Shown piece by piece: positions 1 through 46,765 of a DNA stretch of 46,765 nucleotides. Source of the DNA: Planctomycetota bacterium. Lineage in GTDB: Bacteria; Planctomycetota; Phycisphaerae; Sedimentisphaerales; Anaerobacaceae. A model generated the notes under the pieces. The model did no database searches. It was not told where the DNA came from and saw only the letters and a program-made list of their open reading frames with translations. The DNA is taken from NCBI GenBank assembly GCA_023481165.1, contig JAMCWO010000005.1, positions 1 through 46,765 on the forward strand, given 5' to 3'. Made by a program: the position numbers and the translations under genes. Position 1 is the first letter of the stretch, and each line of letters starts with the position of its first letter.

Positions 1-2
1 CG

Positions 3-1139
3 GTAGGACGACACGGCGTGAATTGGCAGGCGATATGGGCCCGCTACGAGCCGCTGGTGGCCTATGTGAATCACCGCGCTGACCTGACCTACATCATCGG
101 CGAGATGATCGGCGAATTGAACTCCGGCCACACGTACGTCGGCGGCGGCGAGTGCCCCAAGCCCGAGCGCATCCCGCTGGGCCTGCTCGGCGCCGAGCTG
201 ACGCGGGATGCCCAGACCGGATATTACAAGATCGCCAGGATCCTGCGGGGCGAAAACTGGGACAAGAGCGAGCGGTCGCCCCTGACGGAGATCGGGGTCG
301 AGGCCAAAGAGGGCGACTTCATCCTCGCCGTCGACGGCCGCTCCACCGCCGAGGTGAAGAACATCTATGAGCTGCTGGTGAACAAGGCGGGCAAACAGGT
401 GACGCTCAAGGTCAATTCCAAGCCGGAACTGGCCGGCAGCCACGAGACAATCGTCGTGCCGACCGACAGCGAAGAGAACCTGTACTACTACGCCTGGGTC
501 CAGGGCAACATCGAAAAGGTCACGAAGGCCACCGGCGGCAAAGTCGGCTACCTCCATGTGCCTGACATGGGGGCGCCTGGATTGAACGAGTTCGTCAAGC
601 ACTTCTACCCGCAGATCCGCAAGAAGGCCCTGATCATCGACGTGCGCGGCAACGGCGGCGGCAACGTCTCGCCCATGCTGATCGAGCGGCTCCGGCGGGA
701 GGTCGCGATGATCGACTTCGCCCGCAACACCGTCCCAGCGCCGGACCCGGAGGAGATGATCTACGGGCCGATGGTCTGCCTGGCGGACGAGTTTTCCGCC
801 TCCGACGGCGATCTGTTCACCTACCGCTTCAAGCAGTACAAGCTCGGCAAAGTCATCGGCAAGCGCACCTGGGGCGGCGTGATCGGCATTCGCGGCACCC
901 TGCCGCTGCTGGACGGCAGCTACCTGAACAAGCCCGAGTTCTCGCGCTACGGCGTGGACGGCAAGAGCTGGATCATCGAGGGCCAGGGCGTCGAGCCGGA
1001 CATCACGGTGGACAACGACCCTGCGAAGGAATACGCCGGCGTCGACCAGCAACTCGACAAGGCGATTGAAGTAATTCTCGAAGAGCTCAAAACCAAGGAG
1101 AAGACCATCCCCCCGCTACCTCCGTACCCGGTCAAGTAA
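3..1139 (+). CDS. Tricorn/S41-type serine protease, 3' part only
   Basis: This is the C-terminal part of a peptidase of the tricorn/C-terminal-processing (S41) kind. The reading frame is open to the window edge, and the residues before the GTG at 18 (RHGV-NW) already fit the family, so the true start lies upstream. Visible features in order are a core segment with GELNSGHTYV, whose His matches the tricorn catalytic His, a PDZ domain around residues 70-135, and the protease core with VRGNGGG and DEFSASDGD, where Ser is the expected nucleophile. The C-terminal GVEPDI segment probably carries the catalytic Glu. Tricorn-type enzymes trim peptides released by larger proteases. The beta-propeller half expected upstream is not in the window. 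It ends 117 bp from the convergent DUF2442 gene. Family assignment is firm; substrate is unknown. Confidence 0.88.
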   Translation, partial: VGRHGVNWQAIWARYEPLVAYVNHRADLTYIIGEMIGELNSGHTYVGGGECPKPERIPLGLLGAELTRDAQTGYYKIARILRGENWDKSERSPLTEIGVEAKEGDFILAVDGRSTAEVKNIYELLVNKAGKQVTLKVNSKPELAGSHETIVVPTDSEENLYYYAWVQGNIEKVTKATGGKVGYLHVPDMGAPGLNEFVKHFYPQIRKKALIIDVRGNGGGNVSPMLIERLRREVAMIDFARNTVPAPDPEEMIYGPMVCLADEFSASDGDLFTYRFKQYKLGKVIGKRTWGGVIGIRGTLPLLDGSYLNKPEFSRYGVDGKSWIIEGQGVEPDITVDNDPAKEYAGVDQQLDKAIEVILEELKTKEKTIPPLPPYPVK

Positions 1140-1256
1140 CTTGCTCGACTGAGACGCTCAGCTTGTGGCGGTAGAGGGACACTCATTGCACTCGTTACGG
1201 TGCGAGGACCAAGTCATCCGCGATATCCCTCACGATGATAATGCCTCGACTATGTC

Positions 1257-1502
1257 CTATGTCCTTTCCACAACCCTGCACTTGGCACGTACGAATTCTG
1301 GGTCCAAATCCACTCCACATTCCCACTCTACAGTGTCGAATGCGATGCGCACCCGCTTGAACTGCTCGAAATCATTGAGCTTCTTGAACACGCCGAAATT
1401 CAGATAAGGAGTCATGTCCAGAACACCTTCAATTCCATCCTCAAAGGCGACGAACAGAGAGAAGTCCTCGTTCGGACGGACACTGACGACGGCTTGATAC
1501 AT
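1257..1502 (-). CDS. DUF2442 family small protein (TA-like partner)
   Basis: An 81-residue protein of the DUF2442 type. The pattern FVAFEDGIEGVLDMTPYL, then FKKL-D-EQFKRVRI-F-TVEW and a closing DLDPEFV, is the family signature. It starts at an ATG with TAGGAGAG about 7 nt upstream and follows the DUF4160 gene after an 11-nt gap, so the two are surely cotranscribed. DUF2442 proteins are small and often paired with DUF4160; such pairs resemble toxin-antitoxin modules, but the role of each half is not established. The pairing is seen here; the function is inference. Confidence 0.85.
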   Translation of the reverse strand: MYQAVVSVRPNEDFSLFVAFEDGIEGVLDMTPYLNFGVFKKLNDFEQFKRVRIAFDTVEWECGVDLDPEFVRAKCRVVERT

Positions 1503-1513
1503 CTCACGCTCTC

Positions 1514-1780
1514 CTACTGCAGAGGTTGAATCCGGAACGGCTCGTCACCACTCATCACGAGGTTCCAATCAGCCATCAGTTCCTCTTGATGTAGTTCCAC
1601 CCACGCCTGAATGAGCTTCCGCTGTCGGGGCGGAAGAGAACCTTCAATGACCTCTCCTGTGCGGATGTCAACCGACGCCTTAAACTCGTTGTAGAATGCG
1701 TGGAAATGTGGCGGGTTGTGTTCACCAGGCGCAAAGTACAATCGAATGATGATGCCATAGAACATCGATATGGTCGGCAT
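1514..1780 (-). CDS. DUF4160 family small protein (TA-like partner)
   Basis: An 88-residue DUF4160 protein. The hallmark is MPTIS-F-GI-IR-Y, then HNPPHFHAFYNEFKA, followed by an acidic/basic C-terminus (RQRKLIQAWVELHQEELMADW). The frame extends 21 codons further upstream, but the ATG at 1780 has a clear AAAGGAG 8-9 nt before it and begins with the usual MPTIS, so that start is chosen. First gene of a two-gene unit with DUF2442. The HFHAFY histidine cluster could bind metal or form an active site, but no activity is established. Confidence 0.87.
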   Translation of the reverse strand: MPTISMFYGIIIRLYFAPGEHNPPHFHAFYNEFKASVDIRTGEVIEGSLPPRQRKLIQAWVELHQEELMADWNLVMSGDEPFRIQPLQ

Positions 1781-1829
1781 GCAATTATTCTCCTTTGTCA
1801 GTTCGTATGACTCGGGAAACAACACCGAC

Positions 1830-1858
1830 ACCATACTGCACATTACACGGTGTTACAA
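1830..1858 (-). promoter_or_regulatory. Possible sigma70 promoter of the DUF4160/DUF2442 pair
   Basis: On the minus strand TTGTAA is followed after 17 nt by TATGGT, about 50 nt upstream of the DUF4160 start. Four of six positions match in each box, with ideal spacing. It lies in the 106-bp gap after the LptC-like gene, so the small pair need not depend on the upstream operon. Confidence 0.35.
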
Positions 1859-1886
1859 GCCGAAATTCATCGCCACGGGGACGTGC

Positions 1887-4043
1887 CTATCGCCGGACCT
1901 GGAAGGTGCTGGGGGCGAGGATCTCGGCCTGGGCGCGGCCGGTTCTGAGATCGAGGTCGATCTGATCGACCAAGGCGCCGTTGAGATAGCAGGGTTGCTC
2001 GGCGTCGCCGCGGACCGCCACGAGGGACTGAGCGTAATCATACGACAGCGAGGAGCCGATGAAGCTCTGGCCGCTCGTCGGGTCCTCGTATTCGTACTCG
2101 ATGCCTTGGGTCGCCGTGAGCGAGGCGAGCTCCAGATGGCCTTTGGTCACTTCGCGCAGCAGGGCCTCGACGTGGCCGGCAATCGCCCGCGTGTGCCGGT
2201 CGTACCTGCCGTTGGTCAGCGGGAAATAGTCGAGCAGAAGCTGTTGTGCCTTGTCCTCGGCGACGATGCGGTTCGTCGCGCCGGAGTAGATCAGCTTGTC
2301 GAAATTGGTCAACCGGGCGATGCACGGGCGGCCGAAGCTGAATTGATTCGGATCGGCCTTGGGATTGACCAACTCGTCGTTGCGCATCCAGATCTCGCCG
2401 GGACCGAGGGCTGTCACCTTGGGGCCAGCTTCGTACTGCAGTTGCGCCGCCTCCAGCGTCGTCCCGCCGACCAGCTTGTCGCGGCTTTTGCGCAGGATGC
2501 GGAGGGCCGCCGGACCACCCTCGGTGACGATCTTGCGGGCCGTAACATTGTCGCCCTTCGGCCGATTGGGGTCGGTCGCGATATCGAGAGTCAATTGGGG
2601 CGCCGTCAGGAGGTACTCATACGTCAGATTCGGCTCGGAGCGCAGCAACACGACCTGGCACCCCCCTTCGAAAAGCACCTGGTTGGTCGCCGCCAGGAAG
2701 CGCACCGCTTTTTGGGCCGTGATCGTCATCGGCAGCGCCTGCGCCGCCGTCTTGGCTCCCTTGAGGCCGTTGGGATCGAGCGGAAACGCTATTTCGACCG
2801 GGCCTTCCAGCGCGGTGTCGGTAGTGAAGGCATCGAAGTGAATCCGCCGGGCCGCCGCCCGTTGCCGGTCCGGCGTCCCGGCGGGCGGATTCTGGAACAC
2901 AGGAGAAGGAGGACGGAGGGCGGCGCGGCCTTGTGCCTTCTGTCGCCTGGCCTCCGGCTTCAGTTTCGTATCCATGGGCGTGACTTCGAGCCCGCCATCA
3001 CAGGTGACGACTGTGTCAAAGGCCTCCGGGGGGATCGCGCTGATGACAGAATGCGACGAGGCGGTCGGGACCAGGGCCTCCGCCCCCGGGGAAGGAACAG
3101 CATTGGGCTCGCTGCGGTCTGCCGCTCGTTGGACCGATGCCTTGGGCTTCTTCGAGCCGGACCCGGGAATCTGGTCGATCGCCAATTCGTCCCGTGCCGT
3201 GACCACACGCTCCGGCGTGGCAATGGCCACATTGCTATGGAAGATGCATTGGTAGCGGTCGGCAGGCGATGGATCGGGGCCGGTCCCAGCCGGCGTCGGT
3301 CGGGCCGAGGCACCCGGCGCGGGTCCGGCCGCCGGGGGACGCTGTCGCGGCGTCAGATCGGCGACCGAGCCCAGCTCCCGGCTGCTCAATCGCAGGCTGT
3401 CGAGCTGAAAAATCTGGAAGAGTTCCAACCGGCTGCGGCCTCCATCATAGATCAGCTCCATGCCGGTGCCGGTAAGCTGCGCCTGGCGGGAGAGGAAACG
3501 GACGGCCCCGGTGGAGGAAAACAGCGACTGGGCCGCCTGGAAGCCCACATCGTCGAGATGGATGAAGCACTCCAGGGCGTCATTCGGCTCCGTGGGGAGG
3601 ATATGAATGACGACATTGCCCGAAAACTGCGCATCCTCGGCCATGAGCTGCGAGAAGATCGCCTCGACCTGGACCTTGCCCCGGTTAGCCGTGACCTCGC
3701 AACGAAAGGTGGGAAAGAACAGCTTCATGTAGGGGTTCGTGATTTCCCACTGTTTGCTCTGTTTGTGCAGAAGCTGTTCGAAGCCGAAGACCCGATCCAC
3801 CTGGTTGTTCTCGTTGCGGTGCAGGAAGCGGGTCTGCTCGACCTTGCCAATGTCGACGCCGAGGACCGTGCCGACCCCCTGCGGCGAACTTACGTTCACA
3901 TCAGCCACCGGCACGGGCAGCGCCTTGGTGATCTCCACCGCGATGGGCGGCGTCCGATTGGCTCGCGCATAGAGCCAATAGACCCCGAGCAGTACGGCCA
4001 GAGCGATCAAACCCACAACGAATTTGCGAAGGGGCGCCTGCAT
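1887..4043 (-). CDS. Very large LptC/LptA (OstA)-like LPS transport protein
   Basis: A 718-residue protein with one N-terminal membrane anchor (about residues 8-27) and a long periplasmic part. The C-terminal segment has the OstA/LptA style (SLSYDYAQSLVAVRGDAEQP, then a buried-strand pattern ending LDLRTGRAQAEI), typical of the beta-jellyroll proteins that carry LPS across the periplasm. It follows kdsD-kdsC by 18 nt, exactly where lptC sits in E. coli. E. coli LptC and LptA are each under 200 residues, so this looks like an expanded or fused LptC-LptA. A proline/alanine-rich stretch at about residues 240-275 and an Arg/Pro-rich one near 370-400 look like linkers. Start ATG has GGGGGA upstream. 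LptC-like assignment rests on position, anchor and weak fold signature. Confidence 0.68.
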   Translation of the reverse strand: MQAPLRKFVVGLIALAVLLGVYWLYARANRTPPIAVEITKALPVPVADVNVSSPQGVGTVLGVDIGKVEQTRFLHRNENNQVDRVFGFEQLLHKQSKQWEITNPYMKLFFPTFRCEVTANRGKVQVEAIFSQLMAEDAQFSGNVVIHILPTEPNDALECFIHLDDVGFQAAQSLFSSTGAVRFLSRQAQLTGTGMELIYDGGRSRLELFQIFQLDSLRLSSRELGSVADLTPRQRPPAAGPAPGASARPTPAGTGPDPSPADRYQCIFHSNVAIATPERVVTARDELAIDQIPGSGSKKPKASVQRAADRSEPNAVPSPGAEALVPTASSHSVISAIPPEAFDTVVTCDGGLEVTPMDTKLKPEARRQKAQGRAALRPPSPVFQNPPAGTPDRQRAAARRIHFDAFTTDTALEGPVEIAFPLDPNGLKGAKTAAQALPMTITAQKAVRFLAATNQVLFEGGCQVVLLRSEPNLTYEYLLTAPQLTLDIATDPNRPKGDNVTARKIVTEGGPAALRILRKSRDKLVGGTTLEAAQLQYEAGPKVTALGPGEIWMRNDELVNPKADPNQFSFGRPCIARLTNFDKLIYSGATNRIVAEDKAQQLLLDYFPLTNGRYDRHTRAIAGHVEALLREVTKGHLELASLTATQGIEYEYEDPTSGQSFIGSSLSYDYAQSLVAVRGDAEQPCYLNGALVDQIDLDLRTGRAQAEILAPSTFQVRR

Positions 4044-4061
4044 CGTCCATGTCCCCCATCG

Positions 4062-4589
4062 CTACGTGCGATAGCGTTCCATCAGGCTCTGCCACCGGCC
4101 GGAGCCCTTGAGAATGTACTCGATCACCTCGCGCACAGCCCCATCCCCGCCCGCGCGGGCCGTGACATAATCCGCACACGCCTTGACCTCGTCGACCGCG
4201 TTGGCCACCGCCACGGCCAAGCCGACATAGCCCAGGACGGGCAGGTCCATCACATCGTCGCCCACGTACGCGACCTTCTGCGCCGGTACACCCACCTCCG
4301 TCAGAAGCTTCTGCAACGCGGGCAGCTTTTCATGACAGTCCTGCACGACATACGAGATCTGCAACTCTTCGGCCCGGCGGCTCGTCGCCACCGAGCTGCG
4401 CCCGCTGAGCCAGGCTACTTTCAGACCGGCCCGCTGCCACAGGCGAAGGCCGTGCCCGTCGAGAACATGAAAGCATTTGCTCTCGCTCCCATCATTATGA
4501 GTGATAATCCGGCCGTCCGTCAAGACGCCATCGACATCCAGCACCAGCATTTCGATGGCGTTCAGGTCCGCCTTAGGCTTTTTGCTCAT
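4062..4589 (-). CDS. kdsC: 3-deoxy-D-manno-octulosonate-8-phosphate phosphatase
   Basis: A 175-residue HAD-superfamily phosphatase that removes phosphate from KDO-8-P in the cytoplasm, giving the KDO used in LPS inner core. The nucleophile motif LDVDGVLTDGRI (Asp18 and Asp20) and the C-terminal YVGDDVMDLPVL are classic KdsC signatures, and the length is that of the cap-less C0 family. It overlaps the stop of kdsD in an ATGA, implying translational coupling. The SD is AAGGTGG inside the end of kdsD. Substrate follows from sequence plus the kdsD neighbour. Confidence 0.95.
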   Translation of the reverse strand: MSKKPKADLNAIEMLVLDVDGVLTDGRIITHNDGSESKCFHVLDGHGLRLWQRAGLKVAWLSGRSSVATSRRAEELQISYVVQDCHEKLPALQKLLTEVGVPAQKVAYVGDDVMDLPVLGYVGLAVAVANAVDEVKACADYVTARAGGDGAVREVIEYILKGSGRWQSLMERYRT

Positions 4590-5644
4590 CCGACCACCTT
4601 GATCGTTACGATGTCCTGCACGTCGATCAAGCCGATAGGCCGGTCTTGGGCATCGACCACGGGCAACTCGTCGATACGGTATTTGTGGAAGAGCGCGGTA
4701 GCCTCCGAAGCCAAGGCATCGGCCCGGATGCGTTTGCAGCCGGTGGTCATGACGGCGCCGGCTTTCAGGTCGAGTGCGGCCGCCCCCGCGCGGGTCAGCA
4801 GCCGGCGCAGGTCGGCATCCGTGATGATCCCCGCCAGCCGGCCGGCCTCATCGACGACCATGACCGCCCCGTGGCGCTTCAGGTCGCTGGTCCGGTCCAG
4901 CATCTGCCGGATGGAGTCGCCCGCGCCGGCGAGGGGCAGTTTCTCCCCCGGCCGGAACATCATCGACTGCTCCACGGTCATCAGCTTCGCGCCGAGCGAG
5001 CCGCCCGGATGGAAACGCACGTAGTCCTCCACACTGAACTTGCGGGCCTTCATTACGGTGAACGCCAGCGCATCGCCGACCGCCAGCATGCAGGTCGTCG
5101 AGACGCTCGGCGCCACGCCCAGCGGGCACGCCTCGTTCACCTTGCCCATGCACAGGACGACATCACTATGCCGGCTCAGGGTCGAATCCTCGTCGCTGGT
5201 CAGTGCGATCAGTGCGATCTGGAGCTGTTTGACCAGGTTGATAAGCCGGATGATCTCATCGGTCTCGCCCCCGTAGCTCAGAACGATCACGATGTCCTCG
5301 CGGCGCAGACGTCCGAGGTCGCCATGGACGGCCTCGACCGGATGCAGAAAATGGCTCGGCGTCCCCGTGGAGGCCAGAGTCGCACTGATCTTTCGCCCGA
5401 TGATACCGGCCTTGCCAATCCCGCTGACAATGCATGAGCCGCGGCAGTGGTAGATCATCTCGGCGGCACGGGCGAACGCGCCGTTGACGATTGGCGTCAT
5501 CGCTGCGATCGCCTCGGCCTCGGAGACAATGACCCGCCGGGCATATTCCAAGTCAAACTCCACAGCCTTCGGACTCCCTGCGGCGGCCACCGGAGCAGCG
5601 CCGGTCCGATGGTTCTGGGCCGCGATGTGTTCATTCCCTGCCAT
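4586..5644 (-). CDS. kdsD: D-arabinose 5-phosphate isomerase
   Basis: A 352-residue KdsD/KpsF-type enzyme converting ribulose-5-P to arabinose-5-P, the first step of KDO synthesis. An N-terminal SIS domain (about residues 50-185; GSCIVSGIGKAG, then SHFLHPVEAVHGDLG and VLSYGGETDE) is followed by two CBS domains (about 225-350; DLKRHGAVMVVDEAGRLAGI and IDELPVVDAQDRPIGL). It is about 25 residues longer than E. coli KdsD, the extra being N-terminal and rich in Ala/His. No strong SD is seen before the ATG. It lies 31 nt downstream of the RNase E/G gene and is coupled to kdsC. Confidence 0.95.
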   Translation of the reverse strand: MAGNEHIAAQNHRTGAAPVAAAGSPKAVEFDLEYARRVIVSEAEAIAAMTPIVNGAFARAAEMIYHCRGSCIVSGIGKAGIIGRKISATLASTGTPSHFLHPVEAVHGDLGRLRREDIVIVLSYGGETDEIIRLINLVKQLQIALIALTSDEDSTLSRHSDVVLCMGKVNEACPLGVAPSVSTTCMLAVGDALAFTVMKARKFSVEDYVRFHPGGSLGAKLMTVEQSMMFRPGEKLPLAGAGDSIRQMLDRTSDLKRHGAVMVVDEAGRLAGIITDADLRRLLTRAGAAALDLKAGAVMTTGCKRIRADALASEATALFHKYRIDELPVVDAQDRPIGLIDVQDIVTIKVVG

Positions 5645-5675
5645 ATCTTGCGATCGAACCCGGATTCCGTGCTTC

Positions 5676-7202
5676 CTACAGCTTCACCTCGCTGCCGCGG
5701 TCGTTGTAGCACAGCAATGTGCGCTGCTCGCCGCGCACATCGGGCGAGGCGTGGATGATGATCCGCCGGTCGCTGGTCTGCTCGATCTGGGCGAGGGCGG
5801 TCCTCTTTTCATTCTGCAGGTAATCGCCGACTTCCTGGGAGACCGTCAGCTCGATCCGTCGGATGTGGTCCCGCGACACCGCCAAGTTCAGCAGGCGGAT
5901 GATCTCGAGGGCCAGCGACTCGTGGCTCTTGACGAAGCCCATGCCCGCACAGTGCGGACAGGCCAGGAAGGTGCTGAATTGCAACGACGGCCGCATCCGC
6001 TGGCGCGTCATCTCGACGACGCCGAACCGGCTGATGTGCAGAATCTTGGAGCGCGCCCGGTCTTTCCGGACCGCGTCGCGGAAGATCCGCTCCACCTCTT
6101 TGCGGTGCTTCGCATTGCGCATATCGATGAAATCGCAGACGATCAGGCCGCCGAGGTCGCGCAGCCGCAGTTGCCGGGCGATCTCGTTCGCGGCCTCTAG
6201 ATTGTTCTCATAAGCCGTCTGCTCGGCGTTCTTCTGCCGGCGGAACCGCCCGCTGTTGACGTCAATGGCGACCAGGGCCTCCGTCTGCTCGATCACGATG
6301 GAACCGCCGCTCTTGAGCTCCACCTCACGGGCCTGAATCTTGGCGATCTCCTCTTCGATCTGGTACTTGTGAAACAGCGGGATCTTCTCGTCGTAATGAG
6401 TCACCTTGGGCTTGAGACGCGGCGCGGCGATCGAGAGAAAGTCCTTGATCTTGCGGACCGTGGCGTCGGAATCGCAGACAATCGTGACGATGTCATTGCC
6501 GATCAGGTCCCGCAGGGCCCGAATCACCAGGTCCGACTCCAGGTAGATCTCCCCCGGCGCCTTCTCGGTGTCCATGCGCTTCTGCATGGCGCGCCAGAGC
6601 CGGTCGAGATATTTCAGGTCCGCCTGGATGTCTTTCTTCGAGGCGCCCTCGCCGGCGGTTCGAATGATGAAGCCGTGCCCCTTCGGGGCTTTGCTCTCGT
6701 CGAAGAGCTGCGCCAGCCGTTTGCGCTCCTCCTCATCCTCGATCTTGTGCGAGATGCCGTAGTTCTTCATCCAGGGCATCATCACCAGGTGCTTGCCCGC
6801 CAGGGCCAGATAGGTGCTCAGAGTCGGCCCCTTGGTCTTGAGTCCCTCCTTCGTAACCTGGACGACGATCTCCTGGCCGCGGCGCAGACAATTCTGCATC
6901 GGGGGACGGTCCTTGAGGGCCTGCCGCCGGCCGATGACTTCCAGCACCCCGTTCTTGTTCCCGGGGAAATACCGGGGATGCAGATCGCTGATGTGGAGAA
7001 AGCCGTTCTTCTCGGTTCCGATATCGATAAACGCGGCCTGAATCCCCGACTCGATATTGACGACCCTCCCCTTGTAAATACTGCCGACATGAGTGCCCGC
7101 GCTGGCCCGCTCAACATAGAGCTCCTCGAGTTTGCCTTCTTCCACAACGGCGACCCGGCACTCTTCCCGCTCGGCGACGTTAATCAACATCTCACGTGCC
7201 AT
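5676..7202 (-). CDS. Ribonuclease E/G family endoribonuclease
   Basis: A 508-residue single-strand endoribonuclease for rRNA processing and mRNA turnover. It opens with MAREMLINV, then an S1 RNA-binding domain (about residues 35-125, split by an insertion as in RNase G), an RNase H-like and 5'-sensor region, the catalytic part with LVAIDVNSG and GGLIVCDFIDMRN (the two metal-binding Asp residues), and a Zn-link CPHCAGMG near residue 415. There is no long disordered C-terminal degradosome scaffold, so it is closer in size to RNase G. ATG has GAGGATTTGGAAG upstream. Its start overlaps the end of the DUF2344 gene by 11 nt, a pairing common in many phyla. Confidence 0.94.
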   Translation of the reverse strand: MAREMLINVAEREECRVAVVEEGKLEELYVERASAGTHVGSIYKGRVVNIESGIQAAFIDIGTEKNGFLHISDLHPRYFPGNKNGVLEVIGRRQALKDRPPMQNCLRRGQEIVVQVTKEGLKTKGPTLSTYLALAGKHLVMMPWMKNYGISHKIEDEEERKRLAQLFDESKAPKGHGFIIRTAGEGASKKDIQADLKYLDRLWRAMQKRMDTEKAPGEIYLESDLVIRALRDLIGNDIVTIVCDSDATVRKIKDFLSIAAPRLKPKVTHYDEKIPLFHKYQIEEEIAKIQAREVELKSGGSIVIEQTEALVAIDVNSGRFRRQKNAEQTAYENNLEAANEIARQLRLRDLGGLIVCDFIDMRNAKHRKEVERIFRDAVRKDRARSKILHISRFGVVEMTRQRMRPSLQFSTFLACPHCAGMGFVKSHESLALEIIRLLNLAVSRDHIRRIELTVSQEVGDYLQNEKRTALAQIEQTSDRRIIIHASPDVRGEQRTLLCYNDRGSEVKL

Positions 7203-7935
7203 CTTCCAAATCCTCTGCCCTGGTTTCCATGCAGGGCTCTTTCGATGAATCCTTCCGTTCGGTTGTCTCCCAGATCACATTGGTCCGGCGGACCGGCCCC
7301 GCCAGATCCGCCGCAGTCAGCCCGAAAAGCCGGAGGATCTCCTCCACGCGGATCGAGCCGCCCTCCCCGGTCCGATGCTGCACGGTCAGGGCTCCACCCT
7401 CCAGGCGCACCGAAAGCAGAAACGGCCGGACATCGACCGGCCGGGCCGGTTTGCCTTCCCCGGAAGCCCGTTCCACCATGCGGTGCTCACTCTCCATTAT
7501 TCTTACGATCCCATCCTGCAAACGTTCCGCCAGGCCCGCCCTCTCCGCGATCCGCAAGGGCAAGATGTACTCGGCCGAGCGCGGATGGTACGAGGTGCCG
7601 GCCGCCACGAGATCCACCGCCCACACTTCCATCCCCTCCGGCAACTGCTCCGCCAGCGCCCGTTTCACCGTCGCCTCCCGTTCGGCCCGGCTCTCCACGG
7701 CGGCGTCTGCTTCGCACAGCCTGGCAACGAGCAACTCCTCTTCGGCCTCCACGCCCACCGGCCGCGGCAAGGGCAGCGACATCCGCGGGTGCGGGTTGAA
7801 CCCCTCGGAGTATCGCACGGGAAGATTCGCCCGGGCGCAGGCCCGCTGCCAGACACGCGCCGTTTCCGCATGCGAAAGAAATCGCATCGCTCCCGCGATC
7901 CGGAATCGAATGGCCGCCGTTGAGTCAGCAATCAT
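7192..7935 (-). CDS. Radical-SAM-linked DUF2344 (TIGR03936) protein
   Basis: About 247 residues. The block MRFLSHAETARVWQRACAR, PVRYSEGFNPHPRMSLPLP and GVEAEEE is the signature of the TIGR03936/DUF2344 family. In many genomes this domain sits next to, or is fused with, a radical SAM protein and precedes RNase E/G, as here; no radical SAM gene is adjacent. The molecular role is unknown, though the genomic link suggests RNA or ribosome modification. Two starts, TTG 7938 and ATG 7935, lie back to back with AAGGA 10-14 nt upstream; an internal ATG (MRFLSHAE) is also possible. It is 25 nt after ptsI. Confidence 0.85.
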   Translation of the reverse strand: MIADSTAAIRFRIAGAMRFLSHAETARVWQRACARANLPVRYSEGFNPHPRMSLPLPRPVGVEAEEELLVARLCEADAAVESRAEREATVKRALAEQLPEGMEVWAVDLVAAGTSYHPRSAEYILPLRIAERAGLAERLQDGIVRIMESEHRMVERASGEGKPARPVDVRPFLLSVRLEGGALTVQHRTGEGGSIRVEEILRLFGLTAADLAGPVRRTNVIWETTERKDSSKEPCMETRAEDLEDGT

Positions 7936-7960
7936 CAATAATCAATCATCCTTCATCAAT

Positions 7961-9703
7961 TCAGAAGGCCTCCGGCAAGACCTTCCGGGCGGTGCTGCGC
8001 AGGTAGCTGGAGATCTGTCTTTCCGAGTTCATGGCCACGACCGTGCGCGTCAGATGGTTGCAGTCCTCGATCGTGACGGAGCGAATGACCTGCTTGATCT
8101 CCGGGATCATCGGCGGCGTCAACGACAGCGTGCGGATTCCCATGCCCAGCAGGAGCATGACGTACTCCGGCTCGGAAGCGGTCTCGCCGCAGACGGAGAC
8201 ATCGATCTTCGCCTTGTACGCATCCTGAATGACCGTGCGGATCAGCCGCAGCACGGCGGGATCGGCCGGCGAGTACAGCGACGAGACCAGCTCATTGCCC
8301 CGGTCCACCGCCAGCGTGTACTGCGTCAGATCGTTCGTGCCGATGCTGAAGAAGTCCGCGTCGCGCGCCAGCGTCGAGGCCATCAGGGCGGCCGACGGCG
8401 TCTCGATCATCGCACCGATCTCGATGTCCCGATTGTAACGGATCTTCTCCTCGTCCAAGTCCTCCATCACATCGTGCACGATCATCTTGGCCTGCATCAG
8501 TTCTTGGATGCTCGTGATCAGCGGGAACATGATCTTGATCTGCCCGAGGACCGAAGCCCGCAGGATGGCCCGAAGCTGCGTCTTGAACATCGAGAGGTTC
8601 TGCAGGCAGAAGCGGATGGAGCGCAGACCCAGGAACGGGTTGGGCTCGGGGGCCACGCGCCGGCTTTGGGTGTACTTGTCCGCGCCCAGATCGAAGGTGC
8701 GGATCACCACGGGCTTGTTCTTGAAGACGCGGGCCACTTCGGCATAAGCCTCGTACTGCTCCTGCTCGACCGGCTCCGTGGGCCGGTTGAGGTAAAGGAA
8801 CTCCGTTCGGTACAGGCCGACGCCTTCGCCGCCCTTCTCCAGCACCAGATGCGCCTCATCGGGGAATTCGATGTTGCCGAGCAGCCGGATGCGCACGCCA
8901 TCCCGCGTCGTCGCGGGCTTCTCGCGCAGCGCGTCGAGCTTGTGCTCGAGGGCGACGAACTCGCGGGAGTACGCCTCGTATTGATGGATCGTGTCCTCAT
9001 CCGGATTGACGATGACGATCCCGCGATTGCCGTCGATGATCACCTGATCGCCGCCGCGCACGACCTCCGTCAGGTCCTCCAGGGCCACCACCGCAGGAAT
9101 CCCCAACGAGCGGGCCACGATAGCGGCGTGGCTGGTCCGCCCGCCGGCATCGGAGGCAATCCCTTTGACGTAATCCCGGTTGAAGCCGGCGGTCTGCGTG
9201 GGGCTGAGCTGCCGCGCCACGACAATTGCCGGGTCTTTCAGATGCAGGATGTCTTCCCGCTTGGTCCCGAGCAGCCGCCGCAGCAGACGCCTCTCGATAT
9301 CGTAGATATCCGCGGCACGCTCACTGATGTAGGTGTCCTTGACGTTCGTCTCGAAATGGGACGCGATCTCCCGCCGCCCCGTCGAGACGGCAAACTCGGC
9401 CGTCACCAACTGCGTTTGGACCGTGTCGGTGATCCGGCGCCGCAGACTCCGGTCCCGCAGGAAACGCAGGTGCACCGCGAAGATGTCCTTGATATGTCCG
9501 CCGGTCGCCTCATCCTGCCCCCGTTCCAGGGCATCCAACTCATCGATGGCTTCCTGAAAGGCGTTGCGGATGCGCTGGATCTCCGCGGCCCTTTGGGAGG
9601 GGTCAATTTCCCGCCGTGGGATTCGGTAATCCTCAGAGTCCACAATGAGCGATTTACCGATCGCTACCCCCGGCGAGACCGCAATTCCCTTTTTGATCTC
9701 CAT
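7961..9703 (-). CDS. ptsI: PTS enzyme I (phosphoenolpyruvate-protein phosphotransferase)
   Basis: A 580-residue soluble kinase that takes phosphate from PEP and passes it to HPr. The N-terminal HPr-binding part is followed by the swivelling domain with the phospho-His motif GGRTSHAAIVARSLGIPAV (around residue 190), and the C-terminal PEP-binding TIM barrel with DFFSIGTNDLTQY and VSVCGETAS. Length is standard for EI; there is no GAF domain, so it is not the PtsP/EI-Ntr form. No EIIB or EIIC genes occur nearby, which suggests a regulatory PTS rather than sugar uptake. The ATG has no clear SD. Confidence 0.96.
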   Translation of the reverse strand: MEIKKGIAVSPGVAIGKSLIVDSEDYRIPRREIDPSQRAAEIQRIRNAFQEAIDELDALERGQDEATGGHIKDIFAVHLRFLRDRSLRRRITDTVQTQLVTAEFAVSTGRREIASHFETNVKDTYISERAADIYDIERRLLRRLLGTKREDILHLKDPAIVVARQLSPTQTAGFNRDYVKGIASDAGGRTSHAAIVARSLGIPAVVALEDLTEVVRGGDQVIIDGNRGIVIVNPDEDTIHQYEAYSREFVALEHKLDALREKPATTRDGVRIRLLGNIEFPDEAHLVLEKGGEGVGLYRTEFLYLNRPTEPVEQEQYEAYAEVARVFKNKPVVIRTFDLGADKYTQSRRVAPEPNPFLGLRSIRFCLQNLSMFKTQLRAILRASVLGQIKIMFPLITSIQELMQAKMIVHDVMEDLDEEKIRYNRDIEIGAMIETPSAALMASTLARDADFFSIGTNDLTQYTLAVDRGNELVSSLYSPADPAVLRLIRTVIQDAYKAKIDVSVCGETASEPEYVMLLLGMGIRTLSLTPPMIPEIKQVIRSVTIEDCNHLTRTVVAMNSERQISSYLRSTARKVLPEAF

Positions 9704-9786
9704 GCCGGATTCGTTTCGGGTCGTCCGCCTCAGGCGTTGTCCGCGTGAGACGATCGGCCCATCCTTAGAATTTCGTTACCGCGGCC

Positions 9787-10122
9787 TCAAGGCGGCGGCT
9801 CTCCGAACGTTTTGACCTCCACCAGATCGCGCAGCGCCTCGAGCGCCTGCTCGGCCTCCGGCCCCTGGGCCTGCAGGTGCAGGCGCGTCCCGCAGGTGGC
9901 CGCCAGCATGCTCATCTGCATAATGCTTTTTCCGTCCGCGTTCGTTTGACCGTTGCTCACGATGATGTCGCAGTCGAAGCGGCTGGCCGTATCGACGAAC
10001 TGCATCGCGGGGCGCATATGAAGGCCTTCGGCGTTCTTGATCTCAACGGTGGTTTCGCGAACCAGTTTCTCCAAGACCCTTTCTCCCATCATTGGCCTAC
10101 CGGGCCGCGCTGCCCACGTCAA
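9787..10122 (-). CDS. HPr-family phosphocarrier protein
   Basis: A 111-codon frame whose core is HPr. GLHMRPAMQFV carries the phospho-His (His35 in this numbering; the usual Ala is Met), and GKSIMQMSMLAA carries the Ser that HPr kinase phosphorylates in Gram-positives and in HPrK-bearing phyla. No hprK is seen in the window. HPr proteins are about 85-90 residues, so the TTG start at 10122 is probably too early; ATG 10092 or a TTG/GTG nearer VLEKLVRETTVEIKN are alternatives. Located between EIIA and EI on the same strand, it would pass phosphate from EI to the EIIA next door. Confidence 0.9.
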   Translation of the reverse strand: MTWAARPGRPMMGERVLEKLVRETTVEIKNAEGLHMRPAMQFVDTASRFDCDIIVSNGQTNADGKSIMQMSMLAATCGTRLHLQAQGPEAEQALEALRDLVEVKTFGEPPP

Positions 10123-10134
10123 GCATGCGGCGGC

Positions 10135-10608
10135 TTACCACGAGGGATTCTCGTCGGCCTCTTTGAGCAGATCCTCCAGCTCCGCCGGCGTACGGCACTG
10201 CCGCAGGAACTTGCGGAACTTCTCTTTCTGGAGATGACGAAAAACGTTCTCCATGGCCTGCAGGTGTTTGTCGGGATTGTTGACGGGACTGATCAGCAGA
10301 ATCACCGAATAGACCGGCTGCTCATCCAAGGAGGCGAAATCGATCCCCCCGCTGCTTTGTCCAACGGCCGCCAGCACATGTTTCACCGCCGCATGCTTGA
10401 CGTGGGGCACGGCCACCCCCTTGCCCATGCCGGTGCTCGCCTCGTTCTCGCGCTTGATGACCGCCTTGGCTACCTCTTTGGCCGACTCACTGGAAATCTT
10501 CCCGGCCTTGACCAGGGCGGCGATCAACTCCGTAATGGCGCCGTCTCGATCCGCCGCCTGCAACTCCGGGATCGTCGCCTCAAAACAAACGAACTCATCG
10601 AATCTCAT
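10135..10608 (-). CDS. PTS EIIA domain protein, nitrogen/fructose type
   Basis: About 157 residues of the PtsN/fructose EIIA fold. GMGKGVAVPHVKH carries the phospho-His (His69 from the chosen start), followed by the hydrophobic core VYSVILLISP and the helix DKHLQAMENVFRHLQKEKF. A lone EIIA beside HPr and EI without transporter subunits fits PTS-Ntr, which regulates rather than transports. ATG 10608 (MRFDEFV) is preferred over the frame-opening 10641 because the family begins with such a segment. It follows the HPF gene, the same pairing as hpf-ptsN in proteobacteria. Confidence 0.9.
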   Translation of the reverse strand: MRFDEFVCFEATIPELQAADRDGAITELIAALVKAGKISSESAKEVAKAVIKRENEASTGMGKGVAVPHVKHAAVKHVLAAVGQSSGGIDFASLDEQPVYSVILLISPVNNPDKHLQAMENVFRHLQKEKFRKFLRQCRTPAELEDLLKEADENPSW

Positions 10609-10665
10609 TTTGCGTCCAGCCTTATCCGATATCGCAACCATCCTACAGCGGTGCCCCCGTCGCCG

Positions 10666-11007
10666 CTACAATTGAGTCGGGCCCGCATAACTGCTGCCCT
10701 CACCCATGTGTTTGTCATCTCGTTCCTTGGCCTTCTTCTTGCGCAACTGCTGTTCGAGCTTATGCAGCGCCGCGTCGATACACGCATAAGCGCCCTCGCC
10801 CGTCCCCGTCGCCACGAAAACGGCCCCGTGCTCCCCTCGTGCTATGATTTCCACGGCCATTTTGTTCGCCCCGGGGCTGCCGTCGACCATCACCTCCACC
10901 TGGTTGACGCCATCATAGTAGCGCGGGAGCTTCGACGTCTTGTCTTCGGCATAAGCGCGAATGGCCTCCGTGATCGTAATGTGCTTGCCTGTGATCGTGA
11001 AAAGCAA
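10666..11007 (-). CDS. hpf: Ribosome hibernation promoting factor, short type (paralogue 1)
   Basis: A 113-residue HPF/RaiA-fold protein (beta-alpha-beta-beta-beta-alpha). It opens LFTITGKHITITEAIRAYAEDKTSKL, and the helix DAALHKLEQQLRKKKAKERD matches the family. Short HPF stabilises inactive ribosomes in stationary phase. The start is TTG, supported by a near-perfect AAAGGAGGT 6-7 nt upstream. Overlap of function with the second HPF-like gene at 21916-22251 is likely. It leads the hpf-EIIA-HPr-EI block. Confidence 0.93.
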   Translation of the reverse strand: MLFTITGKHITITEAIRAYAEDKTSKLPRYYDGVNQVEVMVDGSPGANKMAVEIIARGEHGAVFVATGTGEGAYACIDAALHKLEQQLRKKKAKERDDKHMGEGSSYAGPTQL

Positions 11008-11035
11008 TTCAGACCTCCTTTCATCGCATCCATAG

Positions 11036-11788
11036 TCAGGTTAGTTGTGGCTGCCGCACCGGACCCGCCTCGGCGCGCGGCCGCGGGACCTGCCGCTCGT
11101 TCTCCGGCAAGATCACACCGGCGCTGACCAGGAACCGGAACCCTTCTTCGACCGTCATGTCCAGGAAGATCGCGTCTTCCTTGGCCACCGTGATCACATA
11201 CCCGCTGACGAGCGCCGGGGATTTGGGAACCAGCACCGTCAGCAGCTCTTTGCCCGCCTGCTCGGCAATCTCGCGCAGGCCCGTGCCGGTGACGAAACCG
11301 AGCGTCCAGAGCCCCTTGCGCGGATACTCGACCGCCACGACGTGGAGAAATGATTTCTTCTTCTGCTCCGGCGTCAGGACAAAGTCCGTCACCTGCTTGA
11401 CGTGCGGGTAGATCCGCCGCAGGACCGGCGCGCTCATAATCGTGGATTCCAGCACGCGCCACAGGACCCTGCCGATCACGCTGGCCAGGAACGCCCCAAA
11501 CAGAAAGATCGCCACCACCGCGAGCAGGAGCCCGACCGCCGAGCCGGCAAATCCTCGGACGAAGATCCCCTCCAAGGCCGTCTGGTACTGCGCCAGCGCC
11601 TCCTGGGACATGCCCCGACTCTGGTGGAACCACACCAGGGCTCTGACCAAGCCGCGGTTGACATGAATGCTCACGTGCTCTTGAAGGAAACTGTAACCCC
11701 AGGCCAAAATCCAGAGGGTCAGTATGGTCGGCAGCAGAACCGCCAACCCGCGCAGAAAGTACCTCTTGACACTTGTAGCTACGCTCAT
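11036..11788 (-). CDS. DUF502 family inner-membrane protein
   Basis: A 250-residue protein with two strong membrane segments (about residues 13-32 and 78-105) followed by a soluble domain. The features RRIYPHVKQVTDFVL, VPKSPALVSGYVITV and the closing EEGFRFLVSAGVI correspond to the conserved DUF502 pattern of a Pro-rich VP-x-SP-x-x-SG followed by EE-x(6)-SAG. Function is unknown. It sits 76 nt downstream of the flippase-like gene and 28 nt upstream of hpf on the same strand, so it is probably part of the operon. ATG lacks a strong SD. Confidence 0.85.
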   Translation of the reverse strand: MSVATSVKRYFLRGLAVLLPTILTLWILAWGYSFLQEHVSIHVNRGLVRALVWFHQSRGMSQEALAQYQTALEGIFVRGFAGSAVGLLLAVVAIFLFGAFLASVIGRVLWRVLESTIMSAPVLRRIYPHVKQVTDFVLTPEQKKKSFLHVVAVEYPRKGLWTLGFVTGTGLREIAEQAGKELLTVLVPKSPALVSGYVITVAKEDAIFLDMTVEEGFRFLVSAGVILPENERQVPRPRAEAGPVRQPQLT

Positions 11789-11864
11789 CCAACCACGACA
11801 GCCGTTGGCTGCCTTCCATGTAGACCCTGTTCGGGGTGCGCCCCCGGCAAATCACCCCAATAGC

Positions 11865-12938
11865 CTAATTCCTACTCTCCTGACCGTCAATAGAAATCTC
11901 CTGCTGGGGCAGGTGGGCGCCCAAGAGATGCACTAACCCGCCCGGCAGCGAGGACAAAACCCAGATAAACCTCTGGCAAAGCAAGAGCACCACGACCAGG
12001 ACTTTCTCGGCGGGTGCCCCGGTCAGCCGGCAGAAAAGCCCGACCGTCCCCGCCTCTGTGATACCCAGCCCGGCCAAGCTGATCGGAATCGCCCCGACCA
12101 CCCAGCCGACCGGGAAGGCCACAAAGTAGTAGCGCGGCCCCGACTCAATCCCCAGGTTTCTCCCCAGCAGCCAAAAGGCCGCGATCACAGTGCTTTGCCC
12201 GATCAACGTCAAGACCATGGCCGCCAACAAGGTCCGCGGCCTCGAACAGTACACCACGACGGCGTCTTTCACCCGCCGCAGCAGCGAAACGCTTTTGAGA
12301 CGTGCCTTTGCCACCGCCCGAACGAATCCCGCCCGGCCGGCCGGATGCGCCAGCAGAATCACGAGAATCGCTCCAACTGCCACGGTGGCCCATAACGCAA
12401 TCGCTCCCCCATGCTGCGAAAGCCATCCCGGCGGACCCGCCTCCTGTGCCCCGGTCCGCGCGGCGATGTGCCCCCGCACGAACACCAGATACGTGAAAAC
12501 CGCGATCAGGAGCGTCCCCGCCAGCCCGATACCCCGGTCCACGAAAACACTCAACACCCCCTCTAGACGCCTGTTCGTGTGCTTGGTAACGTACCAGGCC
12601 TTGAGCAGGTCGCCCCCGACCGACCCCAACATTAGATTGTTATAAAAGAGTCCCAGAAAGAACAACCGCACCGCCGTCAGCACGTCGATGTAGATCGACT
12701 GCGACCGCAGCAGCATCCACCAGCGGACCGAGATGATCACTTGGGCCGCCGCGTAGATCATCAGACTGAGTCCAAAGTACCAGGGGCTGAGGTTCCGGAA
12801 AACCCCGGCCAGTTGCCCCCAATCCTGATCCCACAGGACCCATAAGATCGCAGCTATCGCCACCGCAATCCGTACGATCAGCGACAAATGCCCCTTCCTG
12901 CCGGCATTCGTGGCATCCTGCTTTGTAGCATCCTGCAA
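11865..12938 (-). CDS. Flippase-like membrane protein (LPG synthase TM domain family)
   Basis: A 357-residue multi-spanning protein of the lysylphosphatidylglycerol-synthase-TM/UPF0104 family. Features seen are an N-terminal helix after a hydrophilic start, ISVRWWMLLRSQ, the FYNNLMLGSVGGDLLKAWYV motif near residue 100, VFVDRGIGLAG, and a C-terminal GLGITEAGTVGLF segment. Such proteins flip or modify lipids and glycolipids; the substrate cannot be told here. The start is TTG with GGGAG 7-8 nt upstream. It is the first gene after the promoter at 12972-13000 and probably heads the long minus-strand cluster. Confidence 0.86.
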   Translation of the reverse strand: MQDATKQDATNAGRKGHLSLIVRIAVAIAAILWVLWDQDWGQLAGVFRNLSPWYFGLSLMIYAAAQVIISVRWWMLLRSQSIYIDVLTAVRLFFLGLFYNNLMLGSVGGDLLKAWYVTKHTNRRLEGVLSVFVDRGIGLAGTLLIAVFTYLVFVRGHIAARTGAQEAGPPGWLSQHGGAIALWATVAVGAILVILLAHPAGRAGFVRAVAKARLKSVSLLRRVKDAVVVYCSRPRTLLAAMVLTLIGQSTVIAAFWLLGRNLGIESGPRYYFVAFPVGWVVGAIPISLAGLGITEAGTVGLFCRLTGAPAEKVLVVVLLLCQRFIWVLSSLPGGLVHLLGAHLPQQEISIDGQESRN

Positions 12939-12959
12939 AACGAATCTCCCAAAAAGAGC

Positions 12960-12988
12960 TTGTCATAGTAAATCATAACCTGTAAAAC
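12960..12988 (+). promoter_or_regulatory. Possible promoter of hisI-comF
   Basis: On the plus strand TTGTCA is followed after 17 nt by TAAAAC. It overlaps the opposing promoter so that each -10 lies inside the other's spacer. The -10 is weak (4/6). Confidence 0.35.
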
Positions 12989-13000
12989 ACGGCCTGACAA
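12972..13000 (-). promoter_or_regulatory. Sigma70-type promoter for the long minus-strand cluster
   Basis: On the minus strand TTGTCA (5/6) and TATGAT (5/6) are separated by exactly 17 nt. The -10 box ends about 34 nt before the TTG start of the flippase-like gene. This is the best promoter match noticed in the window and could drive the whole run down to the LptC-like gene. Confidence 0.6.
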
Positions 13001-13123
13001 GATGTTACCGACCGCCATTCCAACGTGGGAGGTGTGAAACGGGAGGTTTCCGGGGCGGTTGGAAAGCCCGATCCTTGCGACGGAAGATTTGACGCACGTA
13101 TACGCTTTTCGAGGTCGATACCC

Positions 13124-13534
13124 TTGGATTCGAAGCAGATTGAGGAAGGTTTGCAGTTTACACCCAAGTTCAACGCCGAGGGCCTGATCCCCGCCATCGC
13201 GCAGGACGCCGGGACCGGCCAAGTCCTGATATTCGCCTGGATGAATCGCGAGGCCCTGGAGCGCACTATCGAGACCGGCCGGGCCACCTATTTCAGCCGT
13301 TCGCGGGGCAAACTCTGGACCAAGGGCGAGCAATCCGGCCATTTCCAGGCCGTCCAGCAGATCCTCGTCGATTGTGACCAGGATTGCCTGATTCTGAAGG
13401 TCGCCGTCAACGAGGGCCAGTGCCACGTGGGCTACCAGTCCTGCTTCTATCGCGCCTTGAAACCGGCCAGCAAGACCGACCTCGAATGGACCGCCACCAA
13501 GGTCTACGATCCGAAAACCACCTACAAGAAGTAG
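13124..13534 (+). CDS. hisI: Phosphoribosyl-AMP cyclohydrolase
   Basis: Third enzyme of histidine synthesis, opening the adenine ring of PR-AMP. The core FAWMNREALERTIETGRATYFSRSR, GEQSGHFQ, and DCDQDCLILKV with EGQCHVGYQSCFYR shows the metal-binding Asp and Cys residues. The frame is open from GTG 13025 (169 aa), but HisI is normally about 130 residues and the TTG at 13124 has GAGGT 9 nt upstream and gives 136 residues, so it is preferred. No hisE domain is fused and no other his genes are nearby. It ends 12 nt before the comF start. Confidence 0.93.
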   Translation: MDSKQIEEGLQFTPKFNAEGLIPAIAQDAGTGQVLIFAWMNREALERTIETGRATYFSRSRGKLWTKGEQSGHFQAVQQILVDCDQDCLILKVAVNEGQCHVGYQSCFYRALKPASKTDLEWTATKVYDPKTTYKK

Positions 13535-13546
13535 AATCGGATTGGT

Positions 13547-14362
13547 TTGCCCCTTGCGAACGCGCCTCGGTACAATGTCCCCGTGACAGCGTCCCGATTT
13601 CATAGCGCGATCCGCCGGGCGAAGGGCGTACCGGCATTGACCTGGCAGGGCTTCAGCCAGCTTCTGTGGCCCGCGGTTTGCGATGTCTGCAACGAGGCCA
13701 TCTGCGACACAGACAAGAATCTGTGCCCGAAGTGCTGGGGCGAGCTTCTGAAGTGCACAGCTGGGAACTACTGTCCCCGATGTGGCCGCGATGTTGTCAG
13801 CAGATATGGTCTAATAGGCGGTGCCTGCGCCGCTTGCCGAGAACAGAGATTCTACTTCGATGGCATCGCCCGCGCTGGAGTGTACGCCGATGCACTCCAG
13901 CAGATGATCCTTGCCTTCAAACACGACAGAAGCGAGATGGCCACGACTCTGGCATCATGGGCCGATGCGGCGCTACAAGGCAGCCGCTTTTACGACCGGA
14001 TCGATCTGCTGGTGCCCGTCCCTCTGTACTGGACCCGGCGGCTGCGCCGGGGCTACAACCAATCTTACCTCATCGCCAGGCGTCTGCATCACCCGCGCGC
14101 CCGGATCAGCACGGACCTGGTGCGTGCCCGTCGGACCGATCCTCAGCCCCAGATGCCAACTCCAGCCGCGCGGGCCAGAAACGTCGCCGGGGCCTTTGTC
14201 GTCCGTGCTGGGCACAACTTCAGCGGCAAGACCATCTGTCTCATCGACGACATCAAAACCAGCGGTTCGACTTTGAATGAATGCGCCAAGACGCTGAAAG
14301 AGGTGGGTGCCGCCCGGGTCTATGCCCTCGTGCTCGCGGTCGCCGGACAGAACGTGCGCTGA
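13547..14362 (+). CDS. ComF-family phosphoribosyltransferase-like protein
   Basis: Up to 271 residues. An N-terminal zinc-finger-like region (CDVCNEAICDTDKNLCPKC, later CPRCGRDV and CAACR) is followed by a phosphoribosyltransferase domain with VPVPLYWTRRLRRGYNQS and the PRPP loop ICLIDDIKTSGSTLNE. ComF proteins help DNA uptake in competent bacteria and also serve primosome/PriA-linked functions elsewhere. The start may be TTG 13547 or GTG 13583. It runs into the convergent repressor gene with a 21-nt gap and is likely cotranscribed with hisI. Confidence 0.92.
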   Translation: MPLANAPRYNVPVTASRFHSAIRRAKGVPALTWQGFSQLLWPAVCDVCNEAICDTDKNLCPKCWGELLKCTAGNYCPRCGRDVVSRYGLIGGACAACREQRFYFDGIARAGVYADALQQMILAFKHDRSEMATTLASWADAALQGSRFYDRIDLLVPVPLYWTRRLRRGYNQSYLIARRLHHPRARISTDLVRARRTDPQPQMPTPAARARNVAGAFVVRAGHNFSGKTICLIDDIKTSGSTLNECAKTLKEVGAARVYALVLAVAGQNVR

Positions 14363-14383
14363 GATACCTTCCGTCCGCCCCGC

Positions 14384-15157
14384 TTACAGCTTCTCGTAGC
14401 GGATGACGGCACGGTAGATGCCGTCGATGCGATGCCCATCCACGACCATCGGGGAATAGCGCTCGTTGCGGGGCTGGAGCCGGATCTTGTCCTCCTTCTC
14501 GAAGAAGACCCGCTTGAACGTCGTCTCGTGCGGCATGGTGAAGCGGACGAAGCAATCGTCGCCGTTCTGCACCTCCACCGCCGGGGAGAAGATCACGATA
14601 TCGCCCTCGAAGAAGCGCGGCTCCATCGAGTCGCCAACCACGCGCACGGCGAAGGCGTTCGGATCGTGCAGGTCGGGGCAGCGCACGTAGTCATCGGCCA
14701 CGCCGACCGGGTAGTCCAAGTCGTTGAAATCCGTCGGGTAGCCGGCGGACACCTTGTTGATGATCGGAACCAGCCGGCCCGCCGCCAGCGACAGCTTGCT
14801 ATCCTTCGCCATCTTCACTTCGGCCAGCATGGAGTGAATCTCGCTGGCCTTGGTCCCCTTCTCCGTGAGCCGCTTGATCAGGTTCCGCAGCTTCTGGTTC
14901 TCCGCCTCGCGCGACTCGTACGCGCCCCGGACATCGGACGGCATCCGCTCCAGGTGCGCGATGTTCAGGAGCAGGCCGCCCTCGAACTGGAGGACCCGCT
15001 CCAGCCGCGTCAGCAGATCGTCACTGGGCGGGTTCTTCACCTTGCCCGTCTCGATCGTCGAGAGGTAAGGTTTGGAATACCCCACCTTGTTGCTGACCTC
15101 GTCCAGTGTCAGGTCTAACTGCTCCCGTTTGCTGCGGATGATTTGTCCGAGGGACAT
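14384..15157 (-). CDS. Self-cleaving XRE-HTH/S24 (LexA-like) repressor
   Basis: A 257-residue regulator. The N-terminal XRE helix-turn-helix (IRSKREQLDLTLDEVSNKVG then KPYLSTIETGK) is followed by a linker helix and a C-terminal S24 peptidase domain. The cleavage-site Ala-Gly lies in KVSAGYP, the catalytic Ser in VVGDSMEP-F-EGD, and the Lys in TTFKRVFFE, so RecA-style autocleavage is plausible. Domain order is that of phage CI/HdiR-like repressors rather than classic LexA (winged helix). ATG 15157 has AAGGTG upstream; a GTG six codons earlier is possible. It lies 19 nt after the DUF362 gene and is likely cotranscribed. Confidence 0.9.
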   Translation of the reverse strand: MSLGQIIRSKREQLDLTLDEVSNKVGYSKPYLSTIETGKVKNPPSDDLLTRLERVLQFEGGLLLNIAHLERMPSDVRGAYESREAENQKLRNLIKRLTEKGTKASEIHSMLAEVKMAKDSKLSLAAGRLVPIINKVSAGYPTDFNDLDYPVGVADDYVRCPDLHDPNAFAVRVVGDSMEPRFFEGDIVIFSPAVEVQNGDDCFVRFTMPHETTFKRVFFEKEDKIRLQPRNERYSPMVVDGHRIDGIYRAVIRYEKL

Positions 15158-15176
15158 AGTCTTCACCTTCTTCACG

Positions 15177-16256
15177 TCAACTCACCTCAACCCATTCGTA
15201 GTCGGCCCGGCCCAAGCCGATTTTCACCGCGTGCTCGATCTGGTGACGCCAATCGAGCATGGTGTTTTCGATCAATTCCGGCAGCCCCCGGCCGCCGCGT
15301 GTCTCTACCATGTCAATGGCCGCCTTGTCCACGGCCACCGGGTCCGTCGAGGCCACGATCCCGATGTCCGGGACCATTGTAGGCATGTCCGCCTTGTCGA
15401 AGCAATCGCAATCCTTCGTCATGGACAGCAGAAAGTTGAAGAAGGCGGCACGGCCCTCTTTGCCCTTCACGACCCCCAGGGCATGCTCGGCGATGCTCTT
15501 TTGCAGGATCTCGCTCTCCTGCTTCCAATCGTACTGGACCGCGTCGAACCGGCAGACCGCGACACACTCGGCACAGCCGATGCACTTGTCCTGGTCGATA
15601 TGGGCCTGGAGCTGGTCGAGCGTGATGGCTCCGGCGGGACAATGCCGGTAGCATTCGCCACAGCGCGTACACTTGCCCTTCTTGACCTGGGGTTTGAGCG
15701 CCGAATGTTGGCGCATCTTGCCTTTGCGGCTCGAGCAGCCCATGCCCAGCGTCTTGAGAGTGGCCCCGGCGCACGTCGCGACATGGCCCGTGAAATGGGC
15801 CACCGACAGAATCGACTGGCACCGGACGATATCCGCCGCGAGGGAGACTTCTTGCTGCAGTTCGCCTTCGATGGGCACCGCCGTCTCCGCCGTTCCGAAC
15901 AGACCATCGGGCGCCAGGAACGGAATCCCGAGTCCCGCGACGCTGAAGCCCCGCTCCGTCGCCAACACCGTATGATCGATGGCATTGTGCCGCCGACCCG
16001 TGTATAGCGTGCTGGTGTCCGTAATGAAGGGCTTGGTCTGGAGCTTCAGCAACTCCTCCACGAGTCCCTGGAGACACGGGGCCTTGATGTACGTGTTGTT
16101 GACCTGTTCCCCCACGTGGACCTTGACCGCCGTGAAGTCGTTCTTCTGGAAGCACTTTTTGAACCCACCGGCCTGGAACAGCCGCCGTGCCTTCTCCGAG
16201 ATCGTCCGCTCCCCGTCCCCGATCGAGGCCTTAATAAAATACACTTTCGCCGCCAA
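15177..16256 (-). CDS. DUF362 protein with two 4Fe-4S clusters
   Basis: A 359-residue DUF362-family iron-sulfur protein. The N-terminal DUF362 part has KVHVGEQVNNTYIKA, TDTSTLYTGRRHN and VAHFTGH; two ferredoxin motifs follow, CTRCGECYRHCP and CIGCAECVAVC (about residues 200-245); the C-terminal half has DIGIVASTDPVAVDKAAIDM. Homologues are common in anaerobes, but their reaction is unknown. The start is TTG with a very strong TAAGGAGGTCC. No signal peptide, so cytoplasmic. Coupling to an autocleaving repressor is unusual. Confidence 0.9.
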   Translation of the reverse strand: MAAKVYFIKASIGDGERTISEKARRLFQAGGFKKCFQKNDFTAVKVHVGEQVNNTYIKAPCLQGLVEELLKLQTKPFITDTSTLYTGRRHNAIDHTVLATERGFSVAGLGIPFLAPDGLFGTAETAVPIEGELQQEVSLAADIVRCQSILSVAHFTGHVATCAGATLKTLGMGCSSRKGKMRQHSALKPQVKKGKCTRCGECYRHCPAGAITLDQLQAHIDQDKCIGCAECVAVCRFDAVQYDWKQESEILQKSIAEHALGVVKGKEGRAAFFNFLLSMTKDCDCFDKADMPTMVPDIGIVASTDPVAVDKAAIDMVETRGGRGLPELIENTMLDWRHQIEHAVKIGLGRADYEWVEVS

Positions 16257-16821
16257 CGGACCTCCTTACCGATTTACGATTTATTATTCCCTATCTACAA
16301 TTCACCATCCAGTTGCTTGGTTATCATACAAGCACCCCGGTGGATGGTCAAGCAAAATCTCCCGTAGTCCGGAATGTCCCCCGAGAGGACGGATGCCGGA
16401 GGACAGACGACGGACAACAGAGGACAGACTGGGAACCGGGAACTGACAACTGAGAACTGCTTTTCAACCGCAGATGAACGCCGATCATGCCATTGCGAGC
16501 GAAGCGCGGCAGTCTGCCGGTTTCTTACCGACTACAGACTACCGACAACCAGTTCTACACCACAGAGACACGGAGGCCACGGAGAAAGTCATAAATCGTA
16601 AATCATAAATCATCAATCCAAAGACTACCGACAACCGATTCCTCCTGGCTGGGTCGCTGGGGCAAAAGACAAAGGAAGTCCCGCCAGGGACGACAGCCTC
16701 GAAACACGCAAAACTCCGATGAACCGCGAAGGGGAAATGCACGGGGCAAGGAATAAATGGGGCGTTAGCGATGTGGGTTACTGGGACGACCGCGCAAACG
16801 GCCCATTCGATACGGCGGACA
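16257..16821 (-). other. 565-bp intergenic region made largely of short word repeats
   Basis: No gene is supported. It holds copies of several dispersed motifs: TGATTTACGATTTATTA-type words (16265-16285 and 16592-16617), GGACAGA-type words (about 16402-16432), an ATTGCGAGCGAAGCGCGG element (16491-16518), CGACTACCGACAACC-type words (16528-16555, 16622-16640), an ACACGGAGGCCACGGAG element (about 16559-16585), and a copy at 16651-16695 of a longer element found inverted at 18612-18663. Confidence 0.7.
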
Positions 16822-17742
16822 TCAGGACGTACGTTGATGAGTAGCGCGGAGGCGAGACAACTCCGGATCGAGATAAAGCACTGGTCGGGAAGGCTCAGGC
16901 TCCGTCTTCTCAAAGACTAATTCGGAGGAAGAGAATAGGCCAGAGTTCTCCGTCTTCAGTCTCCGAGCAGCCATCCGACAGTATTCCCGATCAATCTCCA
17001 CACCAATGCTGCTCCGGCCATTCTTCAAGGCGGCAACCATCGTTGTACCGGAGCCACAGAAAGGATCGAGGACCGTGTCGCCCGAGAAAGAGAACATGCG
17101 AACCAATCGAGTGGCAAGCTCGAGCGGGAATGGCGCAGGATGGCTCCGCGTGGAGGCCCCGGGGATGCTCCATATCTGCTGAAACCACTGATCGAAATCC
17201 TTTTTGTCGATCTTGCTCTTCTCCCGTTGGCCGTTCGTGGGCTGCCGGTATCCACCGGGCTTTCTTTGCATCAAGATGAACTCGATGTCATTCTTGATAA
17301 TCGCATTCGGCTCGTATGGCTTTCCTAGAAATTTAGAGCCGTTTGGCACCTCGTAGGAAGCGTTGGCAATCTTATGCCATATAATGGGGTTGAGGTTATC
17401 GAACCCCATCTTGCGGCAACGCACCGCGATGTCTGCGTGGAGAGGAAATACGAGGTGACGGCCGAACTCGCGCCTCGATACGCAGACGTCCCCCACCACG
17501 CAGACAAGACGCCCACCTGGTACGAGGACACGCAGGACGTGACGCCATACGCTTTCAAGTTCGCCTAAGAACGTCTCGTAGTCATTGATATGACCCAGTT
17601 GGCTGTCGTTCTCATTGTATCGCTTGAGATTCCAGTAGGGTGGCGAAGTGACCACGAGATGCACACTCTCGGTCGGGATGAAGGACAAGTCCCTTGCGTC
17701 GCCATTGATCAGCTTGTGCGTAGTTCCATCCATAGGCGCCAT
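16822..17742 (-). CDS. Type II DNA methyltransferase, SPPY class (likely N4-cytosine)
   Basis: A 306-residue methylase. The catalytic motif TSPPYWNLKRY lies at the N-terminus (about residues 32-42), and the SAM-binding motif DPFCGSGTT in the C-terminal third, giving the beta-class order. SPPY is typical of N4-cytosine methylases, whereas N6-adenine enzymes usually have DPPY/NPPY. The start (ATG 17742 or 17733) lies inside the end of the endonuclease gene, overlapping by 25-34 nt, so the pair is translationally linked. It protects host DNA from the neighbouring endonuclease. Target sequence is unknown. Confidence 0.92.
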   Translation of the reverse strand: MAPMDGTTHKLINGDARDLSFIPTESVHLVVTSPPYWNLKRYNENDSQLGHINDYETFLGELESVWRHVLRVLVPGGRLVCVVGDVCVSRREFGRHLVFPLHADIAVRCRKMGFDNLNPIIWHKIANASYEVPNGSKFLGKPYEPNAIIKNDIEFILMQRKPGGYRQPTNGQREKSKIDKKDFDQWFQQIWSIPGASTRSHPAPFPLELATRLVRMFSFSGDTVLDPFCGSGTTMVAALKNGRSSIGVEIDREYCRMAARRLKTENSGLFSSSELVFEKTEPEPSRPVLYLDPELSRLRATHQRTS

Positions 17743-18470
17743 GTGACCATGACCAGATGCCCGATCAGCGATCTGGCAAATCTCTCCATTGACAAATCCT
17801 CGGCAGGCGTCACGTAATCGCCGTTCTCACCGGTTGCCGCCTGCGAGGTTATGAATGCCGCCGAAATGTAGTGCCTCTCCAAAACGAGCTTGCGGCAGAA
17901 AAGCTCATAACGTCGTGCATAGGATGATCCGACGAATTCGGGGAAGACCTTGAAGTGAGGCTCCTTTACGCTTACTGGGTGACTGGAGGCGGGACAGTCT
18001 TCGAGCATGAAGAAATAGCCAAGGAATGGCTGGGGACTCGCAAGATAAGCGCCCTCCCGATAGGCGGTCCACAAGTCCAGGGCGCTGCCCATTGCCTCCT
18101 CAGTTCGATTATTGAAGTTGTTCCCGAAGGACGGGCCCACTTGGGACTTGGCTTCGATTGCCGCGATCAGGGTACCCTCCTTCACAATGACTAGGTCCCA
18201 CTCTTTGGTCGGTCGAAAGAACCCGGGCAATTCAAGGGTCCTCTCGCAGAAGAGGTATTCGCGTGAGACTCCTGCATCACAAATAAGACTCGTGAACAGG
18301 TGGATGAAACCATCCATCTGGGCTCCACCTGTCACGGCCCCCCTTAGGCCTTGGTCGAGCTTGCCCACTTGCTGTTGTCTCCGACGTTGGGCTGATCGAG
18401 TCCTCCAATAATGCGCCACCGCCTCGCGGGTGCGTGCATCAAGGTTCTGTAACGTCCTATTCTCCTGCAT
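17709..18470 (-). CDS. XhoI/PaeR7I-family type II restriction endonuclease
   Basis: About 253 residues. The central block KEWDLVIVKEGTLIAAIEAK followed by SQVGPSFGNNFNNRTEEA and GSALDLWTAYREG is characteristic of the XhoI/PaeR7I family; within it the Asp and the EAK triad form the PD-(D/E)XK metal site. Known members cut CTCGAG, but specificity here is not proven. The frame opens at 18584, yet ATG 18470 gives the length of PaeR7I (about 246). No SD precedes it; TATAAT ends about 8 nt before the ATG, so the message could be nearly leaderless. Stop lies inside the methylase gene. Confidence 0.88.
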   Translation of the reverse strand: MQENRTLQNLDARTREAVAHYWRTRSAQRRRQQQVGKLDQGLRGAVTGGAQMDGFIHLFTSLICDAGVSREYLFCERTLELPGFFRPTKEWDLVIVKEGTLIAAIEAKSQVGPSFGNNFNNRTEEAMGSALDLWTAYREGAYLASPQPFLGYFFMLEDCPASSHPVSVKEPHFKVFPEFVGSSYARRYELFCRKLVLERHYISAAFITSQAATGENGDYVTPAEDLSMERFARSLIGHLVMVTWRLWMELRTS

Positions 18471-20219
18471 GGGGAGGATTATATCAGATTCCGGCTGCCT
18501 ATCCAGATTCGTGATGAAGTAAGCGACCACACTCGGAGGGCGTGGGAGAAACCGGCGGACGCACCGCATTTGTTGACGCGCCAAGTATACTGTCGAAGCA
18601 ATCTCCTGGCGTGGCTCCCGAGAGTCCCGCCGGGACTGGTTTGGTTCTTTGCCCCGGTGTCCCGATCACTTCTTCGGTGCCGCGCAAGACAACCTCCCCG
18701 CTGGTACCCGTAAAGCGTTAAACGCCTCGGTCCCCGCAAAGGCCGGGCGGGGTCCATCCCGGTTCCTCTGCGGCGGAAGAGGCAGTAGCCGGTAGCCAGT
18801 AGTCGGTAGTCGGTAGTCTGTAATCGGTAGGCGGTCTGTCCTCTGCCCTCCGTCCTCTGTCCTCGATTCTCTGCGTTCTTGGCGTCTTGGCGCGAGATAG
18901 GTTCTGCTTGCGACCACGTTCGTGCAACAGTCGAAAAGGTAGAACACCCTGCGAGCCAGAAATTCTTTACTCCTTCCGGCACAAGGGGTTACGCGATTCA
19001 TGGATGTCACGCGTGCACAGAATTTCGGCACGATTCGTGCAACACGGCCCCTAGATGGGGGAACACTCTGCCCCGGGGCGGCCCCTCGGGTCTATGATTC
19101 ATGAAGTATGATTTATGATTGGAAAGCGGAAGCAAGAGTCGTCAGGACGCGAACGAGTTGAATTGCGGTTTGCGGATCATGTCATTGCGAGCGAAGCGCG
19201 GCAATCTGCCTTGCGGATCGAAGACAGAGTTGCGGCCGGGCCGCCCAGCCTGCGGCCTGCCGCCTCCGGCCCGCGCGGACCGTCTGTACAAACAAACCAA
19301 TTCGGCCCGGCTGGGCAGGGCTAGGTTCCAAGTGGACGAAAGATGCGAAACAAAGCCAAAAGGCGGTAGTCGGTAGTCAGTAGCCGGTAGGCAGTTGTAC
19401 AAACAGACCCAATTGGCCGGAGCGAATCATGCGAAACAAACCCAATTCTCAGTCGGGCCGGGCGGGAGGGGGCCACAGGAGCGCGGGACACAGGGCAATC
19501 GTGCGAAACGAAGCCAATTCTGCCGGCGGGCCCGGGACCATTTGTCAGACAAACCCAATTTGCCGGGTCGGTTGCGGCCCCGGAGGGCAAATGGGCGAGA
19601 CAAACCCAATTCGGCGATGGCCGGGTGGCGTCCAGGGAACGCAATGTGCAAAACGAACCCAATTGAGCAGAAGTGTGAAGTGTGCAGTTTGAGGTTTGAA
19701 GTGCGAAACAAAGCCAATTTCACCCCTGGATGGGCGGGTAAGCCGACGGCGGGCGCAATCGTGCGAAACAAACCCAATTGCCCGAAGTCGAGGACTCCGT
19801 CTACCTCGCCCCGGACCGCACGGCGCAATCGTGCGAAACAAACCCAATTGCCCGAAGCGGGGCACCGAGGCGGTGTCGGCCGTTATGGCCGTGGAGAGCT
19901 CCCATTATTCCACTATTCCATCATTCCACCATTCCAATCCCCCTGCCGATTGTACAAAACGAACCCAATTTCGCCGGTCGGGGTGCGGCCGCAGAAGGCG
20001 AAACGCGCAAAACGAACCCAATTTCTGCCGACGGGACCGACCATACGAAACGAACCCAATTTCCGCCATGGCGAACGACCCCCGAGGGCGGGGGTCCTAC
20101 ATGGACGGCAGCAGGCTTTTTCGCTTGCCCCAGCGGGCGGGGGCCGGGATAATGCTGCCTCAATGGGGCCTTGGCGAAGGGGTTGGAGGCCTGAAAGACA
20201 CAGTGTTGGAGAATGACAG
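18471..20219 (+). other. 1.75-kb non-coding, repeat-rich region
   Basis: No gene is supported: long open frames here change with strand and encode only translated repeats. The first part (18471-19280) holds word repeats: 18612-18663 (inverted partner of 16651-16695), GTAGTCGGTAGTC-type words at 18784-18835, GTCCTCTG-type words at 18836-18868, TTCTTGGCGTCTTGGCG at about 18875-18893, ATGATTTATGATT words at 19094-19118, and the GCGAGCGAAGCGCGG element at 19183-19210. The rest is the AACCCAATT array described separately. Confidence 0.75.
19283..20062 (+). repeat. Array of about 14 degenerate repeats, core C(A/G)AACCCAATT
   Basis: Direct repeats with consensus GTGCGAAACAAACCCAATT occur at about 19285, 19344, 19396, 19429, 19500, 19541, 19590, 19643, 19701, 19762, 19832, 19952, 20008 and 20043. 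The 5' part alternates between TGCGAAAC and TGTACAAA; the AACCCAATT core is best kept. Spacing varies from 33 to 120 nt and the intervening DNA is GC-rich and mostly unique, except that two copies (19762, 19832) share about 35 nt including flanks. All copies point the same way. It is not a CRISPR because repeats are degenerate and spacers irregular. The array ends about 160 bp before the YXWGXW gene. Confidence 0.85.
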
Positions 20220-21818
20220 ATGAGACTTGCCGTCATCATGATGATGCTGGTTTGGGCTGCCGGTCCGCTCTATGCTCAGAATCCGGACCAGCCGCCGCCT
20301 ACGCCGGAACAGGAGCAGCCTGAAGTTCTCACCAGCGGGCCGGTGCACGAGGCCTTTGCGGAACCTGTCAATCTGGAGCCTCAGGCGGGCCTGGTGGTCT
20401 CGGACGAGCCGCCGGCCCAGATCCAGGAAGTCCCACCGGACGAGAAGCCGGCCGGCACGCAGTTCGTCTGGGTGCCGGGCTACTGGGCCTGGGATGCGAG
20501 CCGCCATGGCTATATCTGGGTCAGCGCCTGCTGGCGGGCTGCGCCGCCTAAGACATACTGGGTCCCGGGCTACTGGGCCCGCGTGCCCGAGGGCTGGGAG
20601 TGGATTCCCGGCTTCTGGGCCCCGGTCGCCAATCAGAAGATCGACTATCTCCCCGCCCCGCCGGAGATTGAAGACTTGGACCCGTCCGGTCTGCCGCCGT
20701 CTCCGGACGATATCTGGGTGCCGCCCTGCCACTATTGGTACGAGGGGCACTACATCCTGCGCTCCGGGTACTGGCTCCACGGGCAGCCAGGCTGGATCTG
20801 GATCCCGTCGCACTATACCTGGACGCCGCGTGGCTATGTCTTCGTGCCGGGGCACTGGGACTACGCGCTGGACCGCCGCGGCGTGCTGTTCGCGCCGGTT
20901 TACTTCCCGCATCACATCCACAGGCGGCCGGGATTCTCCTATCGGCTCAGCATTGTCGTCGATCTCGGCGTGTTGCGGGTCAACCTGTTCACCTATCCGC
21001 GCTACAGCCACTATTGCTTTGGGGATTGGTATGACGACGCTTTCCTCCGCATCGGCATCTACCCCCGCTGGGAGAGCGAGCGAATTCGCGTATGTTATGA
21101 CCCCATCTACCGTTATGACCGCTGGCGGCACATCAGGACCGATGCTCATTGGGTAGAGAACGAGCGTCACCAGTACGACCTCCGCCGGGCGGATCGGAAT
21201 CTTCGCCCGCCGCGCACCTATCACGAGATGGAGGTCCGGGAGGCCAAGCTGCCCGAGCTGCAACGGCGGAATCTGCAGATCGCTCGGCCCCTGAACCGGG
21301 TCATCGCCCGCCAAACGACACCGCTGAAGTTTGAGCCGGTCAGCAGTAGCGAGCAGAAGAGGATCACGCGGCAGACGACCGAGGTGCGCAAGTTCGGCAA
21401 CGAACGCGTTCGCTGGGAATCGCCGGCCACCAGCCGCAGGACGATTCCGCCGCTGGCGAAACGCCAGGAGGCCGCGAAGCCATCCGCCGAGCATAAGGAG
21501 CCGACGGTCGGGGCGCCGGAGCGAAAGGCCCCTGTAAATCCGCCCACGGCATCGACGTCCACAGAGCGCAAAGTTGCAGGCCCGGCGCCGGCGGAGCACG
21601 CGCCACCGTTCGTTTCCCCCCGCGACCTGCACGTGACCAAGCCGGAGAGTGTGAGAATCCCCCGGCCGCCGATCATCGGCCGAGCGGTCACGCCCGGCAG
21701 CCAAGAGGTTGGCACGCCGTCCAACCCCACGGCGGAGCGGCAGAGCCCGCGCGATCTCAAGGGCAGAGGCGCGGAGAGAAGCAGGAACAAAGGAAAGGAC
21801 GAAGAAAGAGCCCGATAG
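20220..21818 (+). CDS. Secreted YXWGXW/WVPGYW-repeat protein
   Basis: A 532-residue protein with a signal peptide (MRLAVIMMMLVWAAGPLYA, cleavage about residue 19). It then has aromatic tandem motifs: WVPGYWAWDA, WVPGYWARVPEGW, WIPGFWAPV, later WIPSHYTWTPRGYVFVPGHW. The middle resembles a compact Tyr/Trp-rich domain; the C-terminal 200 residues are low-complexity, Pro/Arg/Lys-rich. Proteins with these repeats are frequent in Planctomycetota and proteobacteria, and are envelope-associated with no known function. ATG has GGAG 8-9 nt upstream. A 514-residue open frame on the other strand is a shadow. It is transcribed alone, convergent with the second HPF. Confidence 0.8.
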   Translation: MRLAVIMMMLVWAAGPLYAQNPDQPPPTPEQEQPEVLTSGPVHEAFAEPVNLEPQAGLVVSDEPPAQIQEVPPDEKPAGTQFVWVPGYWAWDASRHGYIWVSACWRAAPPKTYWVPGYWARVPEGWEWIPGFWAPVANQKIDYLPAPPEIEDLDPSGLPPSPDDIWVPPCHYWYEGHYILRSGYWLHGQPGWIWIPSHYTWTPRGYVFVPGHWDYALDRRGVLFAPVYFPHHIHRRPGFSYRLSIVVDLGVLRVNLFTYPRYSHYCFGDWYDDAFLRIGIYPRWESERIRVCYDPIYRYDRWRHIRTDAHWVENERHQYDLRRADRNLRPPRTYHEMEVREAKLPELQRRNLQIARPLNRVIARQTTPLKFEPVSSSEQKRITRQTTEVRKFGNERVRWESPATSRRTIPPLAKRQEAAKPSAEHKEPTVGAPERKAPVNPPTASTSTERKVAGPAPAEHAPPFVSPRDLHVTKPESVRIPRPPIIGRAVTPGSQEVGTPSNPTAERQSPRDLKGRGAERSRNKGKDEERAR

Positions 21819-21915
21819 TTCCGGCCCTCCATTTCGGTGCGCTAGCCCGTGATCCGGCTCCTCAGGTACGCCCGGTTGGACGCATCTCCGCGAGACCGTC
21901 GGATGTCGGGTTCTG

Positions 21916-22251
21916 CTAACCGACCGTTATGCCATAAGCCACCGCCGGCTTGGGGGTGTGCTTTCTGTTTCTCCTGCTTTTGGCTCTGGATGAGTTGCGC
22001 TCCAGGTCGCGCGTGGCCCGGTTGATCGAGCCATAGGCATTGTCCGCGGTCTCCTGGGCAACGAAGCGATGCCTCTTCTTGCCGCTGGCGATGATCCGGG
22101 CGATCGCCGAGCCGTTGGTTCCGCGGCGAAGCGTCACCGTTACATCGTCAAGGTTATGATAGTACTTGGCCAGGCTGGTAGCCTTTTGGGCCACGTACGC
22201 TTTGAAGTCGCTGGAGATTTTGACATTCTGCCCGCTGATTCTTAGAAGCAT
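21916..22251 (-). CDS. HPF/RaiA-like ribosome-associated protein (paralogue 2)
   Basis: About 111 residues with the HPF fold: LLRISGQNVKISSDFKAYV, ATSLAKYYHNLDDVTVTLRR, then DNAYGSINRATRDLERNSSRA with a basic, Lys/Arg/Ser-rich tail. The tail differs from that of paralogue 1, so binding behaviour may differ. ATG 22251 has GGAGGTG 6 nt upstream and is preferred to the earlier GTG. It lies 18 nt after a 28-codon ORF with its own strong SD. Role in hibernation is inferred from the family. Confidence 0.85.
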   Translation of the reverse strand: MLLRISGQNVKISSDFKAYVAQKATSLAKYYHNLDDVTVTLRRGTNGSAIARIIASGKKRHRFVAQETADNAYGSINRATRDLERNSSRAKSRRNRKHTPKPAVAYGITVG

Positions 22252-22269
22252 CGATAGCACCTCCACTGG

Positions 22270-22356
22270 TTAGAAAGACATCCCGTTGAAGCGCGAAAAC
22301 TGAATAAGAAACACCGGAAGGAACAAAGGGCCTGCCATAGAAGCGAATCTAAACAT
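22270..22356 (-). CDS. Small ORF (28 aa) upstream of the second HPF
   Basis: An ATG with CAGGAGG 8-9 nt upstream opens 28 codons encoding a hydrophobic peptide (MFRFASMAGPLFLPVF, then LIQFSRFNGMSF). It ends 18 nt before the hpf-like start. It could be a leader peptide or a small membrane protein. No homologue is recognised. The SD and position are the only support. Confidence 0.4.
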   Translation of the reverse strand: MFRFASMAGPLFLPVFLIQFSRFNGMSF

Positions 22357-22498
22357 GCGTCGAATCCTCCTGTGACACAGGTGGAATCAGAAACTCAACA
22401 TGCATCTTCTACAAGTTAAGATACGGCCGAGCCGACTTTCGGGTTCACAGCCCGGACAGCAGGACTCCCTAAGTGTCTCCACCACAAGGGTTTACGTA

Positions 22499-22513
22499 CG
22501 CACGGTCCGTGCG
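22499..22513. other. Perfect 7+7 palindrome (CGCACGG-N-CCGTGCG)
   Basis: A near-continuous palindrome just past the stop of the MntP remnant. With a 1-nt centre it is more like a dimer-binding site than a terminator hairpin; no T-run follows on either strand. Confidence 0.4.
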
Positions 22514-22516
22514 ATT

Positions 22517-22636
22517 TCACGCCGTGAGATGCTCGATGACGATCTTGACGCCGATGGCGATGAGGATGAGGATGAGCCCGCCGACGATCTCGACGTTGCT
22601 CTCGAAGAAATGGCCGAAGCGTTTGCCGAGGGTCAC
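22517..22636 (-). CDS. 39-residue MntP C-terminal remnant coupled to the Mn exporter gene
   Basis: GTG overlaps the TGA of the GDT1-like gene (GTGA), with AAGGA just upstream. The product (TLGKRFGHFFESNVEIVGG, then LILILIAIGVKIVIEHLTA) matches the C-terminal end of MntP-type Mn2+ efflux pumps: GK-FG, E-x-GG and a last membrane helix ending IEHL. The rest of mntP is absent; upstream DNA encodes GDT1 in another frame. It is either a deletion scar that still happens to be translatable or a retained mini-protein. Frame is intact over all 39 codons. Confidence 0.6.
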   Translation of the reverse strand: MTLGKRFGHFFESNVEIVGGLILILIAIGVKIVIEHLTA

Positions 22637-23337
22637 TGCTTCCTTGTCAGGCGGGCGACAAGCCACATGGCGAAGAGGACCGCCGGGACAGCGGCGATCA
22701 AGATCCCGTGATACCAGGGAGAATTCGGGGGCAACAACTCATCCAGAGCATCATGCAAGCCCAGCAGTCCAAAGCCCGCGAAACCACAGGCCGCGATCCA
22801 TTTGACCAACCTCTCGGGAATATGTCGATGAAGAACAATGCCGACGACAATGCCGATGCCGTCAGCGATCAGCATCCCAGTGGTGGTCCCCATCCAGACA
22901 GGCACGATCTGTCGGGCTTTGACGATCCAACCTGCGCCGCCGACCTTTACCGCTTGCTCGGCGGCCAAGGCAATCGTCATCAACTGGGTCTTGTCGCCCA
23001 TTTCCGCCAGAAAGAAGGCGACAGCGACCGTCCAGAAGGCACTTCGTCCCTGGCGCTGGTCTTCCCCTTCCAGCTCGTCACCCCGGACGGTCCACAGGGC
23101 GAAGGCGATGAACGAGGCGCCCGCCGCCAGCTTGATCCAGGCGATGGGCAGAAACTGCGTGGCGACGTTCCCGACAGCCACGGCCAGCAGATGATTGGCA
23201 AGCGTGGCCCCGAACACCGCCCAAAGAACGGTCTGCCAGCGGAAACGGCTCGCAAACGCCATGGCCAGCAATTGCGTTTTGTCGCCCATTTCCGCCAACA
23301 CAACGGCGACCATCGCCAGCAAAAATGCACTGATCAA
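22633..23337 (-). CDS. GDT1/TMEM165 (UPF0016) family Mn2+/Ca2+ exporter
   Basis: A 234-residue six-helix membrane protein. The diagnostic E-x-G-D-K-T motif occurs twice, in FLLAMVAVVLAEMGDKTQLL (near residue 18) and FFLAEMGDKTQLMT (near residue 113), as expected for the internally duplicated family, which exports Mn2+ in bacteria. The start is TTG with AAAGGAG 7 nt upstream. No yybP-ykoY-like leader is possible, since the metallophosphoesterase gene ends 41 nt upstream. It overlaps the MntP remnant in a GTGA. Confidence 0.93.
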   Translation of the reverse strand: MISAFLLAMVAVVLAEMGDKTQLLAMAFASRFRWQTVLWAVFGATLANHLLAVAVGNVATQFLPIAWIKLAAGASFIAFALWTVRGDELEGEDQRQGRSAFWTVAVAFFLAEMGDKTQLMTIALAAEQAVKVGGAGWIVKARQIVPVWMGTTTGMLIADGIGIVVGIVLHRHIPERLVKWIAACGFAGFGLLGLHDALDELLPPNSPWYHGILIAAVPAVLFAMWLVARLTRKQ

Positions 23338-23378
23338 GCTTGCTCTCCTTTAATCCTGATTCGGGGCACCAACAACCA

Positions 23379-24329
23379 CTACGGCTGCTCCGGCACGATG
23401 TCGAACACGGCAATTTCCGGCCGGGCGAGAAAACGCACCTGGGGTCCGGGCCGCGGTTCCAGGCCGAGGCCCCGGTTGACATAGAGCGTGGTTTGTCCCA
23501 CGCGATAGAGGCCGGTCTCGTACTTCTTGCCGAATTTCGAGAAGGTGATCAAGGCACCGTACCAGGGCAAGGCCACCTGCCCACCGTGGGTGTGGCCGCA
23601 AAGGTACAGATCGATACCCGGGCCGCTGACATCCTCAACCAGGTCCGGCGTGTGGTACAGAAAGACATTGAACCGGTCGCTCGGAAGAGCCTTGACGGAA
23701 TCGATTGGGACATGGGAGCGGACGAAGTTGAGGCCCGAGATGCCGAGACTATCGGGACCCTTGGCCACGGTGACTGCCTCCTGATTGAGCCAGCGAAAAC
23801 CTGCGCCGTCGAGCAGATCGGGCAGCCGCGGCCAACCGCCGTCCTGATTGCCGAGCACAGCGAATTTCCCCAGCGGGGCCTGCAGCCGAGTGAGTGCGTC
23901 GCGCAGGTGCGGCAGACCCGATGTATGGTTGAGATAGTCGCCCGTGGCCACGATGACATCGGGCTTGAGAGAATTGATGATCTGCACCATCTTCTCTTCG
24001 TTGCGGATTCTCCCGTCGCAATGCAGGTCGGAGATCTGCACGATGCGAAAGCCGGCGGTCTTGAGCTTGGGCGTATGGATGGTCGTCACGTGGACCTCGA
24101 CCCAGTTCGGCTCAATGAAACGGCCGTACAGCCAGCAGCCGACCCCGACGACGGCAACGAGGTGGAGAATGAGGTAACGTCGGGCGAACAGTTCGCTCTT
24201 GCCGGGCCGCTTGCAGATTCGGCCCCAGACATAATCGACCAGCAGCAATGTCTCCGCGCCATAGAGGAAGAGGAGAAGCAGCAGGAAGATGAGCAGGGAG
24301 ATCCCTTCACGGAGCGACATCGTAATCAT
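23379..24329 (-). CDS. Membrane-anchored metallophosphoesterase
   Basis: About 316 residues: two or three N-terminal hydrophobic segments (LLIFLLLLLFLYGA; YLILHLVAVVGVGCWLYG), then a calcineurin-like domain with QISDLHCDGR, ATGDYLNH, LGNQDGG, LYHTPDL and LCGHTHGGQ. This resembles YkuE/YaeI-type phosphoesterases acting near the membrane, for example on lipid-linked substrates. The usual GNH(D/E) is GNQD here, so the catalytic His is replaced. ATG 24329 overlaps the DUF1638 stop in an ATGA. The frame upstream of it is the DUF1638 gene read out of frame. Confidence 0.88.
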   Translation of the reverse strand: MITMSLREGISLLIFLLLLLFLYGAETLLLVDYVWGRICKRPGKSELFARRYLILHLVAVVGVGCWLYGRFIEPNWVEVHVTTIHTPKLKTAGFRIVQISDLHCDGRIRNEEKMVQIINSLKPDVIVATGDYLNHTSGLPHLRDALTRLQAPLGKFAVLGNQDGGWPRLPDLLDGAGFRWLNQEAVTVAKGPDSLGISGLNFVRSHVPIDSVKALPSDRFNVFLYHTPDLVEDVSGPGIDLYLCGHTHGGQVALPWYGALITFSKFGKKYETGLYRVGQTTLYVNRGLGLEPRPGPQVRFLARPEIAVFDIVPEQP

Positions 24330-25084
24330 TGGGCTTTGATGATCCCCCGATTCGTGACATCCTCGGCGATCCGCTGACCGGGCGGGACGGTCAGGAACTC
24401 CTCGTCGCTCCAGAGGCCGTCGACAAAGCGCTGCATCAGCCCGGCGTCGCCCTTGCATTCCTCATAGTCCCATTTCAGGAAGGCGGCACATTCGCGGGTG
24501 AAAGCCTTGTAGCCCTCAGAGTCGATCAGGCCCCAATCGACGTAGGTCGCCCAATTGTATTCCTTCATCCAGGTCTGCTCGACCTCCATGAGGTACTGGG
24601 CGTTATCCTCGCCATACTTCCGGACGTATTCTCGGAGGAGCAGATCATATCGTTCGCGGCTGGGCTGCCTGCCCGACTCGATCCAGCCGGGGCTGTACCA
24701 ATAGACGCCGCGATGCGAATCGAAGTACTCCTGGTAGCGGTCCTTCGAGCCGAGCAGCAGTGTGATGCAGTCGTGGGCCCGGGGGATGATGATGGGAATC
24801 TCGGCGCCAAGCCCGACCACGCCGTTGCTGCACAGACCATAACCGAGCAGCGATGCATCGTAGGGCCGGTCCTGGATATCGCGTGTCCGCTCCAATGCCT
24901 TCTGCACTTCCCGGCGCAGCCGGTCCGGCTCATCGTGCAGGCCCTGCGGCATCAGGACAATATCGACGACGTTCTTCGACCGCGCTGCGCAGAAGTACGC
25001 CTCGCGCTGCACGACTTTGCAGGCAATCAACTGCAGCCGTTTCGCATCGCCCTGCGGAATCATGATGTTGCTTGGGCCGATCAC
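24326..25084 (-). CDS. DUF1638 domain protein
   Basis: A 252-residue cytoplasmic protein: LQLIACKVVQREAYFCA, IVLMPQGLHDEP, LLGYGLCSNGVVGL, IIIPRAHDCITLLLGSK-RY. These Cys/His-containing blocks are the DUF1638 signature. The family is found beside corrinoid methyltransferases and UroD-like MtaA/CmuA proteins in anaerobes, as here; biochemical function is unknown. GTG overlaps the upstream stop in a GTGA; ATG 25063 is an alternative start. Confidence 0.85.
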   Translation of the reverse strand: MIGPSNIMIPQGDAKRLQLIACKVVQREAYFCAARSKNVVDIVLMPQGLHDEPDRLRREVQKALERTRDIQDRPYDASLLGYGLCSNGVVGLGAEIPIIIPRAHDCITLLLGSKDRYQEYFDSHRGVYWYSPGWIESGRQPSRERYDLLLREYVRKYGEDNAQYLMEVEQTWMKEYNWATYVDWGLIDSEGYKAFTRECAAFLKWDYEECKGDAGLMQRFVDGLWSDEEFLTVPPGQRIAEDVTNRGIIKAQ

Positions 25085-26088
25085 TGGTTCTGCAGGACCT
25101 CGATCATGGCGGCGATATTCTCCGGACGGGCATCGCGGGGGATGTCGTGCGAAGGCGAGGCGATGTAGCCGCCGTTGGCGCCGACAATGTCGAGCAGCCG
25201 CCGGACTTCATCCTTGACCTGCTGCACCGTCCCGAAGGGCAGGCTCCGCTGGATGCTGATCCCGCCGTAGAAGGTCAATGCATGGCCGTACCGCTGCTTC
25301 ATCTTATAGACGCTCATCACTTCCGGCTGGAACGGATTGAAAACATCGAGGCCGCACTCGATCATGTCGGGGAACAACTCATCGACCTTGCCACAGCAGT
25401 GGAGCATCGTGAACTTGCCCTTGGACTTGACCAGTTGGCACATCTGCCGGAACCGCGGCTTGATAAACTCGCGCCACAGACCCGGCCCCATCAGCACGCC
25501 GCGCTGATGGCCCCAGTCGTCGCCGAACCGGAAGATATCTACGTTGTGGGCACAGGCCCGTTCGATGATGCCCAGATTGAATTCGAGGATTCGGTCGAGC
25601 AAGGCGTTGATGAAAGGCTTATCCGCGGCCATTGCCATGAGAACATTTTCCATGCCCGCCAGCGTCCAGGCCCGCTCGAACAGCGCGAAGCCGAGGCTGA
25701 CGAGCACCGCGTTGTCCAGGCTCGACGCGATCACTTCATCGAAGGAGCCGTATCGTGCCGGATCGTTGGGGTCGGGAAAGTCGAAGCTACCCACGTTCTC
25801 GGGTGTAACGAGGCGATTACAGACGACCCCGATGTCTCTGTCGATTCGCCGGTCCCACTCGACCCCAAACTCATCCCGCCACGTGTCCGAGTCCACCTGG
25901 GTGTAACGGGCCTCGGGCGGATGCGGCCGCAGCCACGTGAAGCAGTTGCCCAGCTTGCTCTCGAACTCGGGATCGCCGTAGTACTCGACCATCCGGGCGT
26001 GCGCCGGTTGCGTGAAGCGGATATCGTACGGAACTTTGTCGGGCGAGCGGTGCTGAATCGCCGCCAATACACGCTCTCGATTGGTCAC
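25081..26088 (-). CDS. UroD-family (methylcobamide-methyltransferase-like) protein
   Basis: A 335-residue TIM-barrel protein of the uroporphyrinogen decarboxylase superfamily (NRERVLAAIQHRSPDKVPYDI at the N-terminus, FRFGDDWGHQRGVLMGP, LHCCGKVDELFPDMIECG, HDIPRDARPENIAAM). It lacks the heme-pathway context. Members linked to DUF1638 usually act in corrinoid-dependent methyl transfer; no corrinoid protein is encoded in the window. The HCCGKV motif may bind the zinc that activates a thiol acceptor. GTG start with AGGGG upstream. Confidence 0.88.
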   Translation of the reverse strand: MTNRERVLAAIQHRSPDKVPYDIRFTQPAHARMVEYYGDPEFESKLGNCFTWLRPHPPEARYTQVDSDTWRDEFGVEWDRRIDRDIGVVCNRLVTPENVGSFDFPDPNDPARYGSFDEVIASSLDNAVLVSLGFALFERAWTLAGMENVLMAMAADKPFINALLDRILEFNLGIIERACAHNVDIFRFGDDWGHQRGVLMGPGLWREFIKPRFRQMCQLVKSKGKFTMLHCCGKVDELFPDMIECGLDVFNPFQPEVMSVYKMKQRYGHALTFYGGISIQRSLPFGTVQQVKDEVRRLLDIVGANGGYIASPSHDIPRDARPENIAAMIEVLQNQ

Positions 26089-26117
26089 GTCACAGCCCCT
26101 GATTTATGATTTACGAT

Positions 26118-27089
26118 TTAAGCCGGAGCAAGGGCCTTTTCTACAGCCGCTTTCATCTTGGCCAAGCCAGTCTTCGCCACTTCCAGCGGGTCCTTCTGCC
26201 AATAGACCTGGCTGAATAGTTCAAGGGACAGGACCGTCTGCCCGCCCTTGGCGCGCAGGTCGCGCAGAATCTGGGTCAGTGGCGCGATGCCGTCGCCCGG
26301 CATGATTCGGTCACGATCGGCAATTTTGTCCCGCGGCGGGCTCGCCGGATAGTCGTTCATGTGCAGCACCGGCATGGCGGCGGCACTGATCATCTTCAAG
26401 CCGTTGAGATCCGAGCCCCCTTTGTAGATGTGGTACACATCGCCCAACAGGCCCGCCTTGGGATGACCGCTTTCGATCACCACGAACATGCACTCGCCGA
26501 GCCGGTGCAGATTCTTGGAGGACCCCCACAATTCCAGGATGGGAGTGACGCCCGTCTGGTCGCCAAGCTCCAAGAGGACCCGATAGCGCTCGGCTGCCTT
26601 CATCAGATCGAGGTCGGGGGCGTTGCTGCCGTTGGCGCCGGCCGGGGGAGCTGCGATGCGCTTGCCCCCGATCTGCGCTAGCAGGTCCATCTCGCGTTTG
26701 ACCTGCTCAACCCCCTTGGCCCGGGCGGCATCATCATCCACAATCCACTGCGGGAACGAGATTGCCCCTTCGACTGTCAGGCCGCGGTCTTCGATCTGCT
26801 TGCGGATGTCCGCGAGCTTGCCGCCGGCCTTGAGGTACTCCTGGATCGTCTGAATCCACGGCTCGATACCCGAGTAGCCGGCCTGCGCGGCAATATCGAT
26901 CTCCCTGGCCAAGCCCATCTTCTGGCCCCGAATGGTGCTCGCATTGAGACAATACTTGAAGGGCCCCGTGCTCCCTGTGCCGGCCGGCATTGACGCCGCC
27001 TCGGTGCGGCCGCCTGCCAAGAGGCCAGCCCCAAATGCCGCGCCGCAGACCCCCAGGAGACTCCGGCGGGATAGACTGTCCTGCTTCAT
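26118..27089 (-). CDS. Tat-exported sugar phosphate isomerase/epimerase-like TIM barrel
   Basis: About 323 residues. A twin-arginine signal (SLSRRSLLGVCGAAFGAGLL) is followed by a xylose-isomerase-like barrel: CLNASTIRGQKMGLAREI, GYSGIEPWI, then VTPILELWG, HPKAGLLGDVYHIYKGG and VLHMNDYPA, giving the metal-binding Glu, Asp and His positions. Such exported isomerase-like proteins are very numerous in Planctomycetota. Substrate unknown. ATG 27089 with GGGAG upstream is preferred to ATG 27110. Confidence 0.88.
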   Translation of the reverse strand: MKQDSLSRRSLLGVCGAAFGAGLLAGGRTEAASMPAGTGSTGPFKYCLNASTIRGQKMGLAREIDIAAQAGYSGIEPWIQTIQEYLKAGGKLADIRKQIEDRGLTVEGAISFPQWIVDDDAARAKGVEQVKREMDLLAQIGGKRIAAPPAGANGSNAPDLDLMKAAERYRVLLELGDQTGVTPILELWGSSKNLHRLGECMFVVIESGHPKAGLLGDVYHIYKGGSDLNGLKMISAAAMPVLHMNDYPASPPRDKIADRDRIMPGDGIAPLTQILRDLRAKGGQTVLSLELFSQVYWQKDPLEVAKTGLAKMKAAVEKALAPA

Positions 27090-27106
27090 TCTTTCACTCC
27101 CATGCA

Positions 27107-27415
27107 TCAAGCGATCAAGGCAAATGCTTCGACGGCCTCCATGCCTTCATGAATACCCAGGGCTCTGGCCTTTTCGTTCACCTTGGTGACTTTGCGATTC
27201 GGGAACCGATCCAGCGTCCCGATGGGATTCTGCGGCGTGCTCTCGACGAGGGCCGCCGCCGCTCCATAGCGTTGGCAGGTCTCGATATCGAGCGCAGGGC
27301 ATGCCAGGAATCCCTTGGTCCCGGTGACCATGAGAATACTGAACCCGGGCCAGCGGGTCTGAATCCCCTCGACCGGACCGTTCGGCGTCTGATAAATCTT
27401 TGTATGGGCTTCCAT
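27107..27415 (-). CDS. DUF1805 (YunC-like) protein
   Basis: About 102 residues. A small alpha/beta protein with FSILMVTGTKGFLACPALDI, RYGAAAALV and KARALGIHEGMEAVEAFAL, matching DUF1805/YunC. Function unknown. ATG 27415 follows GAGGA at a good distance; the upstream extension of the frame encodes a repeat and is rejected. It is 17 nt before the isomerase-like gene. Confidence 0.8.
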   Translation of the reverse strand: MEAHTKIYQTPNGPVEGIQTRWPGFSILMVTGTKGFLACPALDIETCQRYGAAAALVESTPQNPIGTLDRFPNRKVTKVNEKARALGIHEGMEAVEAFALIA

Positions 27416-27426
27416 GATAAATCCTC

Positions 27427-27485
27427 GTAGGGGCGGCCCCCGGTGGCCGCCCTCTGGATGGGCAGACACAGGGGTCTACCCCTAC
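27427..27485. repeat. Inverted-terminus GTAGGGG...CCCCTAC element with hairpin
   Basis: A 59-bp element bounded by GTAGGGG (27427) and CCCCTAC (27479), containing an 8-bp hairpin GGGCGGCC/GGCCGCCC with a 6-nt loop. It lies between the phosphomannomutase stop and the DUF1805 start. A related short palindrome is at 29556-29573. It could also act as a terminator, though no T-run follows. Confidence 0.6.
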
Positions 27486-27509
27486 ACACTTCCAACTTCA
27501 CGCTTCCCA

Positions 27510-28880
27510 TTATATCGGCGTGCCGAGTTGCTGCTCGATCTCGGCGAGCTTCTCTTTCAGCAGTTCTGGGGTTTTGGCCTCCACGTTCAAGCGCAGCAGC
27601 GGCTCGGTGTTGCTCGGCCGGCAGTTAAACCACCATTCCTTGAAACCGACGGTGACACCGTCCAAGTAATCGACTTGTCCCTCGCTGTAGCGGCGGGCCA
27701 ACTCCTCCATCTTGGTCTCTTTGTTGTCCACCTTGAAATTGATCTCACCGCTGCTGGCGTACCGGCGCAGCGGCCGGATCAACTCGCTCATGGCCTTGCT
27801 GGCGGCATCGACCACATTCAGGGTGTGCACCATCGTAATCATGGCCGAGTCGGCGTAGAAGTTCTGTTCGTAGTAGTAATGGCCGGACAACTCGCCGCCG
27901 AAGATGGCGTGCGTGTCGCGCATGGCCTTTTTCATGTAGGCGTGCCCGACGCGCTCCCGCCGGGGCGTCCCGCCGTACTTGATGATCTCTTCCATCACCA
28001 CCCGGCTGCTCCGCAGATCGTATACGATAGCCGACTTCGGTTTCTTTTCGAGGAAGTACGGCACGAGCAGCGCCGTCAGCAGGTCGCAGGGGATCGTCGT
28101 GCCGTTCTCATCGACTAGGATCATCCGGTCGGCGTCGCCATCGAAGCAGATTCCGAGGGCGCAGCCCTCCTTCTTCACCGTGGCCTTGACTTGCGCGAGG
28201 CTCTTGTCCTTCAGCGGGTCGGGATCATGCTTGAACTTGCCCGCATGCTCGAAGTTGAGCGCGACGATCTCCAGCGGCAGGTCGCCGAACAACAGCGGCA
28301 CCGCCTTGCCCGCCATGCCGTTCGAGGCATCGATGGCGATCTTCCTCTTGCGCAGGCTGGGCCGGAGGAACTGCAGGACATGCTTCTTGTATTCAGGCCA
28401 CAGGTCCCGCCGCTCCAGGGAACCGGTGGGGTTGCCCTTGGTGTGCAGCAGAGCGGTCGCCAAGTGCTTGATCTCCTTGAGGCCGGTATCGACACCAATC
28501 GGGACGGCCCCCTTGCCGGAGATCTTGAAGCCGTTGTACTTGGCCGGGTTATGGGACGCCGTGACCTGCACGCCGCCGCATGTCCCCAGATGGTTGATGG
28601 CAAAGTACATCTGGGGCGTGTCGATCATCCCAATATCGATTACCGCGATGCTGGCGGACCGGATACCCTCGATCAGGGCCTGCGCCAGCGGTTCGCTGTG
28701 TGTTCTCATGTCCCGGCCGACACACAGGGCCGTCGATCCGGGGCGCCCGCGATCATAGCCCTTGATCAGCGGCGGCAGATACCGCGCCGCGGCATGCCCG
28801 ATCTTCCACGCATCTTCTTCGCTTATCTCATCGGGGTATACTCCCCGGATGTCATACGCCTTGAAGATCTCCGGATTCAT
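27510..28880 (-). CDS. Phosphomannomutase/phosphoglucomutase
   Basis: A 456-residue alpha-D-phosphohexomutase interconverting hexose 1- and 6-phosphates for polysaccharide and LPS precursors. The phospho-Ser loop VTASHNPAKYNG (about residue 108), the metal loop CFDGDADRM, the sugar loop FGGELSGHYYY and the phosphate loop CRPSNTEPLLRLN are all intact. Closest in layout to AlgC/ManB dual-specificity enzymes. ATG 28880 has AAAGGAG 8-9 nt upstream; the GTG three codons earlier is too close to the SD. Confidence 0.95.
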   Translation of the reverse strand: MNPEIFKAYDIRGVYPDEISEEDAWKIGHAAARYLPPLIKGYDRGRPGSTALCVGRDMRTHSEPLAQALIEGIRSASIAVIDIGMIDTPQMYFAINHLGTCGGVQVTASHNPAKYNGFKISGKGAVPIGVDTGLKEIKHLATALLHTKGNPTGSLERRDLWPEYKKHVLQFLRPSLRKRKIAIDASNGMAGKAVPLLFGDLPLEIVALNFEHAGKFKHDPDPLKDKSLAQVKATVKKEGCALGICFDGDADRMILVDENGTTIPCDLLTALLVPYFLEKKPKSAIVYDLRSSRVVMEEIIKYGGTPRRERVGHAYMKKAMRDTHAIFGGELSGHYYYEQNFYADSAMITMVHTLNVVDAASKAMSELIRPLRRYASSGEINFKVDNKETKMEELARRYSEGQVDYLDGVTVGFKEWWFNCRPSNTEPLLRLNVEAKTPELLKEKLAEIEQQLGTPI

Positions 28881-29571
28881 GACACTCACTCCTTTTGGTC
28901 ATAAGCAAAGCAGTATGGGCATCGTGGGGCCCCCAATGCACAATGCCGCCCCCGATCGGGTCGGGGGCAGGCTCCCTCCGCGAAGGCGGGGGTGGGGACC
29001 CCTGGCCCATGCTACGTCGGTTCGCTAGAGTCTACCATATCCACCGTGCCAGACAAGACGGCTTTTCGTCCATTTCGGCATTCTTGACGGCCGGACTGTC
29101 TTGTGTGCCACCATCCTGGGCGGGAAATCCCCTTCCGGGTCATGCTGGTCGGTAACGATTATGGGAACGAGTTGTCGTATATGTGGAGCCCCTGCTGCGT
29201 CCTGGAGGGACAAGCGACCCTGGCGGGCCAACTCACGCGGCTGGTCCTCTTCTCGAACGGATTCAGCGGCTCGTTTACCCACGGCGTGCTTGGCCCTGCT
29301 GCTGCCCGGCGCCGAAGACGGCAGCACGCCCGTCTGCAAGGTAATCAAGACCGATTGGCAAGCAACGACATTGGCCGTCGGCTGCCCTTGTTGTCTCTTG
29401 CCCTGGGGCAGCGCGCCGGTATCATAGACAATATGACCGAACATGTGTGTGGGTCCCCAAACGCATGATTCCGCGTTTGGGAGCCCTATCCCGCTCATCC
29501 GCCTGTCCCACGCCGTGCTCTTGCAGAAGCCTTGGCCGCACCAATGATCCTCGGCAGGGGCGAATTCGCCC
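28881..29571 (-). other. 691-bp region without recognisable gene
   Basis: Open frames exist on both strands (for example 29025-29624 minus and 29103-29468 plus), but none has a good SD or recognisable domain. The right end carries two inverted palindromic repeats and an 18-nt palindrome. The middle (about 29035-29440) is of gene-like composition and may be a decayed gene or a larger repeat element; I cannot say which. Confidence 0.5.
29451..29486 (+). repeat. Palindromic repeat, copy 1 (CCCAAACGC hairpin)
   Basis: GGGTCCCCAAACGC, 8-nt loop, GCGTTTGGGAGCCC: a 9-bp stem with GGGTCC/GGAGCCC shoulders. The reverse complement of this element is copy 2. Confidence 0.75.
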
Positions 29572-29573
29572 CT
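29556..29573. repeat. 18-nt perfect palindrome (AGGGGCGAATTCGCCCCT)
   Basis: Perfectly self-complementary, placed between the two hairpin copies and touching the DUF302 stop. Related to the GTAGGGG/CCCCTAC element at 27427-27485. Confidence 0.7.
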
Positions 29574-30018
29574 ACGGTCCGGGCTCCCAAACGCGTTCCT
29601 TCGCGTTTGGGGTCCCGGCGGCACCGACCGGCTGCAGCGAATCGATGACGTTCTTCAATCTCCATTCCACATCTTTGGCGATGCGATGAAGGTCCAGGTT
29701 GTCGATCATTTGCATGGCCACCGTCGGCCGAATTACCCCCACGACCGTGCCGCCCTCGCTCTCATAGACAACCACATTGCACGGCAGCAGCAGTCCGATG
29801 TTCTCCTCCGCCATGATCGCTTTACAGGCGTTGACCGCATCGCAGGCACCGATGATCACGTAATTCCGGAAGTCGATGCCCAGCTTCTCTTCAAATTTCC
29901 GTTTCATGTCAAGCGTCATCAGGATGCCAAAGCCCTGGCTCTGCAACTGCTCCTTGACCAATTCCACCACGGACTCAAAATCCATGTCCAACCATTTTGT
30001 ATATCCATAACTGATCAT
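29572..30018 (-). CDS. DUF302 family protein
   Basis: A 148-residue protein: YTKWLDMDFESVVELVKEQL, GFGILMTLDMKRKFEEKLG, YVIIGACDAVNACKAI, LLLPCNVVVYE then VVGVIRPTVAMQMI match DUF302, a fold often found near metal or sulfur metabolism genes. Function unknown. ATG 30018 has AGGAG upstream. Its last 14 or so codons come from a palindromic repeat, so the natural C-terminus may have been replaced. It lies 170 nt downstream of the hydrogenase operon. Confidence 0.9.
   Translation of the reverse strand: MISYGYTKWLDMDFESVVELVKEQLQSQGFGILMTLDMKRKFEEKLGIDFRNYVIIGACDAVNACKAIMAEENIGLLLPCNVVVYESEGGTVVGVIRPTVAMQMIDNLDLHRIAKDVEWRLKNVIDSLQPVGAAGTPNAKERVWEPGP
29581..29616 (-). repeat. Palindromic repeat, copy 2, inside the 3' end of the DUF302 gene
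   Basis: GGGCTCCCAAACGCG, 6-nt loop, CGCGTTTGGGGTCCC: a 10-bp perfect stem. It is the inverted counterpart of copy 1 and encodes the last residues (GTPNAKERVWEP) of the DUF302 protein. Confidence 0.8.
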
Positions 30019-30187
30019 CGCGCATCTCCTGGGAAGAGAGTTTGAAGTTGGAAATCTCAAGTTTCCAGTCGCGCCACTTCCGACTTCACACTTCCCACTT
30101 CATACTTTCATGCCAATCCTGCTTACGGCATCGCCTCGTCCGGGGGCGTAATAGGATTTTGCTCATACGGCTCCGGGAAGATTCTGC

Positions 30188-31474
30188 TTAGTGCACAGAG
30201 CAGGAAAAGCAGGGATCGTAGGCACGGACAAGTTGCTCACAGAGCAGCCGCAGCTTGCCGCGGTCCAAGTCCCGGCGCTCGCTGACCAACTCCTTCAGGT
30301 CGCGCTCGATGACCAGGAAGTTGTGGGCTGTCGGCGTGACGATCTTGGCCTGCTCGACCACGCCCTTGCGATTGATCCGGTACCAGTGGTAGAGCAGGCC
30401 GCGCGGAGCCTCGGTGGCGGCGCCGCCTGCGCCGGGCTCGGGGCTGGCATCGATCTCCTCCTCCTCGAATACCCGGGACTCCAGAATCCCGATGCACTGC
30501 TCGATACCTTCCACGATCTCCAGGCTCTGGGCCAGGTTGTTGTTGAAGGGATTGTGGTTCGGCTCCCGCAAACCCGCACACACCTCGTGGGCGAGAGATT
30601 TCGTCCGGTCGGCCAGCTCATCAAACTTGTTGCTTAGCCGGGCCAAGGCCCCCACGCGGAAGATGTTCCGGCCCGCGATGGCAGATTGCTTGGCGAACGC
30701 GTACGGCACCTCCCATTCCTTGAAATGGGCGTCGTAGTCGTCCACGGAGATGTCCAGTCCCCGGTCGGAGACAATGCGGCCCTCATTGAAGGAGTATCGG
30801 TTCTCGGTGTTCAGCGCCACGTTCTCGCAAGGGGCGAAGAACTCCGGGAGCTGAAAGTCGACCACGTCGCGGACCGCCTGCTCGGCGTCCGCCCGGATCG
30901 ATCGTAATTCTTCGAGGACCCCGCCGAACTCGTCGGGATGGGGAATGGAGGTGAAGCCCCCCGGTAGATGAGTGACCGGATGAAGCGGCCGCCCCCCGAT
31001 CAACCCGCTCAAATGGTTCATCACATTCTTCATACGGATGAAGCGGGCCATCTCGTCCGGGAAGCGCTCCAGCATCCCCGTGATGCCGGGGTAACCGTAA
31101 TAGTCCGGCATTGCCAGCGTGTACAAATGGACCAAGTGGCTGGCGACGATCTGACTGACGGCCAAGAGATGGCGCAGGACGGTCGTCTGCTCGCTGACTT
31201 GGATGCCCGTCGCTTTCTCCACGGCCAGGATCGCCGTCGTCATGTGGGAGATCGGGCAGATCCCGCAGATGCGCGAGACGATGTCGCCGACTTCGTTGTA
31301 CTTGCGGCCAACCAGAAAGCCTTCGAAGAACCGGGGCGGCTCAAAGATCTTCAGTTGCAGAAGCGGCGCGCCGTCCAACTCGACCGTCAGAGCGGTTTCG
31401 CCTTCGACGCGCGCCAGGTAATCGATTTCTATTTTTGCACCACGTCCCACCGTCGCACCTGTCCTGGCTTCCAC
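30188..31474 (-). CDS. [NiFe]-hydrogenase large (alpha) subunit, group 3-like
   Basis: About 428 residues, the catalytic subunit of a cytoplasmic hydrogenase. Ni ligands are in RICGICPISH (L1) and DPCFSCSVH (L2). The protein stops exactly at the His of L2, so there is no C-terminal extension for a maturation protease to remove. N-terminal DYLARVEGE is also typical. The gene overlaps the small-subunit gene by about 46 nt; GTG 31474 has GGAG 8 nt upstream, but GTG 31450 is possible. Gene order B-G-D-A matches the sulfhydrogenase operons of Thermococcales (group 3b). No maturation genes are seen in the window. Confidence 0.93.
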   Translation of the reverse strand: MEARTGATVGRGAKIEIDYLARVEGETALTVELDGAPLLQLKIFEPPRFFEGFLVGRKYNEVGDIVSRICGICPISHMTTAILAVEKATGIQVSEQTTVLRHLLAVSQIVASHLVHLYTLAMPDYYGYPGITGMLERFPDEMARFIRMKNVMNHLSGLIGGRPLHPVTHLPGGFTSIPHPDEFGGVLEELRSIRADAEQAVRDVVDFQLPEFFAPCENVALNTENRYSFNEGRIVSDRGLDISVDDYDAHFKEWEVPYAFAKQSAIAGRNIFRVGALARLSNKFDELADRTKSLAHEVCAGLREPNHNPFNNNLAQSLEIVEGIEQCIGILESRVFEEEEIDASPEPGAGGAATEAPRGLLYHWYRINRKGVVEQAKIVTPTAHNFLVIERDLKELVSERRDLDRGKLRLLCEQLVRAYDPCFSCSVH

Positions 31475-32217
31475 TCCACCGTGGGTTCTCCGAATTCCGT
31501 AAATCGTCGGCAGATGTCCTCTTCGCTCAGCCCCATCTTGGCAAACCGGTTGGCCAGAGCCCGGGCGTGGGCGTTCTTCATCGGCCCCCAGCAGCCGTAG
31601 CACTCCCGATCATGGGAGGGGCACAGTGCGCCGCAACCCGCATTGGTCACCGGCCCCATGCAGGGCCAGTGGTAGGCCACCAGCACGCAGATGTTGTGCT
31701 GGAGCTTGCACTCGACGCATACCGGGTACTGGATGAACTCCGGTCGCTTGCCCAGCAGCAGCGAGGTCACGAACTCCGCCAAGTCGCGCTCGCCCATGGG
31801 GCAGCCCTTGATATAACCGTCCACCGGCACGTACTGATCGACCGAATGGGCCCGGATGGACGTGAGCCTCGACGTGTCCTCGTAGACCCGGCTCTGAATC
31901 GTGTATTCCTGCTCATTGTTCTTGATGGCCGGCACGCCCCCGCAGACGGCGCAGGACCCGATGGGGATCACGTACGTGGTGACGCTCCGGATCTTGCGCA
32001 ACTGCTCGATCTGCCATTGTTCGGTGATGGTCCCCTCGATCAGGGCCACGTCGAAGGGCCCCTCCTCGACGCCGCCCGATTGGAGCATCCGGCAGAACAC
32101 GATCTCGACTTTGCCGAGGGTCTCGAGCACGTGCTTCTGGAAGAAGATCAATTGGAACTCGCAGCCCGCACAGCAGCTATATTTGAAAACACCGATTCTC
32201 GGCTTGCCATCGCTCAT
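31429..32217 (-). CDS. [NiFe]-hydrogenase small (delta) subunit
   Basis: A 262-residue electron-transfer subunit. The N-terminal KYSCCAGCEFQL holds the proximal cluster cysteines, with further Cys in IGSCAVCGGVP, GYIKGCPMGE and CVECKLQHN-C / GCGALCPSHDRECYGCWGP. No Tat signal, as expected for soluble group 3 enzymes. ATG 32217 overlaps the gamma-subunit stop in an ATGA. It passes electrons between the NiFe site and the gamma/beta diaphorase subunits. Confidence 0.93.
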   Translation of the reverse strand: MSDGKPRIGVFKYSCCAGCEFQLIFFQKHVLETLGKVEIVFCRMLQSGGVEEGPFDVALIEGTITEQWQIEQLRKIRSVTTYVIPIGSCAVCGGVPAIKNNEQEYTIQSRVYEDTSRLTSIRAHSVDQYVPVDGYIKGCPMGERDLAEFVTSLLLGKRPEFIQYPVCVECKLQHNICVLVAYHWPCMGPVTNAGCGALCPSHDRECYGCWGPMKNAHARALANRFAKMGLSEEDICRRFTEFGEPTVEWKPGQVRRWDVVQK

Positions 32218-33065
32218 AACAGCGTGTCCTGGAATCTCGTGATGTCCGCCAGCGCGAAGACCGGCCCATCCTTGCAGACAAACTTGGCACCGATCTGGCA
32301 GTGCCCGCACTGAGCCACGCCGCACTCCATTCGACGTTCGAGCGACACGTAGATATCGCCCGCAGACTGGCCATCAAGGAGCAGCGCCCCCGCCGCAAAC
32401 TTTATCATGACTTGTGGCCCACACATGAAGGAGATCGTCTCCGACAAAGCGGTGTGCACGCGTGGGAGCAGCTTGGTGACCACGCCCTCTTGCACCGGCA
32501 GAGGCAATTCGCCCCGCACCCGGTCCGCCGCTAGCAGGACGGTGATTTCCTCATTCCATTGCGCCAATTGTCGGCGGTAGAGGAGATCATCCGTGGTCTT
32601 CGCACCATACAGGAGAAAGACGTCGCGAAAACTGTCGCGATTCTCTCGTACATAGTCCACGACAGGCCGCAGCGGCGCCATGCCGATGCCGCCCGCCACC
32701 AGGATCAGATTCCTGCCCAGCGCTTTGTCCAGGGGCCAACCTGTGCCAAACGGGCCGCGGAACGTCACATGGTCGCCTTGCCTCAGCCGGCACAAGGCGG
32801 ACACCACGTTCCCTGCCGCTCGGATCGTGTGGACGAACGTGCCGGTGTAATCCTCCAAGGAGCTGAAGGAAAACGGCGCCTCTTTGAAGCCGGGCAGGCC
32901 GAGCATGTTGAACTGGCCCGGCCGGTAGCCCAGAGGTCGAGAGTCCGCCCGAACCAGCCGCAACGAGATCGTGTCGGCGCTCTCCGTAATCTTCTTTTGC
33001 ACCCGAGCCAACTGCGGTATCAACGGGTTATCCTCCAGAATGTCGCTCCCGTTTCCGTTTCCCAT
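32214..33065 (-). CDS. Hydrogenase gamma subunit (FAD/NAD(P)H reductase)
   Basis: A 283-residue flavoprotein of the ferredoxin-NADP reductase/PyrK type: FAD site YRPGQFNMLGLPG-KEAPFS, NAD(P) site ILVAGGIGMAPLRPV, and a C-terminal 2Fe-2S set MECGVAQCGHCQIG then VCKDGP. It exchanges electrons with NAD(P)H. It is 3 nt after the beta gene and overlaps the small-subunit start. Known counterpart is HydG of Pyrococcus sulfhydrogenase. Confidence 0.93.
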   Translation of the reverse strand: MGNGNGSDILEDNPLIPQLARVQKKITESADTISLRLVRADSRPLGYRPGQFNMLGLPGFKEAPFSFSSLEDYTGTFVHTIRAAGNVVSALCRLRQGDHVTFRGPFGTGWPLDKALGRNLILVAGGIGMAPLRPVVDYVRENRDSFRDVFLLYGAKTTDDLLYRRQLAQWNEEITVLLAADRVRGELPLPVQEGVVTKLLPRVHTALSETISFMCGPQVMIKFAAGALLLDGQSAGDIYVSLERRMECGVAQCGHCQIGAKFVCKDGPVFALADITRFQDTLL

Positions 33066-33068
33066 CGC

Positions 33069-34127
33069 CTACCCCAACTCCAATTGCCGCGTCGGGGCCC
33101 GCTGAATCTCTTTGGCCATCTCTGTAATATCAATGCCTGTGGGGCACCAGGTCATGCACCGGCCGCACCCGATGCAGCCGAAGCAGCCATACTGCTCGAC
33201 CCAGGTACACAGTTTATGCGTCATGAACTGCCGCAGTCGGGCCTGTTGCGGCTGGCGGAAGTTGCCGTCATGCACCTCGGCAAACCAGTAGTCCTGACAG
33301 GCATCCCAGTGGCGGCTGCGCTCCACGATCTTCGCCTCGAAGTCCACCCGGTCGACCATCTTGTAGCAGAAGCACGTGGGGCAGACCAGCACGCAATTGC
33401 TGCAACCGAGGCACCGGGCATCGGCCACCTCTTTGTAGACAGGGTGCTCAAAAGTCCGCATCAGAAGCTCCGGCAGGCCCTCCGTTTCCAGGCTCTTGGT
33501 AAACGAGGCGGCGGCCTGCTGCTCAAGCCGGGATTTCTCATACAGCCGCATCCGGCCGGTCTTCTGCAAGCCCGGAGCGGTCTCGATGAGTTCCTGACCT
33601 CGTGGCGAGCCCGCTTCGAGCAGGTATTCCCCATCGAGGGCCGTCATGACCACGTCGAATCCTTCCGTGAGCCGCAGGAACGGACCTGTGCCCATCGAGG
33701 CACAAAAGCCCTGGTCGCAGGCTCGACTGCAGTTCAGCACCACCGTATAGGTTTCCTGCCGCCGCTTCGCGTAATAGAAATCCTTGTTGGGGCCCAGAAA
33801 CGTTCGATCCAACACGCTGATGGCGTGCATGTCGCATGGGTGGATGGCAAAGATCAGTTGCGTGCGGGCCGGGCCGGGATCGGCCGCCATGTACGTGTTG
33901 GTTTCTCGATCAATCTTGCATAGCCGCTGAACCGATGGATAGATGAAGAAACGCGGGCCGAGCATCGTCGTGCAATAGTCCAGCGCAAGCGGCGCGCTGT
34001 TGTCGATTGGCGCAAAGACGTTCTGCCCCCGTTTGGCGGCGACGGGTCCCAGCACCTGAAACCGGCCTGCCAGCGAATCCACCCAACGGCACAGGTTATC
34101 GGCGGAAATTGAATGGCTCGTGCTCAT
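33069..34127 (-). CDS. Hydrogenase beta subunit (4Fe-4S dicluster protein)
   Basis: A 352-residue iron-sulfur protein like HydB of sulfhydrogenase. The N-terminal part has FAIHPCDMHAISVLDRTF; two cluster motifs follow, CLGCSNCVLVCPTCFC and CFGCIGCGRCMTWCP. It relays electrons between gamma and other subunits. The ATG is 3 nt after the stop of the copper ATPase gene and has AGGTGAAAG, so translation may be coupled to that gene. Confidence 0.92.
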   Translation of the reverse strand: MSTSHSISADNLCRWVDSLAGRFQVLGPVAAKRGQNVFAPIDNSAPLALDYCTTMLGPRFFIYPSVQRLCKIDRETNTYMAADPGPARTQLIFAIHPCDMHAISVLDRTFLGPNKDFYYAKRRQETYTVVLNCSRACDQGFCASMGTGPFLRLTEGFDVVMTALDGEYLLEAGSPRGQELIETAPGLQKTGRMRLYEKSRLEQQAAASFTKSLETEGLPELLMRTFEHPVYKEVADARCLGCSNCVLVCPTCFCYKMVDRVDFEAKIVERSRHWDACQDYWFAEVHDGNFRQPQQARLRQFMTHKLCTWVEQYGCFGCIGCGRCMTWCPTGIDITEMAKEIQRAPTRQLELG

Positions 34128-34130
34128 CTT

Positions 34131-36374
34131 TCACCTGGCAGGCCCCACCGGGGCTTCAGACACGATTTCGCGCACCGGAGAGCCCGCGTCTGCGCCGCGT
34201 CCTTTCTTGCGGTAGGAGATCCGCCGCGCGTTCACCGCCACGATAATCGTGCTCAGCGACATCACGATCGCGCCCACCGCCGGCGGCAGCACCACGCCGT
34301 AGTGGTACAGCACGCCGGCCGCCAGCGGAATCGCGACCACGTTGTAGCCCGTAGCCCATAACAGATTCTGCACCATCTTGCGATTGGTCAGACGCGACAG
34401 AGCGATCACGTCGGCCACATCCCGCGGATCGTTCTCCACGAGAATGACATCGGCCGTCTCGATCGCCACCTCCGTTCCCGCCCCGATCGCGATTCCCACA
34501 TCGGCTTGCGCCAGAGCCGGGGCATCGTTCACGCCATCGCCCACCATCGCCACTTTCTTGCCCAGCCGCTGCAGTTCCCGGATTTTCTCCGATTTCTGGT
34601 CCGGAAGCACCTCAGCAAAATACGTATTCAGCCCCAGCCGTTCGGCCACGTAACGGGCCGTCGGCTCGTTATCGCCGGTGATCATGGCAACTTCCATGCC
34701 GCGGTCCTTGAGCATGCGCACCGCCTCCTGGGATTCGTCCCGAAGGAGGTCGGCCAGCGCGATCAGGCCCTGAACCTTCCCGCCGGAGATGACCAGCACA
34801 ATGGTCTTGCCTTGGGCGGCGATAGGATCGACGCGGGCGGCCATCTCGCGCTCGCGGATTCCTGCCGTTGCCAGGATTCGCATGCTTCCGACAAGGACCT
34901 CCTCCTCATCTACTGTCGCTTTCGCCCCGCGGCCGGGCAGGGAGGCGAAATTCGAGATCGGCGCCGGCCTGAGCCCTGCTTCCTCGGCCTGGCGCACAAT
35001 GCCTCGGGCAATGGTATGTTCGGAGTTCTGCTCAACCGAGGCCGCCTGGCGCAACAGTTTCTCTTCACCCCAATCGCCGAAGCTGACGACATCGCTGACG
35101 CCGAATTCGCCTTTGGTGAGAGTTCCAGTCTTATCGAAGACGACGGTATCCACACGGCGGGCGTTTTCGAACGGCGTTCTCTGGCGGATTAGCAGGCCGT
35201 TGCGGGCGGAAATAGCGGTGATCATCGCCACCACCAACGGCACGGCCAGCCCCAACGCGTGCGGGCAAGTGATCACCATCACCGTGACCATCCGCTCCAT
35301 GGCGAACGCCGGTCCCTGCCCCAGCCCCAGCCAGACGCCCAGTGTAATGAAGCCGCCGACCAGCGCGATGATCGTCAGGGCAAAGGCCGCCCGGTCCGCC
35401 AGCCCCTGCGCCCGCGACTTGCTCGCGCCGGCCTGCTCTACCAGCTTGACGACCTGCGCCAAGTACGATTCCGCGCCCGTTCTGGTCGCCTGGGTCATCA
35501 GCGAGCCCGTGCCGTTGACAGACCCGCCAATCACCTGGTCCCCCTCTTTCTTGGCGACGAGTCGGGACTCACCCGTCAGCATCGACTCATCGATTTCGCT
35601 TTCGCCGTCGACAATGCTGCCATCGGCGGGAATCCGCTCGCCCGGCCGGATCAATACCGTTTGCCCCGCCCGCAGCTCCGCAAGCGGCACATCTGCGACC
35701 GACCCGTCCGGTCGAATCAGATGCGCCTCGTTGGGCAATAGCTTGGCCAGGTCCTCCAGGGCCTTGGAGGCCCCCATCACCGACCGCATCTCAATCCAGT
35801 GCCCCAGCAGCATGATGTCGATCAGGGTCGCCAACTCCCAGAAGAAGACCTGCCCCGGCGCATGGGCCAGCACGAGCACGCTGTACACGTAAGCGACAGT
35901 GATCGCGACGGCAATCAGGGTCATCATGCCGGGCAGCCGGTCCCGCAACTCCTGCACAGATCCCTGTAAGAAAGGCCGGCCGCCATAGAAGAAAATGACA
36001 GTCGAGAAGAGGAACAGCAACAGGCCGCGCGCGGGAAACTGGCCTGTGGGCCCGATCGTGGGCGAAAGAATCACGATGGGCACGGTCAGCACCAGGGAGA
36101 TCCAGAACCGTTTCTGGAAATCCGCCACCATGTGCGCATGGTGCCCCGCGTGCCCTCCGGCATGGGGCCCATGCGCGGCATGGGCCACCAGCCGTTCCTC
36201 CTCGGCAGGGGCCGCCTGCGCTGCCTGGGCCAGGGCTGGAGCGCCTGGAGCCTGATATTGACTCCTGCAATGCTCGCTGCAGAAATAGACGGTCCAGCCG
36301 TCCTTTTCAAAAGTGACGGCGTGACTCTTGTCAACCATCATTCCGCAGACCGGGTCGCGGACTCTCTCGGCCAT
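34131..36374 (-). CDS. CopB-type P1B copper-exporting ATPase with YHS domain (1)
   Basis: A 747-residue ATPase. An N-terminal YHS metal-binding domain (DPVCGMMVDKSHAVTF, FCSEHC) and a His-rich stretch (HAAHGPHAGGHAGHHAH) precede the membrane part with the translocation motif TCPHALGLAVPL. The CPH signature marks the P1B-3/CopB group (Cu, Ag export). Also present are TGES in the A-domain, DKTGTLTKG with the phospho-Asp, and MVGDGVNDAPAL. GAGGGGAC precedes the ATG. It is the last copper gene before the hydrogenase operon. Confidence 0.95.
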   Translation of the reverse strand: MAERVRDPVCGMMVDKSHAVTFEKDGWTVYFCSEHCRSQYQAPGAPALAQAAQAAPAEEERLVAHAAHGPHAGGHAGHHAHMVADFQKRFWISLVLTVPIVILSPTIGPTGQFPARGLLLFLFSTVIFFYGGRPFLQGSVQELRDRLPGMMTLIAVAITVAYVYSVLVLAHAPGQVFFWELATLIDIMLLGHWIEMRSVMGASKALEDLAKLLPNEAHLIRPDGSVADVPLAELRAGQTVLIRPGERIPADGSIVDGESEIDESMLTGESRLVAKKEGDQVIGGSVNGTGSLMTQATRTGAESYLAQVVKLVEQAGASKSRAQGLADRAAFALTIIALVGGFITLGVWLGLGQGPAFAMERMVTVMVITCPHALGLAVPLVVAMITAISARNGLLIRQRTPFENARRVDTVVFDKTGTLTKGEFGVSDVVSFGDWGEEKLLRQAASVEQNSEHTIARGIVRQAEEAGLRPAPISNFASLPGRGAKATVDEEEVLVGSMRILATAGIREREMAARVDPIAAQGKTIVLVISGGKVQGLIALADLLRDESQEAVRMLKDRGMEVAMITGDNEPTARYVAERLGLNTYFAEVLPDQKSEKIRELQRLGKKVAMVGDGVNDAPALAQADVGIAIGAGTEVAIETADVILVENDPRDVADVIALSRLTNRKMVQNLLWATGYNVVAIPLAAGVLYHYGVVLPPAVGAIVMSLSTIIVAVNARRISYRKKGRGADAGSPVREIVSEAPVGPAR

Positions 36375-36430
36375 AACGTCCCCTCAGGAAAAGTCGGTCC
36401 AGCGCGCGCTGCTTACCACTGTCGATCGGC

Positions 36431-36506
36431 TTTCTTGCCCAGCCGCATGCACCTGTCGCATTGTCGCCGATTTCCGGTCCGGGAGCACCTAAGCAAAATG
36501 CGTATT
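36431..36506 (-). pseudogene. Fragment of a copper ATPase P-domain
   Basis: The DNA aligns at roughly 85% with 34554-34628 of the CopB gene (encoding NTYFAEVLPDQKSEKIREL-Q-LGKK), with one 1-nt indel. Translation gives NTHFA-stop-VLPDRKSA, so it is dead. It is flanked upstream by the methyltransferase fragment. Confidence 0.8.
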
Positions 36507-36550
36507 TGACTCCGACGGTTCGCGCTCCATTCGATGAAACCGAGGAAGAG

Positions 36551-36721
36551 CTACGGTGCCGGCGTTGCCACGATCATCTGGAATACGTCGAGAAGGAGAT
36601 CTCTTTCGAGCTTGATGGCAAATCCCCGCAAGCCCACCAAATAGTACAGGTGGGCCGTCAGATCGTACCGAGGGGCGCGTCTGCGATACAGCCGCGCCGT
36701 GGATGCCTTATCAAGGGCCAT
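36551..36721 (-). pseudogene. Truncated class I SAM methyltransferase (N-terminus only)
   Basis: A 56-codon frame starting inside the end of the second CopB gene. RLYRRRAPRYDLTAHLYYLV then GLRGFAIK corresponds to the start of UbiE-like methyltransferases, whose SAM-binding GxGxG motif would follow; instead the frame ends after ATPAP. The ATG overlaps the ATPase stop region by about 11 nt, as an intact coupled gene would. Confidence 0.65.
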
Positions 36722-38909
36722 GGATAGCCTCCCCCGCTGGGGCTCCCCGAACTCGAAGGAATTTGGCGTTGAGCGCGACAACGACGGTGGAGAGTGCCAT
36801 CAGAGCTGCGCCAACTGCAGGACTTAGGAGAATGCCGAAGCGATACAGGACGCCGGCGGCCAGCGGGATCGCTACGACATTGTAGCCGGTAGCCCAGAGC
36901 AGGTTCTGGACCATCTTGCGGTAGGTGGCGCGGGCCAGTTCCATGATCCGGGTGGCGTCGCGTGGATCGGAACGCACCAGCACGATATCGGCCGATTCGA
37001 TGGCGACGTCCGTGCCGGCCCCGATGGCAATGCCGACATCCGCCTGCGTCAGGGCCGGGGCATCGTTCACACCGTCGCCCGTCATGGCCACCACGAGCCC
37101 GCGCGCCTGCACCTCTTGGACTTTGGCGGCCTTCTGATCCGGCAATACTTCGGCGAAATAATCATCCAGGTCCAATTCGCGGGCCACCCAGCGTGCGACC
37201 GGCTCCGCATCGCCAGTGATCATCATCGTCTGAATGCCCATTTCCTTGAGCCGCTGCAAGGCCTCCCGCGATTCCGGCCGGATGAGATCCGCGAGGGCGA
37301 TCGCGCCCTCGATCCTATCCTCGACCAGCACATAAACTACAGTCTTGCCCTGGCCGGCCACTTGTCGCACGCGGTCGTTGTCTACCGAGAGGTCGTGCTC
37401 CTTCAGATAGCCCGGACTGACGACTTTGACATTGTGGCCATCCACGGTCGCCTGCGCGCCCTTGCCAGGGATTGCCCGGAAGTCTTTCGGCGGGCCGAAC
37501 GGAACGCCCCGCGCGCGGGCCCCGTCCACAATCCCCTGGGCGATGGGGTGCTCCGACTGGCTTTCCAGGGAAGCGGCCAGTTCCAACAGTTCGTTTTCCG
37601 CGCGGTCGCCCAGCACGAGCACGTCGGTGACCCCGAAGCGGCCCTGGGTTAACGTACCGGTTTTATCGAACATGATGGCATTCACATCGCGAGCCCGCTC
37701 AAAGGCCGAGCGGTCGCGAATCAACAGACCGTGACTCGCCGAGAGGGCCGTCGAGACCGCCACCACCAGCGGCACCGCCAACCCCAACGCGTGCGGGCAA
37801 GTGATGACCATGACGGTGACCATCCGCTCCAAGGCAAACTGGAAGCTCTGCCCGAAGATCAGCCAGAACGCCAGGGTGCCGCCGCCGATAGTCAGGGCGA
37901 TGATCGTCAGCCCGACCGCGGCACGGTTGGCGATGTCCTGCGTTCGGGAGCGCGATTCCTGCGCCTTGCGCACCATCTCAATGACTTGGGCCAGGTAGGT
38001 TTCGTCGCCAGTCTTTTGCACTTCGATGGTGAAGGCCGCCTCGCCGTTGACCGAGCCGCCGATGACTTCATCCCCCTCTCCTTTCTCGACCGGCTGGCTC
38101 TCACCCGTGAGCATGGCCTGGTTGACACTGGTGCGACCCTCGACGATCCGGCCGTCGATCGGGACCTTCTCGCCCGGTTTGACGACCACCCGGTCCCCGG
38201 GATGCAGATCGCTGACGGGCACGTCCTCCGTGCCGCCCGCCGCTGTGACGCGGTGGGCCTCGGCCGGCATGAGTTGCACGAGGCTCTCCAAGGCGCGTGA
38301 GGCCCCCATGACCGAGCGCATCTCAATCCAATGGCCGAGCAGCATCACGTCGATCAGGGTCGCCAATTCCCAGAAGAAGATCGCGCCGGTCAAACCGAAC
38401 ACAACGGCACTACTGTAGACGTAGGCCACGCTGATGGCCAAGGCAATCAGCGTCATCATGCCGGGCTCCCTCTTGCCCAACTCCTCGAGCAGCCCCTTGA
38501 GGAACGGCCAACCACCATAGAAGAAAATGACGGTTGAGAAGCCGAAGAGAACGTAGCCGTCCCCCGGGAAACGCAGTGCCTCTCTGAGCCCCAGAACGCT
38601 CTGGATCATCGGTGACAGGAGGATGACAGGAACCGTCAGAACGAGCGACACCCAGAACCGCCGTCGGTAATTTGCCACCATCTGGGCGTGATGTCCCGCG
38701 TGACCCTCCCCGTGGCGGCCATGGGCGGCGTGCGCTGCCAGCCGTTCTTTCTGTTCATGCTCCATGTGCTCACCTCGCCGCCTGGGCTCTCGTTGCTCGT
38801 GGGCCTCGCGCTCGGGGTGAGCCACCGGGCCATGGAGCCGCTCATAGTCATGGCTCCCAGGTCGGCGTTCTTCCTCCGTTTGCGGATGCTGGCGCGTATG
38901 GTGGTCCAT
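36711..38909 (-). CDS. CopB-type P1B copper-exporting ATPase (2)
   Basis: A 732-residue ATPase, paralogous to the one at 34131-36374 but lacking the YHS domain. The N-terminal 80 residues are very rich in His, Glu and Arg (HTRQHPQTEEERRPGSHDYE; HAAHGRHGEGHAGHHAQ), likely Cu/Ag-binding. CPHALGLAVPLV, DKTGTLTQGRFG and MTGDGVNDAPAL are intact, so it is a CopB-type exporter. TAGGAGAG precedes the ATG; an internal ATG (MEHEQKERL) is a weaker alternative. Confidence 0.95.
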   Translation of the reverse strand: MDHHTRQHPQTEEERRPGSHDYERLHGPVAHPEREAHEQREPRRRGEHMEHEQKERLAAHAAHGRHGEGHAGHHAQMVANYRRRFWVSLVLTVPVILLSPMIQSVLGLREALRFPGDGYVLFGFSTVIFFYGGWPFLKGLLEELGKREPGMMTLIALAISVAYVYSSAVVFGLTGAIFFWELATLIDVMLLGHWIEMRSVMGASRALESLVQLMPAEAHRVTAAGGTEDVPVSDLHPGDRVVVKPGEKVPIDGRIVEGRTSVNQAMLTGESQPVEKGEGDEVIGGSVNGEAAFTIEVQKTGDETYLAQVIEMVRKAQESRSRTQDIANRAAVGLTIIALTIGGGTLAFWLIFGQSFQFALERMVTVMVITCPHALGLAVPLVVAVSTALSASHGLLIRDRSAFERARDVNAIMFDKTGTLTQGRFGVTDVLVLGDRAENELLELAASLESQSEHPIAQGIVDGARARGVPFGPPKDFRAIPGKGAQATVDGHNVKVVSPGYLKEHDLSVDNDRVRQVAGQGKTVVYVLVEDRIEGAIALADLIRPESREALQRLKEMGIQTMMITGDAEPVARWVARELDLDDYFAEVLPDQKAAKVQEVQARGLVVAMTGDGVNDAPALTQADVGIAIGAGTDVAIESADIVLVRSDPRDATRIMELARATYRKMVQNLLWATGYNVVAIPLAAGVLYRFGILLSPAVGAALMALSTVVVALNAKFLRVRGAPAGEAIHGP

Positions 38910-38988
38910 GTCGATCTCTCCTATACACCCTGCACATTTCGATCCTCAGGATTCGGCGCTGCCGCGGTGACTGTTCAGACTCACGCTC

Positions 38989-40326
38989 CTACGCAGGCTT
39001 AGCGCCAGTGTCCTTCACTCCATCATCCGAGAGTTCCTGTGCGGTGGCTCGCCGCGCCACCGTGTCATCAGGATGCTGGTACCAGCCCGGATCTTCGTAG
39101 CTGGTGAGGTTCGGCCGCACCTTCAGCACGGTCACCATGCCCCCCATGCCAATCGGCCCGAACTGATAGTCAATACCCTTCATCGCAATCGTGTTGGGCG
39201 GGAGCGCCATACGCATCTCACCCATCCCGCCGTTGCCGGTCAGGCCTGTGGTCATATACCCCGGCAACAACCGGCCGATCTTCTCGTTCAGATCGCCGGG
39301 ATCGACATCCATCAGAAGCAGAGAATCGTGGCCCATCTGGTTCATAACATGGTGTGTCATATGGCAATGAACCGCCCAATCGCCGGGGTTATCGGCCACA
39401 AAGTCGATGGTTCGTACCGCCCCAACTGGAACCAGGACCGTCGCCTCGGGCCACCTGGCCGTCGGTGGGAGTTGGCCGCCGTCGGTCTCAACCACCGCAA
39501 ACGAATAACCATGAATGTGAATAGGATGATGGTCCTGAGCGCTAAGATTGCCGAAGCGGATGCGGACTCGATCTCCTTGCCTGGCCACCAGCGGCTCCGT
39601 AGCGGGGAACACCTTGCTGTTGAAGGTGAACAGATTGAAGTCGGTCATGATGAGCGTGTTGGGCCGGCTGGTGCCGGGGTCGATGAACCACTCGTTGAGC
39701 ATGATGACAAAGTCGCGGTCGGGACGGGGCTGCGTGGGCTGGCGCGGATGGACCACGATCATCCCGTTCAGGCCCATCCCCAGTTGTGTCAGTTCGTCGA
39801 AATGGGGGTGGTACATGAACGTGCCGGGACGCGGGAAGGCGAACTCATAGCGAAACGTCTCGCCCGGCGGGATCGCCGGCTGGTTCAGACCGTGAACGCC
39901 ATCCATGCCGTTGGGTACAATGACGCCATGCCAATGAACCGTCGTCGCCTCGGGCAGCTTGTTGGTCACGTAGATGCGCACCCGGTCTCCCTCGACCACC
40001 TCCATCGTCGGGCCGGACGTTCGGCCGTTGTACCCCCAGCAATGGGCCTTCAAGCCGGGAGCGAATTCATCCTCGACCGGCTCCGCCACCAAGTGAAAGA
40101 TCTTCGCTCCGCCCACGACTTTCCAGGGCAGCGTCACCCCGTTGGGGGTGACAACGGGTGTATAGTCTTGGCCGGGCTCTCCCGGCGGGAAGACCGGCAG
40201 GTTCGCATAGGCCGGCACAGCAGCCGTCGGGGCGCTAGGTGTGTCGGCACCGCGAGCTTGGGGAGATAGCATCGCTGCGCCTGACGCCACAGCGCCGGAA
40301 ACGAGAAACTCACGTCGCGTGGGCAT
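38989..40326 (-). CDS. Tat-exported multicopper oxidase
   Basis: A 445-residue two/three-cupredoxin oxidase. The Tat signal MPTRREFLVSGAVASGAAM is followed by the four Cu-ligand motifs: TVHWHG, YHPHFDE, HHPIHIHG and HCHMTHHVMNQM (T1 Cu with Met ligand). Such enzymes oxidise Cu(I) to less toxic Cu(II) in the periplasm. ATG 40326 has GGGGAG upstream and is preferred over the GTG-like opening at 40344, which overlaps the TolC-like stop. Confidence 0.95.
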   Translation of the reverse strand: MPTRREFLVSGAVASGAAMLSPQARGADTPSAPTAAVPAYANLPVFPPGEPGQDYTPVVTPNGVTLPWKVVGGAKIFHLVAEPVEDEFAPGLKAHCWGYNGRTSGPTMEVVEGDRVRIYVTNKLPEATTVHWHGVIVPNGMDGVHGLNQPAIPPGETFRYEFAFPRPGTFMYHPHFDELTQLGMGLNGMIVVHPRQPTQPRPDRDFVIMLNEWFIDPGTSRPNTLIMTDFNLFTFNSKVFPATEPLVARQGDRVRIRFGNLSAQDHHPIHIHGYSFAVVETDGGQLPPTARWPEATVLVPVGAVRTIDFVADNPGDWAVHCHMTHHVMNQMGHDSLLLMDVDPGDLNEKIGRLLPGYMTTGLTGNGGMGEMRMALPPNTIAMKGIDYQFGPIGMGGMVTVLKVRPNLTSYEDPGWYQHPDDTVARRATAQELSDDGVKDTGAKPA

Positions 40327-40343
40327 GACTGTTCTCCCCTTCA

Positions 40344-41768
40344 TCAGGAGTCGCTACCGGGGTTGGCGCGGCCGGTTCGATCTTCCGCTCCCTTACGAGA
40401 ATCGCTCCCGGCGGTCGTCTCCTGGAGCACATGGCCCGCCAACGCATGCTCCAGCTCCGCTCGCGCGATCCAGTAGTCTCGCAGGGCCTTAATGTATCGC
40501 ATGCCCGCGTCGACCTGTTCGCGCTTCGTCTGGAGCAATTCGAATTGCGTCATCTGCATGGCGTTGTACCGTAGCAGGGCCTGCTCCGTCACTCTCTGCT
40601 GAAGCGGAAGCACAAGGTCGCGGTAGAAAATGACCTGCTGGCGGGTAAGGCGTAGAACGTCCCGGACCCGTCGTACCCGGGAACGAATCTCCACCGCAAG
40701 TGCCGTGTACTGGTTCCACCACTGGACGAACCTGGCCTTGGCACTGGCAGCGGCCGCCTGCCCCTGATCGAAGAGCGGCAGCGGCAACGATAAGGCCGGC
40801 CCCGCCGTCCACAAGCCATCCGGCTCGCGTTCCACGTGCGCCCCCAACTGTACTTGGCTGATCGCGGAGACCGTTCGCGTCAGGCCGACTTGCCGGCCGG
40901 CCGTCTCCAATCTCTGGTATAGGGCGGCCAGATCGACATTCGTTTCGATGGCTCGCCGTTCCAGGTGGTCGAGGTTCATTTCCTCCGGGGGCAGATCAGG
41001 CAGTCGAGACTCGATTCGCCACGTCACGTCCGCGCCCCAAAGCCCCATCAGCGTATTGAGTCGTTCCCGATCCTCGATCACCCCTTGCTCCACAGTAGAC
41101 AGGTCCAGTCGTGCCTGCTCGTAGGCCACCTGCTCGCGCGCCAGGGCCAGATCATTCAAGTTGCCGGCCTTCTGCATTCGTTGTGCCAACTCGTAAGCAG
41201 CCTCCGCTGCTTCCAACACCGTGCGACGCATCTGAAGGATCTGCGCATCCGCCTGCAAATGATAGAAGCTCGCCTGCACTTGCGCGGAAAGCTCCAGGAT
41301 GTCGGCCAACACCTGTGATTTGGTCCGCTCCAGGTCGACGGCCGCCAGCCTGCGGCGCAGAGGAATCAGCAGGACATGGAGGAAGTCGTCCATTACGGCG
41401 AACTCCATGGCCTTGTTGTTCCCATCGTTGTGGAAGCGCCGCTCAAAATCGAAGATGGGATTTTTCAGCAGGCCCGCCTGCACCAGCGCTGCCTGCGCCA
41501 AGCCCAGTTCCTGAAAGGCCGCCTGGAGGCGGCGATTATTCAGCAAAGCGATTTGTACGGCTTGCGCCGGACCGATCTCTTCGCTCAGAAGCCGATGAAC
41601 CGCCTCGTCCGCTTGATGATCCTCCTCGGTCCCACGATTCCACTGCACATGCTGACCCAATCGGGATTGAGTCCTCCGCTGGATGTCCGCAAGACCAGCA
41701 TCTTTAGGGACCGCGGCACAGCCTGCCAGGATGCCCAAGACCATCATAAGGCCAAATGCTCGCATCAT
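40344..41768 (-). CDS. TolC/CusC-family outer-membrane lipoprotein
   Basis: A 474-residue outer-membrane efflux protein. A lipobox LAGC (Cys17) and the coiled-coil helical repeats (AQAVQIALLNNRRLQAAFQE, then LERRAIETNVDLAALYQRLE) with a conserved mid-region SLPLPLFDQGQAA indicate the family. It would be the outer-membrane exit duct for metals, but no RND pump or periplasmic adaptor is encoded in the window. ATG has GGGGAGG upstream. It is cotranscribed with the oxidase. Confidence 0.92.
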   Translation of the reverse strand: MMRAFGLMMVLGILAGCAAVPKDAGLADIQRRTQSRLGQHVQWNRGTEEDHQADEAVHRLLSEEIGPAQAVQIALLNNRRLQAAFQELGLAQAALVQAGLLKNPIFDFERRFHNDGNNKAMEFAVMDDFLHVLLIPLRRRLAAVDLERTKSQVLADILELSAQVQASFYHLQADAQILQMRRTVLEAAEAAYELAQRMQKAGNLNDLALAREQVAYEQARLDLSTVEQGVIEDRERLNTLMGLWGADVTWRIESRLPDLPPEEMNLDHLERRAIETNVDLAALYQRLETAGRQVGLTRTVSAISQVQLGAHVEREPDGLWTAGPALSLPLPLFDQGQAAAASAKARFVQWWNQYTALAVEIRSRVRRVRDVLRLTRQQVIFYRDLVLPLQQRVTEQALLRYNAMQMTQFELLQTKREQVDAGMRYIKALRDYWIARAELEHALAGHVLQETTAGSDSRKGAEDRTGRANPGSDS

Positions 41769-41770
41769 GG

Positions 41771-42103
41771 TTAGCCTCCCCTCGCGCCAGGCGATGTTGC
41801 CGGCCAGGCTTCCGGCGTATCGTGTGAGGAGTGCGGCGCGGGCGGATCACCGGGCATCTTCATCCCGGGCATCCCGTGATCAGGCATGCTTTTCTGGCCT
41901 TCCCCGGGAGGGGCTGTAGCTGCCGTCGGCGGCGCTGGGACTTCCAAGGTTGTAGAAATGATAGTCACAGGGGCCTCTGGGGCGGCGGAGGCGGGGTGCG
42001 AAAGACCGACCGCTGGCGGAGCTTCGCCGGCGCATCCGGTCAGCACCAGCGACGTCAACCACAAGACCAGAACCCTGTCAATGGGTATGATCCATCGGCT
42101 CAT
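41771..42103 (-). CDS. Small Met/His-rich lipoprotein
   Basis: A 110-residue lipoprotein: hydrophobic N-terminus with lipobox LTGC (Cys24), a Pro/Ala/Thr linker, and a C-terminal MPDHGMPGMKMPGD motif followed by HSSHD, which could bind Cu. GGGGAGG precedes the ATG. Two nt separate it from the TolC-like gene. No named family recognised. Confidence 0.75.
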   Translation of the reverse strand: MSRWIIPIDRVLVLWLTSLVLTGCAGEAPPAVGLSHPASAAPEAPVTIISTTLEVPAPPTAATAPPGEGQKSMPDHGMPGMKMPGDPPAPHSSHDTPEAWPATSPGARGG

Positions 42104-42139
42104 GATGACCTCCCCGCCGCGTGCCCTTCCTGCCGGTCC

Positions 42140-42460
42140 TTACAGGTCCTTCTTGATCTCGTCGAACTGCTCCTTCGTGATCTCGCCGCGGGCGTAACGC
42201 TTCTTGAGGATGTCCAGCGGTGTGTCCGTCGGGGTTCGGGTTGCCGCGCTGGCCCCTGAGGCCCTGACCAGGAAGTAAACTATCACCACGACGATCACGA
42301 TGAAGAAAAGCCACATGGCCACCCCTGCACCCCAGTAATTCATCATGTGCCCATACCCATCCATGTGGCCGTTGTTCTCAGGGCCACCCTGATTAGTCTG
42401 CGCGAGAGTACACGACCACCAGACGAGATTGCCCCCGGGGGGCAAAGATCTCCCGATCAT
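42140..42460 (-). CDS. SHOCT-domain membrane protein
   Basis: About 106 residues: an unusual N-terminus, a Met/His/Tyr-rich stretch MDGYGHMMNYWGAG, one membrane helix (FIVIVVVIVYFLV), then a SHOCT domain (PLDILKKRYARGEITKEQFDEI). ATG 42460 has AAAGGAG 8 nt upstream; ATG 42364 would omit the first 32 residues. SHOCT ends often promote oligomerisation. In copper islands such small proteins are common but uncharacterised. A longer frame continuing upstream overlaps the Met-rich gene and is a shadow. Confidence 0.8.
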   Translation of the reverse strand: MIGRSLPPGGNLVWWSCTLAQTNQGGPENNGHMDGYGHMMNYWGAGVAMWLFFIVIVVVIVYFLVRASGASAATRTPTDTPLDILKKRYARGEITKEQFDEIKKDL

Positions 42461-42603
42461 CGGATCGCTCCTTTCCTCTGGAGGGGCAATCACTCCGAGG
42501 GGGTATGCCCCCGTCGGAGGGTACCCCGTCGTTCGCAGAGGGTCCACTTCAAAGGCCATGGACAGCGGCGGGCGGACAGGCACGCGGCAGACCGCCTGCC
42601 AAG

Positions 42604-43137
42604 CTACTGCGCCGGTTGTCTCTGCCACTGCGATTGCCCTTGCGGCGGCTGTTGCATCATACGACGTTGCATGGGGCAATTCTGCATGAACTGCTGGGCC
42701 ATTTGATGCACCCGGGCCCAGTCGATGTTGAGGTTCACTTCCCGGACCCGGTTGAGATCGCTGTCGTACTTGACCAGCTTGCCGGCCACGGACACGACCA
42801 CCCCGCCGTCGCTGGTGGCGGTGACGGATTCGTGCATCAAGCCGGCGGCCATCGCGCCACACGCCGGACAACCCATGCCACCCTGCCCCATCATGCCTCG
42901 ACCCATCATCCCGCCTTGACCCTGCATCATTCCCCGGCCCATGCCGCGGCCCATCATCCCGCCCTGCATGCCACCCTGCATACCGCCGCCCTGCTGCATC
43001 ATCCCGCCTCCCGTGCCCCCGCCCATCATGCCTTGTTGCGACTGATCCTGCGGCTGGTCTTCCTGCTGGGCGAAAATGGCATACGATCCCAAGCCGAGGA
43101 CCAGGACCAACGCGATCGGAACCATCCATCGTTTCAT
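42604..43137 (-). CDS. Secreted Met-rich protein (family A, copy 1)
   Basis: A 177-residue secreted protein: signal peptide MKRWMVPIALVLVLGLGSYA, then an extended GMMGGG/GGMQGGMM/GRGMM-rich low-complexity part (residues about 35-90), CPACGAM, a compact C-terminal domain (TATSDGGVVVSVAGKLVKYD and EVNLNIDWARVHQMAQQFMQ), then NCPM. The Met/Gly-rich part suits Cu(I)/Ag(I) binding. Copy 2 is at 46179-46553. I do not recognise a named family. ATG 43137 with AGGAAGG upstream. Confidence 0.8.
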   Translation of the reverse strand: MKRWMVPIALVLVLGLGSYAIFAQQEDQPQDQSQQGMMGGGTGGGMMQQGGGMQGGMQGGMMGRGMGRGMMQGQGGMMGRGMMGQGGMGCPACGAMAAGLMHESVTATSDGGVVVSVAGKLVKYDSDLNRVREVNLNIDWARVHQMAQQFMQNCPMQRRMMQQPPQGQSQWQRQPAQ

Positions 43138-43325
43138 CGTGACACCTTCCTTTCTCATGCGGCGGAATCCATTCCTACTATCTATCGAATTGTCATAACC
43201 ATTCTATGGAGCCTTCCTTCGCCCTCTGAAGACGGTTTTCTCCTGAAACGACCGGAGGAAATCGCTCACCGCGCAATCCTCAGGACGAGACAACACCGGC
43301 CCCCCAAACAGTTTGGCGATTACGC

Positions 43326-43896
43326 TCAATCGATGCCCAAGCGCTCGCCGCCGGGACCGGATTTCTTCTGCTTTTCCCCAAGCCGCCGGGCTTCCTCCAG
43401 AATCGGTTTGGGATTGCTCAACGACCCCTTGGCGACCATCTTGTTGTCCGGGCCGATGAGGAATCAGCGTCTCGGGCGCGGGTTTGTCGTACGCCTTCCA
43501 CGCCAGCTTCTGAGCATCGCATAGCGACATTACGGCGCCCTTGTGCAGATTGCAGACTTCGACACAGCCTGCGCCATGGGGACATTTGCTCGTGGGCTCG
43601 GAGAATTGCGCCACGGTCATCGGCAGATCCCAGAGCTGGCCGGCCAGATTGACGACCGTGGGCTCCAGCCAGCAACAGGCGGTCCCCGGCGGCGCGACGA
43701 AGGCGACAATCGCAACCGGCTGGCGGATCTTGTTGAAGCTGGCCTGTTTGCCCTCCAAGGACTTGTATTGCACATCCGGTGCCACGGCCCCGGCATACCA
43801 AGCCGGCGTCGACGTCCCGGTGATGACCCCGGAAGTCGGCGCGCAGCCGGCCAAACCGATCAAAGCCGCCAATACAATGAGGATTCATCCCGTCAT
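43326..43896 (-). pseudogene. Redoxin-like lipoprotein with early stop and +1 frameshift
   Basis: From the ATG at 43896 (GGGAGG upstream) the frame reads MTG-stop-ILIVLAALIGLAGCAPTS: a TGA (43885-43887) interrupts an otherwise good lipoprotein signal with lipobox LAGC. The body (VAFVAPPGTACCWLEPTVVN, PHGAGCVEVCNLHKGA) is thioredoxin-fold/redoxin-like. At 43460-43461 one extra base shifts the frame; without it the C-terminus is IGPDNKMVAKGSLSNP-, then PILEEARRLGEKQKK, ending at TGA 43326. Two lesions suggest a pseudogene; a sequencing error for the frameshift cannot be excluded. Confidence 0.7.
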
Positions 43897-44054
43897 GTCA
43901 GTGCCTCCCATTATGGATGGTCTTCATCGACACAATGAGTATCTCGCTCGTCAATACAGCGGAAAGTACCCTGCGGTTCAGTGAAACCAGGCCGGAGGTA
44001 CTCCCCAGGCAGACCAAGTAGTTACAGAACACCAAGTAAAAAAAGGCATGGACA

Positions 44055-44081
44055 GGAAACGTTACCGGCAGGTGAATCGTT
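44055..44081 (+). promoter_or_regulatory. Possible ECF-type promoter upstream of the sigma gene
   Basis: GGAAAC followed after 17 nt by CGTT, about 60 nt before the GTG of the sigma gene. This resembles the GGAAC...CGT consensus used by many ECF sigma factors, which commonly control their own gene. Weak statistical support. Confidence 0.4.
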
Positions 44082-44142
44082 CTGAATACAGGCCGCTCAA
44101 AGAGGCGGCAACAGACATCGGGGGGGCCGCTAAGGTCAACGG

Positions 44143-44508
44143 GTGGCAAGCCCGGAACGCTTCGAGCAGATTGCGCTGCCCCATTTGGACAGCGTCTACC
44201 GAGCGGCGGTTGCCGTCTGCAGGCGGACCGACGAGGCAGAGGACCTGACCCAGATGACGTTCCTGAAAGCCTTCGAGCGGTTCGACATGTTCAAGCCCGA
44301 AACCAATTGCAGCGCGTGGCTCCTGCAAATCATGAGGAATCTCTGGATCGACCGGGTCCGCCATCGAAAGGTCGCCGGCACGGCAGTTTCGCTCGAGCAG
44401 GAATTGCTGGTCACGGAGCCCAAGGTCGATACTGCGCTCTGGTCGGATGTCGGCGACTTCCTGGAGAACTTCTCCGACGAGCAGGTGCCCGGGAAATGGG
44501 CTTTGTAG
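44143..44508 (+). CDS. ECF sigma factor, truncated (region 2 only)
   Basis: A 121-residue protein with an intact sigma region 2 (AVAVCRRTDEAEDLTQMTFLK, then RFDMFKPETNCSAWLLQIM and RNLWIDRVRHRK). The linker LWSDVGDFLENFSDEQV is family-like, but the frame then ends VPGKWAL-stop. In the neighbouring frame AREMGFVGRNR ends at a TGA overlapping the anti-sigma start, and looks like the normal C-terminus of such sigma factors. So region 4 (the -35-binding helix-turn-helix) has been deleted with a frame change. GTG start with AAGGTC upstream. Confidence 0.8.
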   Translation: MASPERFEQIALPHLDSVYRAAVAVCRRTDEAEDLTQMTFLKAFERFDMFKPETNCSAWLLQIMRNLWIDRVRHRKVAGTAVSLEQELLVTEPKVDTALWSDVGDFLENFSDEQVPGKWAL

Positions 44509-44518
44509 GGCGAAATCG

Positions 44519-45322
44519 ATGAGCCACCTGACGGAAGAACAATTCGAGGATCTGCTGCAGGATGCGGCGCACGTCCCAGAACATGTGAACGGCTGTGCGC
44601 TCTGCCGGGCCCGCTTCGATGAGAAATACGCCATTGTCCAGCGGGTCCGCCAAGCGTCTCTTTCCATCCAGGCCCCTGCCGTCCTGGCCGACCGGATCCG
44701 AGCCGGCGTCGCCGCTCTGAGCGAGCCGGCGGCGACTGCCCCAGGCCGGGTCCGCCTCATTCCGCTGTGTGTCCGGCGACATCTGTGGTCTGGACTTGCC
44801 GCCGCGGCGGCGATCGTGGTTCTGGCGATACCGATAGGATTCTATGTCAGTACCGGCTCATCGGCGAAGGCAGCACCAGTGGCACTGGCGGAAATTCATC
44901 ACGCCAATCTCGGGTCCCTCGGGCAATTGGCCCGTAATGACGATCCCGGCGCGCTTTGTGAGTATCTCGAGAAACGGGTCGGCCACAGCCCGATCCTGCT
45001 GGGCACCGGATCGGGGGTGAACCTGTGCGGCTGTTGTGTGCGCCAGTTCCAAGGCCGTCCCGTGGCCAGCTACGTTGTCAAACGAGCCAACACCCCGATC
45101 TCCGTGATCGCGGTCCCCCAATCCCCGGAAGCCCTCGGCCTGGCCCCGACAGAACACAAGACGGCCGCCCACCGGAACGTCTGGCAAGCCCGGCATCAAT
45201 GCTGCAACATCGCTGCTGTCCGCATTGGCCGGTACTCTTACTGCGCCGTGGGGCAGGTCGCGCAGGAAGAATTGACGACTTTACTGAATGCCCTTCCCGC
45301 ACCGGCCCAGACGCTCCCCTAG
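44519..45322 (+). CDS. Zinc-type anti-sigma factor with Cys-rich periplasmic domain
   Basis: About 267 residues. The N-terminal ZAS motif is HVNGCALC (His-x3-Cys-x2-Cys). One membrane helix (HLWSGLAAAAAIVVLAIPIG, about residues 87-107) is followed by a periplasmic domain with several Cys pairs (NLCGCCVRQF, RHQCCNIAAV, RYSYCAVGQ). Likely the partner of the adjacent ECF sigma factor, releasing it on a signal such as metal or thiol stress. ATG overlaps the TGA of the ancestral sigma frame. AGGG is 8-9 nt upstream. Confidence 0.85.
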   Translation: MSHLTEEQFEDLLQDAAHVPEHVNGCALCRARFDEKYAIVQRVRQASLSIQAPAVLADRIRAGVAALSEPAATAPGRVRLIPLCVRRHLWSGLAAAAAIVVLAIPIGFYVSTGSSAKAAPVALAEIHHANLGSLGQLARNDDPGALCEYLEKRVGHSPILLGTGSGVNLCGCCVRQFQGRPVASYVVKRANTPISVIAVPQSPEALGLAPTEHKTAAHRNVWQARHQCCNIAAVRIGRYSYCAVGQVAQEELTTLLNALPAPAQTLP

Positions 45323-45331
45323 GATGATCCA

Positions 45332-45359
45332 GAACGCGTTCGCGAATTGTCGCGCGTTC
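45332..45359. terminator. Possible bidirectional terminator hairpin
   Basis: GAACGCG (45332-45338) pairs with CGCGTTC (45353-45359) between the convergent anti-sigma and LOG genes, a 39-nt gap. No T-run is present. Confidence 0.35.
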
Positions 45360-45361
45360 CG

Positions 45362-46099
45362 CTAGGCCGGCGGGTCCTCGACGTTCGCGTACTCAATATT
45401 CTTGATGAAGGCAACCGCCTCCTGGGGTGAGTCCGTGATGCGAAACAGCCGCACATCGTCCGAATCGATCGTCCTTTCCACAAGCAGAGATTTCTGGAAG
45501 AACTCCGTCATGCACGACCAAAACTCGCTGCCCATAAGGATGACGGGGAACTGCTCGATCGTGCAGGTCTGGATCAGCGTCAGCGTCTCGAACACCTCGT
45601 CCAAGGTCCCGAATCCGCCCGGCAGGACCACGAAGGCGCTGGAGTACTTGACCAGCATGACCTTGCGGACAAAGAAGTGGTCGAACTGCACGAAGTCATC
45701 CAGATAGGCGTTGGGCGCCTGCTCGCGGCGCAGCGTGATATTGCAGCCGATGCTCAAACCGCCGGCCTCTTTGGCCCCCCGGTTGGCGGCTTCCATGATA
45801 CCCGGCCCGCCGCCGGTGATAACGGCGTAGCCCGCCTCCGCCAGCCGCCGGCCGACTTCCCGCGCCAGCCGATAGTACCGGTGGTTCTCCGGGAACCGCG
45901 CGGAGCCGAACACGGTCACCGCCGGGCCCGTGACGTGGAGCGACTCGAACCCCTGGAGAAATTCGAGAAAGTACCGCACGGCGCTCTCGAGCTCCTCGGC
46001 CCGGTTCTGCCGGCCCTCCAGGAATTTTCTCTCCAGCGCAACCGTCGTATCCAGAAAACGCGGCGCCGCATCACGTCCGACCGCCTGTCGTTCCTTCAC
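45362..46099 (-). CDS. LOG-family/TIGR00730 protein
   Basis: A 245-residue Rossmann-fold protein: VTVFGSARFPENH, AVITGGGPGIMEAANRGAKE, FVRKVMLVKYSSAFVVLPGG then FGTLDEVFETL. The PGG-x-GT-x-x-E motif marks LOG-type nucleoside 5'-monophosphate phosphoribohydrolases (cytokinin-activating-like, or pyrimidine/purine nucleotidases). Specific substrate unknown. GTG start with AAGGAGGTG upstream. Its link to the copper island may be only positional. Confidence 0.93.
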   Translation of the reverse strand: MKERQAVGRDAAPRFLDTTVALERKFLEGRQNRAEELESAVRYFLEFLQGFESLHVTGPAVTVFGSARFPENHRYYRLAREVGRRLAEAGYAVITGGGPGIMEAANRGAKEAGGLSIGCNITLRREQAPNAYLDDFVQFDHFFVRKVMLVKYSSAFVVLPGGFGTLDEVFETLTLIQTCTIEQFPVILMGSEFWSCMTEFFQKSLLVERTIDSDDVRLFRITDSPQEAVAFIKNIEYANVEDPPA

Positions 46100-46178
46100 G
46101 CTGCACCTCCTTGCTTATCAGCGCAGCCATGTATCGCCGGCGGTCGGTCCGCTCAATAAGGAAGAACCTGAACGAAGG

Positions 46179-46553
46179 CTATTTCATCATCTGCCCCATT
46201 GGGCAGTTCTGCATCGTCTGCTGCGCCTTCGGACTCACGGCGTTCCAATCGACATCGAGGCCCACTTCGTTGACCTTCTGGAAAGCGGCATCACACTTGA
46301 TCAGCTTGCCAGCCACGACCACGCCCCCGTCGCTGGTGGCAGCCACCGACCCCTGCATCATGCCGCCACAACTCGCGCCCCCGGGACAGGTCATGTTGCC
46401 CATCATGCCTCCCATCATGCCGCCGTTCGTGCCTCCGCCCATCATGCAACCGCCTCCGGCTTGCGGCGCAGGCGACGCTTGCTGCGCCAGAATCGCATAC
46501 GATCCAAGGGCAACAACCAAGACCAATGCAACCGGGATCCAAAATCGTTTCAT
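46179..46553 (-). CDS. Secreted Met-rich protein (family A, copy 2)
   Basis: A 124-residue paralogue of the protein at 42604-43137. Signal MKRFWIPVALVLVVALGSYA, a shorter CMMGGGTNGGMMGGMMG-type segment, CPGGASCGGM, then ATSDGGVVVAGKLIKCD, EVGLDVDWNAVSPKAQQTMQ and NCPMGQMMK. The shared C-terminal domain is well conserved whereas the Met/Gly part varies in length. ATG 46553 has AAAGGAAG upstream. It lies 79 nt before the LOG gene. Confidence 0.8.
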   Translation of the reverse strand: MKRFWIPVALVLVVALGSYAILAQQASPAPQAGGGCMMGGGTNGGMMGGMMGNMTCPGGASCGGMMQGSVAATSDGGVVVAGKLIKCDAAFQKVNEVGLDVDWNAVSPKAQQTMQNCPMGQMMK

Positions 46554-46663
46554 TGTGACATCTTCCTTTCCCAAAGAGGTAAGAACCCGCTCCTCTCCGG
46601 CCCCGCCCGCACCATCCCCTGGCGATGCACCCACCCCGCCGAGGGCCGGGCGACGGTCAACCT

Positions 46664-46765
46664 CTAGTGCCGTTTCCAGTCAGCGAGTTTCGTGACCTGC
46701 CGGGGTGGTGCAGGATTTGACGAAGAACACCCACCTTGGGGCTGGAGTTGACGTAGCTTCTCCAT
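46664..46765 (-). other. Short open frame at the window edge, not recognised
   Basis: From an ATG at the very edge, 33 codons (MEKLRQLQPQGGCSSSNPAP, ending KLADWKRH) run to a TAG. It may be the tail of something extending beyond the window or be non-coding. No SD can be judged. Confidence 0.2.

Follow-up and report, generated by a model that had tools for sequence, protein, structure and literature searches.

Gene-free arrays in a planctomycete genome whose modules appear to be shuffled by exchange inside a 14-letter site, in the manner of integron cassettes

Introduction

The described systems closest to the arrays considered here are the neisserial intergenic mosaic elements (NIMEs), which are built of dRS3 and RS repeats, and the cassette arrays of integrons. 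NIMEs are described as a short constant repeat, occurring in hundreds of copies, that alternates with families of 30-160 bp modules; a role in recombination and in the insertion of genes has been proposed for the resulting intergenic arrays of hundreds of bases (PMC3898611, PMC9778887). Integron cassettes without an ORF exist (PMC6557892). Other classes of short repeats include the REP/BIME elements, which are intergenic, high in copy number, and composite (PMC2817692), and heptameric repeats (PMC4692102).

The window, that is, the whole 46.8-kb stretch of DNA analysed here, carries an array in which a short core alternates with modules of varying sequence. No description of this element was found in the open-access literature among the matches listed. 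The gene-free stretches that share the core appear, on the present analysis, to be made of blocks shuffled by exchange inside a 14-letter site, as are the cassettes of integrons. The preferred interpretation, to which slightly less than an even chance is given, is that of one-way mosaic cassette arrays which would exchange modules at a strict core with the help of a dedicated recombinase.

The Array of the Window

Fourteen copies of the core, all on the + strand, lie at 19290-20061 of the window. With at most one mismatch to the nine-letter core AACCCAATT, 13 matches are found at 19294-20061, all on the + strand, and only three more elsewhere in the 46.8-kb window; the 16 observed compare with 5.9 expected, and 0 of 100 shuffles reached 16. 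The sequence-only reading had counted about 14 one-way copies, which corresponds to these 13 and the degenerate copy AAACAAAGCCAAAA at 19348. The array opens with a degenerate first core, AAACAAACCAATT, which is one C short (19290..19302, +) and stands 58 nt ahead of the second copy. The latter is the degenerate AAACAAAGCCAAAA (19348..19361, +), the final bases of which are probably part of the GGCGGTAG module. Core copies then follow on the same strand at 19401..19414 (AAACAGACCCAATT), 19434..19447, 19506..19519 (with G at position 7), 19547..19560, 19598..19611, 19651..19664, 19706..19719 (again with G at position 7), 19766..19779, 19836..19849, 19957..19970, 20010..20023, and 20048..20061; the start codon of the downstream gene is 158 nt further on from this last copy.

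Among the 13 copies from 19348 on, the start-to-start distance is 33-121 nt (33-120 nt had been claimed for copies of the same orientation), and the modules between them measure 19-107 nt. The 5′ part of the core alternates between TGCGAAAC, TGTACAAA, and TGTGCAAAAC, so that the switching noted earlier is real. A CRISPR, which the sequence-only reading had also discounted, is not compatible with the variable spacing of 33-121 nt and with spacers that recur.

Several modules of the array, all read on the + strand, belong to families found in the arrays of this genome. The module at 19362..19400 is of family 12 (3 members in 37 arrays) and consists of heptamer-type GGTAGTC repeats; those at 19448..19505 and 19561..19597 are of families 0 (28 members) and 5 (8 members), respectively. 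Family 8 (5 members), with GTTTGAA-type repeats, is represented at 19665..19705, and family 2 (11 members), with GCCCGAAGCGGGGCACCGAGGCGG and ATTCCA repeats, at 19850..19956.

On the 5′ side, the array is preceded by a block of ~220 nt (18925..19142, +), here called the 5′ block, and further 5′ by repeat modules of heptamer and TCCTCTG/CTTGGCG type (18780..18900, +). The adjacent type II restriction-modification unit comprises a DNA methyltransferase (PF01555; 16822..17742, −) and an XhoI-type restriction endonuclease (PF04555, E 2e-90; 17709..18584, −). Left of this unit, degenerate repeats (GACTACC and ATTTATG heptamers, GGACAGA runs) are present at 16398-16620 of the window. By eye, they resemble the reverse complement of the 18780-18900 repeats, as though islands of imperfect inverted repeats enclosed the XhoI-type unit. 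A CATTGCGAGCGAAGCGCGGCA repeat, of a type known from other bacteria, is present twice, at 16491-16511 and 19183-19203. On the 3′ side, a sigma70-like promoter, TTGCCC-N17-GATAAT (20125..20153, +), was recognized by eye in the gap between the array and the downstream WXXGXW-repeat gene (20220..21818, +). Genes for an S30AE ribosome-associated protein and a GDT1 transporter lie at 21916-23337, between the WXXGXW gene and a metallophosphoesterase gene; neither had a match in the collinear stretch of G007, a congener.

Distribution and Orientation of the Core

The genome which holds the window (G000; 6.05 Mb, 86.8% complete) contains 477 copies of the 14-nt core AAACRAASCCAATT, against 0 for the reversed control. 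For the nine-letter core, 317 copies are found genome-wide and 1 for the reversed control; the sequence-only reading had named a core frequency elsewhere in the genome no higher than expected as a result that would count against it, and this is not what is observed. In 168 copies with at most one mismatch, taken from the window and 20 loci, 12 of the 14 positions are conserved at 0.90 or above, and the flanks vary. The two other positions are binary, with A or G at position 4 and C or G at position 7 (counted from 0). In these copies, no T was seen immediately before the core and no A immediately after it.

The copy number of the core ranges from 0 to hundreds among relatives. The genomes compared here are probably metagenome assemblies, and a residual share of chimeric joins, which would count against the preferred reading, may be present in them. 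AAACRAACCCAATT is present in 37 of 61 relatives, G000 included: it was found in 33 of the 37 genomes of its own family and in 4 of the 24 from the rest of the order (Sedimentisphaerales, within the Phycisphaerae of the Planctomycetota). The 14-letter core has any match in 30 of 198 genomes of the class. The highest counts are in the same family (477, 101, 87, and 50 copies), one genome of another family of the order has 33, and the maximum outside the order is 13. At least 34 of 67 named public stretches carry two or more exact cores; among the matches listed, 33 of 34 such stretches are from Planctomycetota, mostly Phycisphaerae/Sedimentisphaerales, and one is from Armatimonadetes. A viral origin was considered and rejected: 34 viral contigs match a 17-nt core pattern, but each fetched stretch has exactly one exact core, and no viral arrays were found among these contigs matched by the one pattern. 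In the G009 loci L225-L244, the cores are accompanied by 10-11-nt tandem runs (CAAACCCAAT, ACAAAGCCAAT), a spacing of about one helical turn.

A sample of 41 loci of G000 was examined, covering 657 kb of the 6.05 Mb (73% called coding, by a home-made gene caller). Nearly all of these loci were picked for a listed core or 5′ block, the core places being taken from 100 of the 317 AACCCAATT places and the block places from at most 19 scored matches per genome, so that the sample represents the arrays at these places. They contain 37 arrays of at least two core copies and 288 core copies with at most one mismatch, only one of which is solitary and 4 of which are inside called genes. Cores on the opposite strand within 500 nt are absent from all 37 arrays. 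Outside G000, such cores occur in 3 of 102 loci with at least two exact cores, namely, L054 and L098, which are public contigs, and L277, which is from G005. In L279 (G004), cores of opposite orientation are close together once one mismatch is allowed. These exceptions to one-way order count against the preferred reading. The 5′ block is found 5′ of 16 of the first 20 arrays, on the same strand every time, with matches of 74-83% identity over at least 146 nt among those listed. Long matches to it are confined to G000 among the 41 genomes searched, with at most 19 matches per genome scored.

As 28 of the 37 arrays point toward a same-strand gene start and several end, by eye, just upstream of a promoter-like site, the copies could be gene-specific cis-regulatory sites for downstream promoters. 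This explanation is highly improbable. The orientation toward gene starts is seen mainly because 20 of the 29 arrays with both flanks called sit between divergent genes; outside divergent regions, array and gene are oriented alike in 8 cases and oppositely in 9. Furthermore, 34 of 37 regions upstream of orthologues of six array-bearing genes in eight congeners are without a copy (some of these regions end at contig edges), and the downstream genes have no obvious common function.

Module Families and Their Order

The 37 arrays of G000 were cut at the cores into 242 spacers, which were compared all against all by BLAST, and module families were defined as single-linkage clusters of matches covering at least half of the longer spacer. 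In this way, 156 spacers fall into 25 families and 86 stand alone. The spacer DNA, earlier described as unique, is so within the window; genome-wide, these 156 of 242 have relatives. Degenerate runs of heptamers such as GGTAGTC, GGATTGC, and CTCCTGA make up some of the modules. The most widespread module (family 1) lies between cores that are 85-101 nt apart and is recognizable in genomes of other families.

The relatives of array spacers lie nearly all in other arrays. Fourteen families were tabulated; over the 657 kb, the 12 largest account for a total of two copies that lie outside arrays, and a family of three members for three. Both partners come from a single array in only 10 of 359 homologous spacer pairs, against 10.2 expected, so that local duplication was rejected as the source of the copies, a single such event having been the other outcome that the sequence-only reading held against itself. 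Homologous modules are followed by homologous right neighbours in 5 of 211 cases (2.6 expected) and preceded by homologous left neighbours in 5 of 241, where 3.0 are expected. Inverted pairs are absent among the 359, and this doubles as a control for false matches. Modules in G000 therefore occur as cassettes in one direction and in near-random order.

Shuffling is strong in G000 and weaker in G007, for which the sample is smaller. The 24 arrays of G007 yielded 83 spacers, 16 of which have a relative in G000, and no inverted homologous pairs. Order is partly retained in this genome, with homologous right neighbours in 7 of 22 cases and left neighbours in 7 of 21, against 0.3 expected each, and the two members share an array in 8 of 42 homologous pairs, against 1.9 expected. 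These figures tell against the preferred reading.

Module movement itself is deduced from this shuffling; neither an excised or circular cassette nor a high-identity pair of before and after states was seen. It has also been considered that each module could be a short non-autonomous mobile element which carries the core and inserts at existing cores. Such landing elements would explain the one-way nesting, the module borders at cores, the near absence of modules outside arrays, and a copy number that varies from 0 to hundreds among relatives, and they fit the present data as well as the preferred exchange of cassettes does. They are nevertheless rather unlikely, as at least 25 different elements sharing one end are needed, and terminal inverted repeats or target duplications were not noticed in the stretches read. 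The earlier suggestion of a mobile element that lands on itself accordingly keeps the part in which modules are spread as if moved, with borders at cores, and loses the part in which a single element is responsible, since at least 25 families are present.

Position of Exchange inside the Core

Cassette exchange at the core, the preferred reading, can be examined at the borders of homologous modules. On the mean of 349 between-array homologous pairs, the end of the left core is followed at once by a rise of identity from background to that of the module, and the end of the right core by a drop back. Core variants locate the exchange more closely. Position 7 of the right core is linked to the preceding module (0.71 vs 0.50, p 0.001), and no significant link exists between position 7 of the left core and the following module (p 0.06). 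Conversely, position 13 of the left core is linked to the following module (0.88 vs 0.73, p 0.001), and position 13 of the right core has no significant link to the preceding one (p 0.53). Two families illustrate the pattern: in family 1, the right core has A/G at positions 4/7 in 27 of 27 cases and the left core is mixed, and in family 3, the left core has AC at positions 12-13 in 10 of 11 cases and positions 4/7 are mixed. These linkages place the exchange most likely between core positions 7 and 12, which is the CCAA part. Position 4 of the left core is also linked to the following module (p 0.002), which counts against a single sharp crossover, since such a crossover does not predict it. 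The same test in G007, where there is little core variation, gave nothing significant.

On the preferred reading, a cassette would consist of a non-coding module of ~20-130 nt together with the core after it, and cassettes would pass between arrays in one orientation by crossing over within the CCAA letters. The recombination site would be the strict core, held matched both to its partner cores and to a putative trans-acting recombinase.

Passive recombination would provide an explanation without a dedicated enzyme, in which homologous or microhomology exchange takes place among hundreds of short repeats and repeated conversion keeps the core uniform. In this regard, the exchange sits exactly where identity peaks, and shuffling is less pronounced in the smaller G007 sample. 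RecA probably needs longer identity than the core offers, and the 14-26 nt available here are short for it. The absence of inverted pairs, the fixed orientation, and the two frequent binary core positions are not obvious outcomes of drift. Passive recombination is considered unlikely, and it ranks second to the preferred reading.

Neighbouring Genes and Lineage-Specific Inserts

The two ends of the arrays differ in their neighbours. Genes for restriction, toxin-antitoxin, or transposase functions adjoin the 5′ side of 9 of 29 arrays of G000 and the 3′ side of 0 of 37 (Fisher 2.7e-4); the 5′ count becomes 11 of 29 with an RHS gene and a nucleotidyltransferase included. The restriction-modification neighbour of the window array, to which the sequence-only reading had drawn attention, fits this pattern of defence and mobile genes. 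On the 3′ side, all 37 genes were scanned, 30 at 1e-10 (9 without a match were redone at 1e-6), the window gene, and six at 1e-6, and 7 genes without a family were counted as negative. On the 5′ side, 28 of 29 genes were scanned at 1e-6, 8 of them being without a family; for the window, the restriction-modification genes took the place of a spurious first called ORF. The count leaves out an IS30-like tail recognized by eye in L245.

Three arrays are located at the edge of lineage-specific inserts, at tex and gspE in G000 and, together with an Eco57I-type gene, in G023. At the tex locus of G000, an insert of ~7.8 kb separates tex from a MoxR-type gene (named by eye) and contains a sulfatase gene, a laminin-G-type gene, BrnTA, the 5′ block, and the array. 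The corresponding interval is a few hundred bases in G002 and G008, and G007 has its own insert with an oppositely directed array. At gspE, a gap of 4.4 kb in G000 stands against 126 nt in G007, corresponding to an insert of about 4.3 kb. The G023 insert, ~4.1 kb, consists of the array and an Eco57I-type restriction-methylase gene.

With regard to the window, its left and right gene blocks are on different contigs of G007, and the array and restriction unit are at the break. The right block, with the WXXGXW gene, is collinear in G007, where no core is present in the 10.1 kb read; in the left block, a two-copy array of G007 precedes the DUF362 gene.

Most of the arrays that were compared do not occupy orthologous positions. 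For the pair G023/G204, the flanks of 11 loci were queried, and 9 were matched and compared (L027 and L030 were without a match). The element is kept at the orthologous place in 2 of the 9 loci, which tells against the preferred reading, and absent in 7. Among these 7, conserved sequence is closest on the 3′ side of the array in 6 loci, at a distance of 42-239 nt (with a weak, paralogue-like match in one of the six), and on the 5′ side in the remaining locus. On the preferred reading, the arrays would also be markers of lineage-specific DNA taken up on their 5′ side, and they may favour this uptake, with accessory genes entering by way of the arrays.

Coding Capacity, Folding, and Transcription

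The array had been judged not coding, and this holds as far as tested: the core copies of the window fall in mixed reading frames, and for the most widespread module there is, for each frame, some genome in which it is interrupted by stops. By frame, stops are present in 10, 9, and 5 of 15 copies in G000 and in 8, 6, and 12 of 20 named copies. A small peptide was rejected, for one frame is open in 15 of 16 copies of G023, yet every frame has stops in part of the other copies. The variation of this module in the G023 copies has no third-position excess.

An alternative that concerns RNA is that the arrays are transcribed and act through AAACRAASCCAAUU sites which bind protein or RNA, shuffling being a side effect. 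Promoter-like sites on the same strand are consistent with it in some genomes. In G042, a promoter resembling TTGACA-N17-TATAAT precedes the first core by 135-383 nt in 16 of 20 elements, as compared with 5 of 20 on the other strand and 1.4 in shuffles. In G007, such a site is present at 126-256 nt in 3 of 3 distinct loci and in 8 of 21 further arrays (shuffles 0.5), but the other strand of these further arrays scores nearly as often (6 of 21). The corresponding figures for the same and the other strand are 2 vs 5 of 37 in G000, 6 vs 3 of 21 in G023, 4 vs 2 of 12 in G204, and 3 vs 5 of 24 in G009, and they count against an RNA role. In favour of an RNA role, a four-codon ORF, MPSG plus stop, is kept after a similar promoter and leader in three G204 loci (L287, L293, L297), in two of them after GGAG. 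In the G042 loci L205-L224, several leaders after a strong promoter have GGCCATCTTGGCC and GGGCATCTTGCCC palindromes, followed by a Shine-Dalgarno-like site and a short ORF, which is not the same from copy to copy.

Folding argues against this RNA alternative. For the alignment of the most widespread module, 61 copies were gathered and reduced to 51 by removal of 9 outliers and identical copies, and no consensus fold was found over these 51 sequences; relative to column shuffles, its subsets from G000 and G023 are lower by 1.1 and 1.6 sd, respectively. For 223 modules taken without the core, folding hardly exceeds that of shuffles (mean z −0.27). A structured RNA in the 5′ block was rejected, as in the consensus of −10.7 kcal/mol 0 of 19 pairs show a two-sided change that preserves pairing. 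Rfam at gathering scores found nothing in the window. Arrays acting chiefly as RNA are very unlikely, slightly more so in view of the near-equal strand scores of the further G007 arrays, and an RNA role of any kind is weakly plausible. The earlier proposal of protein or RNA sites is weakened by the missing conserved fold and, for gene-specific sites, by the 34 of 37 regions without a copy; a role independent of any single gene may still apply.

Relation to Known Systems and Candidate Movers

The arrays resemble NIMEs in that families of short modules alternate with a constant repeat in intergenic DNA (25 families in 37 arrays, 4 of 288 cores in genes). They differ in several respects. The dRS3 repeat of NIMEs is 20 bp long with inverted ends, ATTCCC(N8)GGGAAT, whereas the core is 14 nt, non-palindromic, and one-way in G000; the dRS3 pattern occurs only 5 times in 657 kb of G000, and the modules, by the way they were cut, are bounded by the AAACRAASCCAATT-type core. 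Neisseria belongs to a different phylum. In addition, exchange is here mapped inside the core, and one array end tends to adjoin conserved DNA.

The likeness to integrons lies in one-way cassette arrays, a recombination site ending each cassette, shuffling, accessory genes nearby, and a promoter-like site which, in part of the genomes, precedes the array. Integrons typically comprise one or few arrays per genome, whereas dozens are present here; the core, by eye, has no inverted repeat, and its cassettes are short and without sign of coding. An integron integrase (TIGR02249 above the curated cut-off) is not found in G000, which is 86.8% complete. Among the 61 genomes, 5 are positive (G002, G020, G030, G032, and G034), and G034 has the integrase yet 0 copies of AAACRAACCCAATT. 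Weak matches to the model are present in 61 of 61 genomes and 14 of 14 controls.

REP/BIME elements are likewise intergenic, high-copy, and composite; BIMEs are palindromic and alternate in orientation, whereas no inverted pairs are found here. Some modules are degenerate heptamer runs as in cyanobacterial STRR-type repeats, although such runs are limited to some modules. Cyanobacterial STRRs are heptameric and are not known to have a strict core.

RAYT (PF01797) had no match in five core-bearing genomes, G009, G010, G019, G022, and G027, three of which are less than 86% complete, and reverse transcriptase (PF00078) had none in the incomplete genomes G000, G009, G010, G011, G017, G019, and G023. 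RAYT/IS200, reverse transcriptase (RVT_1), and integron integrase were therefore rejected as movers, as none of these three enzyme families tracks the element, a result that favours passive recombination.

The best reading is that the element behaves like NIMEs and integron arrays and belongs to neither, because it is without a dRS3 boundary, without an integron integrase above the cut-off in G000, and without sign of coding in its cassettes. A more specific version, in which the arrays would constitute a distributed coding-free integron with its own recombinase, an asymmetric 14-bp site, dozens of arrays, and 5′ ends serving as entry points for restriction-modification, toxin-antitoxin, and other accessory genes, is doubtful but deserves consideration.

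Conclusions

Intergenic repeat islands of this kind are easily overlooked in metagenome assemblies of planctomycetes. As the exchange window is predicted to within a few bases, the idea of cassette exchange at the core is directly testable. If it is true, it would provide a second, independent case beside Neisseria for the origin of mosaic repeat arrays, and the cassette arrays would be a genome-wide platform for rearrangement and gene uptake in this lineage.
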